Positions 1-64,000 of a stretch of 64,000 nucleotides of DNA are shown here, in pieces. Every line of letters starts with the position of its first letter. Positions within the stretch are counted from its first letter, which is position 1. This stretch comes from Burkholderia stabilis (GTDB lineage: Bacteria > Pseudomonadota > Gammaproteobacteria > Burkholderiales > Burkholderiaceae). Where the stretch lies: NCBI RefSeq assembly GCF_001742165.1, contig NZ_CP016442.1:868001-932000 (forward strand), in the 5' to 3' direction. A model generated the notes under the pieces. That model made no database searches. It saw only the letters and a list, made by a program, of their open reading frames with translations, and was not told the origin of the DNA. Made by a program: the position numbers and the translations under genes.

Positions 1-439
1 TGCCGAGATCGGCCTCGCCGTTCAGGATCATCTGCGCGATCTGCTGCGGGCTGCCCTGGCGCAGCGCGAGATGCACCTTCGGGAACACGTCGGTGAACTG
101 CCGGATCACCTTCGGCAGCGCGTAGCGCGCCTGCGTGTGCGTCGTCGCGACGACGAGGTGGCCGCTGTCCTGGTCAGCGAACTGGCGCGCGACGCGGCGC
201 AGGTTCTCGGCGTCGAGCAGCATCCGCTCGATCAGCTGGTGCACGGCCTTGCCGGGCTCCGTGAGCCCCGTCAGCCGCTTGCCGCGCCGGATGAAGATGT
301 CGACGCCCAGCTCATCCTCGAGATCCTTGATCTGCTTCGACACGCCCGACTGCGACGTGTACAGCACGTTCGCGACTTCCGTCAGGTTCATGTTCTGGCG
401 CACCGCTTCGCGCACGAACCGCAATTGCTGAAAATTCAT
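1..439 (-). CDS. cysB: CysB, LysR-type regulator of sulfur assimilation (partial, 3' end beyond left edge)
   Basis: The first 146 codons are present, starting at the ATG at 437-439 with MNFQQLRFVREAVRQNMNLT. An N-terminal helix-turn-helix (about residues 18-40, TSQSGVSKQIKDLEDELG) leads into the LysR effector domain (RYALPKVIRQF). This N-terminus is characteristic of CysB/Cbl, which activate sulfate and organosulfur genes in response to N-acetylserine and sulfur limitation. It lies 75 bp downstream of cysA on the same strand and closes the sulfate transport operon, the usual beta-proteobacterial order. Cbl or SsuR is the alternative, but operon position favours CysB. The inducer-binding C-terminus is not visible. 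Confidence 0.93.
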   Translation of the reverse strand, partial: MNFQQLRFVREAVRQNMNLTEVANVLYTSQSGVSKQIKDLEDELGVDIFIRRGKRLTGLTEPGKAVHQLIERMLLDAENLRRVARQFADQDSGHLVVATTHTQARYALPKVIRQFTDVFPKVHLALRQGSPQQIAQMILNGEADLG

Positions 440-514
440 GGGTATGCCTCTTAGGCTGTCGTTGTTTGATTATTTGATTGGCGCGCGTTCCGCCCCCTGC
501 CCTGCATTCTGTCG

Positions 515-1573
515 TCAACGCGCGGGAAACACGCGCACCGCGCGCGGCACGGCCGTCGCGCCATCGCCGACCTGCAGCGACAGCGCACGCCATGCGTCGC
601 GATCGAGTTCCGCCTCGAGCGCGCCGCCCGCACGCGCCTCGAGCTCCACGCGCACCGACCCGCCGAGCGGAATCACGCGGCGCACGTCCACCGCGATGCC
701 GTCGCGGTGCCCTTCGCCCGCCGGCCAGAGCTGCAGGTCGTGCGGCCGCACGTATGCGTTCGCGGGGCCCGCGAAATCGGCGTCGACCTCGATCGGCGCA
801 GCCGCGCCCTCGGCGACGAAACCGCGCCCGGCGACCGTGCCCGGCAGCCGGTTCGCCGCGCCGAGGAACTCGTACACGAACGCGCTCTGCGGATGATCAT
901 AGACGTCCTGCGGGCTGCCGACCTGCTCGACGTGGCCGCGATTCAGCACGACGATGCGATCCGCCACCTCGAGCGCCTCCTCCTGGTCATGCGTGACGAA
1001 GATCGTCGAGATGTGCAGGTCGTCGTGCAGACGACGCAGCCAGCCGCGCAGCTCCTTGCGGACCTTCGCGTCGAGCGCGCCGAACGGCTCGTCGAGCAGC
1101 AGCACCTTCGGCTCGACCGCGAGCGCGCGGGCGAGCGCGATGCGCTGGCGCTGGCCGCCCGACAGCTCGGACGGATAGCGCTGCGCGAGCCAGTCGAGCT
1201 GCACCAGCTTCAGCAGCTCGTGCACCTTGTCGCGAATCACGGCTTCCGACGGCCGCTCGCGGCGCGGCTTTACGCGCAGCCCGAACGCGACGTTCTCGAA
1301 TACCGTCATGTGGCGGAACAGCGCGTAGTGCTGGAACACGAAACCGACCTGGCGATCGCGCGCGCCGACCGACGCGACGTCGAGCCCTTGCAGCACGACC
1401 TGGCCCGCATCCGCGTGCTCGAGGCCCGCGATCACGCGCAGCAGCGTGGTCTTGCCGCAGCCGGACGGCCCGAGCAGCGCGACCAGCTCGCCGGGCGGGA
1501 AGTCGAGCGAGACGTTGTCGAGCGCCGTGAAATCGCCGAAGCGCTTCTGAAGGTTACGGACGGTGATACCCAT
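515..1573 (-). CDS. cysA: Sulfate/thiosulfate ABC transporter ATP-binding protein CysA
   Basis: This 352-residue protein is the cytoplasmic ATPase that powers sulfate/thiosulfate import through CysT-CysW. Walker A GPSGCGKT is at residues 35-42, the signature LSGGQ at 137-141, and Walker B VLLLDEP at about 157-163, followed by a switch histidine (VTHDQEE). The C-terminal ~110 residues form the TOBE-type regulatory domain of CysA/MalK-like proteins. The start at 1573 ([15 protein letters not shown]) fits the family; an in-frame extension upstream runs into cysW and is unlikely. It starts 14 bp after the cysW stop, so the two are co-transcribed. Confidence 0.96.
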
Positions 1574-1586
1574 TCTGGTTGCCTCT

Positions 1587-2537
1587 TTACGATTTCGACG
1601 AAACGGCGGCGACGGGGCCGGCATGTGCGGGAACGGCGTCGCGCGAGCCGGCCAGTTCGGCGGCAAGATGACGCTCGGCGAGCAGCTTCAGCGCGAGCGT
1701 GACGAGTGCGAGCAACGCCAGCACCGACGCCACCGCGAACGCCGCCGCGAAGTTGTATTCGTTGTACAGGATCTCGACGTGCAGCGGCATCGTGTCGGTC
1801 ACGCCGCGGATGTGGCCCGACACGACCGATACCGCGCCGAACTCGCCCATCGCGCGCGCATTGCAGAGGATCACGCCGTACAGCAGGCCCCACTTCACGT
1901 TCGGCAGCGTGACGCGGCGGAAGATCTGCCAGCCCGACGCGCCGAGCACGCGCGCGGCTTCTTCCTCGTCGGTGCCTTGCGCCTGCATCAGCGGAATTAG
2001 CTCGCGCGCGACGAACGGGAACGTCACGAAGATCGTCGCGAGCACGATGCCCGGCACCGCGAAGATGATCTGCACGTCGTGATCCTGCAGCCACGGTCCC
2101 AGCCAGCCCTGCGCGCCGAACAGCAGCACGTAGACGAGACCCGAGATCACCGGCGACACGGAGAACGGCAGGTCGATCAGCGTCGTCAGCAGCGCCTTGC
2201 CGCGGAATTCGAATTTCGCGATCGCCCACGACGCGCACACGCCGAACACGAGGTTCAGCGGCACGGCGATCGCGGCGACGGTCAGCGTCAGCTTGATCGC
2301 CGCCCACGCGTCGGGATCGGCCAGCGACTCGAGATAGAAGCCGACGCCCTTGCGCAGCGCCTCGACGAACACCGCCGCGAGCGGCACGACGAGGAAGAAC
2401 GCGAGAAACGCCAGCGCGATGCCCGTGAGCAGCCAGCGCACCACGCGCGATTCGCTGACGGGATCGAGCCGGTTCGCGGCGCGCCCGCGCTCGGCCGATG
2501 GCGGGGTTTTCAGCACGACGGTGGCCTCCTGGCTCAT
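1587..2537 (-). CDS. cysW: Sulfate ABC transporter permease CysW
   Basis: This 316-residue inner-membrane permease forms half of the sulfate channel with CysT. A hydrophobic helix follows about 35 residues of polar leader ([20 protein letters not shown]), and the EAA loop that docks CysA reads [22 protein letters not shown]. Its ATG (2535-2537) overlaps the cysT stop codon in an ATGA arrangement, indicating translational coupling. Typical length for CysW is 280-320 residues. CysW rather than a molybdate permease is favoured by the neighbours. Confidence 0.95.
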
Positions 2538-3427
2538 TGCTGGCCTCCTGCGGCAGTTGCGGTGACGGTTGCCGGCGCGGGGCCGCTTGCGCCCTTGCTC
2601 GTGCGGCGCTGCAGATACCACTGCAGCGTGTTGATCAGCAGCAGCATCAGGAACGACACGACCAGCATCACGACCGCGAGCGCGGTCGCGCCCGCGTAGT
2701 CGTACTGCTCGAGTTTCGTGATGATCAGCAGCGACGTGATCTCGGATTTCATCGGCACGTTGCCGGCGATGAAGATCACCGAGCCGTATTCGCCGAGCGC
2801 ACGCGCGAACGCGAGCGCGAAACCGGTGAGAAGCGCCGGCAGCACGGCCGGCAGCACGACACGGCGGAACGTCAGCCAGCGCGATGCGCCGAGGCACGCT
2901 GCGGCCTCTTCCTGCTCGCGCTCGAAATCCTCGAGCACCGGCTGTACGGTGCGCACGACGAACGGCAGCCCGATGAAGGTCAGCGCGACCAGCACGCCGG
3001 CCGGCGTGAACGCGATCTTGATGCCGAGCGGCGCCAGATACTGGCCGACCCAGCCGTTGGTCGCGTAGACGGCCGCGAGCGAGATGCCCGCGACCGACGT
3101 CGGCAGCGCGAACGGCAGGTCGACGATTGCATCGACGAGCCGCTTGAACGGAAACGTGTAGCGCACGAGCACCCACGCGACGAGGAAGCCGAACACGGCG
3201 TTGATCAGGGCGCCGCCGAGCGCGGCCGAGAACGTCAGCCGGTACGACGCGAGCACGCGCGGCGACGTGACGGCGGTGACGAACTGGTCCCACGACAGCG
3301 TCGCGGTCTTCAGGAACGTGGCGGCGAGCGGAATCAGCACCACGAGGCTCAAATAAGCCACCGTGATGCCGAGCGTCACGCCGAAACCGGGCAGCGCGCT
3401 CGGCTTGCGAAAGGTGTACGTCGTCAT
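2534..3427 (-). CDS. cysT: Sulfate ABC transporter permease CysT (CysU)
   Basis: This 297-residue multi-spanning permease has an EAA loop ([21 protein letters not shown]) and about six hydrophobic segments. It pairs with CysW to form the sulfate/thiosulfate translocation pore. Its stop overlaps the cysW start by 4 bp, and it begins 121 bp after the binding-protein gene. [20 protein letters not shown] is the expected N-terminus for this family. Confidence 0.95.
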
Positions 3428-3548
3428 CGGATGCTCTTGCTGGGTCGATGCTTCTCATGGGCCCGACGCAAACGCCGGCGCGATGAATTGCGCCGGCGGC
3501 CCGTCGGGGGGCGGCGCGCTGTCGTGGCGCGCCGCTGTCGTTATGGCG

Positions 3549-4586
3549 TTACTGCGGCTTGTAGATCGAATCGAACACGCCGCCGTCCGCGAAATGCGTC
3601 TTCTGCGCATTCGTCCAGCCGCCGAAGGTATCGTCGACCGTGTACAGCTTCAGCTTCGGGAACTGCTTCGTCAGCTCCGCCGGCACGTTCTTCGAGCGCG
3701 GCCGGTAGTAGTTGCGCGCCGCGATCTCCTGGCCCTGCGGGCTGTACAGGAAGTTCAGGTACGCTTCGGCCAGCTTGCGCGTGCCCTTCTTGTCGACCAC
3801 CTTGTCGACCACCGCGACGGGCGGCTCGGCCAGGATGCTCACCGACGGCACGACGATTTCGAACTTGTCGGTGCCGAACTCCTTCACCGACAGGAACGCC
3901 TCGTTTTCCCACGCGATCAGCACGTCGCCGATCCCGCGCTGCACGAAGCTCGTCGTCGCGCCCCGTGCGCCCGAATCGAGCACGCCTGCGTTCTTGTAGA
4001 GCTTCGTGACGAATTCCTTCGCCGTCTGCTCGTTGCCGCCCGGCTTGTGCTGCGCATACGCCCACGCGGCCAGGTAGTTCCAGCGCGCGCCGCCCGACGT
4101 CTTCGGGTTCGGCGTGACGATCGAGATGCCCGGCTTGGTCAGGTCTTCCCAGTCCTTGATCCCCTTCGGATTGCCCTTGCGCACGAGGAACACGATCGTC
4201 GACGTGTACGGCGACGCGTTGTCGGGCAGGCGCTTCTGCCAGTCCTTGTTCACGAGCCCCTTGTTCGCGAGCGCGTCGATGTCGTACGCGAGCGCCAGCG
4301 TGACGACGTCGGCCTGCAGGCCGTCGAGCACCGAACGCGCCTGCGCGCCCGAGCCACCGTGCGACTGCTTGAAGTTGACCGTCTCGCCCGTCTTCGCCTT
4401 CCACTCCTTGCCGAACGCCTGGTTGAAATCCTGATACAGCTCGCGCGTCGGGTCGTACGACACGTTCAGGAAAGTCGTATCGGCCTGCGCGTGCGTCGCG
4501 ACGCCCAGCGCCGCCGCCGCGCCCAGCGCGAGTGTTGCGATCAGGCGGCCCACTCCGCCCACCAGCCCCGTATTGCGCTTCGCCAT
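3549..4586 (-). CDS. sbp: Periplasmic sulfate-binding protein (Sbp/CysP family)
   Basis: This 345-residue protein is the first gene of the sulfate operon. A signal peptide (basic start, hydrophobic core to about residue 33, cleavage near THAQA-DT) is followed by the mature start [17 protein letters not shown] and the conserved [15 protein letters not shown] segment that is part of the anion-binding pocket. It captures sulfate (CysP would prefer thiosulfate) and delivers it to CysT-CysW-CysA. Sequence alone does not separate Sbp from CysP well; the [10 protein letters not shown] start is typical of Sbp. Confidence 0.93.
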
Positions 4587-4647
4587 CCTTGGTTCTCCAG
4601 TGTTGTCGGTATTGCGATGTCGGGCCAGTCTAACGAACGGGTTACAT

Positions 4648-4661
4648 GATTAAAAATAATC
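4648..4661. promoter_or_regulatory. AT-rich dyad upstream of sbp, possible CysB-type site
   Basis: GATTA-4 nt-TAATC lies within a strongly AT-rich patch (4645-4680) about 60 bp upstream of the sbp start, in otherwise GC-rich DNA. CysB binds loosely conserved AT-rich sites upstream of cys promoters, so this is a plausible activator or promoter element. The assignment is positional; no strict consensus is available. Confidence 0.3.
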
Positions 4662-4746
4662 GTTCCTCATTTTTTAATACTCAAAAGTGCTAACGCATAC
4701 TGGATGGACGGTTGCGGCAGATGAACCGGCGTCCGGACGTCGCGAA

Positions 4747-4768
4747 ATCACGCCGGAACCGGCGTGAT
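4747..4768. repeat. Perfect inverted repeat between sbp and lexA
   Basis: ATCACGCCGG, a 2-nt AA loop, then CCGGCGTGAT: ten-base arms with no mismatch in the divergent sbp/lexA intergenic region. There is no T-run on either strand, so it is not a standard intrinsic terminator. It could be a protein-binding site or a cruciform-forming element. It sits 40 bp upstream of the first SOS box. Confidence 0.5.
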
Positions 4769-4807
4769 CGCGTCGAACCTCAAGTAACACTTGAAATTCG
4801 CGAAGTA

Positions 4808-4823
4808 CTGTATAAAAATACAG
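4808..4823. promoter_or_regulatory. SOS box 1 (LexA operator)
   Basis: CTGTATAAAAATACAG matches the proteobacterial LexA consensus CTGT-N8-ACAG exactly, with an AT-rich core. It lies 28 bp upstream of the lexA start codon and is the distal of two boxes, implying negative autoregulation. Confidence 0.95.
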
Positions 4824-4827
4824 CTCA

Positions 4828-4843
4828 CTGTCTATCCATACAG
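4828..4843. promoter_or_regulatory. SOS box 2 (LexA operator)
   Basis: CTGTCTATCCATACAG again matches CTGT-N8-ACAG exactly. Its centre is 20 bp (about two helical turns) from box 1 and its end is 7 bp from the lexA ATG, so bound repressor would cover the ribosome-binding region of the gene. The same-face spacing suggests cooperative binding of two LexA dimers. Confidence 0.95.
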
Positions 4844-4850
4844 TTGAGCC

Positions 4851-5498
4851 ATGACCAAACTCACCGCCCGTCAGCAGCAAGTGTTCGACTTGATCCGTCG
4901 CGCGATCGAGCGCTCCGGATTCCCTCCCACCCGCGCCGAGATCGCGGCCGAACTGGGCTTCAGCTCGCCGAATGCGGCCGAGGAGCACCTGCGTGCGCTG
5001 GCACGCAAGGGCGTGATCGAGCTGGCCGCCGGCGCGTCGCGCGGCATCCGCCTGCTCGGCCTCGAAGATTCCCCGCACCAGTTCACGCTGCCGCACGCCG
5101 GCCTGATGCAGCTGTCGCTGCCGCTCGTCGGCCGCGTCGCGGCAGGTAGCCCGATCCTCGCGCAGGAGCACATCTCGCACCATTACGCGTGCGATCCCGC
5201 GCTGTTCTCCAGCAAGCCCGACTACCTGCTGAAGGTGCGCGGCCTGTCGATGCGCGACGCCGGCATTCTCGACGGCGACCTCCTCGCCGTGCAGAAGCGC
5301 ACGGAAGCGAAGGACGGCCAGATCATCGTCGCGCGTCTCGGCGACGACGTCACGGTCAAGCGCCTGATGCGCCGTCCGGGCGGTCTCGAGCTGATCGCGG
5401 AGAACCCGGATTACGAAAACATCTTCGTCAAGGCCGGCAGCGCGGAATTCGCGCTGGAAGGCATCGCCGTCGGGCTGATCCGCTCGGGCGAACTCTGA
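4851..5498 (+). CDS. lexA: LexA repressor, self-cleaving regulator of the SOS response
   Basis: This 215-residue protein has an N-terminal winged helix ([20 protein letters not shown], recognition region around residues 27-55) and a C-terminal S24 peptidase domain. The scissile Ala98-Gly99 (RVAAGS), nucleophile Ser133 (GLSMRDAG) and general base Lys170 (DVTVKRL) are all present, so RecA-stimulated autocleavage should be intact. Two operators immediately upstream give autoregulation. It is slightly longer than E. coli LexA (202 residues), the extra residues lying in the linker. Confidence 0.98.
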
Positions 5499-5531
5499 CA
5501 TTCCGCATTCCGTCTCGCTGAGGAGAACATC

Positions 5532-5867
5532 ATGGAACGCCTTGCCCGCCTGCTGCCTTTCCGTCAATTCGGTCGCCTGCGTCACCTGCGCGGCCGCACA
5601 CCCTGCGCACCGCTGTCCGCGGCAGCGCCTGTGGAAGAAGAAGTCGCAGTCGAACGGCAGGCGTCGCTGCTGCCATCGGCGCTGCCCGCTTTCGCGCGGG
5701 TATCGCTGAACGCCGGCCTGAATCACGCGGAACCCGCGCGCCGCGCGCCGGTACGCGTCTATCACGGTCGTTCGCGCCTGATCATGGTCGGCACGATCGA
5801 TGCCGTGTGCCGGATGATCGATCGCTGCATCGCGGAGGAACGATCGGCCGCGCAAGGCGGTCTCTGA
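5532..5867 (+). CDS. Small hypothetical protein downstream of lexA
   Basis: This 111-residue protein was not recognised. It starts 33 bp after lexA behind a strong ribosome-binding site (GAGGAGAACATC before the ATG), so it should be transcribed from the SOS-regulated lexA promoter. It is rich in Arg and Ala, with a more conserved-looking C-terminal part (about residues 72-105, RVYHGRSRLIMVGTIDAVCR) and no membrane segment. In Pseudomonas the gene after lexA is sulA, a division inhibitor; no SulA motif is visible here, so only the position is comparable. Confidence 0.8.
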   Translation: MERLARLLPFRQFGRLRHLRGRTPCAPLSAAAPVEEEVAVERQASLLPSALPAFARVSLNAGLNHAEPARRAPVRVYHGRSRLIMVGTIDAVCRMIDRCIAEERSAAQGGL

Positions 5868-5896
5868 TTGCGGAACATGTCCGCACCGGAGGCAAC

Positions 5897-6613
5897 GTGA
5901 CTGGATCGTCGGGCCGCGCATGGCGGCTCAAGCCCTTGCTGATCGTCGTGCTGGCCATCGCCGTCGTGGCGGCGATCGGCTACGCATACGCGTCACCGTA
6001 CGTCGCGCTCGGTCGCCTGAAATCGGCGATCGATGCGCGCGATGCGCAGGCCATCAGTGAGTATGTCGATTTTCCGTCGCTGCGCATCAGCCTGAAGCAG
6101 CAGGTCACGGAAGAGTTGATGCGCCGGATCGACGCGGTGAAGAAAAACAATCCGCTCGCGATGATCGGTGCGCTGATCGGGTCCGCGCTGATCGGCCCGC
6201 TGGTCGACGCGTACGCCACCCCGGAGGGCGTGGCCGCGCTGATGAGCGGATTGCCGCCGCGCGGCAATCCGGGCGAGCGTCCGCCCGAATGGTCGAACCT
6301 GCCGCAAGGCACTTCATCGGGCAATGCGTCGGCCTCAACGCAGGCCGGCCCGGTGCCTGCAAGCGCAACCGCTCCCGGCAGCGACACGGCTTCCGTGGCC
6401 GCATCATCGCCGGCACCGGCCACTCCCGCACCAGCCAGCCCGAGCGATGCAGCACATCCGCCGCATCAGCAGCAAACAAGCGCCGGCTACCGGAACATCG
6501 ACGAATTCGTCGTGACCTACCAGCGCAGCGCCGACGGCACGCGCTATGCGGCGATATTCCACCGCTTCGGCCTGTTTTCGTGGAAGTTGTCCGCGATCAA
6601 CCTGCATGCGTAG
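5897..6613 (+). CDS. DUF2939-type membrane-anchored protein
   Basis: The likely start is GTG at 5897 behind GGAGGCAAC, giving 238 residues. Architecture: short basic N-terminus, one membrane segment (PLLIVVLAIAVVAAIGYAYA, about residues 12-31), a folded domain (PYVALGRLKSAIDARDAQAI onward) typical of DUF2939 proteins, a Pro/Ala/Ser-rich low-complexity linker (about residues 135-200), and a C-terminal beta-rich segment. It lies 29 bp after the preceding gene and may be the third gene of the lexA transcript. Function unknown; a periplasm-facing anchored protein is inferred. Confidence 0.82.
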   Translation: MTGSSGRAWRLKPLLIVVLAIAVVAAIGYAYASPYVALGRLKSAIDARDAQAISEYVDFPSLRISLKQQVTEELMRRIDAVKKNNPLAMIGALIGSALIGPLVDAYATPEGVAALMSGLPPRGNPGERPPEWSNLPQGTSSGNASASTQAGPVPASATAPGSDTASVAASSPAPATPAPASPSDAAHPPHQQQTSAGYRNIDEFVVTYQRSADGTRYAAIFHRFGLFSWKLSAINLHA

Positions 6614-6695
6614 CCGGCTACGGTCGGCGCCCGCGCCGCACATGCGGCGCAGCGCCTGACCGGCGCGAACCGCCGGTCGTCAGTCCTTCATTGCG

Positions 6696-7193
6696 TCATT
6701 TGCCGCTTGCGGTGGCCGCTTCACGCTCGCGCGCGATTTCAGCCTTCTGCTCTTCGGCCGACGAACACGCCACCAGAATGCTGCAGTTCACGCGATCGAG
6801 GAGTTGCGTATTGCCCGACCCCATCCACCATCTCGACAACCCGCTGCGGCACCGGTGGCCGACGACGACGAGGTCGACCTTCAGTTCCGACGCGAGATTC
6901 GCGATTTCGTCGATCGGATAGCCGAACGCGAAATGACCTTCGGCCTGCACGCCGCGCTCGCGCAACCAGTTCACGCCTTCCTGCAGAATCTCGCGTGCGG
7001 TTTCCTCGAAGCGGCCGCACGCAACATCGGTCAGCAGGCCGGCACTCTGCGCAATGCTCGATCGCATGTCGACCACCGACAGCAAATGCGTTTCAGCCTT
7101 CAGGTCGAGTGCGAGATTGGCGCCGCAACGCAGCGCCTTGCGCCCTTCGAGCGAACCGTCGTAACACAGCAAAATCTTGTTGTAGCTAGCCAT
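6696..7193 (-). CDS. Universal stress protein (UspA family)
   Basis: This 165-residue cytoplasmic protein has a single Usp fold: start ASYNKILLCYDGSLEGRKAL and the C-terminal nucleotide-binding stretch VVVGHRCRSGLSRWWMGSGN, which resembles the G-2x-G-9x-G-S/T ATP-binding motif. Usp proteins accumulate on starvation and stress and often bind ATP. It is monocistronic and convergent with the DUF2939 gene. Confidence 0.92.
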   Translation of the reverse strand: MASYNKILLCYDGSLEGRKALRCGANLALDLKAETHLLSVVDMRSSIAQSAGLLTDVACGRFEETAREILQEGVNWLRERGVQAEGHFAFGYPIDEIANLASELKVDLVVVGHRCRSGLSRWWMGSGNTQLLDRVNCSILVACSSAEEQKAEIAREREAATASGK

Positions 7194-7522
7194 GAAACCT
7201 CCCTGTCGCGACTACGAGCCTACGCATTCATCATGGTGCGCCGCAATTCAGGACGCAAGGGATGGAAAACGCTGATTCGCCCCGCTCGGCGCGTGCGCGA
7301 TGATGCGGTGCACGATCGGTGCGCGCATGCATCGCACCGTGCAGGCATGCCCTGAAGAGACGCAGCCGATGCACTAGAATGGCCCGTTCGTACTCCAGCG
7401 GGCCATCACGCGCCGGCGTCGCGCTTCGGTCATGCCCGTGTGACACATGTTCGCCCGATCCGTTCGCAAGCCGGCCACGCATCCGCCAGCAGAACGCTTC
7501 CGCGCCCGCTTACAACGACAAC
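7194..7522. other. Intergenic region between usp and nodI
   Basis: 329 bp containing the divergent promoters of the stress protein and the exporter operon. No convincing gene, RNA or operator was seen. Confidence 0.6.
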
Positions 7523-8443
7523 ATGCCCATGTCCGTCGCACCGATCGATTTCCGTAACGTCGAAAAGCGCTATGGCGACAAACTCGTCGTCAACGGCCTG
7601 TCCTTCCACGTGCAGGCCGGCGAATGCTACGGCCTGCTCGGGCCGAACGGCGCCGGCAAGACCACGACGCTGAAGATGCTGCTCGGCCTCGCGCAACCCG
7701 ATGCAGGCACCATTTCGCTATGCGGCGAACCGGTTCCATCGCGTGCGCGGCATGCGCGCCAGCGTGTCGGTGTCGTCCCCCAGTTCGACAATCTCGACCC
7801 CGATTTCACCGTGCGCGAGAACCTGCTCGTGTTCAGCCGCTATTTCGGGATGTCCGCGCAGGCTGCCCGCACGCTCGTGCAACCGCTGCTCGAATTCGCG
7901 AAGCTCGAGAACAAGGCCGACGCGAAGGTCGGCGAGTTGTCGGGCGGCATGAAGCGCCGCCTCACGCTCGCCCGCGCGCTCGTCAACGATCCCGATGTGC
8001 TGGTGCTCGACGAGCCGACGACGGGCCTCGATCCGCAGGCGCGACACCTGATGTGGGAGCGGCTGCGCTCGCTGCTCGCGCGCGGCAAGACGATCCTCAT
8101 CACCACGCACTTCATGGAAGAAGCCGAACGCCTGTGCGACCGGCTGTGCGTGATCGAGGAAGGCCGCAAGATCGCGGAAGGCGCGCCGCATGCATTGATC
8201 GAATCGGAAATCGGCTGCGACGTGATCGAAATCTACGGGCCCGATCCAGCCGCCCTGCGCGACGAGCTCGCGGCGTTCGCAAAGCACACCGAGATCAGCG
8301 GCGAGACGCTGTTCTGCTACGTGAGCGACCCCGAGCCGCTCAGTGCGCGACTCAAGGGTCGTCCGGGGTTGCGCTATCTGCATCGCCCGGCCAATCTGGA
8401 GGATGTGTTCCTGCGGCTCACGGGCCGCGAAATGCAGGACTGA
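7523..8443 (+). CDS. nodI: NodI-type ABC exporter ATP-binding protein
   Basis: This 306-residue ATPase has Walker A GPNGAGKT (about residues 40-47), the signature [15 protein letters not shown], and Walker [15 protein letters not shown]. It is the NodI/DrrA class that energises ABC-2 export; in rhizobia NodIJ exports lipochitooligosaccharides, but most Burkholderia homologues have no nod genes nearby and the substrate is unknown. The start is ATG 7523 or the in-frame ATG 7529. It is separated from nodJ by 6 bp. Confidence 0.88.
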
Positions 8444-8449
8444 TCGACC

Positions 8450-9283
8450 ATGGACGTCCGCAATTATTCCGCCGCCACACCGTCCGCCTCGCCGCGCGCG
8501 TCACGCTTCGCGATCGCGATGCCCGCGAACGCAACCAACTGGATCGCCGTATGGCGGCGCAACTATCTCGTCTGGCGCAAGCTCGCGCTCGCGTCGATGT
8601 TCGGCAATCTGGCCGATCCGATGATCTATCTGTTCGGGCTGGGTTTCGGGCTCGGCCTGATGCTCGGGCATGTCGACGGCGTGTCGTATATCGCGTTCCT
8701 CGCTGCCGGCACGGTCGGGTCGAGCGTGATGATGTCCGCGAGCTTCGAATCGATGTATTCGGGGTTCTCGCGCATGCACGTGCAGCGCACCTGGGAGGCG
8801 ATCATGCACACGCCGCTCGCGCTCGGCGACATCGTGCTCGGCGAGATCGTCTGGGGAGCCAGCAAGGCCATGCTGTCGGGGGTCGCGATCATGCTCGTCG
8901 CGGGCGCGCTCGGCTATGCGCGGTTTCCGTCGATGCTCGCGGCGCTGCCCGTGATCGCGCTCGCGGGCCTCGCGTTTGCAAGCATCGCGATGATCGTCAC
9001 GGCGCTCGCGCCGTCCTACGATTTCTTCATGTTCTATCAGACGCTCGTGCTGACGCCGATGCTGCTGCTGTCGGGCGTGTTCTTCCCGATCACGCAGTTG
9101 CCGCCGGTCGCACAGCATGCGGCGCATGCGCTGCCGCTCGCGAACGCGGTCGAACTGATCCGGCCTGCGATGCTCGGCCGGCCGGCGACCGACGTCGCCC
9201 TGCATATCGCGGTGCTCGCCGGCTACGCGATCGGCGGGTTCCTGCTGTCCGCATGGCTGTTCCGGCGGCGGATGATGCGCTGA
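8450..9283 (+). CDS. nodJ: NodJ-type ABC-2 exporter permease
   Basis: This 277-residue protein has about six membrane segments (for example [16 protein letters not shown] and [15 protein letters not shown]) characteristic of ABC-2 permeases of the NodJ/DrrB class. It forms the channel for the NodI-like ATPase just upstream, with which it is clearly co-transcribed. The first ~30 residues are polar and poorly conserved, so a later start (MPANATNW, residue 24) is possible. Substrate unknown. Confidence 0.87.
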
Positions 9284-9320
9284 CGGCCGGCGCACGCGGC
9301 GCCGGCTTCATGCGACGACG

Positions 9321-9743
9321 TCACTCGTCGTCGTCGCTCCACGGGATCTCGACGTCGGTCAGGAACGCGACGGTCGCGAGCGGGCCGCCTTCCTGACGGC
9401 CGAGCTTGCCGTCCGCGCGATGCCATTCGACCCGGAATTGCGTGCCCGGATCGTCGGCGACCAGATAGACCGAGCGCAGCTCTTCCTTGTCGGCTTCGTC
9501 GACCGGGCCGTCGAACGACACCAGCATCTTCTGCGGCCACAGGCCGTTGACGGGGTCGTAAATGCGGTCGCCCTGCGGAATGTCGATGCTTGCATCGACG
9601 CCGATCGTTGCGGAGGCCTCGATGATCATCGTGCCGAGCGCGTTCAGCACGGCCGTTGCCCGCGCGGAATTGGCCTGGCGGATCGCGAGATCGCCGCGCG
9701 TCAGCGCCTTTTCGAGTCGAGGATGAATCTTCGGTTGGGTCAT
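9321..9743 (-). CDS. Conserved hypothetical protein
   Basis: This 140-residue protein (MTQPKIHPRLEKALTRGDLA) was not assigned to a family. It is acidic at the C-terminus, has no signal peptide or membrane segment, and reads as a compact alpha/beta protein. It lies 101 bp downstream of the permease gene on the same strand and may be the last gene of the selU-permease transcript. The start (ATG 9741-9743) avoids running into the permease. Confidence 0.75.
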   Translation of the reverse strand: MTQPKIHPRLEKALTRGDLAIRQANSARATAVLNALGTMIIEASATIGVDASIDIPQGDRIYDPVNGLWPQKMLVSFDGPVDEADKEELRSVYLVADDPGTQFRVEWHRADGKLGRQEGGPLATVAFLTDVEIPWSDDDE

Positions 9744-9844
9744 GCGTTTTCCTGTTTGCTTCTTGTAAAGGGCGCCGCACGCGCGAAGCGCCGGCGCCGG
9801 GTAAATTCGACGATCGCGCCCGCCTGGCGCGCCGCTCGCGCGCG

Positions 9845-10903
9845 TCAGAACCCGAGCGCGATCGCGAGCAATCCGCTCGCGATCCCGAACACGACCACGA
9901 GGATCGCGACGATCGCCAGCATGTACGGCTTGAACGAACGCGCGAGCATCGCGAGCGACGGCACGCTGATCGGCGGCAGCGTCATCAGCAGCGCGGCGGC
10001 CGGGCCGACGCCCATGCCGAGCGACAGCATCGCCTGGATGATCGGCACCTCGCCCGCCGTCGGGATCACGAACAGCATGCCCGCGACCGCGAACGCGACG
10101 ATCCAGCCGAGATGGTTGCCGATGTCCGGGCCGATGTGCGGGAACAGCCATGCGCGCGCGGCGCCGAGCAGCAGCACGAGCACGATGTATTCGGGCACGA
10201 GCCGCACGGCCATGCGGGCCAGCAGCTTCATCCAGCGGACGAACGGATTGCCGGCCGCGGCCTGCTCGGCGGCCAGTGCAGCGAGTTGCGCGTCGTCGAT
10301 GCTGCGGTCTTCCGGACGGGCAATGCGGTTCAGCAGATACCCGATCCCGAACACCATCGCGATGCCGAGCACGAGGCGCAGCGCGCTCCAGTGCCAGCCG
10401 AGCACGAAGCCCATGAAGACCAGCGCCGCCGGATTCAGCACCGTGTTGCCGAGCCAGAACGCGACCGCGCCGCCGGGCGACGCATGGCGCGCACGCAAGC
10501 CCGCGACGACCGGCGCCGCGCAGCACGTGCACATCATCCCGGGCAACGACAGCAGGCCGCCCGCGGCAACGCTGCCGAAGCCCGTGCGACCGAGCACGCG
10601 CGCGACCCAGTGCGCGGGCAGCAGCGCCTGCACGGCCGAACCGAGCAGCAGACCGAGCACCATTGCCTGCCAGATCGCCTTGCCGTACGCCCACGCGTAG
10701 TCGAGCGCGGCCTTCAGCGACGGCTCGGGGGCGGTTGCCGACGTGCCCATCAGGATCGACTGGCCGATCGAATGATGCTCGGCGGCAACGAACGCCTTGT
10801 TGTAGTACGGGAACCATTTCACATAGAACAGTCCCGCGACTGCGATCAGCAGGAAGGTCATCCAGCCGAGGGCCGGACTGGGTTGGGTGCGTGTGGTCGT
10901 CAT
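9845..10903 (-). CDS. UPF0718/ArsP-family permease
   Basis: This 352-residue membrane protein has about eight to ten predicted helices in two similar halves and the hallmark MCTCCAAPVVAGLR motif of the DUF318/ArsP permease family. ArsP members export trivalent organoarsenicals; many others have no known substrate. Its start overlaps the selU stop by 4 bp (ATGA), so the two are translationally coupled. That coupling points to a selenium- or sulfur-related role rather than arsenic resistance (inference; no ars genes are nearby). Confidence 0.85.
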   Translation of the reverse strand: MTTTRTQPSPALGWMTFLLIAVAGLFYVKWFPYYNKAFVAAEHHSIGQSILMGTSATAPEPSLKAALDYAWAYGKAIWQAMVLGLLLGSAVQALLPAHWVARVLGRTGFGSVAAGGLLSLPGMMCTCCAAPVVAGLRARHASPGGAVAFWLGNTVLNPAALVFMGFVLGWHWSALRLVLGIAMVFGIGYLLNRIARPEDRSIDDAQLAALAAEQAAAGNPFVRWMKLLARMAVRLVPEYIVLVLLLGAARAWLFPHIGPDIGNHLGWIVAFAVAGMLFVIPTAGEVPIIQAMLSLGMGVGPAAALLMTLPPISVPSLAMLARSFKPYMLAIVAILVVVFGIASGLLAIALGF

Positions 10904-12027
10904 CGTGTGGTCGTCGATTGGTTTTTATCGGTTCCGGATGCCCCGCCTGCCGCAATCGCGGCCGACGCGGGCAGCCCTGCCTGCGCAAGCTGGCTCAGCA
11001 ACGCGCGCGCCTGATCGCGCACATCGGCCGCGTTGGGCCGGAAAGCGAACGTCAGCGCCCGGTTCGGCTTGTCGTATGCCGCACGGTGGGTGCGCGCATA
11101 AGCGGGATCGTAATGCTTGTCGATCAGCGCGGCGAACAATTCGGCCCGCGCGTTCGCATCGATCAGCGCATTCCAGTGCGCCACCTCTTCGCGGCTGTGC
11201 AAGCCGATCAGCCGATGCAGTTGCCCCTTGAACGCGGCCGGTTCGTCGAACAGGTGGCCGTAATCGTCGAGCAGGAATGCAATGCGCTCGTCGTGCGCCG
11301 CATCGACCTGCACCCACGGCCCCGCGTGAAACGCGTCGAGCAATGCGATCGGCAACTGCACGAGCCCGATCTTGCGGCTTTCCGATTCGACGAACACCGG
11401 CCATTCGGGGTCGAAACGCCCGAGCGTTTCGACGAGCCCCGAATCGAACCCCTTCTGCGACGGTTGCGGCGTGCCCGGCAGTGCGCCGAGCAGCGAGCCC
11501 CGATGGCATGCGAGCGCTTCGAGATCGAGCGTCTGTGCGCCCGCGTCGTGCAACGCGTTCAGCAGGCGCGTCTTGCCGCAGCCGGTATGGCCGACCAGCG
11601 CGATGTAGCGAAAGCGCGTCGGCAGCGTGTCGAGCGTCTCGCACACCGAACGACGGTACGACTTGTACCCGCCGTCGAGCTGGCGCGCCTGCCAGCCGAT
11701 CAGGTTGAACCAGGTCGTCATCGAGCCTGAACGCTTGCCGCCGCGCCAGCAGTAGATCAGCGGCCGCCAGTTGCGCGGACGGTCGGCGAACGTCGTGTCG
11801 AGATGGCGCGCGATGTTGCGCGCGACGATCGCCGCGCCGACGCGGGTCGCCTCGTAAGGCGACACCTGCCGGTACATCGTCCCGACGAGCACGCGCTCCT
11901 CGTTGCTGAGCACGGGCGCGTTCAGTGCGCCGGGGATATGATCCTCGGCGAATTCGAGCGGCGTGCGCACGTCGATGATCTCGTCGAACTCGCCGGCGCG
12001 ATCGAGGGTGACAATCAGGTTCTTCAA
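10900..12027 (-). CDS. selU: tRNA 2-selenouridine/geranyl-2-thiouridine synthase SelU (MnmH)
   Basis: This 375-residue enzyme replaces sulfur in mnm5s2U34 of tRNA Lys/Glu/Gln with selenium from selenophosphate, through a geranylated intermediate. An N-terminal rhodanese domain carries catalytic Cys93 (YCWRGGKRS); a C-terminal P-loop domain carries GHTGCGKT (146-153). The start codon is TTG at 12025-12027, chosen because the rhodanese domain begins at once (IIDVRTPLEFAEDHIPGALN). It needs SelD, which is not in the window. It lies 64 bp downstream of the LysR gene on the same strand. Confidence 0.95.
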   Translation of the reverse strand: MKNLIVTLDRAGEFDEIIDVRTPLEFAEDHIPGALNAPVLSNEERVLVGTMYRQVSPYEATRVGAAIVARNIARHLDTTFADRPRNWRPLIYCWRGGKRSGSMTTWFNLIGWQARQLDGGYKSYRRSVCETLDTLPTRFRYIALVGHTGCGKTRLLNALHDAGAQTLDLEALACHRGSLLGALPGTPQPSQKGFDSGLVETLGRFDPEWPVFVESESRKIGLVQLPIALLDAFHAGPWVQVDAAHDERIAFLLDDYGHLFDEPAAFKGQLHRLIGLHSREEVAHWNALIDANARAELFAALIDKHYDPAYARTHRAAYDKPNRALTFAFRPNAADVRDQARALLSQLAQAGLPASAAIAAGGASGTDKNQSTTTR

Positions 12028-12091
12028 TTTGGCGTCGAACAGGGGCGATGCGGCTCGGTGAGCCGCATGGGCGCGGAAGGCGGATTGGCGA

Positions 12092-13045
12092 TTATCTCAC
12101 GGGCCGGCGTCTCGGGCCGCGCGCGGCGACCGACGGCTTCGACGTGGCCTGCATCGTGTCGATCAGATGATCGCGAAACGCCCGTACCGACGCGGGCAGA
12201 TCGCGCCCCGCCATCGTCTGCACCTGGATGCTGCGCTCGCGAAGCTGCGGATTCGTCACGGGCACGACGACGAAGCCGTCCGCGTCGCAACGGTCGCGCA
12301 CCGACAGCAGCCCCGTGAACATCACCGCACCCGTGCGCCGCGCGTAGCCGTACATCGCCGCCGTGTTGTTGCTCGTCAGTTCGGGCTCGAGCAACAGCCC
12401 GTCGAGCGCGCACGCGATGTCGATCAGCTGGCGCACCGTCGTGCCGGCCTCGGGCAACACGTGCGGGTGACGCGCGACATCGGCGAGCGACACCTCGCCG
12501 CGCATCGCGAGCGGATGGTCGTGCCGCACCAGCGCGAAAATCGGCGCGCGCTCGGTGTGCTCGACGCGCACGCCCTTCTCCGGCGCGAGGCTGAAGGTCA
12601 GCGCGATGTCCGCATCGCCGTCGCGCACGCGCCGCGTCGCATCCGCCGGCGACACGACCCACACGGAGAAATCGACGCCCGGATGGCGCGCCTTGAAGCT
12701 CGCGAGCGCGCCGGGCAGGAAATCGATCGCGAACCCTTCGGAGCACGCGATCTTCAGCAGGCTGCCGTGCAGCGCGTCGAGCCCGCCGATGTCCTTCATC
12801 ACGTGCTCGGCTTCCAGCAGGCTGCGCTGCGCGAACGCCAGCAGCCGCTCGCCGGCCTCCGACAGCGCCATCCCGCGCGGCCGGCGCTCGAACAACGGCG
12901 CGCCGAGTTCGCTCTCGAGCTTCGTGATCTGGCGGCTGATCGCCGACACCGCCACATGCAGCCGCGCGGATGCATCGCTGATCGAGCCGGTGCGCGCCAC
13001 TTCGACGAAATAGCGCAGCGCCAGGCCATGCAGGAAAGCCGCCAT
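12092..13045 (-). CDS. LysR-type transcriptional regulator
   Basis: This 317-residue regulator has an N-terminal winged helix-turn-helix (residues 20-50, GSISDASARLHVAVSAISRQ) and a type 2 periplasmic-binding-like effector domain. It is divergent from the M20 peptidase gene with a 165-bp intergenic region, the classic LysR arrangement, so it probably controls the peptidase-symporter pair. Effector unknown. It may read through into selU but no functional link is obvious. Confidence 0.93.
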   Translation of the reverse strand: MAAFLHGLALRYFVEVARTGSISDASARLHVAVSAISRQITKLESELGAPLFERRPRGMALSEAGERLLAFAQRSLLEAEHVMKDIGGLDALHGSLLKIACSEGFAIDFLPGALASFKARHPGVDFSVWVVSPADATRRVRDGDADIALTFSLAPEKGVRVEHTERAPIFALVRHDHPLAMRGEVSLADVARHPHVLPEAGTTVRQLIDIACALDGLLLEPELTSNNTAAMYGYARRTGAVMFTGLLSVRDRCDADGFVVVPVTNPQLRERSIQVQTMAGRDLPASVRAFRDHLIDTMQATSKPSVAARGPRRRPVR

Positions 13046-13210
13046 CGTTCTGTCTCCGCACGGCTCGCGGCCGTGCTGCTTTGCCTTTTCGGCAAAGAAA
13101 GGTTCGAAATTCGATCATTGTGACAAAAAAAACGGCTTTCTAGAATCGATCGCACTTCACGCTGCCTGCACGATCCGTGTGCGCCGCGAACCCGACAGAG
13201 GAGACACCAC

Positions 13211-14632
13211 TTGAGCCGTACCGCCGCCATCCAGCACGCGTTGAACCAGTTCGAATCCGGCGCGTTCTTCACGACCCTGAGCCGCCGCGTCGGCCTGCGC
13301 ACCGAAAGCCAGGAAAGCGGCACCGGTGACGCGCTGCGCGCGTACCTGACCGACGAGATCGCCCCCGAGGCCGCCCGCCTCGGCTTCACGTCGCGGATCG
13401 TCGACAATCCCGTCGACGGCGGCGGCCCATTCCTGCTCGCGTCGCGCCACGAAGACGACGCGCTGCCGACCGTGCTGATCTACGGCCACGGCGACGTCGT
13501 GCGCGGCTACGACGCGCAGTGGCGCGCGCCGCTGTCGCCGTGGACGCTGACGGCCGACGGCGATCGCTGGTACGGCCGCGGCAGCGCCGACAACAAGGGC
13601 CAGCACACGATCAACCTGGCTGCGCTCGCGAGCGTGCTCGACGCGCGCGGCGGCTGGCTCGGCTTCAACGCGAAGCTGCTGATCGAGATGGGCGAGGAAA
13701 CCGGCTCGCCGGGACTCGACGCACTGTGCCGCCAGGAACGCGACGCCCTGGCGGCCGATGTCTTGATCGCGTCCGACGGCCCGCGCATCGCCGCCGCGCG
13801 CCCGACCGTGTTTCTCGGCTCGCGCGGCTCGGTCAACTTCAGGCTGAGCCTGCGCGCACGAGACGGCGCGCACCACTCCGGCAACTGGGGCGGGCTGCTG
13901 CGCAACCCGGCGATCGTGCTCGCGCATGCGCTCGCGAGCCTCGTCGATGCGCGCGGCGCGATTCGCGTCGACGGGCTGCGCCCGCCGCCGATCACGGACG
14001 CCGTGCGCGACGCGCTCGCCGATTTGTCCGTCGGCGGCGGCCCCGGCGATCCGGCGCTCGACGCGAACTGGGGCGAACCGGGCCTCTCCGCGGCCGAGCG
14101 CGTGTTCGGCTGGAACACGTTCGAGATCCTCGCGTTCAAGGCCGGCAACCCCGAATACCCGGTCAATGCAATCCCGCCCGTCGCGTATGCGCACTGCCAG
14201 TTGCGTTTCGTCGTCGGCACCGACTGGGAAGCGCTGCATGCGCACCTGCGCGCACACCTCGATGCGCACGGTTTCGCCGACATCGAGATCGACGTCGAAC
14301 GCGGCGCACCGGCCACACGCCTGCCGCCGGACGATCCGTGGGTCCGCTGGGCCGTCGCGTCGCTTGCCCGCACCACCGGCAAGAAGCCCGCCATCCTGCC
14401 GAATCTCGGCGGCACGCTGCCCAACGAAGTGTTTGCCGACACGCTCGGGCTGCCCACGCTGTGGGTACCGCACTCGTACCCGGCGTGCTCGCAGCACGCG
14501 CCCGACGAGCATCTGCTCGCGAGCGTCGTCAGCGAGGGGCTGCAGATGATGGCCGGCCTCTTCTGGGATCTCGGCGACGATGCGCCGCCCGTACGCCGCG
14601 CGGCGCCCGCCGCGGCCGGCGCCGCCCTGTAA
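13211..14632 (+). CDS. M20-family metallopeptidase/deacylase
   Basis: This 473-residue protein starts at TTG 13211 behind a good ribosome-binding site (GAGGAGACACCAC). Metal-site residues of the M20 family are visible: His93 and Asp95 (YGHGDVV), Asp127 (GSADNKGQ), Glu162/Glu163 (MGEETGSPG). These enzymes hydrolyse dipeptides or N-acyl/carbamoyl amino acids with two Zn ions. It is followed 35 bp later by an MHS symporter gene, so import and hydrolysis of an amino-acid-like substrate is likely. Exact substrate unknown. Confidence 0.9.
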   Translation: MSRTAAIQHALNQFESGAFFTTLSRRVGLRTESQESGTGDALRAYLTDEIAPEAARLGFTSRIVDNPVDGGGPFLLASRHEDDALPTVLIYGHGDVVRGYDAQWRAPLSPWTLTADGDRWYGRGSADNKGQHTINLAALASVLDARGGWLGFNAKLLIEMGEETGSPGLDALCRQERDALAADVLIASDGPRIAAARPTVFLGSRGSVNFRLSLRARDGAHHSGNWGGLLRNPAIVLAHALASLVDARGAIRVDGLRPPPITDAVRDALADLSVGGGPGDPALDANWGEPGLSAAERVFGWNTFEILAFKAGNPEYPVNAIPPVAYAHCQLRFVVGTDWEALHAHLRAHLDAHGFADIEIDVERGAPATRLPPDDPWVRWAVASLARTTGKKPAILPNLGGTLPNEVFADTLGLPTLWVPHSYPACSQHAPDEHLLASVVSEGLQMMAGLFWDLGDDAPPVRRAAPAAAGAAL

Positions 14633-14667
14633 CACGCTTCGCCCCTTTCACGGGACCTGCACACACG

Positions 14668-15954
14668 ATGAATACGACCACCCTGACCTCGCAGGAAGCC
14701 GCCCGCCCCAGCGCCGCGAAAATCCGGCGCATCATCTTCGCGGCGTCGATCGGCAATGCGCTCGAATGGTTCGACCTGATCGTCTACGGCTTCTTCGCGG
14801 TGACGATCGCCAAGCTGTTCTTTCCCGCGACGAGCGAAGCGACGTCGCTGATGCTCACGCTCGGCACGTTCGGGCTGTCCTACCTGATCCGGCCGATCGG
14901 CGGCTTCGTGCTCGGCGCATACGCGGACCGCGCGGGCCGCAAGGCGTCGCTGCTGCTGTCGATCGCGATGATGATGGCCGGCACGCTGCTGATCGCGCTG
15001 ATGCCGACCTACGCATCGATCGGCATTCTCGCGCCGCTCGGGATCATGCTGTCGCGGTTGATGCAGGGCTTTTCCGCGGGCGGCGAATTCGCGAGCTCGA
15101 CCGCGTTCCTCGTCGAGCATGCGCCGCAGCGGCGCGGCTTCATGTCGAGCTGGCAATTCGCGAGCCAGGGCCTGGCCACGCTGCTCGCTTCGGGCTTCGG
15201 TGCGCTGCTGACGTCCACGCTGACGCCCGTGCAACTCGAAAGCTGGGGCTGGCGCGTGCCGTTCCTGTTCGGCCTCGCGATCGGCCCGGTCGGGCTGTAC
15301 ATTCGGCGCTACGTCGACGAAGGCGTCGAGTTCAAGACGCAGGCGCGCTCCGAAGCGCCCGTGCGCGAGCTGTTCGCGGAACAAAAGGTGCGGGTGCTGC
15401 TGTCGATCGGCGCGCTCGTGATCTCGACCGCGATCAACTACATGATCCTGTACATGCCGACTTACGCGATCAAGCAGCTCGGGCTGCCGGCATCGACGGG
15501 GTTCGCGGCGACGCTCGCGACCGGCTTCGTGCTGACGCTCGTCACGCCGATCGTCGGCCATCTGTCCGACAGCACCGGGCGGATCCGCATGATGGCGATT
15601 GCGGCGCTGCTGATGCTCGTCACCGTGTGGCCGACGTTCGCGTGGCTGACGCGTCACGCATCATTCGCGACGATGCTCGCGGCACTGGTCTGGATCGGCG
15701 CGCTGAAGGCGATGTACTGCGGTGCGCTGCCGGCGCTGATGGCCGAGCTGTTCCCGTCGCAGACGCGCGCAACGGGTCTCGCGGTCAGCTACAACACGGG
15801 CGTCACGCTGTTCGGCGGCTTCGCGCCGTTCGTCATCACCTGGCTGATCAGCACGACCGGCAACCGGTTGTCGCCCGCGCTCTACCTGATGGGCTGTGCG
15901 CTGCTGAGCCTCGTCGCGCTGTTCGTCGCGCGCACGCGGCTCAAGATGCGGTAG
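14668..15954 (+). CDS. MFS transporter, metabolite:H+ symporter (MHS) family
   Basis: This 428-residue protein has 12 predicted membrane helices and family signatures: the N-terminal GNALEWFDLIVYGFFAVTIA, the cytoplasmic loop GAYADRAGRKASL, and LMQGFSAGGEF. MHS members import organic acids, betaines or shikimate with protons. It follows the M20 peptidase in the same transcript and probably carries that enzyme's substrate. The start at 14668 is the ATG preceding the first conserved residues. Confidence 0.92.
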   Translation: MNTTTLTSQEAARPSAAKIRRIIFAASIGNALEWFDLIVYGFFAVTIAKLFFPATSEATSLMLTLGTFGLSYLIRPIGGFVLGAYADRAGRKASLLLSIAMMMAGTLLIALMPTYASIGILAPLGIMLSRLMQGFSAGGEFASSTAFLVEHAPQRRGFMSSWQFASQGLATLLASGFGALLTSTLTPVQLESWGWRVPFLFGLAIGPVGLYIRRYVDEGVEFKTQARSEAPVRELFAEQKVRVLLSIGALVISTAINYMILYMPTYAIKQLGLPASTGFAATLATGFVLTLVTPIVGHLSDSTGRIRMMAIAALLMLVTVWPTFAWLTRHASFATMLAALVWIGALKAMYCGALPALMAELFPSQTRATGLAVSYNTGVTLFGGFAPFVITWLISTTGNRLSPALYLMGCALLSLVALFVARTRLKMR

Positions 15955-16030
15955 GAAACCAGCGACGGCGCGGCGATGCGCCGCCGATCCGGCCCGCTGC
16001 GGCATCGCTGCCGTGCGGGCCGCGCGCCGT

Positions 16031-17083
16031 TTACGGCGCCGGGTTCGGCTGCAGTTCGTGCAGCGCGTCGATCTCGGCGAGGATCTCGTCGGACAGCGTC
16101 ACGTCGATGCTGCCGATGTTCTCCTTCAACTGCTCGAGCGAGGTCGCGCCGACCAGATTGCTGCGCACGAACGGCCGGCTGTTGACGAACGCGAGCGCGA
16201 GTTGCGCGGGCGACAGCCTGTGACGCTTCGCAAGCGCAACGTAGCGCGACGTCGCCTCGACGGCCTGCGGCTTGCTGTAGCGCTGGAAGCGCTCGAACAA
16301 CGTGATGCGCGCGCCGGCCGGACGCGCGCCGTTCTCGTACTTGCCCGACAGCCAGCCGAACGCGAGCGGCGAATACGCAAGCAGGCCGACGCCGTCGCGA
16401 TGCGTGAATTCCGACAGCCCGTTCTCGAACGTGCGGTTCAGCAGGCTGTACGGATTCTGGATGCTCGCGATGCGCGGCAGCCCGAGCTTCTCGGCCGCAT
16501 GCAGGAACTGCGCGACGCCCCACGGCGTTTCGTTCGATACGCCGATCGCGCGCACCTTGCCGGCTTTCACGAATTCCGCGAGCACGCCGAGGGTTTCCTC
16601 GATCGGCACCGTATACGCGTCGTCGACCCACGGATAGGCCGGGCGGCCGAACGTCGTCGTGCTGCGATCGGGCCAGTGCAGCTGGTAGAGATCGACGTAA
16701 TCGGTCTGCAGGCGCTTGAGGCTGCCGTCGAGCGCCTCGGTCAGGTTCTTGCGGTCGAACTGGTTGCCTTCGCCGCGAATATGGCGCGGATTGTGCGGCT
16801 GCCGCGCCGGGCCGGCGATCTTCGTCGCGAGCACGATCTTGTCGCGCTGCGCGCGATGCTGCGCGAGCCAGGTGCCGATGTATTGCTCGGTGCGCCCCTG
16901 CGTGTCGGGCTTCGGCGGCACCGGATACATTTCGGCGGCATCGATCAGCGTCACGCCCTGCCCGATCGCGTAGTCGATCTGCTCGTGCGCGTCACGCTCC
17001 GAATTCTGCTCGCCCCACGTCATCGTACCGAGACCGATCAGGCTGACCTCGATGCCCGAATCGCCGAGTGTGCGGTATTCCAT
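16031..17083 (-). CDS. NADP(H)-dependent aldo/keto reductase, Tas-like
   Basis: This 350-residue protein is an AKR TIM barrel. The start MEYRTLGDSGIEVSLIGLGT is standard; the catalytic Asp/Tyr region reads LIDAAEMYPVPP, then the Lys region LATKIAG and the His region LYQLHWPDR; the C-terminal cofactor loop reads VRSNLVGATSLEQLKENI. It is closest to the Tas subgroup, recognised by the longer PVPPKPDTQGRTE insertion. Physiological substrate unknown. It is monocistronic and convergent with the MHS gene. Confidence 0.92.
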   Translation of the reverse strand: MEYRTLGDSGIEVSLIGLGTMTWGEQNSERDAHEQIDYAIGQGVTLIDAAEMYPVPPKPDTQGRTEQYIGTWLAQHRAQRDKIVLATKIAGPARQPHNPRHIRGEGNQFDRKNLTEALDGSLKRLQTDYVDLYQLHWPDRSTTTFGRPAYPWVDDAYTVPIEETLGVLAEFVKAGKVRAIGVSNETPWGVAQFLHAAEKLGLPRIASIQNPYSLLNRTFENGLSEFTHRDGVGLLAYSPLAFGWLSGKYENGARPAGARITLFERFQRYSKPQAVEATSRYVALAKRHRLSPAQLALAFVNSRPFVRSNLVGATSLEQLKENIGSIDVTLSDEILAEIDALHELQPNPAP

Positions 17084-17238
17084 GCTGTTCCTGTCGCGTC
17101 GGTGGAAAGCAGGAACGCTATCACATTGAAGCGGCTGCTTCAGACGCGCGCCACGCACGCTTACAGACGGCCTTCGGCGTCGGCGTCGAGGTCCACGTGC
17201 CTGCGCGAATGACACGCCTCGCCGCTTGCCGCCTTCCG

Positions 17239-17676
17239 CTACTGAGGCCGCTGAATGAAGCAGGTTGCCGATGCATGCGCAACGATCTTGTCGTCCGCCG
17301 TCTTCAGCGTACCCTCCGCGACGCCCAGCGAACGCGACAGGTGAATCACGCGCCCTTCCGCGATCAGGTCGGCGTCGCGCGGCACGGGCCGCAGCATCTT
17401 CACGTGCAGATCGACCGTGCCGTAGCCGACACCGGCATCGAGCATCGAATGCACCGCGCAACCCGTGACCGAATCGAGCACCGTCGCGGCGAACCCGCCG
17501 TGCACGCCGCCAAGCGGATTCAAATGCCGGCCGTCCGCACGCGCGGAAAACTTCACATAACCCAGCTCGACGTCCAGCCGACGCATCGGGATCGTTTCGG
17601 AAATCGATGCGAGCGGCGCATCGCCCGCCACCGCGGCGCGCAGCAGATCGAGACCGGACAGGGAAAGCGGATTCAT
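17239..17676 (-). CDS. PaaI-family hotdog-fold thioesterase
   Basis: This 145-residue protein has a single hotdog domain with the acyl-CoA thioesterase signature NPLGGVHGGFAATVLDSVTG, including the Asn/Gly-His-Gly and downstream Asp. It likely hydrolyses aromatic or medium-chain acyl-CoA. The start at 17676 (MNPLSLSGLDLL) follows GGAGACAACCCG; upstream in-frame starts would overlap the operator and promoter. It is divergent from an HxlR regulator, with matching dyads on both sides. Confidence 0.9.
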   Translation of the reverse strand: MNPLSLSGLDLLRAAVAGDAPLASISETIPMRRLDVELGYVKFSARADGRHLNPLGGVHGGFAATVLDSVTGCAVHSMLDAGVGYGTVDLHVKMLRPVPRDADLIAEGRVIHLSRSLGVAEGTLKTADDKIVAHASATCFIQRPQ

Positions 17677-17716
17677 CGGGTTGTCTCCGGGTTGAAAGCG
17701 CGTCTCCGCGCGAGTA

Positions 17717-17733
17717 AGTTCTAAATTGGAACT
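17717..17733. promoter_or_regulatory. Operator half of a pair: AGTTC-N7-GAACT
   Basis: A perfect 5+5 dyad located directly after the -10 element of the thioesterase promoter, covering the predicted start point. It shares the core GTTC-N7-GAAC with a second dyad at 17791-17813. Best explained as a binding site for the divergently encoded HxlR regulator. Confidence 0.65.
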
Positions 17734-17734
17734 C

Positions 17735-17764
17735 ATTATTGACAACGATGCCGTCCGTTGTCAA
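17735..17764 (-). promoter_or_regulatory. Promoter for the thioesterase gene
   Basis: On the minus strand, TTGACA (17764-17759), an 18-nt spacer and AATAAT (17740-17735). The -35 is part of a larger inverted repeat (arms TTGACAACG and CGTTGTCAA, 17739-17764, 8-nt spacer). The predicted transcript starts inside the AGTTC-N7-GAACT dyad, so repression by occlusion is plausible. Confidence 0.6.
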
Positions 17765-17790
17765 CGTAGCCGCACCCGTTGAAACCGAAG

Positions 17791-17813
17791 GCGGGTTCTA
17801 TAATCGAACCCGC
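17791..17813. promoter_or_regulatory. Operator with embedded -10: GCGGGTTC-N7-GAACCCGC
   Basis: A perfect 8+8 dyad whose 7-nt spacer contains TATAAT (17799-17804), placed 46 bp upstream of the HxlR start codon. A protein bound here would block the regulator's own promoter, so autoregulation is likely. It has the same GTTC-N7-GAAC core and the same spacing as the dyad at 17717-17733. Confidence 0.7.
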
Positions 17814-17849
17814 TCGCTATTTCGCTGAACCGCCGCAAGAGACTCGACG

Positions 17850-18338
17850 ATGAAATGGGATGACATCGGCACGCTGAACTGTTCGGTCGCGCGCACGCTC
17901 GCCGTGCTTGGCGACCGCTGGACCATGCTGATCCTGCGCAACGCCTTCCTCGGCTGCCGCCGCTTCGACGCGTTCCAGACACAGCTTGGCCTCACGCGCC
18001 ATGTGCTGGCCGAGCGGCTCGCGCGGCTCGTCGACGAGGGTGTGCTGATCAAGCGCGCGTATCAGGAGCGCCCGCCACGCTTCGAGTACCGGCTGACGGA
18101 AAAGGGCTTCGACCTGTACCCGGCCCTGCTCGCGCTGATGACGTGGGGCGACCGCTGGAAGGACAACGGTCAGGGGCCGCCGCTGCAATTGCGACACCGT
18201 ACCTGCGGCCATCTGATGCACGCGGTGACCGTATGCTCGGCCTGCGGTGAACCGCTCGACGCGCACGACGTGCAGCCAGAGCGTGGCCCCGGGTGGATTT
18301 CGGTCGATGAAGCCGGAGCGCCAGCGGCCGACGAATGA
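17850..18338 (+). CDS. HxlR-family transcriptional regulator
   Basis: This 162-residue protein has the HxlR winged helix (CSVARTLAVLGDRWTMLILRN near residues 11-31, then GLTRHVLAERLARLVDEGVL). The C-terminal extension has four cysteines (HRTCGHLMHAVTVCSACGEP), a possible zinc-binding or redox-sensing element absent from minimal ~110-residue HxlR proteins. It diverges from the thioesterase gene and probably controls it and itself through the two GTTC-N7-GAAC dyads. Confidence 0.92.
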   Translation: MKWDDIGTLNCSVARTLAVLGDRWTMLILRNAFLGCRRFDAFQTQLGLTRHVLAERLARLVDEGVLIKRAYQERPPRFEYRLTEKGFDLYPALLALMTWGDRWKDNGQGPPLQLRHRTCGHLMHAVTVCSACGEPLDAHDVQPERGPGWISVDEAGAPAADE

Positions 18339-18659
18339 CGCGTAGCGCGTGCATGGCTGCCTGACGCGCACGAACCGCTCCCGGTACTCGCGCTTCCGTC
18401 ACGGGCCGCACCGAGCCCGCTCGCGCGCATCGCTTCGCGCCGATATCCCGGAATCACACGCGCAGCTGGCCGCCTTCGTCAGCGACATCCGTCAGCCGGG
18501 TCGATCGCCCATGCCGATGCAAGGCGATGCGCCCTGACACCCTCGCCTCTACCGCCGCCGCTCAACGCACGGGCCAACCGTTCGCATCCTCGCGTGACCG
18601 AGCCGCCGCGTCTGCGTTACACTCACGGCCCGCTGTCTCGAAATTATTCGCTGTCCAAG
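18339..18659. other. Intergenic region
   Basis: 321 bp between the HxlR gene and the phospholipase D-type gene. No convincing gene, repeat or RNA seen; it should hold the promoter of the downstream gene. Confidence 0.5.
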
Positions 18660-19283
18660 ATGTTGTCGCGCAATCGCCTCGCCGCCGCCTGTCTCGCCGC
18701 CTCCCTGCTCGCCACACCGTTCGCCGCGTTCGGCAAGACGCAAACGGAATCGCTGTTCCAGCAGGCGATCGACCTCGTATCGCGATGGCTGCCGGCACCG
18801 ACCCACGAAGCACCCGCGACACAGGTTGTCGAATCGGCGTTCTCGCCCGACGGCGGTGCCGAGGCACTCGTGCTGAAAGCGATCGGCGCCGCGCGCAGCT
18901 CGATCCGCGTTGCCGCCTATTCGTTCACCTCGCCGCCCGTCACGCGCGCGCTGCTGGCCGCCAAGCGACGCGGCGTCAATGTCGCCGTCGTCGTCGACGA
19001 CAAGGGCAACCGCGCAAAAAGCAGCAAGCAGGCACTGAACCTGCTCGTCAACGCCGGCATTCCGACGCGCACGATCGACGCTTATGCGATCCATCACGAC
19101 AAGTACCTCGTGATCGATGCCGAGCACGTCGAAACGGGTTCGTTCAATTACAGCGCGTCGGCGGCCAGCCGCAACTCCGAGAACGTCGTCGTGGTCTGGA
19201 ACAATCCGCAACTCGCGTCGCGTTATCTCACGCACTGGCAAAGCCGTTTCGACCAGGGCACGCCGTACCGCTCCAGCTACTGA
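18660..19283 (+). CDS. Secreted phospholipase D-type nuclease (Nuc-like)
   Basis: This 207-residue protein has a signal peptide (MLSRNRLAAACLAASLLATP, cleavage near AAFG) and one PLD domain with a complete HKD motif (HDKYLVID then GSFNYS, about residues 144-165). Single-HKD secreted proteins of this length resemble the pKM101 Nuc endonuclease, which works as a dimer in the periplasm. Nucleic acid degradation is more likely than phospholipid cleavage. An upstream GTG would add 22 residues before the signal peptide and is unlikely. Confidence 0.88.
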   Translation: MLSRNRLAAACLAASLLATPFAAFGKTQTESLFQQAIDLVSRWLPAPTHEAPATQVVESAFSPDGGAEALVLKAIGAARSSIRVAAYSFTSPPVTRALLAAKRRGVNVAVVVDDKGNRAKSSKQALNLLVNAGIPTRTIDAYAIHHDKYLVIDAEHVETGSFNYSASAASRNSENVVVVWNNPQLASRYLTHWQSRFDQGTPYRSSY

Positions 19284-19438
19284 CGCACGCCGCGCGCTTT
19301 CGCACCGGCACTCGACACATCGCATTCGATCCGCCGCGTTGCAGATGATCGCCGAGCGTGACGCGAGCATCAATTCGGCCGAATGGCCGGCATGCCACCT
19401 CGCCTCGCGCGAACGACATTCGCGGCGGCCCGCCGCGC

Positions 19439-19666
19439 TCAATGGATTTCAGGCATCCGCCCGGTTGCGGCACCGACCCGCGCGGTCGGCACACAACGGT
19501 TCGTGTGCCCGTCCACGCCGCTTGCCGAAGAGGTCGACAAGCCGTGGCCGCCGATCGACAGTGCGTTGCTCACGCAATCCGTGCCGAATGCCAGCGTGTT
19601 CTGAACGATCGGGTAAAGCAGATACAGCGCAAACGCGAGATACCCCGCGTACAGGATTCGAACCAT
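19439..19666 (-). CDS. Possible small membrane protein
   Basis: A 75-residue reading frame starting at ATG 19664-19666: MVRILYAGYLAFALYLLYPI begins a single hydrophobic segment, followed by a polar tail. Family not recognised. It lies alone between a nuclease gene and a diguanylate cyclase gene. The membrane segment supports a real product, but the rest is low in conserved features. Confidence 0.35.
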   Translation of the reverse strand: MVRILYAGYLAFALYLLYPIVQNTLAFGTDCVSNALSIGGHGLSTSSASGVDGHTNRCVPTARVGAATGRMPEIH

Positions 19667-19943
19667 GGTGCGATGGAATGGGATGCGATGAACGATTGGA
19701 CTCGTCCTATTTACGGCACCGCGACGGGCACCTTGAGGCGTCGCGCAAACGATTCCGTATCGGGACGCAACACAGGCCCATGCCACCTGCTTCTCACTGC
19801 ATCTTCACCGATCCGGACAGCACCGAAAACGCCCGCCGCCGAACCTGCGGACTTGCGGCTTGGCGATGCGCCGAATAATGCGCGATACTGTCCGGCATAC
19901 GATCCGATGACCGGCGTTGCCGCCGGGACAAGAGACAAGGCCC

Positions 19944-20915
19944 ATGCAAATCGCACCGAAACCGGCCAACGAGGCGGCCCGGCTCGATACCCTTCATTCG
20001 CTCTCGATCCTCGACACGCCACCCGAAGAGCGTTTCGACCGCCTGACGCGTCTCGCGCGGCGGCTGTTCGACGTCCCGATCGCACTCGTCAGCCTCGTCG
20101 ACGAGAATCGCCAGTGGTTCAAGAGCCATGCGGGCCTCGACGCCACGCAGACGTCGCGCGACGTGTCGTTCTGTGCCCACGCGCTGCTCGCGGGCGACAC
20201 GATGGTGATCCAGGATGCGCTGAACGACAACCGCTTCCACGACAACCCGCTCGTCACCGGCGCGCCCGGCATCCGCTTCTACGCCGGCCAACCGCTTGCG
20301 GCGCCGAACGGCGCGCCCGTCGGCACGCTGTGCCTGATCGACACGCGGCCGCGCTCGCTCGAACCCGATGAACTCGCACTGCTCGGCGATCTCGCCCACA
20401 TGACCGAGCGCGAGATCGCCGCGCTGCATTTCGCGACGACCGACGAGCTCACGCAACTGACCAACCGGCGCGGCTTCGAGATCCTTGCCCGCCACGTGCT
20501 GAGCCTGTGCGATCGGCTGGGCCGTCACGCCGTGCTGCTGTTTTTCGACCTGAACGAATTCAAGGCGATCAACGACCGCTTCGGCCATGCCGAAGGCGAC
20601 CGCGCACTCAAGGCGTTCGCCGATACGCTGACGGGCGCGCTGCGCGACAGCGACGTGATCGCACGGCTCGGCGGCGACGAGTTCGTCGTGCTGCTGAGCG
20701 CGACCGATCCGGCCGATGTCGCCGAGCCGGTCGAACGCGTGACGCAGGCGCTCGCGCTGCGCAACGCAGCCGACGCGCGCGGCTACGCGATCCGCTTCAG
20801 CGTCGGCCACGTCGACTACGATCCTGCCCACCATCATGCCGTGGCCGACCTGCTCGCCTCGGCCGATCACCGGATGTACGAGAACAAGCAACGCGGCAAG
20901 ACAACCGGCGCGTGA
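19944..20915 (+). CDS. GAF-GGDEF diguanylate cyclase
   Basis: This 323-residue cytoplasmic protein has a GAF sensor domain (about residues 23-160, with the common FCAHALLAGDTMVIQDAL and FYAGQPLAAPNGAPVGTLCL) and a GGDEF domain (about 163-320). The active site GGDEF is intact (243-247), and an inhibitory I-site RxxD (RDSD, 234-237) precedes it by the required five residues, so it should make cyclic di-GMP from GTP with product inhibition. There are no membrane segments; the GAF ligand is unknown. Confidence 0.94.
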   Translation: MQIAPKPANEAARLDTLHSLSILDTPPEERFDRLTRLARRLFDVPIALVSLVDENRQWFKSHAGLDATQTSRDVSFCAHALLAGDTMVIQDALNDNRFHDNPLVTGAPGIRFYAGQPLAAPNGAPVGTLCLIDTRPRSLEPDELALLGDLAHMTEREIAALHFATTDELTQLTNRRGFEILARHVLSLCDRLGRHAVLLFFDLNEFKAINDRFGHAEGDRALKAFADTLTGALRDSDVIARLGGDEFVVLLSATDPADVAEPVERVTQALALRNAADARGYAIRFSVGHVDYDPAHHHAVADLLASADHRMYENKQRGKTTGA

Positions 20916-20981
20916 GCGCAGGCGACCCGGCCGCTTTCGCATGCCGCCGCGCCGCCGTTCAATCGTGATGGCGCGGCTTCG

Positions 20982-21455
20982 TCAGCTTCCGCACGGCGGC
21001 GCGCTGGCCATCGCCTCCGCGATCTGTTCGGGCGTCAGGTCGCGCTGATGCGTCGCGAGCGACCAGCGATGCCCGAACGGATCCTCGACTTGCCCGTAAC
21101 GATCGCCCCAGAACATGTCGGCGGCCGGGATCGTGACCGTCGCGCCGGCTTCGACAGCCTTCGCGATCGCCGCATCGGTGTCCGGCACGTACAGGTGCAG
21201 GCATACCGGCGTGCCTTTCAGCGCCTTCGGACCCAACGCGCCGTGCTCGGGCATTTCATCCACCAGCATCAGTGTCGAATCGCCAATCGCGAGGCACGCG
21301 TGCGCGAGCCTGCCATCAGGCATCGCCAGGCGAAACAGTTCGTTCGCATTGAATGCGCGCTTGTAGAAGTCGATGGCGGCGGTGGCCCCGGCGCAGATCA
21401 GGTGCGGCGTCAGCGTGCGCATCCCTTCGGGGATCGGTTTGACGGACGTGGACAT
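20982..21455 (-). CDS. VOC-family (PhnB/glyoxalase-like) protein
   Basis: This 157-residue protein has the vicinal-oxygen-chelate fold of the PhnB-like group: RTLTPHLICAGATAAIDFYK at the start and EDPFGHRWSLATHQRDLTPE near the end. It is a metal-dependent enzyme or antibiotic-binding relative; the specific activity cannot be told. The start at 21455 (MSTSVKPIPEGM) is preferred over an extension rich in rare residues. Confidence 0.88.
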   Translation of the reverse strand: MSTSVKPIPEGMRTLTPHLICAGATAAIDFYKRAFNANELFRLAMPDGRLAHACLAIGDSTLMLVDEMPEHGALGPKALKGTPVCLHLYVPDTDAAIAKAVEAGATVTIPAADMFWGDRYGQVEDPFGHRWSLATHQRDLTPEQIAEAMASAPPCGS

Positions 21456-21790
21456 GAGTGTCGCTCCTTCGGTCGGTTGTCGTATCGGAAAACGGGACGG
21501 ACGCGCGATGCGCACGCCTCCGATGCTACGACGGACGAAGCCGGCGAAAATCGACACGCCGCCGGACATTTTTTTGCTTGTCGAAATGCGTCGCGACGAA
21601 AACGGATCGCGTCGACGGTATTCGGCCCTTTAAGGCCGGATACCCTTTCGACACGCCGGGCGAGAACCGCCGGAAGGCGATGATGAGCGACGAGCCGCTT
21701 GTCGTCGCAAAACGGCTGGGAAAATGGCGCGCCCATGCGCAGCAACAGTCTTTCGTTCGTGTAAAGCCGGCGCCATTCCGTCAACGCCAG
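21456..21790. other. Intergenic region with one hairpin
   Basis: 335 bp with no convincing gene. A near-perfect inverted repeat, GGTATTCGGCC / GGCCGGATACC (21617-21644, 6-nt loop, one G:T), is present and may be a transcription stop or an RNA structure. Confidence 0.5.
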
Positions 21791-22030
21791 TCAATTGCAG
21801 ACCTTGACGGTGCCGTTGGTCGTGCATTGACCGACGGCCCAGTGACTCTGCCCTGCCAGATGAGGCGCCAGACCGACGCCACTGATCGGCGCGGCCGGCG
21901 ACGATACCGGAACAGCGGCCGACGCGGTTTCGGGCGATGGCGGCGGAGGCGGTGGTTCGGACATGCTCTGGCAGGCCGGGAGCGCCAGGCACAATGCGAA
22001 TGCCAACGGAGCGATGAGCAGTCTGGACAT
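21791..22030 (-). CDS. Small lipoprotein
   Basis: This 79-residue protein has a lipoprotein signal (MSRLLIAPLAFALCLALPAC, lipid-modified Cys20), then a poly-Pro stretch and an Ala/Ser/Pro-rich linker, and a short C-terminal module with two cysteines (CTTNGTVKVC). It is probably anchored in the outer membrane. Function unknown. Confidence 0.72.
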   Translation of the reverse strand: MSRLLIAPLAFALCLALPACQSMSEPPPPPPSPETASAAVPVSSPAAPISGVGLAPHLAGQSHWAVGQCTTNGTVKVCN

Positions 22031-22235
22031 GGTCTCGTGCGCGTTTGCGCTATTCGCTTCTGATATCGGCTCGCAGAACGACGCGCAGCCCGCCGATCCG
22101 CCGGCGCAACCTGCAACGCAGCATGGCGGTTGCCCGATACTACTCCTCGCGTCCGATGTTGCGCGAACGGCCGTTCGCGCCAGGTGCGGCAACCGATGCG
22201 GCAGCCCCCGCCACTGCCAGCGCGGGCCGCTCGGG

Positions 22236-22544
22236 TCAGATTTGCGGAAGATCCCGCAACGTACGCGACTCGCTCGTGGCATCGATGTCGAGCTCGATGC
22301 CTTCCGACGCATCGCGATACAGCACGCGTTTCAGCCTCGGCCCGACCGCCGTTTCATCCGATTCCGAGAAAATCGCACGGACATCGTTGCCGGACGCGAG
22401 CGCACGCGCCACTTCCGCCACCGGCGCCTCGCTCGGCGTCGCCGCCCACGACCGGTCGGCCGGATTCACGGCCGCCCAGCGCACGTGCGTCACGCGCGCG
22501 CTGAGCGGATCGATTCGAACACCATTCACCGCAAACGTCGACAT
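22236..22544 (-). CDS. Conserved hypothetical protein
   Basis: This 102-residue protein (MSTFAVNGVRIDPLSARVTH) shows alternating beta-type hydrophobicity and no signal or membrane segment. It begins behind AAGGAGGTT (strong ribosome-binding site). It looks like the small beta-barrel hypotheticals common in Burkholderia; function unknown. Confidence 0.75.
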   Translation of the reverse strand: MSTFAVNGVRIDPLSARVTHVRWAAVNPADRSWAATPSEAPVAEVARALASGNDVRAIFSESDETAVGPRLKRVLYRDASEGIELDIDATSESRTLRDLPQI

Positions 22545-22592
22545 CGGAACCTCCTTCGAATTTTTTTGCGGCCCGCCGCGCTCATGCGCCGG

Positions 22593-22976
22593 TCACGGGC
22601 AGCCCCAGATCTCGCATACGTTACCCGCCGGGTCCGCCACGGAAATCGCCACGGTGCCGTCGCCGTAATCCCAGTCGTTCAGGATGCCGACGCGGTGCGA
22701 CTCAAGTCGCGCAACGGCTTTGGAGACGTGGGCCACTTCGATGGCCAACGCGATTCCATGGCCGGTCGGACGAAACTCCGGATACGGAAACTCGCCGCCC
22801 CTGCCCGTGTGAACAGTCAGCGTCGCGCCCTGCACGACAAAGCGATGCCACGGATTCCCCGCGGCCGACACACCGTCGGAATGCATCGGAAGCGCGAGCA
22901 CCACGCGATAAAAATCGACGACGGCCCGATACTGGCCGTATTCGACCGGCACCAGGATGCCCAGACTCGCGATCAT
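22593..22976 (-). CDS. VOC-family (glyoxalase-like) protein
   Basis: This 127-residue protein begins MIASLGILVPVEYGQYRAVV and has the terminal VOC metal-binding strand VADPAGNVCEIWG. It is a small dioxygenase/glyoxalase-superfamily protein of unknown substrate. An upstream in-frame start at 23036 would add 20 residues; the start at 22976 has a purine-rich ribosome-binding site (GAAGAGGC) and fits the fold. Divergent from the RraB-type gene. Confidence 0.82.
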   Translation of the reverse strand: MIASLGILVPVEYGQYRAVVDFYRVVLALPMHSDGVSAAGNPWHRFVVQGATLTVHTGRGGEFPYPEFRPTGHGIALAIEVAHVSKAVARLESHRVGILNDWDYGDGTVAISVADPAGNVCEIWGCP

Positions 22977-23062
22977 GTGCGCCTCTTCGGTCAACGCGAT
23001 TTTCGATGATACATTGGGGCGCTTTGCAACCGTCAACAGACAATCGTGTACGGGAGAAACAC

Positions 23063-23815
23063 ATGACCGACGCCTGGGGAACCTTCCCTGCCCGAATGGG
23101 CGACCATCAGGCTTTCATCAGCTTCAACCACAGCTATGCGGAGATCGCGGAAGGCGATCCGCGCACGTCGCGGCTCACCGTGCGCGTGCCCTTTGCGCAT
23201 CCGACGCCCGAAGGCCTGCCGGCCGGCGACGAATTCGCCGACCTCGCGAAAATCGAGGATCTGCTGGACGCGACGATCGCTGCGAAAGGCGGCGTGCAGG
23301 TCGGCCGCATCACCGTCGACGGCAATCGGGATTTCCTGTTCTACGTGTCGTTCGACGAAGAGGCGGCGGCGGAGATCGTCGACGCGCTGGCCGACCAGAC
23401 GCCCTATGCGCTTCAGTACGCACACCAGGACGACCCCGACAAGGAAGCGTACTGGCAGACCCTTTACCCGACCGACGACGACTGGCAGATCATGCGCGAC
23501 ATGCGTGTGCTGGATGCGCTGCAAAAGCAGGGCGACGCCAGCGACGTGAGCCGGCGCGTGATGCACTGGGCGTACTTCCCCGACCCGAGCGACGCACACC
23601 AGTTCGCGGATTGGGCCGAAGCGAAAGGCTATCCGGTCGAATCGGTCGCACCGACCGAAGACGGCAAGTCGGCCGTTCGGTTCGCGCACGAGGGAACCAT
23701 GGCACTGGCCGACATCACGCGCCATACGATCGCGATCAATCGCGAGGTACGTTCGCTCGGCGGTGAATACGACGGATGGGAGACCAGCGTCGAACAGGCA
23801 GGCGGAGCAGGTTGA
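23063..23815 (+). CDS. DUF695 and RraB-type domain protein
   Basis: This 250-residue protein has an N-terminal DUF695 domain (DAWGTFPARMGDHQAFISFN to about residue 125) and a C-terminal domain (about residues 135-235, DALQKQGDASDVSRRVMHWA and FADWAEAKGYPVESV) related to RraB, an inhibitor of RNase E. DUF695-RraB fusions are common; a role in RNA turnover is suggested by the family but not shown. The start at 23063 has a GGGAGAA ribosome-binding site. Confidence 0.85.
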   Translation: MTDAWGTFPARMGDHQAFISFNHSYAEIAEGDPRTSRLTVRVPFAHPTPEGLPAGDEFADLAKIEDLLDATIAAKGGVQVGRITVDGNRDFLFYVSFDEEAAAEIVDALADQTPYALQYAHQDDPDKEAYWQTLYPTDDDWQIMRDMRVLDALQKQGDASDVSRRVMHWAYFPDPSDAHQFADWAEAKGYPVESVAPTEDGKSAVRFAHEGTMALADITRHTIAINREVRSLGGEYDGWETSVEQAGGAG

Positions 23816-24233
23816 CGTGCCCGCCGCGCACGACGTGACGCAACGCGTTCGGTGAAAAAGCATCCCGGCAGCGTGACTGCGCGCCGCCGGGACCAAGGCA
23901 TCACCGGCCGAAGCCGACGATGGGCCTGAGGGTTCGCTCAGGCACGAGGAAAGCGATTCGTGCGGATCAGGCGAACGCATGCCGAGGTGCGCCGGGTGCA
24001 ATTGCGCAGCCTGCCGAACGCCTGTCCGGTTCCTCCGACGCAGCCTTCCGGCGTCGGACGGGCAAAAAGCCCCCGCTCCTACGCGAGCGAGCGGGGAAAC
24101 CGTTGACCGGGCCGGGGTAGATCGGTCAACCCGCCAAATTGTGAGCGCGGGTCGCGCAACGTTCTGTGCGGCAACTCACCATTTGGTGACAATGCCGCCG
24201 CAACCCGAAGGTTCGCGCGCCGTGCGGGCAGCG
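23816..24233. other. Intergenic region, no gene seen
   Basis: 418 bp with no convincing coding frame. It contains a GC stem near 23864-23893 (TCCCGGC / GCCGGGA) and the terminator of the lipoprotein gene at 24064-24096. Confidence 0.55.
24064..24096 (-). terminator. Rho-independent terminator of the lipoprotein gene
   Basis: Stem CCCCGCTC / GAGCGGGG (24071-24078 with 24089-24096); read on the minus strand it is followed by a GC and five T. It lies 138 bp after the stop of the minus-strand lipoprotein gene. Confidence 0.6.
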
Positions 24234-24866
24234 TCATGGTCCCAGCGCAAGGCCTGCGGCCGGCAAGAGCATCACGACGATGACGGGCGACAGCACCACC
24301 GCCCCGATCATCATCACGCCGTCGGCCGCGAGCGTGACAGGCGTCGCGAGCACGCGAACGGCCTTGCCCGCCGTCGTGATGCGGTCGGTCACCTGAATCG
24401 TGTACGAATGCGCGAACGACGACCATGTCTTGCCCTGCGCGAAACCGTCGGCCAGATAACGCGTACCGTCCAGCGCGCCCTTCATCTTCAGGTCGTTGCG
24501 TCCGTCGCTCGTGAAACCGTCCGCCAGCGCGCGATCCCAATCGTCGTCGGCCATATCCGAGCGATGGAGTTCGAGCTCGAATTTGCCGGAGATCTTGTCG
24601 CCCTGGGCGACGAAATCGTAAAGCGACGCCTTGATCGACTTCCGGTAGGACGATGCCAGTACGGCACCGAGATGCTCGGGCATGTCGAAGATGTAGTGAT
24701 ATTTCTTGCCGAGCACGACGAATTTCTTGCCGTCTTCGCTGACGAGGAATCGGTCGACGGTCTCTTTGTAGTGGCCGTCTTCGAACAGCATTGCCGTGCA
24801 GCCTGTCAGGCCGGCAGCGGTAGCGGTAGCGATCGCGCCAGCCGTCAGCAGCGTTCTTCTTTTCAT
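24234..24866 (-). CDS. Hypothetical lipoprotein
   Basis: This 210-residue protein has a lipoprotein signal peptide (MKRRTLLTAGAIATATAAGL then TGC, lipid-modified Cys23). The mature domain (about residues 30-170) is mixed alpha/beta, and a hydrophobic Ala/Val-rich C-terminus (about 180-208, MMIGAVVLSPVIVVMLLPAA) could be a second membrane segment. Family not recognised; a similar organisation occurs in uncharacterised Burkholderia lipoproteins. Confidence 0.82.
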   Translation of the reverse strand: MKRRTLLTAGAIATATAAGLTGCTAMLFEDGHYKETVDRFLVSEDGKKFVVLGKKYHYIFDMPEHLGAVLASSYRKSIKASLYDFVAQGDKISGKFELELHRSDMADDDWDRALADGFTSDGRNDLKMKGALDGTRYLADGFAQGKTWSSFAHSYTIQVTDRITTAGKAVRVLATPVTLAADGVMMIGAVVLSPVIVVMLLPAAGLALGP

Positions 24867-25059
24867 GTTCGGAATTCGATTTTGTTTTAGTTCAAGCGAA
24901 TTTTTTCAGACCCGGGCGCAGTTTCCGGTAAGTCACGGGAATTGTCAAAGCAGGATTATTCTATTTCCCCGATTTTCGCGACTTCATTTTCTTACGTCGT
25001 TTTTTGAAACCGCGTTTCACGAACGCAATAAACTGCGTCATGACATCTGGCTCTCGCCA

Positions 25060-25455
25060 TTAAAGCGAGCCGCTCGAAAACCAGTCGACGACCATATCGA
25101 CCCAGTCGAGATCGCTGACGATTTCAATGACGGTTTCGCCGACGATTTCGGCAGTCGATGTATCCGCAACCACCGGCACGGAAGCGATCGCACCCGCCTT
25201 CGCGATTTCGGCAGACGCGCCGGACCTCGGGTCGGCAAGCCGCTCCAGCCAGTCGACGATATTTGCACGCGCGTCTTCTTCGTCCGCGAAGTCATGCCGT
25301 TCGAGAAAGCGGTCGAACACGATCCAGGCGAGCGTCCTGCTTCGCGAATCGGATTCGAGCCGCCAGTCGACAACGCCGGTCCGGCCGGACGCCCTGATTT
25401 CGAGCGCCGCAGTGAAACAGTAATCGAGATACTCGATTTCAAGTTTCGGCGACAT
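25060..25455 (-). CDS. Hypothetical acidic protein
   Basis: This 131-residue protein starts at ATG 25453-25455 behind GGAGAAAACC. It is strongly acidic (many Asp/Glu, ending DLDWVDMVVDWFSSGSL), soluble and without a signal peptide. Not recognised. Acidic small proteins like this are often immunity or inhibitor proteins, but no toxin partner is adjacent, so that remains speculation. Confidence 0.75.
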   Translation of the reverse strand: MSPKLEIEYLDYCFTAALEIRASGRTGVVDWRLESDSRSRTLAWIVFDRFLERHDFADEEDARANIVDWLERLADPRSGASAEIAKAGAIASVPVVADTSTAEIVGETVIEIVSDLDWVDMVVDWFSSGSL

Positions 25456-25768
25456 GGTTTTCTCCGGTCAATCCGCCCTCTCCGTTCTGATGCCTGCCGG
25501 CTTCGCGACACTGTATGAATCTTGCGTGAATGTCGTGCAGCGCGCCATTCACGCTGGCAGTATCGCGTATTCTCGCGACCTGTCGCGATCGGCCACCGAC
25601 GCATGACCGCATCCGCGCTGCCGGCCATGCTTTCCGCGCTTTCGCACGCGGCTCCCGTCTCGCCATGAGTCGCTGTGTTTTTCTATTCCGGGTATCGATC
25701 TGCTCCACCGCGTTAATGGCACTGCTAAACTCCCGCCACAACGACCGCTTGCGCCACCAAAGGAAATC
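25456..25768. other. Divergent intergenic region with an inverted repeat
   Basis: 313 bp between two divergent hypothetical genes. It holds a perfect 9+9 inverted repeat GCGTGAATG / CATTCACGC at 25524-25554 (13-nt spacer), a candidate operator or stem-loop. No gene seen. Confidence 0.5.
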
Positions 25769-26233
25769 ATGACACTCGCCCGCGCACAACTCAACGGCGT
25801 AGAGGTCTGGATTATCCAGCTTCCCGGGCACACCCCGTATGCCTATACGCATCTCAAGCGGGTATTCTCGTCCGACGACTCGCGACATCGGGTCGTGACA
25901 ATCGACCTGAAGAAACTGCTGACCTGCGCCGACCGCGACACCACGGATTACGTGCTGCCGTCAGTGCAGTACTGGGCGCCCGGAAAAGCCGCGGGCATTC
26001 GCGAATTCCTCGATCCGGACCAGGACAGGATTCCGGACATGCCGTTCATCACGTTTCGCGAGACGAGAACGCGAACGCTGCTCGGTATCCCCGGCCTGTC
26101 GAAAGTCGGCGTCGCGTCGTTCCGCAACGGCCAGCATCGCGCGCGCTATCTTGCCCATGCAGGCGCGACGATGTTGCCCGTCGAGGTGCACGAGACCGAA
26201 GCCGATTTGCTCGCGCGATATTGCGGCGAGTAA
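25769..26233 (+). CDS. ParB/sulfiredoxin-like protein, plasmid fertility-inhibition-factor type
   Basis: This 154-residue protein (MTLARAQLNGVEVWIIQLPG) has a C-terminal FRNGQHRARYLAHAGATMLP motif that matches the NG-x-HR-xx-A/L signature of the ParB/Srx superfamily nucleotide-binding loop. Close relatives are annotated as plasmid fertility inhibition factors (FiwA/Osa type), which act against conjugative transfer. It is a lone chromosomal gene with no plasmid genes beside it. Function here is inferred from the motif only. Confidence 0.7.
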   Translation: MTLARAQLNGVEVWIIQLPGHTPYAYTHLKRVFSSDDSRHRVVTIDLKKLLTCADRDTTDYVLPSVQYWAPGKAAGIREFLDPDQDRIPDMPFITFRETRTRTLLGIPGLSKVGVASFRNGQHRARYLAHAGATMLPVEVHETEADLLARYCGE

Positions 26234-26337
26234 CAGGCGAGCAAGCCAGGCTTTCGCGCGGCGTGGCTTCGCGGCGGCCGGGCGTGATTGCGCATCACAC
26301 ATGTCGCGCAACCGTTCGCCCGGATGACGGCAGGCCT

Positions 26338-26853
26338 CTAGGCCTGTATCGCGTAGATCCGATCGGTGACTTCCGTCTGGCCGATGCAGCTCGTCTCGAT
26401 ACCCGCCAATTGCCACCCGTTGTGCTCATAGAAGCCGATCGCACGCACGTTGCCATCCAGCACCGACAGGTGAACCTTGTCCACGCCAAGCGTCCGGGCC
26501 CACGCGCGAACGGCTTCGATCATGCGCTTGCCTGTACCGCCTCCGTGATGCGAAGGATGGACGTGCAGGCAGTCAAGCAGCACGCCGCGCGCCGGATCGA
26601 CCGGACGCTCGGCGCTGACGAAGCCGACAGGTTCGCCAGCCGCTTCGGCGATCAGCACGAGGCCCCACTCCTTTTCGTCGCGATCGAGATATTTCTGCCA
26701 CCGGACTGCGTGTTCCGTCGGCACGTCGTCGGACAGATAGGCTGCCGGCAGGATGTGGCTGTATGCGGTCTGCCAACTCAGTGTGTGCAGGCGAGCGATG
26801 AGGTTCGCGTCTTGCGCAGTCGCGGCTCGGAGCGTGGTCCGGGTTTCCGGCAT
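26338..26853 (-). CDS. GNAT-family N-acetyltransferase
   Basis: This 171-residue protein is a single GNAT domain: DCLHVHPSHHGGGTGKRMIE contains the acetyl-CoA pyrophosphate-binding loop (motif A), and LSVLDGNVRAIGFYEHNGWQ is motif B. The substrate amine is unknown. The start at 26853 (MPETRTTLRAATAQDA) follows AAGGAGTT. It is convergent with the ParB/Srx-like gene. Confidence 0.92.
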   Translation of the reverse strand: MPETRTTLRAATAQDANLIARLHTLSWQTAYSHILPAAYLSDDVPTEHAVRWQKYLDRDEKEWGLVLIAEAAGEPVGFVSAERPVDPARGVLLDCLHVHPSHHGGGTGKRMIEAVRAWARTLGVDKVHLSVLDGNVRAIGFYEHNGWQLAGIETSCIGQTEVTDRIYAIQA

Positions 26854-27170
26854 GGGTGGTAACTCCTTCTGCTTGTTCTCTTGATCGGAATGTCTCGTCG
26901 CAAAATATACCGTTCCTTGCGGGACTCGGAGTTCAACGTCGGCCGGCTCCTCATGCTTTGTGCCGACTTGCCCCGATATGCGAGACCAACGGGCCTTGGA
27001 GAAATCAGGCGATGCGACGCTTCCCTTGTCTGCGTCGCCGTCGCACACCGGCTCGTGGTTTTTGCAGGCACACGTATTCTTCACGTTTGATGCCATAGCA
27101 TCCTTGTGTACCGGCCCGGCTCGACACCAGACTTGCGCACCGGGACGGTTCGTCGCCAGAACATCGGGGC

Positions 27171-27206
27171 AAAAAAAATCCCGACACCTTCATTGGTCGT
27201 CGGGAT
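27171..27206 (-). terminator. Intrinsic terminator, minus strand
   Basis: Stem ATCCCGAC / GTCGGGAT (27178-27185 with 27199-27206); on the minus strand the stem is followed by eight T. The product it ends is unclear, as no firm minus-strand gene lies just upstream. Confidence 0.65.
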
Positions 27207-27339
27207 CGAACGGCCCTGCAAAGCATGAGGGCACGAGGAAGCCGACACCTTACCCCAATGCAGGGCAGTTGCGCTTTGTCGACTCACGCCAAGCCCCTGC
27301 CCTATTCCGCCACTTGGCCGGTTATGGACTGCCGCAAAC

Positions 27340-27373
27340 GAAAAAAGCCTGCTCATGTGGAACACGAGCAGGC
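27340..27373 (-). terminator. Intrinsic terminator, minus strand
   Basis: Stem GCCTGCTC / GAGCAGGC (27347-27354 with 27366-27373), then six T on the minus strand. It is 114 bp after the stop of the weak minus-strand frame at 27487 and 133 bp before the next such hairpin, so a short RNA could lie between the two. Confidence 0.65.
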
Positions 27374-27486
27374 AAGAAAACGGATCAGCATTCGAGGCAC
27401 GAGGGCTGTCCTGAGAAGATAACGGCACGCGATGGGCAAACCTTAGCGAAGAAGGACGCGCGGCTTGCGAATGGGTGCGCGGATCG

Positions 27487-27939
27487 TCAGCGAAGCGCTG
27501 ATGATGCCCGAGGCACATCTTGCCTTGGTCTCACTGAAGGCTTTGCGGTCAGCACCAGTGACGTCGTGGCCATGACAAAAAAACAAGAAACCGCGCTATC
27601 GTTTGATACCGCGCACGATGGCTCGTCCAATCTCGACATCTGCACACTTCGCCCCGTCCGACGTGTCATACGCACTGTCGACGTCATATCGCCTCGGAGA
27701 CCGGACTCCGTCTTTGCAAACCCGAACGTTCGCCATCCAGCTATACCAAGCGCCGGCTGCACGGATTCAACGATGATTGCGTAGCCGTCGAGTTCATCGA
27801 TATGGCGTTCGATTCTCTTGTGTATATGACGCCCCGACGCATTCGTTTGACAGCATTGACAAAGCAACGGCTTTACAAAGCATCCTTGCTTGAGGATCGA
27901 TACTGAAATCGCGCGACACTTGGCGCCTTGGGCAGGCAT
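27487..27939 (-). CDS. Possible hypothetical protein, element-borne
   Basis: A 150-residue frame from ATG 27937-27939 with GAGG ten bases upstream. It has an unusual six cysteines and a middle part (IDELDGYAIIVESVQPALGI, GWRTFGFAK) that resembles small uncharacterised Burkholderia proteins. The tail looks less protein-like, so a frameshift or decay near the 3' end is possible. Base composition differs from the chromosome. Confidence 0.4.
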   Translation of the reverse strand: MPAQGAKCRAISVSILKQGCFVKPLLCQCCQTNASGRHIHKRIERHIDELDGYAIIVESVQPALGIAGWRTFGFAKTESGLRGDMTSTVRMTRRTGRSVQMSRLDEPSCAVSNDSAVSCFFVMATTSLVLTAKPSVRPRQDVPRASSALR

Positions 27940-28045
27940 TATGCAACCTCTTTTCGAAGATTTTTTGACGAAGCCAGTTACACGGTGGCTATACGGTTGC
28001 AGCAAATCAAAAAGTCCAGCTCGATGAATCAGGCCTCTTACTTGA

Positions 28046-28098
28046 TTTTTTGAGGCGGCTGGCAGGAATCGAACCAACCATGACACGAGCCGCAATCT
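28046..28098 (-). other. tRNA-like relic resembling the tRNA-His 3' half
   Basis: Read on the minus strand, this has a T-arm-like GGTTCGATTCC followed by an acceptor-like GCCAGCCGCCTCA. By eye, 25 of 34 positions match the 3' end of the intact tRNA-His at 29629, and a weaker match continues to the anticodon region. The T-stem no longer pairs fully and the 5' half is missing. Likely a diverged attachment site or tRNA pseudogene left by an integrated element. Confidence 0.5.
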
Positions 28099-28220
28099 CT
28101 ATACGAATTTTATATTCATAAAATTTCCATAAAAATGGTTTGGCAGGCGAGATGCACCACCAAACCATCAGCACGAGATCAATAACAGCATCTCAATCGC
28201 TACATTATCGAGATTTCCTG

Positions 28221-28484
28221 TTAGTCAATCTTGAATCCCACCTTCTCATGCTCGTAAGACACCCCAGAGTAGCGTGCGCCCGGGGTAATGGGTGGCACGT
28301 ACTCCCAGACGACGTACAGTGCCTTGTTCTTGCCGGAAGCAGGATCGCCGAATCGATTGGTCGCCAGAAAGGTACGTGCCCCTTCCTGGTATTCAGTTCG
28401 AATACCTTTCGTGACATCGATCGTCTGGTTAAGGTAGCCGTAGCCCGCATATACAATTACCACTTCGCGTACCGGTTCAGTCAT
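28221..28484 (-). CDS. Small beta-domain protein (DUF3395-like pattern)
   Basis: This 87-residue protein starts at ATG 28482-28484, with GAGG in front. The pattern VVIVYAGYGYLNQTIDVTKG, then LATNRFGDPASGKNKALYVV, matches a recalled small domain (A-x-YG ... DVT ... N-x-FGDP-x-x-G-x-x-K-x-L) seen at the C-terminus of some DnaJ-like proteins and as stand-alone proteins. Function unknown. GC is clearly lower than the chromosome average, in keeping with horizontal origin. Confidence 0.65.
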   Translation of the reverse strand: MTEPVREVVIVYAGYGYLNQTIDVTKGIRTEYQEGARTFLATNRFGDPASGKNKALYVVWEYVPPITPGARYSGVSYEHEKVGFKID

Positions 28485-28835
28485 TTTTAGCCTCATCAGT
28501 GATTGCGTTGGTCAGGTACATCTCGTTGTACACAAGCCATCGATCTCAAAGCCACTCAAACCCGTGTATAACGATTCAAGAATGGGCCCAGCACTTTACC
28601 GAATCAATTACATGCAATTACACAGCCATTAGGTTGATGGCGACCAAAATTCACTTATTTATACGAAAACCTGCAGAGCTTCGTCGAAAACAATCAATTG
28701 ATTACATTTTTTATCAGGTGCAAGTTCGATTATTTGTGATTTTGATTGCAATCACCCCTGAAAGCAGACATTCCCATCTGGGCATCATGTATTACCGCTA
28801 AAGGAGTACTGGCCATCGATAAAGTTATACCGAAT
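28485..28835. other. AT-rich intergenic region
   Basis: 351 bp of strongly AT-rich DNA for this genome, with no supportable gene. A plus-strand open frame here has no ribosome-binding site and an implausible composition. Confidence 0.55.
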
Positions 28836-29255
28836 TCAGGAATTGACGTTTCCACGATCGACTCGATTAATCGGCTGCCTCACTTCGGCCTGTCGCTGTC
28901 TTGTCAGCAAAGCAAAGCAACCCTGCAGCATCGCTTGCGCAGCCTCGACGTTCAATGTCGCCAGCCGCTCCTCCCAGCCATTGGGATTCAAGCTCGCGAC
29001 GGCCCGCTTCTCGTCGTTCGGCCGATGCATCCGGAAAAAGATTGAATGCGCATCGCTGTTCACGGCGATCATCGACAACATGTGCTGGCCGGTGCCGTTC
29101 GGGTATACCGGACTGTAGATCTCGCACGCGTTGCACGGTGAAGACTTCGACGCGAATGAAAACGGAACCGGGTGTGGAACGCCACTCACTCCGAGGCAGA
29201 TGTATTCGAAGAGTGGACGGGCGTCCGTGTGACAAGACGCGATGCATGGCGACAT
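28836..29255 (-). CDS. Hypothetical protein, element-borne
   Basis: Up to 139 residues; the sequence from about residue 55 on (GTGQHMLSMIAVNSDAHSIF, RMHRPNDEKRAVASLNPNGW) looks like a folded soluble domain. Not recognised. It overlaps the 5' end of the integrase fragment by 14 bp on the opposite strand, and sits between the integrase fragment and an AT-rich stretch. The true start could be later. Confidence 0.55.
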   Translation of the reverse strand: MSPCIASCHTDARPLFEYICLGVSGVPHPVPFSFASKSSPCNACEIYSPVYPNGTGQHMLSMIAVNSDAHSIFFRMHRPNDEKRAVASLNPNGWEERLATLNVEAAQAMLQGCFALLTRQRQAEVRQPINRVDRGNVNS

Positions 29256-29544
29256 CGGGCCGCACGATGCCGGGATCGCGAAGGTGTTTGACGTGAAGAA
29301 GATGCGGGAAGCCGCTCAGCGCGTCGCGAATCGAATCAATCGTCCTGTCGAGAGCGGAATGGAGTCTAAGCCAACAAAACATCCCGCCGGCTTCTCGTTA
29401 CAGGACACTCGTCCGGCAGCGATTACGACGAAACTCGCGAATCGGGATGCCAACGCATACGATTTCGCAGCACGCGTGAATCCGAACACGACGCATCAGT
29501 ACTACGATCGAAGGAAGGTGAAAGCCGCCGACGCGACGGAGTGA
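29242..29544 (+). pseudogene. Tyrosine integrase, C-terminal fragment
   Basis: About 85 codons (from about 29284) read as the C-terminal catalytic end of a phage/island tyrosine recombinase: FSLQDTRPAAITTKL (box II arginine), then NPNTTHQYYDRRKV with the nucleophilic tyrosine region. The N-terminal and central domains are missing; upstream DNA codes for an unrelated gene on the other strand. It ends 84 bp from the 3' end of tRNA-His, the usual place for an island integrase, so this marks an old insertion at that tRNA. Confidence 0.75.
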
Positions 29545-29590
29545 ATTCCGAAACTGCGATTTCCGTTCCGAAATTCATACCGTGGAAAGC

Positions 29591-29616
29591 AAAACAGGCG
29601 CCTAGGCGCCTGTTTT
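29591..29616. terminator. Bidirectional intrinsic terminator
   Basis: AAAACAGGCGCC / GGCGCCTGTTTT, a perfect 12-bp stem with a TA loop. On the minus strand it terminates tRNA-His; on the plus strand it lies just after the integrase fragment. Confidence 0.85.
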
Positions 29617-29628
29617 GTTTGAGAATTT

Positions 29629-29704
29629 TGGGGTGGCTGATGGGACTCGAACCCACGACGACAGGAATCACAATCCTGGACTCTACCAACTGAGCTACAG
29701 CCAC
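29629..29704 (-). tRNA. tRNA-His (GTG)
   Basis: 76 nt with encoded CCA. Acceptor GTGGCTG pairs with CAGCCAC; the anticodon loop TTGTGAT carries GTG; the T-loop is GGTTCGAGTCC. The base before position 1 (29705) encodes the extra G-1 typical of histidine tRNAs. The integrase fragment on its 3' side shows it was used as an integration site. Confidence 0.97.
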
Positions 29705-29760
29705 CACTGATACTGCTTTCTGCTCTTCGCTGTTTTTGTTTCAGCAGCGAAGAAGCAAGA

Positions 29761-30795
29761 TTATACGAAGTCTTTTGAATCTTGCAAAGCCTTTTTTTCA
29801 AAAATTTCTTCGGCTTCGTTCAGATGCGCGCGCGCCTCGTCGAACACGGCCAGATCGCCGCGCGCGAGCTTCTTGTTGTCGGACAGCACGCGACGCCAGC
29901 CGCGTGCGCCGGGCATGCCGCGATACAGCCCGAGTGCGTGCCGCACGATCGCGCCGAGGTAGGTCCCGCGCTTCAGTTCGGCCGCGCAGTATTCGATCAG
30001 TTGCGCCTCGGCTTCTTCGCGCGTCGGCACCGCATCGGTCGATCCGTAGAAGCGCGCATCGACACCCGCCAGCACGTACGGGTTGTGATACGCCTCGCGG
30101 CCGAGCATCACGCCATCGACATGCTCCAGATGCTGCGCGACCTCGTCGAGCGTCTTGATGCCGCCGTTGATGACGATCTCCAACGACGGAAAATCGCGCT
30201 TCAGTTGATACGCATAGTCGTACTTGAGCGGCGGGATCTCGCGATTCTCCTTCGGCGACAGTCCCTTCAGGATCGCGTTGCGGGCATGCACGACGAACGT
30301 TTCGCAGCCGGCCTCAGCCACCGTGCCGACGAAGTCGCGCACGAATGCGTAGTCCTCGACCGCGTCGACGCCGATCCGGTGCTTCACCGTGACCGGCACC
30401 GACACCGCATCGCGCATCGCCTTCACGCAGTCGGCGACGAGCTGCGGCTCGTTCATCAGGCACGCGCCGAACGCACCGCGCTGCACGCGCTCGGACGGGC
30501 ATCCGCAATTCAGGTTGATTTCGTCGTAGCACCACTGCTCGCCAAGCTTCGCAGCGCGCGCGAGGTCGTCGCGTTCGCTGCCGCCCAGTTGCAGCGCGAC
30601 CGGCGATTCGTTCGGCGTGAACGCGAGATGCCGCTGGGCATCGCCGAACAACAGCGCGCCCGTCGTGATCATCTCCGTATACAGCCACGTGTCGCGCGTC
30701 AGCGTACGGTGGAACGACCGGCAATGGCGGTCGGTCCAGTCGAGCATGGGCGCGACGGATACGCGGCGGGGAGGAAGCGAGGACGGTACGGACAT
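29761..30795 (-). CDS. dusA: tRNA-dihydrouridine synthase A
   Basis: This 344-residue flavoprotein reduces uridines 20/20a in the tRNA D-loop with NADPH. Visible features: the FMN-barrel start VSVAPMLDWTDRHCRSFHRT, the catalytic cysteine loop NLNCGCPSERVQRGAFGACL, and the phosphate-binding VINGGIKTLDEV and DGVMLGREAYHNPYVL. The FPRRLACC leader from an earlier start is unlikely; MSVPSSLP at 30795 is preferred. It sits just upstream of tRNA-His on the same strand. Confidence 0.96.
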   Translation of the reverse strand: MSVPSSLPPRRVSVAPMLDWTDRHCRSFHRTLTRDTWLYTEMITTGALLFGDAQRHLAFTPNESPVALQLGGSERDDLARAAKLGEQWCYDEINLNCGCPSERVQRGAFGACLMNEPQLVADCVKAMRDAVSVPVTVKHRIGVDAVEDYAFVRDFVGTVAEAGCETFVVHARNAILKGLSPKENREIPPLKYDYAYQLKRDFPSLEIVINGGIKTLDEVAQHLEHVDGVMLGREAYHNPYVLAGVDARFYGSTDAVPTREEAEAQLIEYCAAELKRGTYLGAIVRHALGLYRGMPGARGWRRVLSDNKKLARGDLAVFDEARAHLNEAEEIFEKKALQDSKDFV

Positions 30796-30877
30796 GGAAT
30801 TCGGGCAACAGGCCAGACGGCGCGGGAACAACCGCCTATTTTACCGCAACACGGCCCAGGCCTGCCCGGCGCGTGCG

Positions 30878-31132
30878 CTAGCCGCGCCCGCCTTCGGCCA
30901 GTTCCGCGTCGACCGCCCGCCGCGCCTCGTCGAGCACGCGCTCGATCACGCGCCGTTCGGTCAGCAACAGCCCGTCGACTTTGACGAGCCGCCAGTCGAT
31001 CCGCACGACATCGCCCTGCAGCACGCGGTAGTGCGCATGCTCGCCGTCCCAGACCTGCTCGGTCTTCACCTCGATCTCGAAGCCGCGGTACGGCTCGCTG
31101 AAATCGCCGAGGTCGCTGCCTCTCGGTTCCAT
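30878..31132 (-). CDS. Small hypothetical protein
   Basis: This 84-residue protein (MEPRGSDLGDFSEPYRGFEI) is charged and soluble, with a beta-rich first half (YRGFEIEVKTEQVWDGEHAH) and a helical tail. Not recognised. The start at 31132 avoids overlap with the next small gene. Confidence 0.65.
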   Translation of the reverse strand: MEPRGSDLGDFSEPYRGFEIEVKTEQVWDGEHAHYRVLQGDVVRIDWRLVKVDGLLLTERRVIERVLDEARRAVDAELAEGGRG

Positions 31133-31187
31133 CGCACGCTCCGTGGCGATACGGCGCCAGCCGCCCTTGCAGCCGGGCGCGTTGCGC

Positions 31188-31385
31188 TCAGTCGTATTCG
31201 TTGGACAAAAAGGATTTGCCATCCGCGGTCAGGTCGACCCTGTCGGCCGTCGCCTGGTAGATCAACCCCTCGTTCAGCAACGCATAGACGACGTCGTCGA
31301 ACGCAGCAGGAACCGGCCGGCTTTCGCCGAACTGGTCGATCCACTTCAGCGCCTCGATGGCTTCGGGGGAAAGGATGGGGGTCAT
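31188..31385 (-). CDS. Small winged-helix-like hypothetical protein
   Basis: This 65-residue protein (MTPILSPEAIEALKWIDQFG) has a helix, helix, beta-wing pattern (YALLNEGLIYQATADRVDLT) as in small winged-helix proteins. It precedes the 84-residue gene by 55 bp on the same strand. DNA binding is a guess from the fold pattern only. Confidence 0.6.
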   Translation of the reverse strand: MTPILSPEAIEALKWIDQFGESRPVPAAFDDVVYALLNEGLIYQATADRVDLTADGKSFLSNEYD

Positions 31386-31516
31386 GCGTTGCCCTCCGGC
31401 ATCGGTGTCGCTCCATCCTAGCACTTCGTCCGGACGCCGAATACCAAGGCAAACGCGCGGCGGGGATGCCGGGCGACGTCGGCGGGCAGGCTTGCCCGCC
31501 GGCGCGGGAAACGCGT

Positions 31517-31732
31517 TCAGAGACGCGCGATCGATACTTCAGTCGACTTCACGAGCGCGACGACTTCCGCGCCGACCTTCAGTTCGAGCTCGTCGACCGA
31601 GCGGGTCGTGATCACCGACGTGACGATGCCGAACGGCGTCTCGACGTCGACCTCGGACACCACCGGCCCGCGGATGATCTCCTTTACCTTGCCCTTGAAC
31701 TGGTTACGCACGTTGATTGCAGTGATGCTCAT
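31517..31732 (-). CDS. Molbindin-type TOBE/Mop protein (SsuF-like)
   Basis: This 71-residue protein is a single Mop/TOBE domain (MSITAINVRNQFKGKVKEII, ending VGAEVVALVKSTEVSIARL) that binds molybdate-like oxyanions as a hexamer. It lies 57 bp downstream of ssuB; in Pseudomonas putida a comparable gene, ssuF, ends the ssuEADCB operon and is needed for sulfonate use. A role in sulfonate metabolism is therefore likely here, by analogy. Confidence 0.87.
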   Translation of the reverse strand: MSITAINVRNQFKGKVKEIIRGPVVSEVDVETPFGIVTSVITTRSVDELELKVGAEVVALVKSTEVSIARL

Positions 31733-31789
31733 CGGGTTGATCGCTCCGAATAAAAAAGTCTCAGAACGGGCGGCCGTTGCCGCCCGGAT

Positions 31790-32749
31790 TTAAACGGCCC
31801 AGCGGATCTGCCCGACCGGTCGTACGTTATCTGCTTCATGCACCGCGCCATGATCGGCTGCGCCAGGGCCGCCGGCGAGCACGCGTTTCAGCACGCGATC
31901 CTCCAGCGCCGCGAACGCCGCCGATGCGCGGGCGCGCGGCCGGTCGAGCGGCACGGGCTGGTCGAGCGCCACGCGCCCCTGCTCGATCAGCAGGATGCGG
32001 TCGCCGAGCGCGACGGCCTCCTGCACGTCGTGCGTGACCAGCAGCGCGGTGAACCGATGTTCGCGCCACAAGCGCTCGATCAGCGCATGCATCTCGATGC
32101 GGGTCAGCGCGTCGAGCGCGCCGAGCGGCTCGTCGAGCAACAGCAGTTGCGGCCGGTGCACGAGCGCGCGAGCCAGCGCGACGCGCTGCCGCTGGCCGCC
32201 CGACAGTTGCGCGGGCCAGTCGTTCGCACGTTCCAGCAGGCCGACTTCGTCGAGCACCGCGCGCGCTTCGTCGCGCGCGCCGCGCCCGAGGCCCAGCATC
32301 ACGTTCTGCAGCACGGTCTTCCACGGCAGCAAGCGTGCGTCCTGGTACATGATCCGCGTATCGAGCACGCCGCCGCCTTCGCCGCGCGTCACGAGCGCAC
32401 CGCTGCTCGCCTGCTCGAGGCCCGCGACGAGGCGCAGCAGCGTCGACTTACCGCAACCGCTGCGCCCGACGATCGCGACGAAGCTGCCGCGCGCAATGCC
32501 GAGTTCGACGTTGTCGAGCACCGTTCGCGCGCCGAAGCGCTTGCTGACGCCCGACAGCGTCACCGCGTCGTCGGGAGCGGGACTGCCTGCCCGCCGCCGC
32601 GCGAGCGGCACCACCGAAGCGCCGCCGTCTCGATCGAGGATCGCCGCGTCGCGCGCATCGCCGTCCGCAACACGTGCCTGCGCAAGTTCGGCCTCGAGGT
32701 CTGCGCCGGCGAGCGGGCCATAGGCGGCCGCCGAAGTCGTCGCATTCAT
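31790..32749 (-). CDS. ssuB: Aliphatic sulfonate ABC transporter ATP-binding protein
   Basis: This 319-residue ATPase has Walker A GRSGCGKS, signature [15 protein letters not shown], and Walker [14 protein letters not shown] ~60-residue N-terminal extension (rich in Ala/Asp/Arg) precedes the domain, as in other Burkholderia SsuB. It energises sulfonate import with SsuC. Its start overlaps the ssuC stop by 4 bp. Confidence 0.93.
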
Positions 32750-33555
32750 GCCTTTGCTCCAGATTGGTAAGCGGGGTGCCAGCGCAGCGTCACGCGTTCG
32801 AGCCATTTCGCCAGCACGTCGGCCAGCTTGCCGAGCACCGCGTACAGCAGGATGCCGACCACCACCACATCGGTTTGCAGGAATTCGCGCGCGTTCATCG
32901 TCATGTAGCCGATGCCCGACTGCGCGGAGATCGTTTCCGCGACGATCAGCATCACCCACATCAGCCCGAGCGCGAAGCGCACGCCGACGAGGATCGACGG
33001 CAAAGCACCAGGAAGAATCACGTCGCGGTACAGCGCGAAGCCGCGCACGCCGTAACTCTTCGCCATCTCGATCAGGTTCGCGTCGACCGAGCGGATGCCG
33101 TGATACGTGTTGATGTAGACCGGAAAGAACACGCCGAGCGCGACCAGGAACAGCTTCGCCTTCTCGTCGATCCCGAACCACAGGATCACGAGCGGAATCA
33201 TCGCGAGCGCCGGGATGTTGCGGATCATCTGGATCGTCGAATCGAGCGCGACCTCGGCAGCCTTCGACAGGCCGGTCGCAAGCCCCAGCGCAAGGCCGAC
33301 GCCGCCGCCGATCACGAAGCCGAACAGCGCGCGCCACGTGCTGACCTTCACGTTCGCCCACATTTCGCCCGACGCCACGAGCGACCAGGCCGAGCGGACG
33401 ACCGCAACCGGCTCGGGCAGCACGCGGGTCGACAGCCAGCCGACGCGCGCACCGACTTCCCACGCAACCAGCAGCGCGAGCGGCACGAGCCACGGCGCGA
33501 TGCCGCGCCATGCGCGGGCGGCTACGGCGGCGGTCGTCGATGTTTTCGTTGTCAT
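32746..33555 (-). CDS. ssuC: Aliphatic sulfonate ABC transporter permease
   Basis: This 269-residue permease has six predicted helices and the conserved loop [20 protein letters not shown] typical of the SsuC/TauC group. The start at 33555 ([20 protein letters not shown]) is 17 bp downstream of the ssuD stop. It imports alkanesulfonates with SsuB and an SsuA binding protein; no ssuA is present in this operon. Confidence 0.95.
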
Positions 33556-33572
33556 CGCAAGCCTCTCTTCGT

Positions 33573-34730
33573 TCAGCTCTGGCTCGCCTTCGGCAAGTAG
33601 CTGTTGCCGACGATCTCGCCGAACGGCCCCGACAGCGGGCCGGCCGGCCGCTGCGCGTCCTTGCCCTTGATCAGCGGGAACACGAGTTCGGCGAAGCGAT
33701 ACGACTCCTCGAGGTGCGGATAGCCGGACAGGATGAACGTCTCGATGCCGAGATCCGCGTATTCGCGCATGCGCTCCGCGACCTGCTCGGGATTGCCAAC
33801 GAGCGCGGTGCCTGCGCCGCCGCGCACGAGGCCGACACCGGCCCACAGGTTCGGATACACCTCGAGCACGTCGCGGCCACCGCGCTTGCCGCCGTGCAGC
33901 GCCGCCATCCGGCGCTGGCCTTCCGAATCCATGTTCGCGAACGCCTTCTGCGCGCGTGCGATCGTCTCATCGTCGAGGCGGCTGATCAGGCGCTCGGCAT
34001 CGCGCCATGCTTCGTCCTCGGTCTCGCGCACGATCACGTGCAGGCGAATGCCGAACTTGATCTTGCGGCCGCGCGCCTCCGCACGGGCCCGAATGTCGGC
34101 GATCTTCTTCGCGACGGCCTCGGGCGGCTCGCCCCAGGTCAGATAGGTATCGATGTGATCGGCAGCGATCTCGTGCGCAGCCGGCGACGAACCGCCGAAC
34201 CACAGCGGCGGATGCGGGCGCTGCACCGGCGGATAAAGCGCCTTGCCGCCCTTCGATTGCAGATGCTTGCCGATGTAGTCGAAGCCGCCGTTGTCGTGCG
34301 ATGCGGACAGCAGCCCGCGCCAGATGTTCAGGAAATCGTCGGTGATCTCGTAGCGCGTATCGTGATCCGCGAACAGGCCGTCGCCTTCGAGTTCGGCCGC
34401 GTCACCGCCCGTCACGACGTTGATCAGCAGGCGTCCGCCCGACAGGCGGTCGAACGTTGCGGCCATGCGTGCCGACAGCCCCGGCGACGCGATGCCCGGA
34501 CGGATGGCGACCAGGAACTTCAGGCGCTGCGTCGCCGGAATGAGGCTCGACGCAACGACCCACGCATCCTCGCAGGAACGACCGGTCGGCAGCAGCACGC
34601 CCTCGTAGCCGAGCGTGTCGGCCGCGACGGCGATCTGCTTGAAATAGTCGTAATCCGCGGCGCGCGCGCCTTCTGCCGTGCCGAGATAGCGGCTGTCGCC
34701 ATGCGTGGGGATAAACCAGAACACATTCAT
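33573..34730 (-). CDS. ssuD: FMNH2-dependent alkanesulfonate monooxygenase
   Basis: This 385-residue luciferase-fold enzyme cleaves alkanesulfonates to aldehyde and sulfite using FMNH2 and O2, releasing sulfur for cysteine synthesis. The start [20 protein letters not shown] and segments [20 protein letters not shown] and [16 protein letters not shown] are diagnostic for SsuD. It needs the reductase SsuE, which is not in the window. It is the first gene of ssuD-ssuC-ssuB-mop, and its upstream region is interrupted by an IS element 172 bp away. Confidence 0.96.
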
Positions 34731-34898
34731 CTGCTGCTCCTGCTGGACTGTCCTTGCCGGAATTTGGGAAAAACACCACCCTGCTCGCGTCGCGGATGAG
34801 CGACGCATGCATGGTGTGCGTTCGAATCGGGATGGTTCGCCGGTCAGGCCGTGCGGCGGGCGAGTACGCGATTGCACGGCTGTTTCTGGGAAATCAGT

Positions 34899-36116
34899 CT
34901 AGGGAAACGCTGATCAATGGACCAACTTCCGAAGTTGCAGGCGAGATGGCTTCAAATTTTCTGGATGACGAAGCGAATCGGCGCTCAATTCAGTGAATTT
35001 GGCGCGTAAGCGAGCCTCCCCTGCTCGCATTTTTCATACGCATGACGGACTGCTCCCATGGACCGATCGCAACAGATTTCGCGCAATCACCAGATTCGCC
35101 AGAGCGAACAGGCTGAACAGTTGCGCGGTGTTCTTGGCCAAGCCCTTGTATCGGGTCTTGCGATGCTGAAACAGATTCTTGACGATATGAAACGGATGCT
35201 CAACCCGCGAACGGATCTGCGCCTTGGTTCGCTCGAGCGCGATCACCAGGTCCTTCAGCGCTCCTTCTTGCATCGCCTTGATCTTTCCCCGCCTGGCAGC
35301 GACGTGCCACTTCACGGCCTTGCCCGCCATTTCCTCGCGCTTGTCGACGCCAATGTAGCCCGCGTCGGCGAACACCTGCTCTTCATGCCCGTGCAGCAGG
35401 GCATGAGCTTGCGATACATCCGACACGTTGGCCGCCGTGCCAACCACACTGTGAATCAGGCCCGAGTCGGCGTCGACGCCAATGTGGGCTTTCATGCCAA
35501 AGTGCCATTCGTTGCCCTTCTTCGTTTGATGCATTTCCGGGTCACGGCTCTTCCCGGCATTCTTGGTCGACGGCGGCGCTTCAATGATCGTCGCGTCAAC
35601 CAGCGTGCCTTCCTTCATCATCAGCCCACGCTCGCACAGCGAGATGCCAATCTCGTCGAACAACTTCCGTGTCAGTTCGTGTTCGATCAGCAGGCGCCGG
35701 AACTTCAACAGCGTGGTTGCATCAGGCACGTTCTCGATCGCCAGATCGATGCCGGCGAAGGCTCGCAGCGTGATGCTGTCATACAGCGCGTCTTCCAGTC
35801 CTTCGTCCGACAGTCCGTACCACTGTTGCACGAAGTAGATTCGCAGCATCCGCTCAAGGCCAATCGGCGGGCGACCTCGCGTGCCCTTCGGATAGTGCGG
35901 TTCGATGGCCGACAGCAAGCGCTGCCACGGAACGACCTTCTCCATCTCTTCCAGGAAGCGTTGGCGCCTCGTCACTCGCTTCTTGCCTGCAATTTCCGCT
36001 TCCGCGAAGCCGATCTGCCTCTTCATCGTCGTGGGTCCGTTCCGTGAGCTGTCTTCTAAACGTCCTCGGCTACGTCTGCGATGACCGCCGAGCCGAATAA
36101 ATCAGCGTTTCCCTAG
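34899..36116. mobile_element. IS5-family insertion sequence with CTAG target duplication
   Basis: The element spans 34903-36112 (1210 bp). Terminal inverted repeats begin GGAAACGCTGAT at both ends. The 4-bp sequence CTAG flanks it directly at 34899-34902 and 36113-36116, matching the YTAR target preference of IS5-group elements. The single transposase gene is intact. Perfect flanks and an intact gene suggest recent insertion. It separates ssuD from its upstream region. Confidence 0.93.
35034..36026 (-). CDS. IS5-family DDE transposase
   Basis: This 330-residue transposase has the catalytic triad Asp144 (TLVDATIIEA), Asp221 (FADAGYIGVDKR) and Glu276 (IRSRVEHPFH), plus the N-terminal helix-turn-helix region (RGRPPIGLERMLRIYFVQQW). 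Full length with no frameshift, so probably active. It is transcribed in the same direction as ssuD. Confidence 0.96.
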   Translation of the reverse strand: MKRQIGFAEAEIAGKKRVTRRQRFLEEMEKVVPWQRLLSAIEPHYPKGTRGRPPIGLERMLRIYFVQQWYGLSDEGLEDALYDSITLRAFAGIDLAIENVPDATTLLKFRRLLIEHELTRKLFDEIGISLCERGLMMKEGTLVDATIIEAPPSTKNAGKSRDPEMHQTKKGNEWHFGMKAHIGVDADSGLIHSVVGTAANVSDVSQAHALLHGHEEQVFADAGYIGVDKREEMAGKAVKWHVAARRGKIKAMQEGALKDLVIALERTKAQIRSRVEHPFHIVKNLFQHRKTRYKGLAKNTAQLFSLFALANLVIARNLLRSVHGSSPSCV

Positions 36117-36285
36117 GGATCGGTGCAGGGCTTTGGAACGATTTTTTTGAGCTTAGGTTTTCCGCTTTCGTGATTAGCACGACGCTGCAGCGAATATCGC
36201 GGCGGGCGGGCCCTATAATGACGCACCTATCCGAATAACTCCGCGCGTTCGGCCCCGGCCGGGCGCGCCTGCGGTGCACTCATCG

Positions 36286-36714
36286 ATGCAGAAAGTCATC
36301 CTGCCGTTCCTGTCCGGCTTCCTTGCCGCCCTGTTCTTCCGCGAAGCCACGCTCGCACTCCTCCATACAGCGGACCTGATCGCCGCGGCCGGCTTCTCCA
36401 CGCAGCCGTTCGCGCCGCTCGGCATTCCTGAATTTGTCGCGAACGCGCTGATCAGCGCATGCTGCGCGGTGCCGATGGCGTGGCTGTTGCGCGTCTCGCC
36501 GGAGCGCGAGGCGTCGTGGATCGGTGCGCTCATGTTCGGCGGCATCGTGCTGACGGCCGCCCGCGTGTTCGCGATCGATCCGCTGCGCGGCATCTGGCCG
36601 TCGGGCAACATGATGCCGGTGCTCGCGGCCGGCTTCGCGGCGAACGCGGTATGGGGCTTCGGCGCGCTCGTGTTCATGCGCGCGTTCATGTCGGACGACG
36701 CAGGCGACGAATAG
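36286..36714 (+). CDS. Hypothetical membrane protein
   Basis: This 142-residue protein has about four hydrophobic segments (ILPFLSGFLAALFF, FVANALISACCAVPMAWLLR, IGALMFGGIVLTAARVFAI, MPVLAAGFAANAVWGFGALV). Family not recognised. The ATG at 36286 is chosen over a GTG at 36274. It is monocistronic and followed by a strong terminator. Confidence 0.78.
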   Translation: MQKVILPFLSGFLAALFFREATLALLHTADLIAAAGFSTQPFAPLGIPEFVANALISACCAVPMAWLLRVSPEREASWIGALMFGGIVLTAARVFAIDPLRGIWPSGNMMPVLAAGFAANAVWGFGALVFMRAFMSDDAGDE

Positions 36715-36768
36715 CCCCTGCCCGCACCGCGCGTCGTTCGACCACGAGCGAACTGGTACCCGTCAACG

Positions 36769-36800
36769 AAAAGGCCGCCTGCATGTGCAGGCGGCCTTTT
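36769..36800. terminator. Strong bidirectional terminator
   Basis: A perfect 15-bp stem, AAAAGGCCGCCTGCA / TGCAGGCGGCCTTTT, with a 2-nt loop, between two convergent genes, serving both. Confidence 0.93.
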
Positions 36801-36826
36801 CGTTTTTCGTTTCGATATTGCGCGCG

Positions 36827-37981
36827 TCAGTCTTTCAGGTCGCGCAGCGGATGCGTATCGGGCGTCCACGGGCTGTCGAACATCGCGAGCACGTCGGCGC
36901 GATCGATGTCGGCGGCCGACTTGAAACGCCAGACCGGCTGGTGATCCTTGTCGACGATCAGCGCGCGCACGCCTTCGATCACGTCGCCGCGCGCGAACGT
37001 CGAGCGCGTGAGATCGAGATCGCGCCGCAGGCATTCGGCCATCGTCGCGCCGCGTGCGCGTTCGACGACTTCGAGCGACACGGCCATCGACAGCGGCGAC
37101 AGTTGCTCGCGCATCGCGTGAGTCGCCTTCTCGACCCATCCATCGACGGCCGCGCAATCCTGCTCGGCGTCGAGCGACGCGAGGATCGCACCGAGGTCGG
37201 GATGCGCGAAATGCCGGTCGATCCCCGCGCGCGCATCGGCCAGCGCCGACGTGTCGGGCGTCGGCACGACCTTGTGCGCGGCAGCCGCATCGGCCACGCA
37301 GGCGACGGCCTGCGCGCCGCTGTCGATGCGCGCGCTGCGCAGCGTGTCGAGCAGCGCCGGTAGCGCGGCATCGGGCAGATAGACGTCGGCGAGCTGTGCG
37401 TACAGCGCGCCGGCCGCGTCGAGCGTCGCGCCGGTCACGGCGAGATAGCGGCCGATCGCGCCGGGCGTGCGTGCGAGAAACCAGCTCATCCCGACATCCG
37501 GGAACAGGCCGATACGCGTTTCGGGCATCGCCATCTTCGTCGAGTCGGTCACGACGCGCAGGCCGCCCGTATGCCGCGCCGCCTGCGAAATGCCCATGCC
37601 GCCGCCCATCACGACACCGTGCATCAGCGCGATGTACGGCTTCGGATAGGTGAAGATCGCATGGTTCAGCGTGTATTCCTCGATGAAGAACGTATCGACC
37701 GCATCGCGGTCGCCGCGCTGCCACGCGTCGTGGAAGAAGCGCACATCGCCGCCCGCGCAGAACGCGCGCGGATGCGGGCTGTGCACGACGATCGCAACGA
37801 CCTCGGGATCGTCGCGCCACGCGTCGAGCGCCTGCTGCATCAGCCGGATCATGCCGACCGACAGCGCGTTCAGCGCCTTCGGCCGGTTCAGTTCGAGGAA
37901 ACCGATGCGGTTCGCGACATAGGCGCGGACATCGGGCTGGGCAGGTTCGGCAGAAACGGCAGCGGAAGTGGAATCGGTCAT
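36827..37981 (-). CDS. 3-hydroxyisobutyryl-CoA hydrolase-like crotonase
   Basis: This 384-residue crotonase-fold protein has the oxyanion-hole segments HPRAFCAGGDVRFFHDAW and ALMHGVVMGGGMGISQA, and the HIBCH marker PETRIGLFPDVGMSWFLART. Length (~380) fits 3-hydroxyisobutyryl-CoA hydrolase of valine degradation better than enoyl-CoA hydratase (~260). Other valine genes are not adjacent, so the substrate is not certain. Confidence 0.88.
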   Translation of the reverse strand: MTDSTSAAVSAEPAQPDVRAYVANRIGFLELNRPKALNALSVGMIRLMQQALDAWRDDPEVVAIVVHSPHPRAFCAGGDVRFFHDAWQRGDRDAVDTFFIEEYTLNHAIFTYPKPYIALMHGVVMGGGMGISQAARHTGGLRVVTDSTKMAMPETRIGLFPDVGMSWFLARTPGAIGRYLAVTGATLDAAGALYAQLADVYLPDAALPALLDTLRSARIDSGAQAVACVADAAAAHKVVPTPDTSALADARAGIDRHFAHPDLGAILASLDAEQDCAAVDGWVEKATHAMREQLSPLSMAVSLEVVERARGATMAECLRRDLDLTRSTFARGDVIEGVRALIVDKDHQPVWRFKSAADIDRADVLAMFDSPWTPDTHPLRDLKD

Positions 37982-38012
37982 GAGGGGAATCCGGCAAATG
38001 GCAGCCGCACGT

Positions 38013-38351
38013 TCAGTGCGCCTGCATCTTCGAGAACAGGTTCAGCACCACGACGCCCGCGATGATCAGCCCGAGGCCGATCACCGCCGGCAAGTCCGGC
38101 ACCTGGCGATAGAGCAGCATCGCGACGAGCGTGATCAGCACGATGCCGGCGCCCGACCAGACTGCATAGATGATGCCGACGGGCATCGTGCGCAGTGTCA
38201 GCGACAGGCAGTAGAACGCGACGCCGTAACCGGCGACGACGAGCACCGACGGCCAGAAGCGTGTGAAGCCGTCCGCCGCGCGCAGCGCGGACGTGCCGAT
38301 CACTTCCGCGACGATCGCGATCGCGAGCCATGCGTATCCGGGAAGCTGCAT
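38013..38351 (-). CDS. Small multidrug resistance (SMR) family transporter
   Basis: This 112-residue protein has four membrane helices, with the essential membrane Glu16 (AIVAEVIGTSALRAADGF) and the IIYAVWSGAGIVLITLV segment of EmrE/QacE-type pumps. It exchanges protons for lipophilic cations. EmrE-like rather than Gdx/SugE-like by these motifs, judged by eye. It begins 3 bp after the UPF0303 gene, so the two are co-transcribed. Confidence 0.92.
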   Translation of the reverse strand: MQLPGYAWLAIAIVAEVIGTSALRAADGFTRFWPSVLVVAGYGVAFYCLSLTLRTMPVGIIYAVWSGAGIVLITLVAMLLYRQVPDLPAVIGLGLIIAGVVVLNLFSKMQAH

Positions 38352-38354
38352 CGC

Positions 38355-38852
38355 TCAGCTCCTTGCGAGGGCCAGCACGGCGTAATCCTGGCCGAGCTCG
38401 GCGCAGAGCGCCTCGACGACGAACTCGTGGTCCGCACGCTGCGGCAGCCCCGACGCGGTGATCGAGCCGATCACGCCCGCACCCGCGACCGTCAGCGGAA
38501 ACGAACCGCCGTGCGGCGAATATTCGGCGATCGGCAGCCCGTGCTTGTCCGCGAGCGTGGCGCCGGCCTGCTGCATGCGCAGGCCGATCGCATACGAGCT
38601 GCGCCGGAAATGGGCGACGACGTTGCGCTTGCGGCGCACCCAGTCGGCGTTGTCGGGTGTCGCACCGGCGAGCGCCGCGTAGAACAGCGGCTGACCGAAC
38701 GTGACGATGTCGATCGCGATGGCATGGCCGCGCGACGTCGCGAGCGCATGCATCCGGTTGCCAAGCGCCCACGCGCGGGCCGGGTCGAAATGGGGAAACA
38801 CGAGCGCCTGTTCCTGCGCGCCGATCGATTGAAGATCGTGAGCGATGTCCAT
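38355..38852 (-). CDS. UPF0303 / heme-degrading-domain (GlcG-like) protein
   Basis: This 165-residue protein matches the UPF0303 family ([60 protein letters not shown]), related to the GlcG/HbpS fold. Biochemical role unclear. The start at 38852 excludes a basic leader encoded by a longer frame. It is immediately upstream of the SMR gene. Confidence 0.9.
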
Positions 38853-39049
38853 GAATCCGTCGATGCAGTAAAGAGAGTCGCGGCAGCGCCGATGCGCTCG
38901 CGCAAGATGCCGCTGCCGAAGAGACGAAACAAACCGCTCGATTCTAGCGCACGCGCCCACCGTACCGTCCCCACAAGACGCGACACGCGATTGTCAGAAA
39001 GTGCTTGCACGCACTCGGGTAACTCCTTATAATTCATTTCTTCGACGGA

Positions 39050-39126
<77 letters not shown>

Positions 39127-39142
39127 ACGTCCAGATTCGTGC

Positions 39143-39171
39143 AAAAAGCCCGGCCCAGTGCCGGGCTTTTT
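39143..39171 (+). terminator. Intrinsic terminator of initiator tRNA
   Basis: GCCCGGC / GCCGGGC stem (39048-offset positions 39148-39154 with 39160-39166), 5-nt loop, flanked by five A and five T, so it can act in both directions. Confidence 0.85.
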
Positions 39172-39310
39172 GTTTTTCCGCGCCAATCCGGCACCCTCTT
39201 CGCGCATGCGCCCCCTCCGCTTCGCGCGACGCGCCGCCCGCATGCGCAGGCGTTCTAGAATGCCGCGCCCCGGTGATACACTCGCATTCACCTCGTCCCT
39301 TCCACTCGAC

Positions 39311-39856
39311 ATGAAATTCTGCTCCGTCTGCGGTCACGAAGTCATCGCGCGCATTCCTCCGGGCGACAACCGCGAGCGCTTCGTCTGCGATCACTGCGGC
39401 ACGATCCACTATCAGAATCCGCGCAACGTCGTCGGCACGGTCCCGGTCTGGGGTGACCAGATCCTGCTGTGCCGCCGCGCGATCGAACCGCGCTACGGGT
39501 TCTGGACGCTGCCCGCGGGCTTCATGGAAATGGGCGAGACGACGGCCGAAGCCGCCGCACGCGAAACGCTCGAGGAAGCCGGCGCACGCGTCGAGGTGCA
39601 GAACCTGTTCACGCTGCTCAACGTGCCGCACGTGCACCAGGTTCACCTGTTCTACCTCGCACGGCTCACCGATCCGGCTTTCGAAGCCGGCGAGGAAAGC
39701 CTCGAGGTCAAGCTGTTCGACGAAGCCGACATCCCGTGGGACGAAATCGCGTTCCCGACCGTCAGCCAGACCCTGCGCTTCTTCTTCGCCGATCGCGCCG
39801 CCGGCGACTACGGCGTGCACACCGGCGATATCTTCCGCTCGCTGCGCAACGGCTGA
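39311..39856 (+). CDS. NUDIX hydrolase with zinc ribbon
   Basis: This 181-residue protein has an N-terminal zinc ribbon (CSVCGHEV ... [12 protein letters not shown]) and a NUDIX domain. The NUDIX box reads [20 protein letters not shown] followed by AGARV, matching GX5EX7REUXEEXGU. It hydrolyses a nucleoside diphosphate derivative; the zinc-ribbon group resembles NudC/ADP-ribose pyrophosphatase-like enzymes. It precedes aat by 11 bp and is probably co-transcribed. Confidence 0.92.
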
Positions 39857-39867
39857 GCCCGCGACCC

Positions 39868-40632
39868 ATGGTCCCCTGGCTCGGCCCGGACGATCCGTTT
39901 CCGCCCATCGAACGCGCGCTCGGCCCCGCGACCGGCGCGCCGGGGCTGCTCGCCGCGAGCGCCGACCTGCTGCCGTCGCGTCTCATCGACGCGTACCAGC
40001 GCGGCATCTTCCCGTGGTACTCGGACGGCCAGCCCGTGCTGTGGTGGAGCCCCGAACCGCGCATGATCCTCGTGCCGGCCGAATTCAAGGTGTCGCCGTC
40101 GCTGCGCAAGACGCTGAAGCGCGTGTTGCGCGAGCCCGAATGGGAAGTGCGCGTCGATCATGACTTCCCGGGCGTGATGCGCGCCTGCGCACAGGCGCCG
40201 CGCCGCGGGCAGCGCGGTACGTGGATCACGGCCGAGATCATCGACGCATATACATCGCTCTACCGCTCCGGCAACGCGCACAGCATCGAAACGTGGCACG
40301 ACGGGCGCCGGGTCGGCGGCCTGTACGGCGTATCGTTCGGGCGGATGTTTTTCGGTGAATCGATGTATGCGGACGTGACCGACGCATCGAAGATCGCGCT
40401 GGCCACGCTCATCGCCCACCTTCGCGGGCAGGGGCTGGAGATGATAGACTGCCAGCAGAATACGTCGCATCTAGCGTCGCTCGGCGGCCGCGAGATCGCA
40501 CGCAAGGCCTTTGTCGCTCACGTGCGCAGCGCGGTAGCTGAACCGCCGATTCCGTGGGAATTCGACAAGCGCGTGCTCGCCGCGCTGACGGCCCGCACCG
40601 AACCGGCGGCACCCTCCGGAATCGAACGCTAG
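39868..40632 (+). CDS. aat: Leucyl/phenylalanyl-tRNA-protein transferase
   Basis: This 254-residue enzyme adds Leu or Phe from tRNA to N-terminal Arg/Lys, creating N-degrons for ClpAP. Diagnostic segments: [49 protein letters not shown], and [17 protein letters not shown]. It is followed 33 bp later by bpt. Confidence 0.96.
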
Positions 40633-40665
40633 CGCGGCACTCCTCCCCTGCATCGAGAGCTGCCC

Positions 40666-41496
40666 ATGACTCACCCGACTGAGCTGCCGCTTTCACCGCT
40701 TTCGGCGTTGCAATTCTATGCAACGGCGCCCTATCCGTGCAGCTATCTGGACGGCCGCATCGCGCGCTCGCAAGTCGCGACGCCGAGCCACCTGATCAAT
40801 TCCGACATCTATACCGAGCTCGTGAAGGCCGGTTTCCGCCGTTCGGGCGTCTTCACGTATCGCCCCTACTGCGACGGCTGCCGCGCCTGCGTGCCGGTGC
40901 GCGTGTCCGTCGGCGCCTTCGTGCCGTCGCGTACGCAGCGCCGGATGTGGAAGCGGCACCGCACGCTCGTCGCGACGGTTTCGCCGCTGCACTACGACGA
41001 AGAGCACTACGCGCTCTACATGCGCTACCAGTCCGCGCGCCACGCGGGCGGCGGCATGGATCGCGACAGCCGCGACCAGTACGAGCAGTTCCTGCTGCAG
41101 AGCCGGATCAACTCGCGCCTCGTCGAATTCCGCGATCTCGACGCACCGGGCGGCGAGCCCGGCAAGCTGCGCATGGTCAGCATGATCGACATCCTCGGCG
41201 ACGGTCTGTCGTCCGTCTACACGTTCTTCGAGCCCGACGATCGGCATACGAGCTACGGCACGTACAACATCCTGTGGCAGATCGAGCAGGCGAAGAGCCT
41301 CGGCCTGCCGTACGTGTACCTCGGCTACTGGATCCGCGAAAGCCCGAAGATGGCCTACAAGGCGAACTTCCACCAGCTCGAAGGGCTGATCGACGGCCGC
41401 TGGAAGACCCTCGATCCGGAACGGGTCGACCTGCCGCCCGTCGATGCGGCGATGAACCGCGCGCCGTTGCCGGGCGGGCATTCCGGCTCGGGTTGA
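40666..41496 (+). CDS. bpt: Aspartate/glutamate leucyltransferase (Bpt)
   Basis: This 276-residue ATE-family protein (older name Ate) transfers Leu to N-terminal Asp/Glu. The N-terminal cysteine cluster [16 protein letters not shown] is typical, as is the C-terminal [20 protein letters not shown]. With aat it completes the bacterial N-degron leucylation pathway. The pair order aat-bpt is conserved in beta-proteobacteria. Confidence 0.95.
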
Positions 41497-41595
41497 GCGC
41501 GCGCCACCGGGCTCGCGACGCGAAGCGCGCCCCTGCCGCAGAACTCCCGGTAAAATAGCGGGTTGTCATTCATTCCGGCTGTCCGCCCAATTCCC

Positions 41596-42633
41596 GTGTT
41601 CAGTTCCCTCTATCCGCTGGCCCGCGCATCCCTGTTCAAAATGGATGCGGAAGACGCTCACCATCTCACGCTGCGCGCGCTCGGCGCGGCCGGCCGCACG
41701 GGCCTCGCCTGTGCGCTGTCGGCCCGCGTGCCCGACGCGCCGCGCACCGTGATGGGGCTCACGTTCCGCAACCCGGTCGGCCTGGCGGCCGGCCTCGACA
41801 AGGACGGTGCAGCCATCGACGGGCTCGCCGCGCTCGGCTTCGGCTTCATCGAGGTCGGCACGGTCACGCCGCGCGCGCAGCCCGGCAACCCGCGCCCGCG
41901 GATGTTCCGCCTGCCGCAGGCCGACGCGCTGATCAACCGGATGGGCTTCAACAACCACGGCGTCGACCAGTTCGTGAAGAACGTCCAGGCCGCCCGCTAT
42001 CGCGGCATCCTCGGCCTGAACATCGGCAAGAACGCCGATACGCCGATCGAGCGCGCCGCCGAAGACTACCTTTACTGCCTCGAGCGCGTGTACCCGTTCG
42101 CGAGCTACGTGACGATCAACATCTCGTCGCCAAACACGAAGAACCTTCGCCAGCTGCAGGGCGCGGGCGAGCTCGACGCGCTGCTCGCGGCGCTGAAGGA
42201 CAAGCAGCAGCGTCTCGCCGACCTGCACGGCAAACTCGTGCCGCTCGCGCTGAAGATCGCGCCCGATCTCGACGACGAACAGGTCAAGGAAATCGGCGAC
42301 ACGCTGCTGCGTCACAAGATCGAAGCGGTCATCGCCACCAACACGACGCTGTCGCGCGCGGCCGTCCAGGGCCTGCCGCATGCGGACGAAGCCGGCGGCC
42401 TGTCGGGACGCCCGGTGTTCGACGCGTCGAACGAAGTGATCCGCAAGCTGCACGCCGAAGTCGGCAGCGCTGTGCCGATCATCGGCGTCGGCGGCATTTT
42501 CTCGGGCGAGGACGCCCGCGCGAAGCTCGCGGCCGGTGCAGCGCTGGTGCAGCTCTACACGGGCTTCATCTACCGCGGCCCCGCGCTCGTCTCGGAATGC
42601 GTGAAGGCGATCGCCCGCGAGCGCACTGCGTAA
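41596..42633 (+). CDS. pyrD: Dihydroorotate dehydrogenase (quinone), class 2
   Basis: This 345-residue membrane-associated flavoenzyme oxidises dihydroorotate in pyrimidine synthesis. The GTG start at 41596 gives the usual [21 protein letters not shown]-terminus that inserts into the membrane; an upstream TTG is less likely. Conserved features: [24 protein letters not shown], the active-site serine region [14 protein letters not shown], and the FMN loop [12 protein letters not shown]. Confidence 0.96.
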
Positions 42634-42735
42634 TATAGGCATAAACAAACGATATTTATCGATCGATTGCATTTTTGCTATCATCGGTCGCACTATCAGA
42701 ACAGGAGCCCCCGACGGGGCAAGGAAGCTCACACG

Positions 42736-43530
42736 ATGAAATTTTCGCTGCTGAAGAAGCTGCTGGTTGCCGGCCTGATCGGCACGTCGTTCGCCGCCGC
42801 CACCGCGCACGCGGCCGACCTCCTCGACCAGGTGAAGCAACGCGGCACGCTGCGGATCGGCCTCGAAGGCACGTTCCCGCCGTTCAACTCGAAGAACCCG
42901 CAAGGCGAGCTCGTCGGCTTCGACGTCGACATCGCGAAGGCTGTCGCCGCGAAGCTCGGCGTGAAGGCCGAGTTCGTGACGACCGAATGGAGCGGCATCA
43001 TCGCCGGCCTGCAGGCCGGCAAGTTCGACGTGATCGCCAACCAGGTCGGCATCACCGACAAGCGCAAGGAAACGCTCGACTTCTCGCCGGCGTACACGTA
43101 CTCGTCCGCACAACTGATCCAGCGCAAGGACGACACGCGCCAGTTCAAGTCGCTTGAAGACCTGAAGGGCAAGAAGCTCGGCGTCGCGCTCGGCACGAAC
43201 TACATGGACATGGCGAAGTCGGTGCCCGGCATCGACGTGAAGACGTACCCGGGCGCGCCCGAGTACCTGCGCGATCTCGCGGCCGGCCGTCTCGACGCGG
43301 CGCTCAACGATCGCCTGATGCTCGCGTACCTGACGAAGAACTCGCAACTGCCGCTGCGCCCGGGCGCGAACGTCGGTTCGGCGAATCCGTCGGGCATCCC
43401 GTTCAAGAAGGGCAATCCGCAGTTCCAGAAGGCGATCGACGACGCGATGGCGCAACTCGAAGCCGACGGCACGTTCACAAAGATCTCGGACAAGTGGTTC
43501 GGCATCGACGTGACGAAGCCGATCAAGTAA
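42736..43530 (+). CDS. Cystine-type amino acid ABC transporter substrate-binding protein
   Basis: This 264-residue periplasmic protein has a signal peptide (MKFSLLKKLLVAGLIGTSFA, cleavage near AHA-AD) and a solute-binding family 3 domain: RGTLRIGLEGTFPPFNSKNP, VGFDVDIAKAVAAKLGV, GIIAGLQAGKFDVIANQVGI. The pattern is that of TcyJ/FliY cystine-binding proteins. It is followed by a terminator-like hairpin, then the permease gene. Confidence 0.9.
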   Translation: MKFSLLKKLLVAGLIGTSFAAATAHAADLLDQVKQRGTLRIGLEGTFPPFNSKNPQGELVGFDVDIAKAVAAKLGVKAEFVTTEWSGIIAGLQAGKFDVIANQVGITDKRKETLDFSPAYTYSSAQLIQRKDDTRQFKSLEDLKGKKLGVALGTNYMDMAKSVPGIDVKTYPGAPEYLRDLAAGRLDAALNDRLMLAYLTKNSQLPLRPGANVGSANPSGIPFKKGNPQFQKAIDDAMAQLEADGTFTKISDKWFGIDVTKPIK

Positions 43531-43564
43531 GCACGCCTGCATTTCCCGCCTGACGGCGGGCCGG

Positions 43565-43596
43565 AAAGGGCGGCATCCTCAACGATGCCGCCCTTT
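43565..43596 (+). terminator. Strong hairpin between binding-protein and permease genes
   Basis: A perfect 13-bp stem, AAAGGGCGGCATC / GATGCCGCCCTTT, with a 6-nt loop and then TTTG. It sits 35 bp after the binding-protein stop and 57 bp before the permease; partial read-through would give more binding protein than permease, a common arrangement. Confidence 0.8.
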
Positions 43597-43652
43597 GTTT
43601 TATTCGTCCGGTTTATGATTGCGCTTTCGCGCAAGCATTCGATTCGTATTCC

Positions 43653-44345
43653 ATGTCGACAACGTCCCTGCTCGTCCAATCGCTGCCGGTGCTCGCCCAG
43701 GGCGCCGTACTGACCGTCAAGTTCGCCGTGCTGTCGATGGTGTTCGGCCTGCTCGGCGCCGTCGTGCTCGCGATGATGGGCATCCGGCAAAGCGAAGCGC
43801 TCGACGGCTTCGAGCGCATCTGGGTCAATGCGCTCGCGTGGCTGGCACGCGCGTACGTGAGCCTGATGCGCGGCACGCCGCTGCTCGTGCAGATCTTCGT
43901 CATCTACTACGGGCTGCCGAGCCTCGGCATCTCGCTCGACCCGACGCCCGCCGGCGTCATCGCGCTGTCCGCGAACGTCGCGGCTTACATGTCCGAAAGC
44001 ATGCGCGGCGCGATCAACGGGATCGCGCGCGGCCAATGGCTCGCCGCCTACAGCCTCGGGCTGTCGTGGGGGCAAACACTGCGCTACGTGATCGGCCCGC
44101 AGGCGCTGCGCATCGCCGTGCCGAGCCTGTCGAACAGCCTGATCAGCCTGATCAAGGACACGTCGCTCGTGTCGGTGATCACCGTGACCGAACTGCTGCG
44201 CAGCGCGCAGGAAGTGATCGCAGCGACCTACCAGCCGCTGCCGCTCTACCTCGCCGCCGCGGCCGTGTACTGGATCCTGTGCCAGATCCTCGAATGGGTG
44301 CAGCGCTGGTACGAAAAGCGCCTGTCGCTGCCGTCGCGGCACTGA
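43653..44345 (+). CDS. Cystine-type amino acid ABC transporter permease
   Basis: This 230-residue permease has about four to five helices and the HisM/TcyL signature (LMRGTPLLVQIFVIYYGLPS; the EAA loop AAYSLGLSWGQTLRYVIGPQ; SLIKDTSLVSVITVTELLR). It pairs with the upstream binding protein. No ATPase gene follows; the next gene is on the other strand. Confidence 0.92.
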   Translation: MSTTSLLVQSLPVLAQGAVLTVKFAVLSMVFGLLGAVVLAMMGIRQSEALDGFERIWVNALAWLARAYVSLMRGTPLLVQIFVIYYGLPSLGISLDPTPAGVIALSANVAAYMSESMRGAINGIARGQWLAAYSLGLSWGQTLRYVIGPQALRIAVPSLSNSLISLIKDTSLVSVITVTELLRSAQEVIAATYQPLPLYLAAAAVYWILCQILEWVQRWYEKRLSLPSRH

Positions 44346-44394
44346 GCGCAGGCCGTCCGCCGGGCACGCGTGCCCGGCGCCCCCGCCTTTTTGC

Positions 44395-45381
44395 CTATTC
44401 GCCCGAATAGCGCACGCCGAGCGCGGCGCGCGCCGCATCGGTCATCGCGATCATCTGCCGCGAGTGGTCGTGCGTCATGATCGGGCTTTCGGTTTTGCCC
44501 GCGCGCAGCAGGTCGCAAAAATGCGCGGTCTCGTAGTTCAGCCCGCCGCCGTCGGCCGGCGCGTCGAGTTCGATCGTGCGCCCGTCCGCATAGCGGATCG
44601 TCGCGCGCGCGGGGTTCCACCACTTCTCGTGAATCGTCACGTGCCCGCCGGCCGCGGCGATCAGCGCGTCGCCGCGCCCCATCACGTCGAGCCCGCAAAA
44701 GAGCTGCGCGATCCCGCCGTTCGCATGCAGGCTGTTCAGGCTCGCAAACATGTCGACACCCGTCGCGCCGACTCGGCCGAGCGTCTGGACGTCGAGCGCC
44801 GCGCCGAGCCAGTCGACCGCGAGAAACGCCTCGTAGATCCCGATGTCGAGCAGCGCGCCGCCCGCGCGATCCAGCCGATAGACGGGATGGTCGTCGGGTA
44901 CGGACGACGATGCGCACCCCGCGCGCACGAGCCGGATCTCGCCGATCGGATCGTCATGCAGGTGGGCACGCAGTTGACGGTACAGCGGAAAGAACGGCGG
45001 CTTCATCGCTTCCATGAAAAGCCGCCCGGCATCACGTGCCGCGCGCAGCACGGTGTCGAGTTGCGCCGCGTTGAGCGTCGCGGGTTTTTCGCACAGCACG
45101 GCCTTGCCGGCGGCAAGCGCGGCCAGCGTGTACTGCGCGTGACTGTCATGGAGCGTCGCGATGTAGACGGCGTCGATATCGCTCGCAAGGAGTGTTTCGA
45201 GGCTCGCGGCGGGTGTGCCGCCATACGCCTCGCAAAAGGCTGCCGCTGCGTCGGTGCGGCGGGCCCAGGCGCCGGCTAGCGTGGCGCCCGGCACGTGCGC
45301 GAGGCTTTGCGCGAAGCGGCGCGCAATGCTGCCCGCGCCGACGATGCCGAAGCGCACCGGGCGCTGGTCGTTGTCGTTCAT
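44395..45381 (-). CDS. Gfo/Idh/MocA-family oxidoreductase
   Basis: This 328-residue protein has an N-terminal Rossmann NAD(P)-binding motif (VRFGIVGAGSIARRFAQSLA), the signature AGKAVLCEKPATLNAAQLDT with the catalytic Lys of EKP, and a C-terminal alpha/beta substrate domain. It acts on sugars or sugar-like substrates; the specific one is unknown. It lies downstream of a GntR regulator on the same strand (101 bp). Confidence 0.92.
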   Translation of the reverse strand: MNDNDQRPVRFGIVGAGSIARRFAQSLAHVPGATLAGAWARRTDAAAAFCEAYGGTPAASLETLLASDIDAVYIATLHDSHAQYTLAALAAGKAVLCEKPATLNAAQLDTVLRAARDAGRLFMEAMKPPFFPLYRQLRAHLHDDPIGEIRLVRAGCASSSVPDDHPVYRLDRAGGALLDIGIYEAFLAVDWLGAALDVQTLGRVGATGVDMFASLNSLHANGGIAQLFCGLDVMGRGDALIAAAGGHVTIHEKWWNPARATIRYADGRTIELDAPADGGGLNYETAHFCDLLRAGKTESPIMTHDHSRQMIAMTDAARAALGVRYSGE

Positions 45382-45482
45382 CCAGATCTTCCGTGTCGGT
45401 CATATGACGATGGCCGGCACGCCGCCGGCCGACCGTCATGATAAACGGCTCGCCGGCACACGGATGAGCGACGCGAACAGCG

Positions 45483-46199
45483 TCAGGCGCGCACGGGCAC
45501 GTCGACCGAGAAGTCTCGCGAGATCTCGTCGGCACTGAAATCGATCAGCGCGAGCGAAGCCGCTTCGGCCTCGCGCGGATCGCGCCGCTCGATTGCATCG
45601 ACGACACGCGCATGCGCCTTCACCGCAATGTCGTGTGCGCCCTCCTTCTGTACGACACGCGGATTCACGAGACGCACTGCACCGCGCACGATCGCCGCCA
45701 TCTGCTGGAAAAACTGATTGCCACTCGCCTGCACGATCCGCGTGTGCAGCAACTCGTCCGCCGTGTCGTAACCGGGATCGCCGGGTAGCAACACCTTGAA
45801 CGCATCGAACGCCTCGCGAATGCCCGCAATGTCGGTCGCCGTCGCGCGCACCGCGGCCTGCGCGGTTGCACGCGGTTCGATCAACATGCGGAATTCGATG
45901 ACGTCGCGCATGAACTGCGGATCGGGTTTTGCCCTGAACCGCCAGCTCACGACGTCTTCATCGATCATCCGCCAGTCGCGCATCGGCCGCACGCGCGTGC
46001 CGACCTTCGGCCGCACGTCGAGCATGTCGCGCGCAAGCAACATCGACAACGCTTCCCGCATCACGGTGCGACTTACATCGAACTCTTTCGACAGCACGTC
46101 CTGTGGCGGCAGGATGCCGCCGTACTTGTCTTCGACGATACCCGAGACAAGCCCATCCATCACTTTGGCGACCAGTGACCGGTCTTTGCCCTGCTCCAT
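45483..46199 (-). CDS. GntR-family regulator, FadR subgroup
   Basis: This 238-residue regulator has an N-terminal winged helix (LPPQDVLSKEFDVSRTVMRE) and an all-helical FCD ligand-binding domain (about residues 88-225) with metal-binding His candidates (LLHTRIVQ; VKAHARVVDAI). Such regulators control sugar acid genes. It probably regulates itself and the downstream Gfo/Idh oxidoreductase. Confidence 0.93.
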   Translation of the reverse strand: MEQGKDRSLVAKVMDGLVSGIVEDKYGGILPPQDVLSKEFDVSRTVMREALSMLLARDMLDVRPKVGTRVRPMRDWRMIDEDVVSWRFRAKPDPQFMRDVIEFRMLIEPRATAQAAVRATATDIAGIREAFDAFKVLLPGDPGYDTADELLHTRIVQASGNQFFQQMAAIVRGAVRLVNPRVVQKEGAHDIAVKAHARVVDAIERRDPREAEAASLALIDFSADEISRDFSVDVPVRA

Positions 46200-46267
46200 G
46201 ACACCTCCCCGTGCGTCGATTTGCGAACACCTGCTCCGCAGTTCCGCCGGCCCTGGTTACTACTGTT

Positions 46268-46282
46268 CTTATGATCTATAAG
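46268..46282. promoter_or_regulatory. Candidate GntR operator CTTAT-N5-ATAAG
   Basis: A perfect 5+5 dyad 69 bp upstream of the GntR start, in an AT-rich promoter region (46260-46330). Position and symmetry fit autoregulation; the sequence is not the standard FadR/TNGTNNNACNA pattern, so this is tentative. Confidence 0.35.
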
Positions 46283-46478
46283 TTGATGAGTTCGGGGATA
46301 TTTCGCTATCTGGTAAACACCTGACAGGGTTATCCCTCTTTTTGACGGGGTGATTTATACGGCTAAAAAAAAGGCCCGGGAAGCGCTCTGCGCCTGCCGG
46401 ACCCCGATTTCCACAAGATTTAAACATTCAATCCATTACGATAAGTAACATACCGTTACGGACTGCTGTTCATTTCTT

Positions 46479-47174
46479 TCAATTAGCCGAATAAACGATC
46501 GTTTCAACGCCGTTTTCCGTGCCGAGCAAGCACAGATTCGCACCGCGCTCGGCGAACAAGCCGACCGTCACGACGCCCGGCCACGCGTTGACCTGCGCTT
46601 CGAAGCCGCGCGGATCGGCGATCTGCAGCCCTTTCACGTCGAGGATCTCGTTGCCGTTGTCGGTGATGTACGGTGCGCCGTCCTTCGTCACGCGCAGCAC
46701 GGGCACGCCGCCGAGCGCGGTCACGCGCCGGCCGATCGCCGTGCGCGCCATCGGCACGACCTCGATCGGCAGCGGGAACGCGCCGAGCACCGGCACGCGC
46801 TTGCTGCCGTCCGCGATGCAGACGAACGTGTCGGCCACCGACGAGACGATCTTCTCGCGCGTCAGCGCACCACCGCCGCCCTTGATCATCGCGCCGCTCG
46901 CGTCGATCTCGTCGGCGCCGTCGACGTACACCTGCAGCGAGTCGACCTCGTTCAGGTCGAACACCTTGATGCCGTGCGATTTCAGTCGTTCGGTCGTGGC
47001 GACGGAGCTCGACACGGCGCCGCGATAGCGCGACTTGACGACGGCGAGCGCGTCGATGAAGCAGTTGGCAGTCGAGCCGGTGCCGACGCCGATCACGGCG
47101 CCTTCCGGCACGTTCTGGATCACGTAGTCGGCGGCGGCCTGGCCGACGAGGCGTTTGAGTTCGTCTTGAGTCAT
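46479..47174 (-). CDS. rpiA: Ribose-5-phosphate isomerase A
   Basis: This 231-residue enzyme interconverts ribose 5-phosphate and ribulose 5-phosphate. Conserved segments: [16 protein letters not shown] (phosphate loop), YVDGADEID (catalytic Asp), and [20 protein letters not shown] (catalytic Glu/Lys). Full length, monocistronic. Confidence 0.97.
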
Positions 47175-47264
47175 GGAATGGGAATGCTGCGGGATTGCGG
47201 AAAACCGCCAGTTTACCGGACTCGGATGACGGCCCGCTTTTTTCGGCGCGCGTGCGCCGTGCGT

Positions 47265-48137
47265 TCAGGGTGCGGCCGCCGCGGGCGCGCTGTCTGCCGG
47301 CTGTGCGCCGGGGAAGTACTTGTCGAGCAACGCCTGCGCGATCGCGTCGCTTTCGGCGTCCGGATTGCCCGCGTAGTCGGACGGCCGGAAATGCATCTGG
47401 AACGCCGCGAACACGCGTCGCGTGCGGGCGTCGAGCACACCGTCGGTCGGCACATCGTAGCCGTAGCGCGCGAGCTTGAGCTGCAACTCGCGCACGTCGA
47501 CCGGCGCGTGCGGATCGCGGCCGCCTAGCCGCGTGGCAACGGTCGCATCGTCCGGCCACGCGCCGACACCGACCCGTGCCAGCGCACGCCACGGAAACAG
47601 CGGCCCCGGATCGATCTTGCGTTGCGGCGCGATATCGCTGTGCCCGACCACACGCGTCGGCGGAATCCCGTAGCGCGCGACGATGTCCTTCGACAGACGG
47701 ATCAGCGCATCGACCTGCCCGGGCGTATACGGCTGCCAGGTGCGATTCCGCGGGTCGAGCGGGCCGCGGTTCACGTTCTCGATACCGATCGACGCCGCGT
47801 TCAGCTCGGTCGTGCCCTGCCACTCGCTGACGCCCGCATGCCATGCGCGTTCGGACTCCGGAACGAGCTGGTAGACGACGGGCATCCCGCGCTCGATGCG
47901 CGGCTGCGGCGGCACGACGTAATGCACGCTGACCGAATCGCCCGTCAGCGTGCGCAGCGATTTCGCTTCATCGCTCTCGGTGTAATGCATCACGAGAAAG
48001 CGGACCCGCGAATCGGCGCCGCGCGCGTGCAGGCTCGTGTCGGCATAGTAGCTGCCGCGTTCGATGAGTGACGGCGACGTGCAGGCCGCCAGCACGCATA
48101 GCGCGGCGCACGCTGCGCCGAGGCGAAACGGGATCAT
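47265..48137 (-). CDS. amiD: N-acetylmuramoyl-L-alanine amidase lipoprotein (AmiD-like)
   Basis: This 290-residue protein has a lipoprotein signal (lipobox VLAAC, Cys19), an Amidase_2 zinc domain (FLVMHYTESDEAKSLRTLTG with the first His ligand; RAWHAGVSEW; VVGHSDIAPQRKIDPGPLF with the second His and Asp) and a C-terminal peptidoglycan-binding helical domain (VRELQLKLARYGYDVPTDGV). It cleaves the amide between MurNAc and L-Ala at the outer membrane, in cell wall recycling. E. coli AmiD has the same layout and length. Confidence 0.93.
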   Translation of the reverse strand: MIPFRLGAACAALCVLAACTSPSLIERGSYYADTSLHARGADSRVRFLVMHYTESDEAKSLRTLTGDSVSVHYVVPPQPRIERGMPVVYQLVPESERAWHAGVSEWQGTTELNAASIGIENVNRGPLDPRNRTWQPYTPGQVDALIRLSKDIVARYGIPPTRVVGHSDIAPQRKIDPGPLFPWRALARVGVGAWPDDATVATRLGGRDPHAPVDVRELQLKLARYGYDVPTDGVLDARTRRVFAAFQMHFRPSDYAGNPDAESDAIAQALLDKYFPGAQPADSAPAAAAP

Positions 48138-48236
48138 CGGTCGCGAGTTCCAGGGAACCGCGTGCCGCGCTGAATCGCGGCACGCGTCGTTCGGGTCATT
48201 CAAGCTTGCGCAGGATGCCGCGCGAGACGGGCTGCG

Positions 48237-48980
48237 TCAGCCCTTCACGCGCCGCTGCCGTACGGCTTCGTACAGGCAGACGCCGCTTGCGACCGATACG
48301 TTCAGGCTTTCCACGCTGCCGGCCATCGGGATGCTCATCACTTCGTCGCAGGTGTCGCGCGTGAGCCGGCGCATGCCTTCGCCTTCCGCACCCATCACGA
48401 GCGCGACGGGACCGTCGAGCTTCGTCTCGTAGAGCGTGGCCGGCGCTTCGTCCGACGTGCCGATGATCCACACGCCGGCTTCCTTCAGCTCGCGCAGCGC
48501 GCGGGCGAGGTTCGTCACGGTGATGTACGGCACCGTATCGGCCGCGCCGCTCGCGACCTTGGCGGCCGTGGCGTTCAGGCCGACCGCCCGGTCACGCGGC
48601 GCGATCACCGCGTGCGCGCCAGCCGAATCGGCCACCCGCAGGCAAGCGCCAAGGTTGTGCGGATCGGTGACGCCGTCGAGCACGAGCAGCAGCGCCGGGC
48701 CGTGGATGCCATCGAGCAGCTCGGACAGGTTCTGCGCGAGCGGCATGTCCTCGACGCGCGCGACGACCCCCTGGTGGCGCTCGGTATGCGCGAGACCCCA
48801 CAGGCGCGTTTCGTCGGCCGCGATCAGCCGCACGCCCGCTTCCTTCGCGGTGTGCAGGAAGTCCTGCATGCGGCGGTCGCGGCGCGTCTGGTCGTACAGC
48901 ACCTCCGCAACCGTCGATGCATCGTGCCGCAAACGTGCGGTCACCGCATGAAAACCGTAAAGAACCTTCAGACGTGACAT
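48237..48980 (-). CDS. rlmB: 23S rRNA (guanosine-2251-2'-O)-methyltransferase RlmB
   Basis: This 247-residue SPOUT/TrmH-family enzyme methylates G2251 in the ribosomal P loop. The N-terminal substrate-binding domain ([20 protein letters not shown]) precedes the knotted catalytic domain with motifs [40 protein letters not shown] and [20 protein letters not shown]. It is 149 bp downstream of rnr on the same strand, as in many proteobacteria. Confidence 0.97.
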
Positions 48981-49129
48981 GACTGGAACAACCTTCGATC
49001 AAACGTGCGGCCGCACAACGCGCGCAGCCGCGATCCATGGAAAAGGAAAGCGCCGCGTTGCCGGCCGGTGGCCGGTGACGCGGCGTCTCTCGATACTGCA
49101 GGGCGTGCGCTTGCGCCGCCCCCGAACGC

Positions 49130-51616
49130 TCAATACTTCTTGCGGGCGCGTACCTTCTTCGCGGTCGGCTTCGCCGTCGCCCCACCGCCACCACCGCCGC
49201 CACCGCTCTTCTTCTTCGCGGCGGCCCGTGCGGCGCGCGCCTCCTTCACGGCGACGCTCGGCGCGCTCGCGGCCTTCTTGTGACGCGGCGCAACCTCCTC
49301 CGCCTGCGGCAGCGCGCGCAAGCGCGGGCCGTTGCGATCGGCGCCTGCGGCAGCCGGCGCGGGCGCGGGCGCAGGACGCGGCGCCTTCACCGGCGTATCG
49401 CGCACGAGGCGGAAATCGATCTTGCGCGCGTCGAGATCGACGCGGCTCACCTGTACGCGCACGCGGTCCGACAGGCGATAGCGGATGCCGGTCCGTTCGC
49501 CGCGCAGCTCGTTCTTGACTTCGTCGTACTGGAAGTAGTCCGAGCCGAGTTCCGTGACGTGCACGAGCCCTTCGATGAAGAGCGTGTCGAGCTGCACGAA
49601 GATGCCGAACGACGTGACGCCGTTCACCATCCCGCCGTACTCCTCGCCGAGCTTGTCGCGCATGAAGTAGCACTTGAGCCATGCCTCGACGTCGCGCGAT
49701 GCCTCGTCCGCACGCCGCTCGTTCGCCGAACAATGCAGGCCGAGCTCTTCCCAGATCGCGGTGTTCGTGCGCGAGCGGTTGCGCGCTTCGTCGTCGGCCT
49801 GCTGCATCGCGCGGGCGCGCGGCGACAGCGCGGTGTTCAGCTCGAAGCCGTCCGGCGCCTTCGGCACGTACTTCTTGCCCGACAGGATCGCGTAGATCGC
49901 ACGGTGCGTCAGCAGGTCGGGATAACGGCGAATCGGGCTCGTGAAGTGCGCGTACGCCTCATACGCGAGACCGAAGTGGCCGATGTTGTCCGGGCTGTAG
50001 ACGGCCTGCTGCATCGAGCGCAGCAGCATCGGCTGCAGCATCTGTGCATCGGGCCGGTCGCGGATCTGCGCCATCAGCGCCGCGTAATCGCTTGCATGCG
50101 GCTTGTCGCCGCCACCGAGCGACAAGCCCATGCCGCGCAGGAACGCGCGCAGGTTCTCGAGCTTCTCCGGCGTCGGGCCCGCGTGCACGCGGTACAGGCC
50201 CGGGTGCTTGTTGCGCTTCAGGAAATCGGCCGCGCAGACGTTCGCGGCCAGCATGCATTCCTCGATCAGCTTGTGCGCGTCGTTGCGCTGACGCGGCACG
50301 ATCTGCTCGATCTTGCCCTGCGAGTTGCAGACGATGTAGGTCTCGGTCGTGTCGAAGTCGATTGCGCCACGCTTCTGCCGCGCGGCGAACAACGCCTTGT
50401 AGACGCCATACAGATCCTGCAGGTGCGGCAGCAGGTCGGCGCGACGCGCGGCCTCCGGCCCCTTCGTGTTCGACAGCACGGCCGCGACTTCGGTGTACGT
50501 GAGGCGCGCAGCCGAATGGATCACGGCCGGGTAGAACTGGTACGCCTTGATCTCGCCGCGCGCGGTGATGATCATGTCGCACGCGAGCACGCAGCGATCG
50601 ACCTGCGGATTCAGCGAACACAGGCCGTTCGACAGCTTCTCCGGCAGCATCGGGATCACGCGGCGCGGGAAATAGACCGACGTGCTGCGTTCGAGCGCAT
50701 CGGTGTCGAGGCCGCTGCCCGGCTGTACGTAGTGCGACACGTCGGCGATCGCGACGATCAGCCGGAAGCCGTCGCCGCGACCGACCTTGACCGGCTCGCA
50801 GTAGACGGCGTCGTCGAAGTCGCGTGCATCCTCGCCGTCGATCGTCACGAGCGGCACGTCGCGCAGGTCGACGCGGAAGCGCAGGTCGGCCGGCCGCACC
50901 TTGTCGGGCAGCGCGGCGGCTTCGTCGAGCGCCGGCTGGCTGAACTCATGCGGCACGCCATACTTGCGCACCGCGATTTCGATTTCCATGCCCGGATCGT
51001 CGATATCGCCGAGCACTTCGACGACACGGCCGAGCGGCTGCGAATGACGGCTCGGGAAATCGGTGAGCTCGACGACGACGACCTGCCCGACCTTCGCCTT
51101 CTTCACGTTCTGCGTGATCAGGATGTCGTGGCCGATGCGCTTGTCTTCCGGTGCGACGATCAGCGCGCCGTTCTCGTTGAGCAGGCGGCCGATCACGCGC
51201 TTGTTCGCACGCTCGGTGACTTCGACGACATGCCCTTCGGGACGACCGCGGCGGTCGTAGCCGACGATCCGCGCGAGCACGCGATCGTTGTGCATCACCT
51301 TCTGCATTTCGCCGTTCGGCAAAAACAGGTCGTCCTGGCCGTCGTCGCGGATCACGAACCCGTAGCCGTCGCGATGCCCCTGCACGCGCCCGGCGACGAA
51401 GTTCGACGGATGGGTCAACTGGTAGTGGCCGCGCTTGTCGAGGCGGATCTGGCCGTCGCGTTCCATCGCGGCGACACGCCGGAAGAACCCCTCGCGCTCC
51501 TGACGCTTGATCGACAGCGCTTCGGCGATGTCGTTGGCAGCCAGCGGCGCGTCGCTCGTACGCAGCACGCCGAGAATTTCTTCACGGCTCGGAATGGGGT
51601 ACGGATATTTGCTCAA
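49130..51616 (-). CDS. rnr: Ribonuclease R
   Basis: This 828-residue 3'-5' exoribonuclease degrades structured RNA and acts in trans-translation and cold/stress survival. Domains in order: N-terminal winged helix (about 1-60), two cold-shock domains (about 65-230), RNB catalytic domain (about 255-590, with GEDARDFDDAV providing the metal-binding aspartates), S1 domain (about 640-725) and a basic Lys/Ala/Gly-rich tail with a poly-Gly tract. The start is TTG (51614-51616), giving SKYPYPIPSREEILGVLRTS. Confidence 0.96.
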   Translation of the reverse strand: MSKYPYPIPSREEILGVLRTSDAPLAANDIAEALSIKRQEREGFFRRVAAMERDGQIRLDKRGHYQLTHPSNFVAGRVQGHRDGYGFVIRDDGQDDLFLPNGEMQKVMHNDRVLARIVGYDRRGRPEGHVVEVTERANKRVIGRLLNENGALIVAPEDKRIGHDILITQNVKKAKVGQVVVVELTDFPSRHSQPLGRVVEVLGDIDDPGMEIEIAVRKYGVPHEFSQPALDEAAALPDKVRPADLRFRVDLRDVPLVTIDGEDARDFDDAVYCEPVKVGRGDGFRLIVAIADVSHYVQPGSGLDTDALERSTSVYFPRRVIPMLPEKLSNGLCSLNPQVDRCVLACDMIITARGEIKAYQFYPAVIHSAARLTYTEVAAVLSNTKGPEAARRADLLPHLQDLYGVYKALFAARQKRGAIDFDTTETYIVCNSQGKIEQIVPRQRNDAHKLIEECMLAANVCAADFLKRNKHPGLYRVHAGPTPEKLENLRAFLRGMGLSLGGGDKPHASDYAALMAQIRDRPDAQMLQPMLLRSMQQAVYSPDNIGHFGLAYEAYAHFTSPIRRYPDLLTHRAIYAILSGKKYVPKAPDGFELNTALSPRARAMQQADDEARNRSRTNTAIWEELGLHCSANERRADEASRDVEAWLKCYFMRDKLGEEYGGMVNGVTSFGIFVQLDTLFIEGLVHVTELGSDYFQYDEVKNELRGERTGIRYRLSDRVRVQVSRVDLDARKIDFRLVRDTPVKAPRPAPAPAPAAAGADRNGPRLRALPQAEEVAPRHKKAASAPSVAVKEARAARAAAKKKSGGGGGGGGATAKPTAKKVRARKKY

Positions 51617-51801
51617 GGGTTTGTCGATGATTGTTCTCGTTGCGTTGACTGATGGTGCACGGCATCAACATAGAGGTGTCCGTCAGACAGTTCTATATTG
51701 ACGGCGGCGGCTCATTCTATCACCCGCCTGTGTCGCCAAATGACGCGAATGCCGCGGGCAGGCGCGGCAGCGGCCGGTTTGCGATGCGTCGCAAAAAAGT
51801 G

Positions 51802-51829
51802 TTGACACGAATAATTGGGGCGCTATAAT
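51802..51829 (+). promoter_or_regulatory. Promoter of tRNA-Leu copy 1
   Basis: TTGACA (51802-51807), 16-nt spacer, TATAAT (51824-51829), 36 bp before the tRNA. The same element with the same spacing precedes each of the other two copies. Confidence 0.85.
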
Positions 51830-51865
51830 TTCGCTTCTTTGCAGCAAGCAGCTACTGCAAAACGT

Positions 51866-51952
51866 GCCCAGGTGGCGGAATTGGTAGACGCACTAGGTTC
51901 AGGTCCTAGCGGTGGCAACATCGTGGAGGTTCGAGTCCTCTCCTGGGCACCA
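51866..51952 (+). tRNA. tRNA-Leu (CAG), copy 1
   Basis: 87 nt with a long variable arm (class II) and encoded CCA. Acceptor GCCCAGG pairs with CCTGGGC; anticodon stem CTAGG/CCTAG with loop TTCAGGT, anticodon CAG, read as Leu for the CUG codon, the most used Leu codon in this GC-rich genome. Identical to the copies at 55571 and 56945. Confidence 0.97.
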
Positions 51953-51960
51953 CTTATTTG

Positions 51961-51988
51961 AAAAGGTCGGCTTCTAGCCGGCCTTTTT
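51961..51988 (+). terminator. Terminator of tRNA-Leu copy 1
   Basis: AAAAGGTCGGC / GCCGGCCTTTTT stem with loop TTCTA. The same hairpin follows copies 2 and 3 (55665-55692, 57040-57067). Confidence 0.88.
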
Positions 51989-52019
51989 CTTTTTCCGGCC
52001 CGGGAAACAACGCGACCAA

Positions 52020-52457
52020 TCACTCGCCGATGAACTTGCGCAGCAACCGGCACAACTCGTCGAATTCGCCCTTCGTGAATTTCCGCAGGCGGGCATTGAG
52101 CACCTTCGGCGCGATCTCCGGAATCTGCGCAGCAACCGCCTGCCCCGTTTCCGTCAGCGCGAGATTCACGACCCGCCGATCGCTCACGCTGCGCGAACGC
52201 TCGACGAGCCCCTTGCTCTCCAGTTTGTCGAGCAGGCGCGTCATCAGCCCCGTGTCGACGCCGAGCAACTTCGACAGCTCGAAAGGCGTCGCCGCACTGC
52301 CGACCCGCAGCGACAGCAAGACACCCATCTGCTGCGTCGTGATGTCGAGATCCTTCAACGCCGCATCCATCTCGGAAGCGACCAGGTTACGCGCCTTCGC
52401 GAGCGCAAAACCCACGCTTTCGGTGTGCAGGAAATTCTTCGGCGTGTAGTGTTCCAT
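52020..52457 (-). CDS. MarR-family transcriptional regulator
   Basis: This 145-residue winged-helix regulator (MEHYTPKNFLHTESVGFALA) has the recognition helix region TPFELSKLLGVDTGLMTRLL and the wing ERSRSVSDRRVVNLALTETG. It starts downstream of a DHA2-type efflux gene on the same strand with 96 bp between, and probably represses that pump. The dyad in the gap suggests autoregulation. Confidence 0.93.
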   Translation of the reverse strand: MEHYTPKNFLHTESVGFALAKARNLVASEMDAALKDLDITTQQMGVLLSLRVGSAATPFELSKLLGVDTGLMTRLLDKLESKGLVERSRSVSDRRVVNLALTETGQAVAAQIPEIAPKVLNARLRKFTKGEFDELCRLLRKFIGE

Positions 52458-52469
52458 CGTGCTGCCCGC

Positions 52470-52503
52470 GTCGCATATTGTTGACCCACACAATAATTGC
52501 GAC
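52470..52503. promoter_or_regulatory. Dyad upstream of marR, candidate MarR operator
   Basis: Nested inverted repeats: outer arms GTCGCA / TGCGAC (52470-52475, 52498-52503) and inner arms ATTGT / ACAAT (52477-52481, 52490-52494), centred about 30 bp upstream of the marR start. The AT-rich inner dyad has the size of a MarR site. It would lie between the efflux gene stop and marR. Confidence 0.55.
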
Positions 52504-52553
52504 ATCAGGATTTTTCAAGGCGCGCAAGCCCGCAACCACCGGCCCGCATCGAC

Positions 52554-54116
52554 TCAATGTCCGCCGGCGGCCGCCGCGCCGGCTGCCACGCCCTTGCCCG
52601 GCCGCGTCACCCAGACCAGCGGGATGATCAGCACGAAGATCACCGCCGACAGCCAGAAAATGTCGTTCAGCCCCAGCATCGTCGCCTGCGCATTCAGCGT
52701 CGCCTCGATAAACGTGAGCGCCTTCGGCGTACCGGCATCGAGCGCGCCTTGCACGCTGGCGACCGCACTCGCGAAGATCGGGTTGTTCACGCTGCCCTGC
52801 TCGGCCAGTTGCGCGTGATGCAGGATCGTGCGGTCGTTCCAGCCGGTGCTCGCGAGCGACGTGCCGACCGCGCCCATGAACACGCGTGCGAAATTGGACA
52901 GGCCCGCGGCCGCCGGAATGCGCTCGGGCGGCAGCCCCGACAGGATGATCGACGTGAGCGGCGTCATGAAGAACGCCGTCGGGATGCCCTGCAGCAGCGT
53001 GGGCACCACGAGCGACCACGTATCGACGCCCGTCGTATAGCGCGAGCGCATGAAGAACACGCCTGCAAACCCGAGAAACGCGAGGGTGACGAGCACGCGC
53101 ATGTCCGATTTCGGCATCACCTTGCCGACCACCGGCGCGAGCATCACCGCAAAGATGCCGAGCGGTGCGGTCACGAGGCCGGCATTGACGACCGGATAAC
53201 CGAGCGAGCCCTGTATCCATTGCGGCAGGATCACGAGGTTGGCGAAAAATACTGCGAACGCAATCGAAATCGCCACCGTTCCGCCGAGGAAATTTCGCTG
53301 TGCAAACAACCTGAGATCGACGATCGGCCGTGCTTCGGTCAACTCCCAGATCAGGAAGAACACGAAGCCGACCACCGCGACGATCGTCAGGATCCAGATC
53401 GTCGATGAATTGAACCAGTCGAGATCCTTGCCCTTGTCGAGCATCACCTGCAGCGCGGCGACCCACACGACGAGCGCGATCAGCCCCACCTTGTCGATCG
53501 GCAGCTTGCGGACCGGCGTTTCGCGGTTGCGATAGAGCGCCCAGATCACTGCGGCGGCAAACAATCCGACAGGCACGTTGATGTAGAAGATCCACGACCA
53601 GCTGTAGTTGTCCGTGATCCAACCGCCGAGCGCGGGGCCGGCGATCGGCCCGACGGTCGCCGTCATCCCCCACAGCGACAGCGCGCTCGAACTCTTCTCC
53701 TTCGGGAACGAAGCCAGCAGCAACGCCTGGGACAGCGGCACGAGCGGCCCGGCCACGGCGCCCTGGACGATCCGCGCGGCGAGGAGCACGGTCAGGTTCG
53801 GAGCGAGGCCGCACGCGGCCGACGACAGCACGAACAGCAGGATGGCCCATACGAACAGCTTCACCTGCCCGACCCGCTGCGTCAGCCAGCCGGTCAGCGG
53901 GATCGACACCGCGTTGGCCGCCGAGAACAGCGTGATGACCCATGTCCCCTCGTCGATCGATACGCCGAGATTGCCCGAAATGGTCGGGATCGCGACATTG
54001 GCGATCGACGAATCGAGGACGTTCATGAACGTGGCAAGCGCCACCGCGAGCGTACCCAGCGCGAAACTTGCGCCGGTCAGCGGCGCCGGCGCACCCGAAC
54101 TTTCAGACGGTTTCAT
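52554..54116 (-). CDS. DHA2-family MFS multidrug efflux protein (EmrB/QacA-like)
   Basis: This 520-residue protein has 14 predicted membrane helices. DHA2 signatures: LATFMNVLDSSIANVAIPTI (motif D1), GWLTQRVGQVKLFVWAILLF (motif A) and the antiporter motif C region (GMTATVGPIAGPALGGWITD). It is an H+ antiporter exporting drugs or other hydrophobic compounds. Genes for an EmrA-type membrane fusion partner and an outer-membrane factor are absent, so it either works alone or borrows partners. Followed by marR. Confidence 0.93.
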   Translation of the reverse strand: MKPSESSGAPAPLTGASFALGTLAVALATFMNVLDSSIANVAIPTISGNLGVSIDEGTWVITLFSAANAVSIPLTGWLTQRVGQVKLFVWAILLFVLSSAACGLAPNLTVLLAARIVQGAVAGPLVPLSQALLLASFPKEKSSSALSLWGMTATVGPIAGPALGGWITDNYSWSWIFYINVPVGLFAAAVIWALYRNRETPVRKLPIDKVGLIALVVWVAALQVMLDKGKDLDWFNSSTIWILTIVAVVGFVFFLIWELTEARPIVDLRLFAQRNFLGGTVAISIAFAVFFANLVILPQWIQGSLGYPVVNAGLVTAPLGIFAVMLAPVVGKVMPKSDMRVLVTLAFLGFAGVFFMRSRYTTGVDTWSLVVPTLLQGIPTAFFMTPLTSIILSGLPPERIPAAAGLSNFARVFMGAVGTSLASTGWNDRTILHHAQLAEQGSVNNPIFASAVASVQGALDAGTPKALTFIEATLNAQATMLGLNDIFWLSAVIFVLIIPLVWVTRPGKGVAAGAAAAGGH

Positions 54117-54470
54117 AGGATGCCCTTCTGGTCAGGCGCCGCACGGATCGCTGCCGCGGCGTCGAGCAAAAATTAACTGACAAGTCAGATAAATAATGGA
54201 AAAAAGCGATCAACGCGGCCCGCGGGTCTTGCCCGCGTCAACGCCAATCGCTGACTCTGAGTTTTCTGCAAAGAATATATTTGACTATGCAATCAAATGC
54301 AAGCTGAAGGCGACGCGCCCCGATCGATCGCCTGCCCGCAGACGGGTACCCCCGCGCCTTATGCCCGCCAGTCGGATCGATAGCAGAATTTATCGGTTAT
54401 CGTCCGCCAGCCCCGTTGGTACGTTAGCCGGCTCGCTTCAATGCAACGACCCCAACGAGGAGCACGATTC
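54117..54470. other. Divergent intergenic region with a small dyad
   Basis: 354 bp holding the promoters of the MFS gene and of the sulfonate-binding protein gene. A CTGAC-AA-GTCAG dyad at 54177-54188, 61-72 bp upstream of the MFS start, is a candidate repressor site. No gene seen. Confidence 0.5.
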
Positions 54471-55460
54471 ATGACGTCGATGAACCGCCGCGCGTTCGCG
54501 CGCGCGATGCTGGCCGCAGGCCTCACTGTCGCGGGCGTCCGGACGCGCGCCGAGAACGCGCCTGGTGCGCTGCGCATCGGCTACCAGAAATCGTCGACGC
54601 TCATCACGCTGCTCAAGACGCGCAGCACGCTCGAGCAGACGCTTGCGCCGCTCGGCCTGCGGGTGTCGTGGCATGAGTTCGCGAGCGGATTGCCGCTGAC
54701 CGAAGCGCTCAACGTCGGCGCTGTCGATTTCAGCGCCGATGTGGCCGACACGGTCCCGGTCTTCGCGCAGGCCGCGCATGCGCGTTTCGTGTACGTCGCA
54801 CAGGAAGCGCCTTCGCCGAAGGCACAAGCGATCGTGGTCAAGCAGGACAGCGCGTTGCGCACGCTCGCCGATCTCAAGGGCAAGCGCATCGCGGTCACGA
54901 AAGCGGCCGGCAGCCATTACCTGCTGCTGGCCGCGCTCGCACGCGCAAAGCTCGCGCCGGCCGACGCGGCGATCCACTACCTGACGCCCGCGGACGGCCG
55001 CGCGGCGTTCGAGCGCGGCAGCGTCGACGCATGGATCACGTGGGATCCCTATGTCGCGTCGGTCGACCGGAATCCCGACGTGCGAATCCTGGCCGACGGC
55101 AACGGACTCGCTTCGTACCAGCGCTACTACCTCGCCTCGAGCGGTTTCGCCGCCGCGCGCCCTGACGTCATCCAAATCCTGTTCGACCAGTTGTCGCAGG
55201 CTGGCGCGTGGTTGCGCGAACACCCGCAGGAGGCCGCGAACACGCTCGCGCCAATCTGGGGGCTCGACGCGGGAACGATCGCACGCGCGAACGCGCGACG
55301 CAGCTACCTCGTCCGCTCCGTGGACGCGCAAAACTTCGGCGAACAGCAGAAGATCGCCGACACGTTCCTGGCAGCCGGACTGCTGCCGGCCCGCGTCGAT
55401 ACGAAACAGGCGCTGCGCTGGAATTTCACGGCGAAACGCGCAGATCCGGTCGGCGCGTAA
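54471..55460 (+). CDS. Aliphatic sulfonate-type ABC substrate-binding protein (SsuA-like)
   Basis: This 329-residue periplasmic protein starts at ATG 54471 behind GAGGAG. The signal peptide has twin arginines (MTSMNRRAFARAMLAAGLTV), so Tat export is possible. The mature domain matches SsuA/TauA: LRIGYQKSSTLITLLKTRST, ALNVGAVDFSADVADTVPVF, GKRIAVTKAAGSHYLLLAAL, GSVDAWITWDPYVASVDRNP. No permease or ATPase gene is adjacent; the ssuDCB operon at 31.8-34.7 kb lacks a binding protein, so this may supply it. Confidence 0.9.
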   Translation: MTSMNRRAFARAMLAAGLTVAGVRTRAENAPGALRIGYQKSSTLITLLKTRSTLEQTLAPLGLRVSWHEFASGLPLTEALNVGAVDFSADVADTVPVFAQAAHARFVYVAQEAPSPKAQAIVVKQDSALRTLADLKGKRIAVTKAAGSHYLLLAALARAKLAPADAAIHYLTPADGRAAFERGSVDAWITWDPYVASVDRNPDVRILADGNGLASYQRYYLASSGFAAARPDVIQILFDQLSQAGAWLREHPQEAANTLAPIWGLDAGTIARANARRSYLVRSVDAQNFGEQQKIADTFLAAGLLPARVDTKQALRWNFTAKRADPVGA

Positions 55461-55511
55461 GAGGCCGTTTGGCGAGGGGCCATATTTTTCGTCGCTTTCG
55501 ATGAAATTATG

Positions 55512-55539
55512 TTGACAGCCCTTCCGAACACGCTAGAAT
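55512..55539 (+). promoter_or_regulatory. Promoter of tRNA-Leu copy 2
   Basis: TTGACA (55512-55517), 16-nt spacer, TAGAAT (55534-55539), one mismatch from consensus and otherwise as in copies 1 and 3. Confidence 0.82.
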
Positions 55540-55570
55540 AGCGGTCTTCGCATCGCAGCAAGCGAAACGT

Positions 55571-55657
55571 GCCCAGGTGGCGGAATTGGTAGACGCACTA
55601 GGTTCAGGTCCTAGCGGTGGCAACATCGTGGAGGTTCGAGTCCTCTCCTGGGCACCA
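55571..55657 (+). tRNA. tRNA-Leu (CAG), copy 2
   Basis: 87 nt, identical to copies 1 and 3, with encoded CCA and its own promoter and terminator. Identity extends into the 3' flank through the terminator. Confidence 0.97.
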
Positions 55658-55664
55658 CTTATTT

Positions 55665-55692
55665 GAAAAGGTCGGCTTCTAGCCGGCCTTTT
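55665..55692 (+). terminator. Terminator of tRNA-Leu copy 2
   Basis: Same AAAAGGTCGGC / GCCGGCCTTTTT hairpin as after copy 1. Confidence 0.88.
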
Positions 55693-55763
55693 TCTTTTTC
55701 CGGCCCGGGAAGTGAAACACCTGCGTGCATTGCGGGGAACTCGAAAGGCCGCACTTATGCGAC

Positions 55764-55820
55764 CGAGCCCTCCCCAGGGACGACTCAATGAAAAAGGCCG
55801 GCTTTTAGCCGGCCTTTTTC
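55764..55820 (+). repeat. Decayed 3' part of a tRNA-Leu unit
   Basis: The segment aligns with the T-arm end, acceptor end and terminator of the tRNA-Leu copies: CGAGCCCTCC corresponds to CGAGTCCTCT, and AAAAAGGCCGGCTTTTAGCC to AAAAGGTCGGCTTCTAGCC. Base changes break the tRNA fold, but the terminator hairpin is kept. Only the 3' part is visible. It lies 107 bp after copy 2. Confidence 0.6.
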
Positions 55821-55965
55821 ATTGACGGCCCCGGATACAAAGCGGGATCGGGGCCGCGAATTCGAGACGCTCAACGAGCACAGCTGGCACGCACGAAACA
55901 CTCCGATCCCGCATCAGCCCCACTCGGCCGGACGACCATCCAGACATGGCCTCCGGCCGCCAACC

Positions 55966-56529
55966 TCAAGCGCCGTTCCAGCGTTTCGCGGCAATCGCGA
56001 CGCGCTCGCCCAGCACTTCGGCCGTCTTTCGATCGCTTTCGAGAATCGCATCGCCACCCTCGTCCGCGTTCGCCTGCGCCATCGCGCCGAGGAACGATCC
56101 AAGCCGATTCAGATCGTTGACCGAGCCCTTGCTGTTGTTGTTGCCGGGCATCAGGCCGAGGCTGACCCACAGCATCTGATGCTGGGCCGCGAAGACAGCC
56201 AGTTGCTGCAGCGTCGCGAGTTTGTCGCCGCTTTGCGAAGCCGATACCGTGAAGCCTGCCGCCAGCTTGTCTCGCCACTTGCCCCAGTACTTCGACGATG
56301 CGTCCATGAAGCCCTTGAACTGGGCGGACGCGCTGCCCATGTAGGTCGGCGAACCAAAGACGATCGCCTTGGCATCGCGCTCCAGATACTCCCAATGCTC
56401 GTCGATCGCATCGACAGGGATCAGCTTGACCGACACGCCGTCGACTTTCTCGACACCACGCGCGACCGCATCTGCGATGACGGCCGCATGGCCGTAGCCA
56501 CTATGAAACACCACTGCGATTTCAGACAT
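55966..56529 (-). CDS. Flavodoxin-fold NAD(P)H:quinone oxidoreductase-like protein
   Basis: This 187-residue protein has the flavodoxin fold of the WrbA/FMN-reductase group: MSEIAVVFHSGYGHAAVIAD (FMN phosphate loop) and KAIVFGSPTYMGSASAQFKG. WrbA enzymes reduce quinones by two electrons with NAD(P)H. The start at 56529 is preceded by AAGGAG. Monocistronic, located between tRNA-Leu copies 2 and 3. Confidence 0.9.
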   Translation of the reverse strand: MSEIAVVFHSGYGHAAVIADAVARGVEKVDGVSVKLIPVDAIDEHWEYLERDAKAIVFGSPTYMGSASAQFKGFMDASSKYWGKWRDKLAAGFTVSASQSGDKLATLQQLAVFAAQHQMLWVSLGLMPGNNNSKGSVNDLNRLGSFLGAMAQANADEGGDAILESDRKTAEVLGERVAIAAKRWNGA

Positions 56530-56944
56530 GAAAAGCTCCTTGTCGCGGACTATTCCGCAAAAAAACGTTACCGCGATAGTAACAGAAATAATTGCAATGC
56601 AAGCGCCTCTGCTTGCCCGTGCCGCGCGCTCCATTACCGTTGATGGCTGCGCGATGCACATGATGCGGACAAGCGAGCCGACAATCGCGGCGCGCGCGGC
56701 CAGCGCGGCACCTCCGACACACCCCGACAATAATTTCTTCGGCGATGGACTTGAATAGGCGTTCAGGAAATTCGCTCATTCCTCTCCGGCGGCAATCCTT
56801 CGCCTCGGGATCGCCCCGGCATCGCCATTCTTCGGATACGGTGAATCCCGCGCCCCTCCCCACACGATGGCGCACAAAAGCTATTGACAAGCCGTTCAGG
56901 CACGCTATAATTGCGGTCTTTCGCGATGCAGCAATGCGAAACGT
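56530..56944. other. Intergenic region upstream of tRNA-Leu copy 3
   Basis: 415 bp with no supportable gene; contains the flavodoxin-gene promoter region and the tRNA promoter at 56884-56911. Confidence 0.5.
56884..56911 (+). promoter_or_regulatory. Promoter of tRNA-Leu copy 3
   Basis: TTGACA (56884-56889), 16-nt spacer, TATAAT (56906-56911), a perfect match to both hexamers. Confidence 0.88.
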
Positions 56945-57031
56945 GCCCAGGTGGCGGAATTGGTAGACGCACTAGGTTCAGGTCCTAGCGGTGGCAACAT
57001 CGTGGAGGTTCGAGTCCTCTCCTGGGCACCA
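56945..57031 (+). tRNA. tRNA-Leu (CAG), copy 3
   Basis: 87 nt, identical to copies 1 and 2, with encoded CCA, own promoter and the same terminator downstream. Confidence 0.97.
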
Positions 57032-57039
57032 CTTATTTG

Positions 57040-57067
57040 AAAAGGTCGGCTTCTAGCCGGCCTTTTT
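57040..57067 (+). terminator. Terminator of tRNA-Leu copy 3
   Basis: Same AAAAGGTCGGC / GCCGGCCTTTTT hairpin as after copies 1 and 2. Confidence 0.88.
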
Positions 57068-57102
57068 CTTTTTCCGGCACAAAAAGCAAAGCGCCTGCGT
57101 GG

Positions 57103-57164
57103 CCGAGCCCTCTCCCGAGCACCCTCTGTTTTTGAAAAGGTCCGCTTCCAGCCGGCCTTTTTTC
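57103..57164 (+). repeat. Decayed 3' part of a tRNA-Leu unit
   Basis: CCGAGCCCTCTCCCGAGCAC corresponds to TCGAGTCCTCTCCTGGGCAC of the tRNA 3' end, followed by the terminator-like TTTGAAAAGGTCCGCTTCCA and GCCGGCCTTTTTT. The acceptor no longer matches and no 5' half is present. It begins 72 bp after copy 3. Confidence 0.65.
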
Positions 57165-57392
57165 ATTTCCGGCCTCGCATCACTCACGTCGCACGGTGTG
57201 ACGAATCCCCCCTTGCCATCTCCCGGCCGGACAAATCGCCTCCGCTGTGACCTCACGCGCCTCCAGACGCGCCTCGAAGCTTCTGCCGCACGGCCTCACA
57301 ACCCATCCCCGTTTTCCCGACACACGCACCGCCACCCTTCCTCTTCGGCAAAACCGGGATTTCCCTAGGCTGACATGCCGGTGCTCCCGCGG

Positions 57393-57419
57393 TTAAATAA
57401 ATCAACGTGATTTATTTAA
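57393..57419. promoter_or_regulatory. Palindromic operator for the sugar operon
   Basis: Arms TTAAATAAATCA and TGATTTATTTAA, 12 bp each with no mismatch, around a 3-nt ACG centre. It lies 37 bp upstream of the ROK regulator start in GC-rich DNA. AT-rich dyads with AAATAAA/TTTATTT arms are typical of ROK-family (NagC/Mlc/XylR) sites, so this is the likely autoregulatory operator of the whole operon. Confidence 0.85.
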
Positions 57420-57455
57420 TGCGCCGACACGCGGCGCAGCATGGAAGGAGACGCC

Positions 57456-58703
57456 ATGAGAAGCCCGCACATCGGCCAGGGAAGCAATTCGGCCAACGTG
57501 CGCCGTTACAACGAACGGCTGCTGCTGAAGACGCTGCGCCGTGCAGGCAGCGCGTCGAAAGCCGATCTCGCCCGCCTCGCGAACATGACGGGCACGGCGG
57601 TCGGCAGCATCATCACGTCGCTCGCCGACGCCAAGCTGATCGAATTCGCGGGTCGTACCGAAGGCCAGCGCGGCCAGCCGGCATCGCTGATCCGCCTCGA
57701 CCCGCGCGGCGCGTTCGGTATCGGCGTCCATCTCGACCGGATGCGCATCGAGACGGCGCTCGTCAACTTCGCGGGCGACGTGCTCGGCCGCCGCTCGCAC
57801 GACACACTGCTGCCGCCGCCCGCCGACGTGCTCGAGATCGTGCGGCACGACATCGACGCAATGCAGGCCCTGCTCCCGGACCATGAACGCGCCCGCCTGA
57901 CCGGCGTCGGCGTCGCGCAGCCATACAACCTCGGCGCATGGATGCGCGAACTCGGCCTCGCGCCCGACACGTTCCGCGCATGGGAAGACGTCGATTTCGC
58001 GAGCGACCTCGGTCGCACGCTGTCGCTGCCCGTGTTCGGCGAAAACGACGGCAACGCGGCCGCGATCGCCGAGCTGTTCTACGGCTACGGCCGGCAGTGC
58101 GACGACTTCGTCTACCTGTTCATCGGGCCGGCGATCGGCGGCGGCATCGCGGTCGACGGCGACTGCCTGCGCGGCGTGACCGGCAACGCGGGCGACATCG
58201 CCGTGATTCCGGTGCCGCCGAGCCGGCTCGCCTCCGCGCCGCCGCCGCGCGGCCCGTGGGACATCCTGCTCGCGCGCGCGTCGCTGCATGCGCTCGTGCG
58301 CCATCTGCGCCATCACGGCGAGGCGGTCGAGAACCGCGCCGATCTCGAAGCATGCATCGCCCGCGGCCTGCCGGCCGTCGACGAATGGATCGACGACTGC
58401 GTCGATGCACTCGCGCCGGCATTGCGCGCGGTGCTGTGCGTGATCGATGCGCCGGTGGTCGTGCTCGACGCCGACACCGACGCGGGCCTGCTCGACGCAG
58501 TCACGACACGCCTGCGCGCGGCGCTCGTGGCCACCGCGCCCGAAGCGCGCGGCACGCCGATGCTCGTGCGCGGCACGTTCGGCGCCGACGCCGGCGCGAT
58601 CGGCGCCGCCACGCTGCCGATGTTCTTCAACTTCTCCCCGCGGGCCGGCATCCTCAAGGGCGCCCGCACCGACTCGCAGGAGGTCCACCATGCCGCGTTC
58701 TGA
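57456..58703 (+). CDS. ROK-family transcriptional regulator
   Basis: This 415-residue protein has an N-terminal winged helix-turn-helix (about residues 22-75, [20 protein letters not shown]) and a ROK sugar-binding domain ([33 protein letters not shown]). The usual ROK zinc cluster CxCGxxGC is absent: the equivalent region reads [20 protein letters not shown]. It is therefore a regulator, not a kinase. The start at 57456 has GGAG eight bases upstream. It overlaps the ATPase gene by 14 bp and probably represses the operon until sugar binds. Confidence 0.92.
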
Positions 58704-60243
58704 GGCGCCCCGCCCGTTGCTCGAAATGCGCAGGATCAGCAAGACGTTCCCGGCCGTGCGTGCGCTCGACAATGTCAGCCTGACCGTCTATCCGGGCGAG
58801 ATCCATTCGCTGATGGGCGAAAACGGCGCCGGCAAATCGACGCTGATGAAGATCCTGTCGGGCGCGTATCGTGCCGACGCCGGCGGCGAGATCCTGATCG
58901 ACGGCGAACGCATCGAGATCGACGGCCCGCTCGCCGCGCGCGATGCGGGCGTCGCGGTGATCTACCAGGAGCTGTGCCTGTCGCCGAACCTGAGCGTCGC
59001 GGAAAACATCTACATCGGCCGCGAACTGCGGCGCGGCAACCGGCGCTGGGGCACGATCGACCGCGCGGCGATGGCGCGCGGCTGCCAGGATGTGCTCGCG
59101 CGCCTGGGCGCGTCGTTCGGGCCCGACACGCTCGTCGACACGCTGTCGATCGCCGAACAGCAGCTCGTCGAAATCGCACGCGCCGTGCACACCCGCGCCC
59201 GCATCCTCGTGATGGACGAACCCACCACGCCGCTGTCGTCGCGCGAAACCGAGCACCTGTTCCGCCTGATCCGCCAGCTGCGCGAGGAAGGTCTCGCGAT
59301 CATCTACATCAGCCACCGGATGGCGGAGATCTACGAACTATCCGACCGCGTATCGGTGCTGCGCGACGGCGCGTACGTCGGCACGCTCGAACGCGAATCG
59401 CTGTCGGCCGAGCGTCTCGTCGCGATGATGGTCGGGCGCGACATCTCCGGCTTCTACAAGAAGGAACACGCGCCGTACGACCCCGGCCACCTGCTGCTGT
59501 CGGTACGCGACATCGCCGACGGCGCGCGCGTGCGCGGCTGCAGCCTCGACCTGCACGCCGGCGAGGTGCTCGGCATCGCGGGGCTCGTCGGCGCGGGCCG
59601 CACCGAACTCGCGCGGCTGATCTTCGGCGCCGAGCCGCGCGCGCGCGGCGACGTGAAGCTGGGCGACCGCACGTTCGGCGCACATTCACCAAGCGACGCG
59701 ATCGATGCGGGCCTCGTCTACCTGACCGAGGACCGCAAGCGACAGGGCCTGTTCCTCGACATGAGCGTGCGCGACAACATCAACATCTCGGTCTGCAACC
59801 GCGATGCGCGGCTCGGCGCGCTCGATCTCGCGCGCGGCGCCGAACGCGCGCGGGACGCGATTTCGTCGTTGTCGATCCGCGTGCCCCACGCGAACGTCAA
59901 CGTCGGCGCGCTGTCGGGCGGCAACCAGCAGAAAGTGCTGCTGTCGCGCCTGCTCGAAACGAAGCCGCGCGTGCTGATCCTCGACGAACCGACGCGCGGC
60001 GTCGACATCGGCGCGAAATCGGAGATCTACCGGATCATCAACGAACTGGCCCGCGCCGGGGTGGGCGTGATCGTGATCTCGAGCGAGCTGCCGGAAATCA
60101 TCGGCGTCGCGGATCGCGTGCTCGTGATGCGCGAAGGCGAGATCGCGGGCGAACTCGGCGGCCACACGCACACGCCCATCACGCAGGAAGCGATCATCGC
60201 GCTCGCCACCGGCTCGCCGGCCGAGCTCACCGATGCGCACTGA
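58690..60243 (+). CDS. Sugar ABC transporter ATP-binding protein (tandem ATPase, FrcA/RbsA type)
   Basis: This 517-residue protein has two ABC domains. Domain 1: Walker A GENGAGKS, signature LSIAEQQ, Walker [13 protein letters not shown]. Domain 2 has a degenerate Walker A (GLVGAGRTE) but a good signature LSGGNQQK and Walker [13 protein letters not shown], the normal situation in monosaccharide importers. It energises the permease encoded next. The gene starts inside the end of the ROK gene, so the two are coupled. Confidence 0.94.
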
Positions 60244-60283
60244 GCGCGCTCTTTCATTTCCCACTTACATTCAGGTTACCGAA

Positions 60284-61321
60284 ATGATCAACCCGACCAA
60301 GCAGCGGAACCTCGCTTCCGCGACGGCCCATCCGGTGGGCGATCGTCCTTCCCCGTTACGCGTCGCCGACCATCGCGCACGCATGCAGTCGCTGATCCGC
60401 ACCGCCGGCATGCTGCCGGTGCTGCTGGTGCTGTGCATCGGCTTCGGCTTCCTGACCGACGGCTTCTTCACGCTGCAGAACCTGTCGATCGTCACGCAGC
60501 AGGCGTCGATCAACATCGTGCTCGCCGCCGGCATGACCTTCGTGATCCTGACCGGCGGCATCGACCTGTCGGTCGGCTCGGTGCTCGCCGCCGCGGCCGT
60601 CGCGGCGCTGCTCGCATCGACGATCCCCGGCTGGGGCTGGCTCGGTGTGCCGTTCGCGCTCGTCGTCGGGCTCGCATTCGGCGCGATCAACGGCGGGCTG
60701 ATCTCTTTCCTGCGCCTGCCGCCATTCATCGTCACGCTCGGAGCGATGACGGCCGTGCGCGGCGTTGCGCGCCTGATCGGCAACGACACGACCGTGTTCA
60801 ACCCGCAACTGCCGTTCGCGTTCATCGGCAACGGCACGATCCTCGGCGTGCCGTGGCTCGTCGTGATCGCGTGTGCGGTGATCGCGATCTCGTGGTTCAT
60901 CCTGCGCCGCACGGTGCTCGGGATGCGGATCTATTCGGTCGGCGGCAATCCGGAAGCCGCGCGCCTGTCGGGCATCAACGTGCGGGCGATCCAGATGTTC
61001 GTGTACGCGGCGTCGGGGCTGCTCGCCGGGCTCGGCGCAGTGATGTCGGCCGCGCGCCTCTATGCGGCCAACGGCCTGCAGCTCGGCCAGTCCTACGAAC
61101 TCGACGCGATCGCCGCGGTGATCCTCGGTGGCACGAGCTTCGTCGGCGGCGTCGGCTCGATCGTCGGCACGCTGATCGGCGCGCTGATCATCGCGGTACT
61201 GACGAACGGCCTCGTGCTGCTCGGCGTGTCCGACATCTGGCAATACATCATCAAGGGGCTCGTGATCATCGGCGCCGTCGCACTCGACCGCTATCGCCAG
61301 CGCGACTCGGCGCGCACCTGA
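60284..61321 (+). CDS. Sugar ABC transporter permease (FrcC/RbsC type)
   Basis: This 345-residue permease has about 8-10 helices and the family segments AAGMTFVILTGGIDLSVGSV, PPFIVTLGAMTAVRGVARLI, SVGGNPEAARLSGINV and AAVILGGTSFVGGVGSIVGT. The start at 60284 (MINPTKQRNLAS) is 40 bp after the ATPase gene. Forms the homodimeric channel. Confidence 0.94.
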   Translation: MINPTKQRNLASATAHPVGDRPSPLRVADHRARMQSLIRTAGMLPVLLVLCIGFGFLTDGFFTLQNLSIVTQQASINIVLAAGMTFVILTGGIDLSVGSVLAAAAVAALLASTIPGWGWLGVPFALVVGLAFGAINGGLISFLRLPPFIVTLGAMTAVRGVARLIGNDTTVFNPQLPFAFIGNGTILGVPWLVVIACAVIAISWFILRRTVLGMRIYSVGGNPEAARLSGINVRAIQMFVYAASGLLAGLGAVMSAARLYAANGLQLGQSYELDAIAAVILGGTSFVGGVGSIVGTLIGALIIAVLTNGLVLLGVSDIWQYIIKGLVIIGAVALDRYRQRDSART

Positions 61322-61404
61322 TCCTCTCCCGTTCATTCAACCTTGCGGCGCAGGCAGACCCTCCTGCGCCCGTCCGCCAACAAACCTCACGGAGACACAA
61401 CGAC

Positions 61405-62349
61405 ATGTTCAAGCACAAAGCCGCCCTGACCGCCGTCGCCTGCGCGCTCGCCTTCGGCGCCTCCGCCGCACACGCGGCCGACAAGCCGCTCAAATCGATC
61501 GGCGTCACGGTCGGGTCGCTCGGCAATCCGTACTTCGTCACGATCGTCAAGGGCGCCGAGGCGCGCGCCAGGCAGATCAACCCGAACGCAAAGGTCACGG
61601 CCGTGTCGGCCGACTATGACCTGAACAAGCAGTTCACGCAGATCGACAACTTCATCTCCGCGCACGTCGACATGATCCTGCTCAACGCGACCGATCCGAA
61701 GGCGATCGAGCCGGCGGTGAAGAAGGCGCAGGCAGCCGGCATCACGGTCGTCGCGGTCGACGTCGCGGCGGCCGGCGCGAATGCGACGGTGCAGACCAAC
61801 AACGTGAAGGCCGGCGAACTCGCGTGCGACTACATCGCGAAGAAGCTGAACGGCAAGGGCAACGTGATCATCGAAAACGGCCCGCAGGTGTCGGCGGTGA
61901 TCGATCGCGTCAACGGCTGCAAGGCCGTGCTCGCGAAAAACACGGGCATCAAGGTGCTGTCGAGCGACCAGGACGGCAAGGGCTCGCGCGAAGGCGGGAT
62001 GAACACGATGCAGGGCTACCTGACGCGCTTTCCGAAGCTCGATGCGGTGTTCACGATCAACGACCCGCAGGCGATCGGCAGCGATCTCGCCGCGAAACAG
62101 CTGAATCGCCCGAACATCGTGATCACGTCGGTCGACGGCGCACCCGACATCGAGGTCGCGCTCAAGTCCAACACGCTCGTGCAGGCATCGTCGAGCCAGG
62201 ACCCGTGGGCGATGGCGCAGCAGGCCGTCAACGTCGGCTACGGCATCATGAACGGCCAGAAGCCGGCCAATCCGATGATCCTGATCGAGCCGACGCTCAT
62301 CACGCGCGACAACGTGAAGACGTACAAGGGCTGGAGCACGCCGCGCTGA
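61405..62349 (+). CDS. Periplasmic sugar-binding protein (FrcB/RbsB type)
   Basis: This 314-residue protein has a signal peptide (MFKHKAALTAVACALAFGAS, cleavage near AHA-AD) and a type 1 periplasmic-binding fold: IGVTVGSLGNPYFVTIVKGA, DMILLNATDPKAIEPAVKKA, VFTINDPQAIGSDLAAKQ, NIVITSVDGAPDIEVALKSN. By resemblance the ligand is probably fructose or another pentose/hexose. 83 bp after the permease, with GGAGACA upstream. Confidence 0.93.
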   Translation: MFKHKAALTAVACALAFGASAAHAADKPLKSIGVTVGSLGNPYFVTIVKGAEARARQINPNAKVTAVSADYDLNKQFTQIDNFISAHVDMILLNATDPKAIEPAVKKAQAAGITVVAVDVAAAGANATVQTNNVKAGELACDYIAKKLNGKGNVIIENGPQVSAVIDRVNGCKAVLAKNTGIKVLSSDQDGKGSREGGMNTMQGYLTRFPKLDAVFTINDPQAIGSDLAAKQLNRPNIVITSVDGAPDIEVALKSNTLVQASSSQDPWAMAQQAVNVGYGIMNGQKPANPMILIEPTLITRDNVKTYKGWSTPR

Positions 62350-62479
62350 TCGCGCCGCCTGTCCACCCGCCCAACCGGGCAGTGCGGGCCGTGTCGCCAG
62401 GCGCGACGGCCCGCACTGCCCGCCTTTTCGGATCAACCGCCGTACGGCCGTGCACAACGCCACGGCACAAGGTTTCGAC

Positions 62480-63409
62480 ATGACGACGACGTTCCCCCGC
62501 CTGATCGTATTCGGCGAAGCGCTGACCGATTTCATCCGCGACGACACGCAGCACTGGCACAGCATCGCAGGCGGTTCATGCTGGAACGTCGCGCGCGTCG
62601 GCGCGCGGCTCGGCGTGCCGACGGCATTCGCCGGCACGGTCAGCCGCGACATCTTCGGCGACGAGCTGATGCACAAGAGCGCCGACGCGGGGCTCGACAT
62701 GCGCTTCATCCGGCAGGTCGACCGCGCACCGCTGCTCGCGATGGTCGTGTCGAAGCAGCCGCCCCACTATTTCTTCATCGGCGAAAACAGCGCCGATCTC
62801 GCGTTCGATCCGGCCGACCTGCCCGCCGGCGCGTTCGACGCGGCCGAAATCGTGCACGTCGGCTCGCTCGGCGTCGTGCGCGAACCGCTCGCGGCGCGCC
62901 TGATCGAGGTAGCGCAAGCGGCACGCGCGGCCGGCAAGCGGATCTCGTTCGACCCGAACTTCCGTGCGCCGATGGCCGTGCCGTCGTATCGCGACACGCT
63001 GCGCCGGCTGGCCGGGCTCGCCGACTGGATCAAGGTATCCGACGAAGATCTGCACGGGTTGTTTCCCGAACTCGACGAAACGGCCGCGCTGGCGCAACTG
63101 CGCGCGTGGGCACCCGACGCGACGATGCTCGTCACGCGCGGCGCAGCCGGCATGCAGCTGCTGCATCGCGATACCGCGCTGTTCCAGCCCGCGTTCCCGA
63201 CCGACGTGGCCGATACGGTCGGCTGCGGCGATGCCAGCATCGGCGGCTGGCTCGCGAGCCAGCTTGCACGGCCCGATGCACCGGCGGCCGAGCATCTGCG
63301 CTATGCGGCCGCGTGCGCGGCAGTCGCCTGCGAGCACGCAGGCGCGTATGCGCCAACGGCCGCTGAAGTGGCCGAGATGGCCGGCCGCGCTACCTTCGCG
63401 GTGCTTTAG
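62480..63409 (+). CDS. PfkB-family sugar kinase (fructokinase-like)
   Basis: This 309-residue ribokinase-fold enzyme phosphorylates the imported sugar. Motifs: GGSCWNVARVGARLGV (substrate side), ISFDPNFR (PfkB signature), TMLVTRGAAGMQLLHRD, and the catalytic DTVGCGDASIGG with the base Asp. The family consensus there is DT-x-GAGD-x-F; here Ala is replaced by Cys and Phe by Ser. It ends the five-gene operon, 130 bp after the binding protein. Confidence 0.92.
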   Translation: MTTTFPRLIVFGEALTDFIRDDTQHWHSIAGGSCWNVARVGARLGVPTAFAGTVSRDIFGDELMHKSADAGLDMRFIRQVDRAPLLAMVVSKQPPHYFFIGENSADLAFDPADLPAGAFDAAEIVHVGSLGVVREPLAARLIEVAQAARAAGKRISFDPNFRAPMAVPSYRDTLRRLAGLADWIKVSDEDLHGLFPELDETAALAQLRAWAPDATMLVTRGAAGMQLLHRDTALFQPAFPTDVADTVGCGDASIGGWLASQLARPDAPAAEHLRYAAACAAVACEHAGAYAPTAAEVAEMAGRATFAVL

Positions 63410-63436
63410 CGACAGGTAACGCGTGCGCGCCCGTCA

Positions 63437-64000
63437 TCACGTGGCGGTCGCCCCGTCGTCGCCACCCGGCTGCATGCCGGCCTGCAGCAGTTGCAGGCTC
63501 TCGTCGACGCTCAGTTCGGACATCTCGTCGTCGCGCAGCGTGTCGTCCGCCGCGCGGCGCAACGCATGCAGCGCATGCACCTTGAGCCGCACGATCGCGA
63601 GCCGCAGCCCGCGCGCCGCGCATTCGGCCGCGAACGTGCGCAACGATTCGATCGTCGTGCCGTCGACATCGGGTGTCTCCTCGAGGCTCAGCATCACCGT
63701 ATGCGTGTCCGGCGCGGCCTTCATCAGCGCGCGCACGCGATTGAGCATCCGGTCCGCATTCGCGAAGAACAGCTGCGCCTCGGGCCGCACGATCAGCACG
63801 CCGGGCACCGGCTTCGCCTCGGCATGGCTCGCGACGTCGACGAAGTCGTGGCTGTCGCGCAGCCGGCCCAGCACGCTGACGTTCGGCTCCGACAGCTTGC
63901 GCAGCGTCAGCAGCAGGCTCACGCCGATGGCCGCGAGCAGCCCGTGCAGCACGCCGAGCACGAGCACCGCGAGCAGCGCGGCGATCACGACGAGCCGGTC
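63437..64000 (-). CDS. SulP-family anion transporter, C-terminal part with STAS domain (partial)
   Basis: The visible 188 codons run off the right edge. They begin with the last membrane helices (DRLVVIAALLAVLVLGVLHG, LLAAIGVSLLLTLRKL), the usual end of the SulP transmembrane domain, and continue into a STAS domain (about PGVLIVRPEAQLFFANADRM, SLEETPDVDGTTIESLRTFA). SulP/SLC26 proteins carry sulfate, bicarbonate or dicarboxylates with H+ or Na+. The substrate cannot be told from this end. Convergent with the kinase gene. Confidence 0.88.
   Translation of the reverse strand, partial: DRLVVIAALLAVLVLGVLHGLLAAIGVSLLLTLRKLSEPNVSVLGRLRDSHDFVDVASHAEAKPVPGVLIVRPEAQLFFANADRMLNRVRALMKAAPDTHTVMLSLEETPDVDGTTIESLRTFAAECAARGLRLAIVRLKVHALHALRRAADDTLRDDEMSELSVDESLQLLQAGMQPGGDDGATAT

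Follow-up and report, generated by a model that had tools for sequence, protein, structure and literature searches.

The window, a stretch of 64,000 nt from Burkholderia stabilis, carries three tRNA-Leu(CAG) genes in one orientation, which are letter-for-letter identical and are followed by 45 nt that are likewise identical in all three copies (Table 1). ARAGORN calls, sequence identity and the repeats agree here with the initial annotation, which had described identical genes with matching promoters and terminators. The repeat search returned a 166-nt repeat (D1) with start-to-start spacings of 3705 and 1374 nt, and a 58-nt repeat (D2) in five copies. The genes in the two gaps had been read as marR, an efflux gene, an SsuA-like gene and a flavodoxin gene, labels that are backed by Pfam matches to MarR, MFS_1, NMT1 and FMN_red/Flavodoxin_1.

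Table 1. Features of the tRNA-Leu(CAG) array and its neighbours (window positions)
Feature	Position	Strand	Evidence
Gene left of array, conserved in relatives; presumably rnr (RNase R)	49130..51616	-	
Copy A promoter, TTGACA-16-TATAAT	51802..51829	+	read from sequence
tRNA-Leu(CAG) copy A	51866..51952	+	ARAGORN
Copy A intrinsic terminator	51960..51992	+	sequence, repeat search
MarR family regulator, gap A-B cargo	52020..52505	-	Pfam
MFS transporter (MFS_1), gap A-B cargo	52554..54116	-	Pfam
NMT1/SsuA-like binding protein, gap A-B cargo	54471..55460	+	Pfam
Copy B promoter, TTGACA-16-TAGAAT	55512..55539	+	read from sequence
tRNA-Leu(CAG) copy B	55571..55657	+	ARAGORN
Copy B intrinsic terminator	55665..55697	+	sequence, repeat search
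Decayed unit behind copy B	55704..55784	+	model R2, 19.2 bits, E 0.007, best match of the region
Copied terminator after decayed unit B	55787..55820	+	repeat D2
Flavodoxin/FMN reductase-like protein (FMN_red/Flavodoxin_1), gap B-C cargo	55966..56529	-	Pfam
Copy C promoter, TTGACA-16-TATAAT	56884..56911	+	read from sequence
tRNA-Leu(CAG) copy C	56945..57031	+	ARAGORN
Copy C intrinsic terminator	57039..57071	+	sequence, repeat search
Decayed unit behind copy C	57086..57124	+	profile, comparison with relatives
Copied terminator after decayed unit C	57133..57165	+	repeat D2
ROK family regulator, right neighbour	57441..58703	+	Pfam

As proposed in the initial annotation, the locus was compared in related Burkholderia. 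Three tRNA copies are present in 42 of the 45 fetched stretches, with gaps from 188 nt to 28.8 kb and varying cargo. In three genomes (G041, G063 and G064) the three tRNAs lie at short distances and the window's cargo genes are all missing. In two others (G013 and G037) the SsuA-like gene sits in the second gap, ahead of the third tRNA, suggesting exchange among the copies.

The two partial segments

The segments behind copies B and C had been described as decayed partial tRNA copies that keep a T-arm/acceptor end and a terminator. A profile built from the tRNA 3' end and its terminator matches both, with scores of 28.5 bits (E 6e-7) and 52.6 bits (E 2e-14). At 57104, 17 of 21 bases equal the tRNA 3' end, the top score on both strands of the window when the three tRNAs are disregarded, the next best being 15 of 21 at two places. 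At 55764, the T-arm/acceptor part, taken alone, matches by eye at 13 of 21 bases, a background score reached at 45 places in the window; this segment was accepted on the strength of its terminator copy and of the intact units in other genomes with which it was compared.

That comparison shows both segments to belong, in broken form, to a family of units of about 107 nt lying behind certain tRNA genes, rather than being partial tRNA copies; the structured repeat to which they belong copies only C56-A76 of the tRNA. Of the origin proposed at first, the tandem tRNA array with variable cargo is supported, and the view of the segments as partial tRNA genes is not. The unit behind copy B has lost about 24 nt and folds no better than shuffled sequence, while the one behind copy C, absent from the matches of model R2, retains the start GCAAAGCGCCTGCG and the copy of the tRNA 3' end around a deleted middle. 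A profile search found no unit behind copy A, where only CCCGGGAA was seen by eye. The B. stabilis genome does hold an intact unit behind tRNA-Asp (C1:329075-329180, 106 bits), while those of the Leu locus are decayed.

The structured unit and its match to the local tRNA

Intact units lie directly behind the tRNA gene on the same strand and begin, at the 5' side, with a strand that pairs with the acceptor 3' end. Hairpin 1 comes next, then a strand pairing with the T-loop and the 3' side of the T-stem, hairpins 3 and 4, and finally the copy of tRNA C56-A76 with CCA. Behind each unit stands a copy of the tRNA's terminator. Similarity to the tRNA begins sharply at C56; ARAGORN called no tRNA at the units, and no cloverleaf with an anticodon was found there. 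The unit folds into five helices, with predicted energies of -71.7 kcal/mol (z -7.7) for a Leu unit, -74.6 kcal/mol (z -6.0) for the Asp unit of the same genome, and -68.4 kcal/mol (z -7.1) for a Ser unit.

The fold is backed by covariation. In alignment A2, which was fitted to the covariance model and includes one reverse-strand match, 96.6% of cells are paired across 50 distinct rows, against a shuffled mean of 77.0 and just 36-49% for slid structures, and 29 of 40 pairs show changes on both sides. None of 500 shuffles reached the observed value for four of the five measures, and two did for the fifth. The Burkholderia Leu units alone (A1, 96% identical) gave no covariation signal, shuffles equalling the observed values, which recent spread or gene conversion would explain too; the test became decisive only once Asp and Ser units and other genera were added. 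A MAFFT alignment (A3) misplaced the acceptor gap in Asp and Ser units and was left out of the counts. With one near-constant G.U pair excluded, G.U outnumbers A.C on the tRNA-sense strand (43 vs 14 cells).

At least one near-full-length unit was found at the Leu locus in 20 of 45 Burkholderia genomes, alone or in tandem with a period of about 152 nt (150-156 nt in 39 of 44 cases). Copy number varies between genomes, one of which (G200) carries seven units. Of 65 Burkholderia genomes, 16 had no match to model R1; with several copies decayed as well, the unit seems dispensable. Searches of the same order with the covariance model place units behind seven tRNA kinds, namely Leu(CAG), Asp(GTC), Ser(GGA, CGA, TGA and GCT) and Glu(TTC), in several families. 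A phylum-wide search found them in 4 of 299 genomes, all from the window's own order, although absence elsewhere is weak evidence because the initial screen considers no more than 13 candidates in each genome.

For 86 of the 89 matches examined, a same-strand tRNA lies upstream in the locus, first units following it at a distance of 7-81 nt. Over its final 20 nt, the unit equals the end of its own tRNA exactly in 57 of these 86 and at 18 bases or more in 63, leaving 23 with fewer than 18 shared bases; swapped comparisons of units and tRNAs reach 18 in 32 of 4866 cases. Terminator copies are about as alike within a genome (0.88) as between genomes (0.86), with no clear difference.

Comparison with RtT and other known families

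To our knowledge, RtT is usually regarded as an oddity confined to a single E. coli operon. By its annotation, it is a stable RNA released from a tRNA transcript; the annotated RttR of E. coli stops at the CCA of the unit that comes first after tyrV. Several features of RtT (RF00391, tyrT operon) were also found in our units: they lie on the same strand behind a tRNA gene, end in the local tRNA 3' end with CCA, and occur in tandem in variable copy number. RtT itself matched 4695 of 5426 E. coli genomes, at 1-14 places in each (median 3). It likewise has a 5' strand complementary to the tRNA end (GGGGAAGGAT/ATCCTTCCCC) and was found behind a second tRNA kind, tRNA-Pro, where it has the end of that tRNA together with a copied terminator. 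In contrast to the Burkholderiales unit, RtT has a spacing of 178 nt in tyrT with, by eye, no terminator between, its outer stem takes in a smaller part of the acceptor, some of the 5' side of the T-arm is copied too (by eye), and its fold is weaker (z -3.6 only).

In six unit-bearing loci, the RF00391 covariance model gave no match at E up to 1, while five matches were recovered in two E. coli loci as a positive control. Conversely, model R2 gave nothing above noise in those two loci, its best score being 5.4 bits at an E. coli unit, and therefore no sequence kinship is claimed. RtT is built like the Burkholderiales unit yet, judged by these models, unrelated to it in sequence.

Over the units of the six loci, no Rfam family reached its gathering score, and only sub-threshold overlaps were seen (PrrB_RsmZ, 22.9 of 44; Leu_leader, 26 of 50); sX4 (51.2 of 70) lies mostly over tRNA-Ser. 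Rfam matches in the window (STnc70, 28.3 of 40), being below gathering scores, were taken as chance. The Burkholderiales-1 motif, listed in a table of PMC2864571, is another candidate for a structured RNA from this order, and the unit may be identical with it. A search of one open literature library gave no paper whose listing describes such units; it did not retrieve the older RtT papers either.

Origin and possible function

Our preferred reading, which we consider reasonably probable from sequence comparison, is that the segments are broken structured units that are placed behind tRNAs, spread by recombination and act as a tRNA-ended RNA. Homologous recombination between the repeated tRNA-end/terminator blocks would multiply and remove units, which would have moved between tRNA genes over evolution while selection rebuilt the paired strand. 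Transcribed from the tRNA-sense strand, the unit would be contained in read-through transcripts from the tRNA promoter; little read-through is expected, since one intrinsic terminator separates the tRNA from the unit and another follows every unit. The folded RNA would resemble a tRNA, its 3' end being a genuine tRNA end matured as in tRNAs, as the RttR annotation suggests, and would probably engage tRNA end-processing or CCA-binding enzymes.

One body behind different tRNAs, in tandem arrays of varying copy number and flanked by terminators before and behind, could also be a small mobile DNA cassette with no RNA role, its folded single strand serving a recombinase or transposase as substrate and the tRNA 3' end as insertion site. 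We consider this unlikely: simple insertion would not yield a 5' strand that also matches the local tRNA, and the tRNA-sense strand favours G.U over A.C. Nor was a carrier found: a search of phage records with one Leu unit and one of viral contigs with the exact Leu-type core pattern both came back empty, and the three matches in a plasmid collection are Cupriavidus replicons of 2.5-2.6 Mb. Less likely still, the units might be mere reinforced transcription stops or spacers, spread by recombination of tRNA repeats without an RNA product or specific enzyme. The terminator copy that comes with each unit, the strong hairpins and the frequent loss and decay fit this, but a terminator needs neither a CCA copy nor a five-helix covarying body nor re-matching to each tRNA.

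The initial annotation had further offered repeated integration at the tRNA 3' end, and such events do happen at these loci: G011 has a PF00589 integrase directly 3' of copy C, and bare tRNA 3'-end fragments occur in L234, L245 and G034. According to PMC2612704, tRNA 3' ends serve as integration sites in the genus, with repeats of 14 to 56 bp, the 56-bp one at tRNA-Leu. Like attR scars of islands or phages, the units repeat a tRNA 3' end downstream of the gene; unlike them, they have a conserved, covarying 107-nt body with strands complementary to the tRNA end and recur about 152 nt apart, and they are not bare copies bordering an integrase element. Scar-like fragments without this body coexist with units, no phage or viral contig matched the two queries above, and among the matches listed for 14 genomes with large inserts no PF00589 integrase lay inside an insert. 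An origin as scars, largely refuted, is very improbable for the units, and is retained for the fragments of L234, L245 and G034. That the segments are decayed tandem tRNA-Leu duplicates, for which the retained T-arm/acceptor end and terminator and the tandem tRNAs of the locus would speak, is refuted with hardly any doubt by intact relatives, in which the same segment ends a distinct structured unit, and by the abrupt onset of tRNA likeness.

Extending the preferred reading, RtT and the Burkholderiales unit might be independent or very distant members of a general bacterial class, in which structured bodies move between tRNA loci, have their outer stem rebuilt and give CCA-ended RNAs acting on tRNA maturation or the aminoacyl machinery; this we put forward only tentatively. 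Repeats of the 3' end behind tRNAs are not always island scars. The same architecture as in RtT, with unrelated sequence, behind seven tRNA kinds and in several families, opens the class to comparative study and raises the questions of how the element keeps matching the end of whichever tRNA precedes it, and whether cells produce, next to their ordinary tRNAs, tRNA-like RNAs that carry true tRNA ends.

The tRNA-Leu array and its cargo

The genome carrying the window has a size of 8.5 Mb, and the closest named relatives of the rnr gene in the window are from Burkholderia. Three tRNA-Leu(CAG) genes (copies A, B, and C) were recovered by ARAGORN where the initial annotation had placed them; as it had described, they share an identical 87-nt sequence and have matching promoters on reading the sequence, and two partial segments are present behind copies B and C (repeat family D2). 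The identity of the three copies extends over the following 45 nt, terminator included.

A 176-nt query from copy B revealed matches in 64 of the 65 Burkholderia genomes, and the locus was fetched from 45 of the 65, picked among the matches listed. Three tRNA-Leu(CAG) genes were present on 42 of the fetched stretches and two on the other three, with gaps between the copies ranging from 188 nt to 28.8 kb. The fullest gene order comprises rnr, copy A, marR with an MFS gene, an SsuA-like gene, copy B, a flavodoxin gene, copy C, and ROK; the marR-MFS pair, the SsuA-like gene, and the flavodoxin gene are each optional, and genomes G041, G063, and G064 displayed short gaps between three tRNAs and none of the cargo genes. 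Most Paraburkholderia and Caballeronia loci have two tRNAs next to rnr, while other genera have one to four, some showing zero within the locus stretch covered. The same cargo without length variation was not what the relatives checked displayed, as both gaps and cargo vary; with three tRNA copies and such variation, the array with recombining or inserting cargo, as initially proposed, is therefore real.

Single proteins tested from the large inserts were a chitin-active LPMO and a CHASE2 kinase (first insert of G022), a short-chain dehydrogenase (second insert of G022), an ABC ATPase (large insert of G004), and a sulphate permease (large insert of G042). Gaps of ~19 and ~25 kb between tRNA-Leu copies recur in G022 (L162-L164), G049 (L159-L161), and G059 (L165-L167); in G022, one holds the LPMO and the kinase, and the other the dehydrogenase next to a putative large NRPS-like ORF. 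Among the matches listed for 14 large-insert genomes, PF00589 was found inside none of the inserts and directly behind copy C in G011. Since this integrase begins just past the terminator of the third tRNA-Leu (L151), an island is probably using the site behind copy C in that genome.

A conserved unit behind tRNA genes

The two segments, initially taken for decayed partial tRNA copies, are instead remnants of a unit that is conserved at such sites in relatives. A profile spanning the tRNA 3' end and its terminator, built from 135 functional copies, gave extra matches behind tRNAs in many genomes; 45 of 60 on the plus strand passed the filter (start at or before model position 11, at least 25 bits), including two from the window and a bare 3'-end fragment without a unit in G034, and 15 were set aside. 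The start lay at model position 10, i.e., tRNA C56, in 44 of the 45, and their alignment unveiled a conserved unit behind tRNA-Leu. In 39 of the 44 cases that could be measured, this unit ended 150-156 nt past the tRNA or unit before it. It was present at full distance (at least 149 nt) in 20 of the 45 fetched genomes, and any unit in 22. From 5' to 3', it consists of GCCCAGGA, a hairpin, GAGGACTCG, two hairpins, CGAGTCCTCTCCTGGGCACCA, and a terminator; GCCCAGGA and GAGGACTCG together form the reverse complement of the tRNA 3' end, interrupted by the first hairpin. The predicted fold of the Leu unit reaches -71.7 kcal/mol (z -7.7).

Unit B, the remnant behind copy B, lacks ~24 nt and unit C, behind copy C, most of the middle, and folding better than shuffled sequence was found for neither (z 0.5 and 0.8). 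Under R2, a covariance model of the unit, unit B was the top-scoring place of the region (19.2 bits, E 0.007); unit C, not listed by R2 in this search, is recognised by a 17/21 match to the tRNA end, an GCAAAGCGCCTGCG start, and a copy of the terminator.

Several loci displayed further peculiarities. In G200, two tRNA-Leu(CAG) genes are followed by seven units, arranged as a run of two and a run of five with a period of ~151 nt; six of the seven have an identical score. At copy A of G002 (L171/L170), an insertion sequence probably landed in the terminator behind the unit, because two ORFs resembling parts of an IS3-type transposase start where this terminator breaks off. The G034 fragment, a bare tRNA-Leu 3' end and terminator with unrelated DNA upstream, is likely an integration scar.

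R1, a covariance model from 32 Leu units, matched in 49 of 65 genus genomes and in 90 of 299 family genomes, from 8 of 25 genera (a set overlapping the genus genomes), and some matches lay outside the Leu locus. Forty stretches chosen from these match lists carried 59 matches, one of them the reverse strand of another and left out of the tRNA counts, following tRNA-Leu(CAG), tRNA-Asp(GTC), and tRNA-Ser(GGA). In most unit sequences inspected, the acceptor strand and the 3' end correspond to those of the local tRNA; this does not hold for weak or decayed units, for instance L238 and the second unit of L225. In the genome of the window itself, one tRNA-Asp is followed by an intact unit and another by a weakly scoring one (32.6 bits, E 0.02).

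Within the order, R2 matched in 15 of 300 genomes, covering 11 of 134 genera and eight family labels, and added tRNA-Ser(CGA, TGA, GCT) and tRNA-Glu(TTC); 31 of 45 rows were kept, with 14 duplicates and reverse-strand matches dropped. A tRNA stands beside the unit in seven of the family labels, the eighth being represented by G498 (L263) with no tRNA nearby, where a unit-like match of 78 bits has neither a tRNA nor a tRNA fragment visible upstream. Overall, for 86 of 89 examined matches a tRNA lies upstream on the same strand within the locus, and the last 20 nt of the unit are identical to this tRNA in 57 of the 86, with at least 18 matching in 63; in a swapped comparison with tRNAs of another kind, at least 18 matched in 32 of 4866. 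At L245 and L234, which are without a same-strand tRNA, a bare tRNA-Leu or tRNA-Ser 3'-end fragment precedes the unit, resembling what an island scar would leave, with DNA apparently separating the unit from its tRNA. L234 also carries a putative integrase ORF of 443 aa next to the unit.

Coordinates of the tRNA genes, units, and neighbouring features
Feature	Sequence	Position
Window	G000, contig C1	868001-932000
Copy A, tRNA-Leu(CAG)	window	51866-51952 (+)
Copy B, tRNA-Leu(CAG)	window	55571-55657 (+)
Copy C, tRNA-Leu(CAG)	window	56945-57031 (+)
Intact unit, tRNA-Asp	G000, contig C1	329075-329180
Weak unit, another tRNA-Asp	G000, contig C1	477627
Seven units	G200, L223	2068-3268
Bare tRNA-Leu 3' end and terminator	G034, L148	~3207-3284 (after turning)
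Putative integrase ORF	L234	1769-3100
Unit-like match	G498, L263	1501-1607
RtT unit, tRNA-Pro	E. coli CKJ_1000_3.1, L285	1348-1592

Structure and covariation

In A2, an alignment of 59 rows (50 distinct), 96.6% of cells are paired and both-side changes occur in 29 of 40 pairs, spread over all five helices, figures that lean high, as A2 is fitted to the model, its rows are related, and the dropped reverse-strand match is included. None of 500 shuffles reached the observed value on four measures and two of 500 did on the number of pair types, while slid partners were 36-49% paired. Pair changes are visible in the raw sequences of hairpin 1 (GCAAAGCGC/GCGCTTTGC, GGAAGCCGC/GCGGCTTCC or GTCAGGTGC/GCACCTGAC), and G112 shows G6.U67 in the tRNA versus A6-U67 in the unit. 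Within the 32 Burkholderia Leu units alone, a covariation signal was absent. Because G.U cells exceed A.C cells (43 versus 14, one near-constant G.U pair excluded), the data point to folding of the tRNA-sense strand.

Likeness to RtT and possible mode of action

No description of such units was found in the open literature searched, and the accessible part of PMC4603805 does not mention them. In the parts available of the other papers, PMC12306157 lists rttR as REP-containing, PMC2864571 names a Burkholderiales-1 motif in a listing with no detail given, and PMC2612704 reports repeats of tRNA 3' ends, among them a 56-bp 3'-end repeat at tRNA-Leu GI5; as its length is close to that of a tRNA end and terminator combined, the latter might be a unit instead of a scar.

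The E. coli tyrT locus carries RtT units (RttR, Rfam RF00391), those behind tyrV in 178-nt steps. The K-12 unit starts with GGGGAAGGAT and ends with ATCCTTCCCC-CACCACCA, and the annotated 3' end of the K-12 RttR RNA is exactly the CCA of that unit. RtT is not confined to tyrT, because an RtT unit (RF00391, 101 bits) follows tRNA-Pro in E. coli CKJ_1000_3.1; since this unit bears the tRNA-Pro 3' end and a copy of the tRNA-Pro terminator, the end of RtT likewise varies with the upstream tRNA, as judged from this single case. The start of a further unit was seen by eye behind it. RtT was matched in 4695 of 5426 E. coli genomes, at 1 to 14 places in each. RtT and the Burkholderiales unit share the logic of an end that follows the local tRNA, but not the sequence: RF00391 had no match in six Burkholderiales unit loci and R2 nothing above noise in two E. 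coli loci. Because the logic is shared but sequence matches are absent both ways, the unit is, by analogy, classed as working like RtT without being RtT itself.

The main rival explanation is that the unit is a DNA cassette, and the terminators around each unit, as well as its decay or absence in many strains, call for caution in reading it as an RNA. The unit most likely acts as RNA; what has been shown of it is its anatomy, the covariation, the strand bias, and the match to the local tRNA. Read-through from the tRNA promoter would yield a unit RNA, which would fold and be matured at CCA by the tRNA enzymes, and recombination between the repeats of tRNA end and terminator would both spread and remove units.
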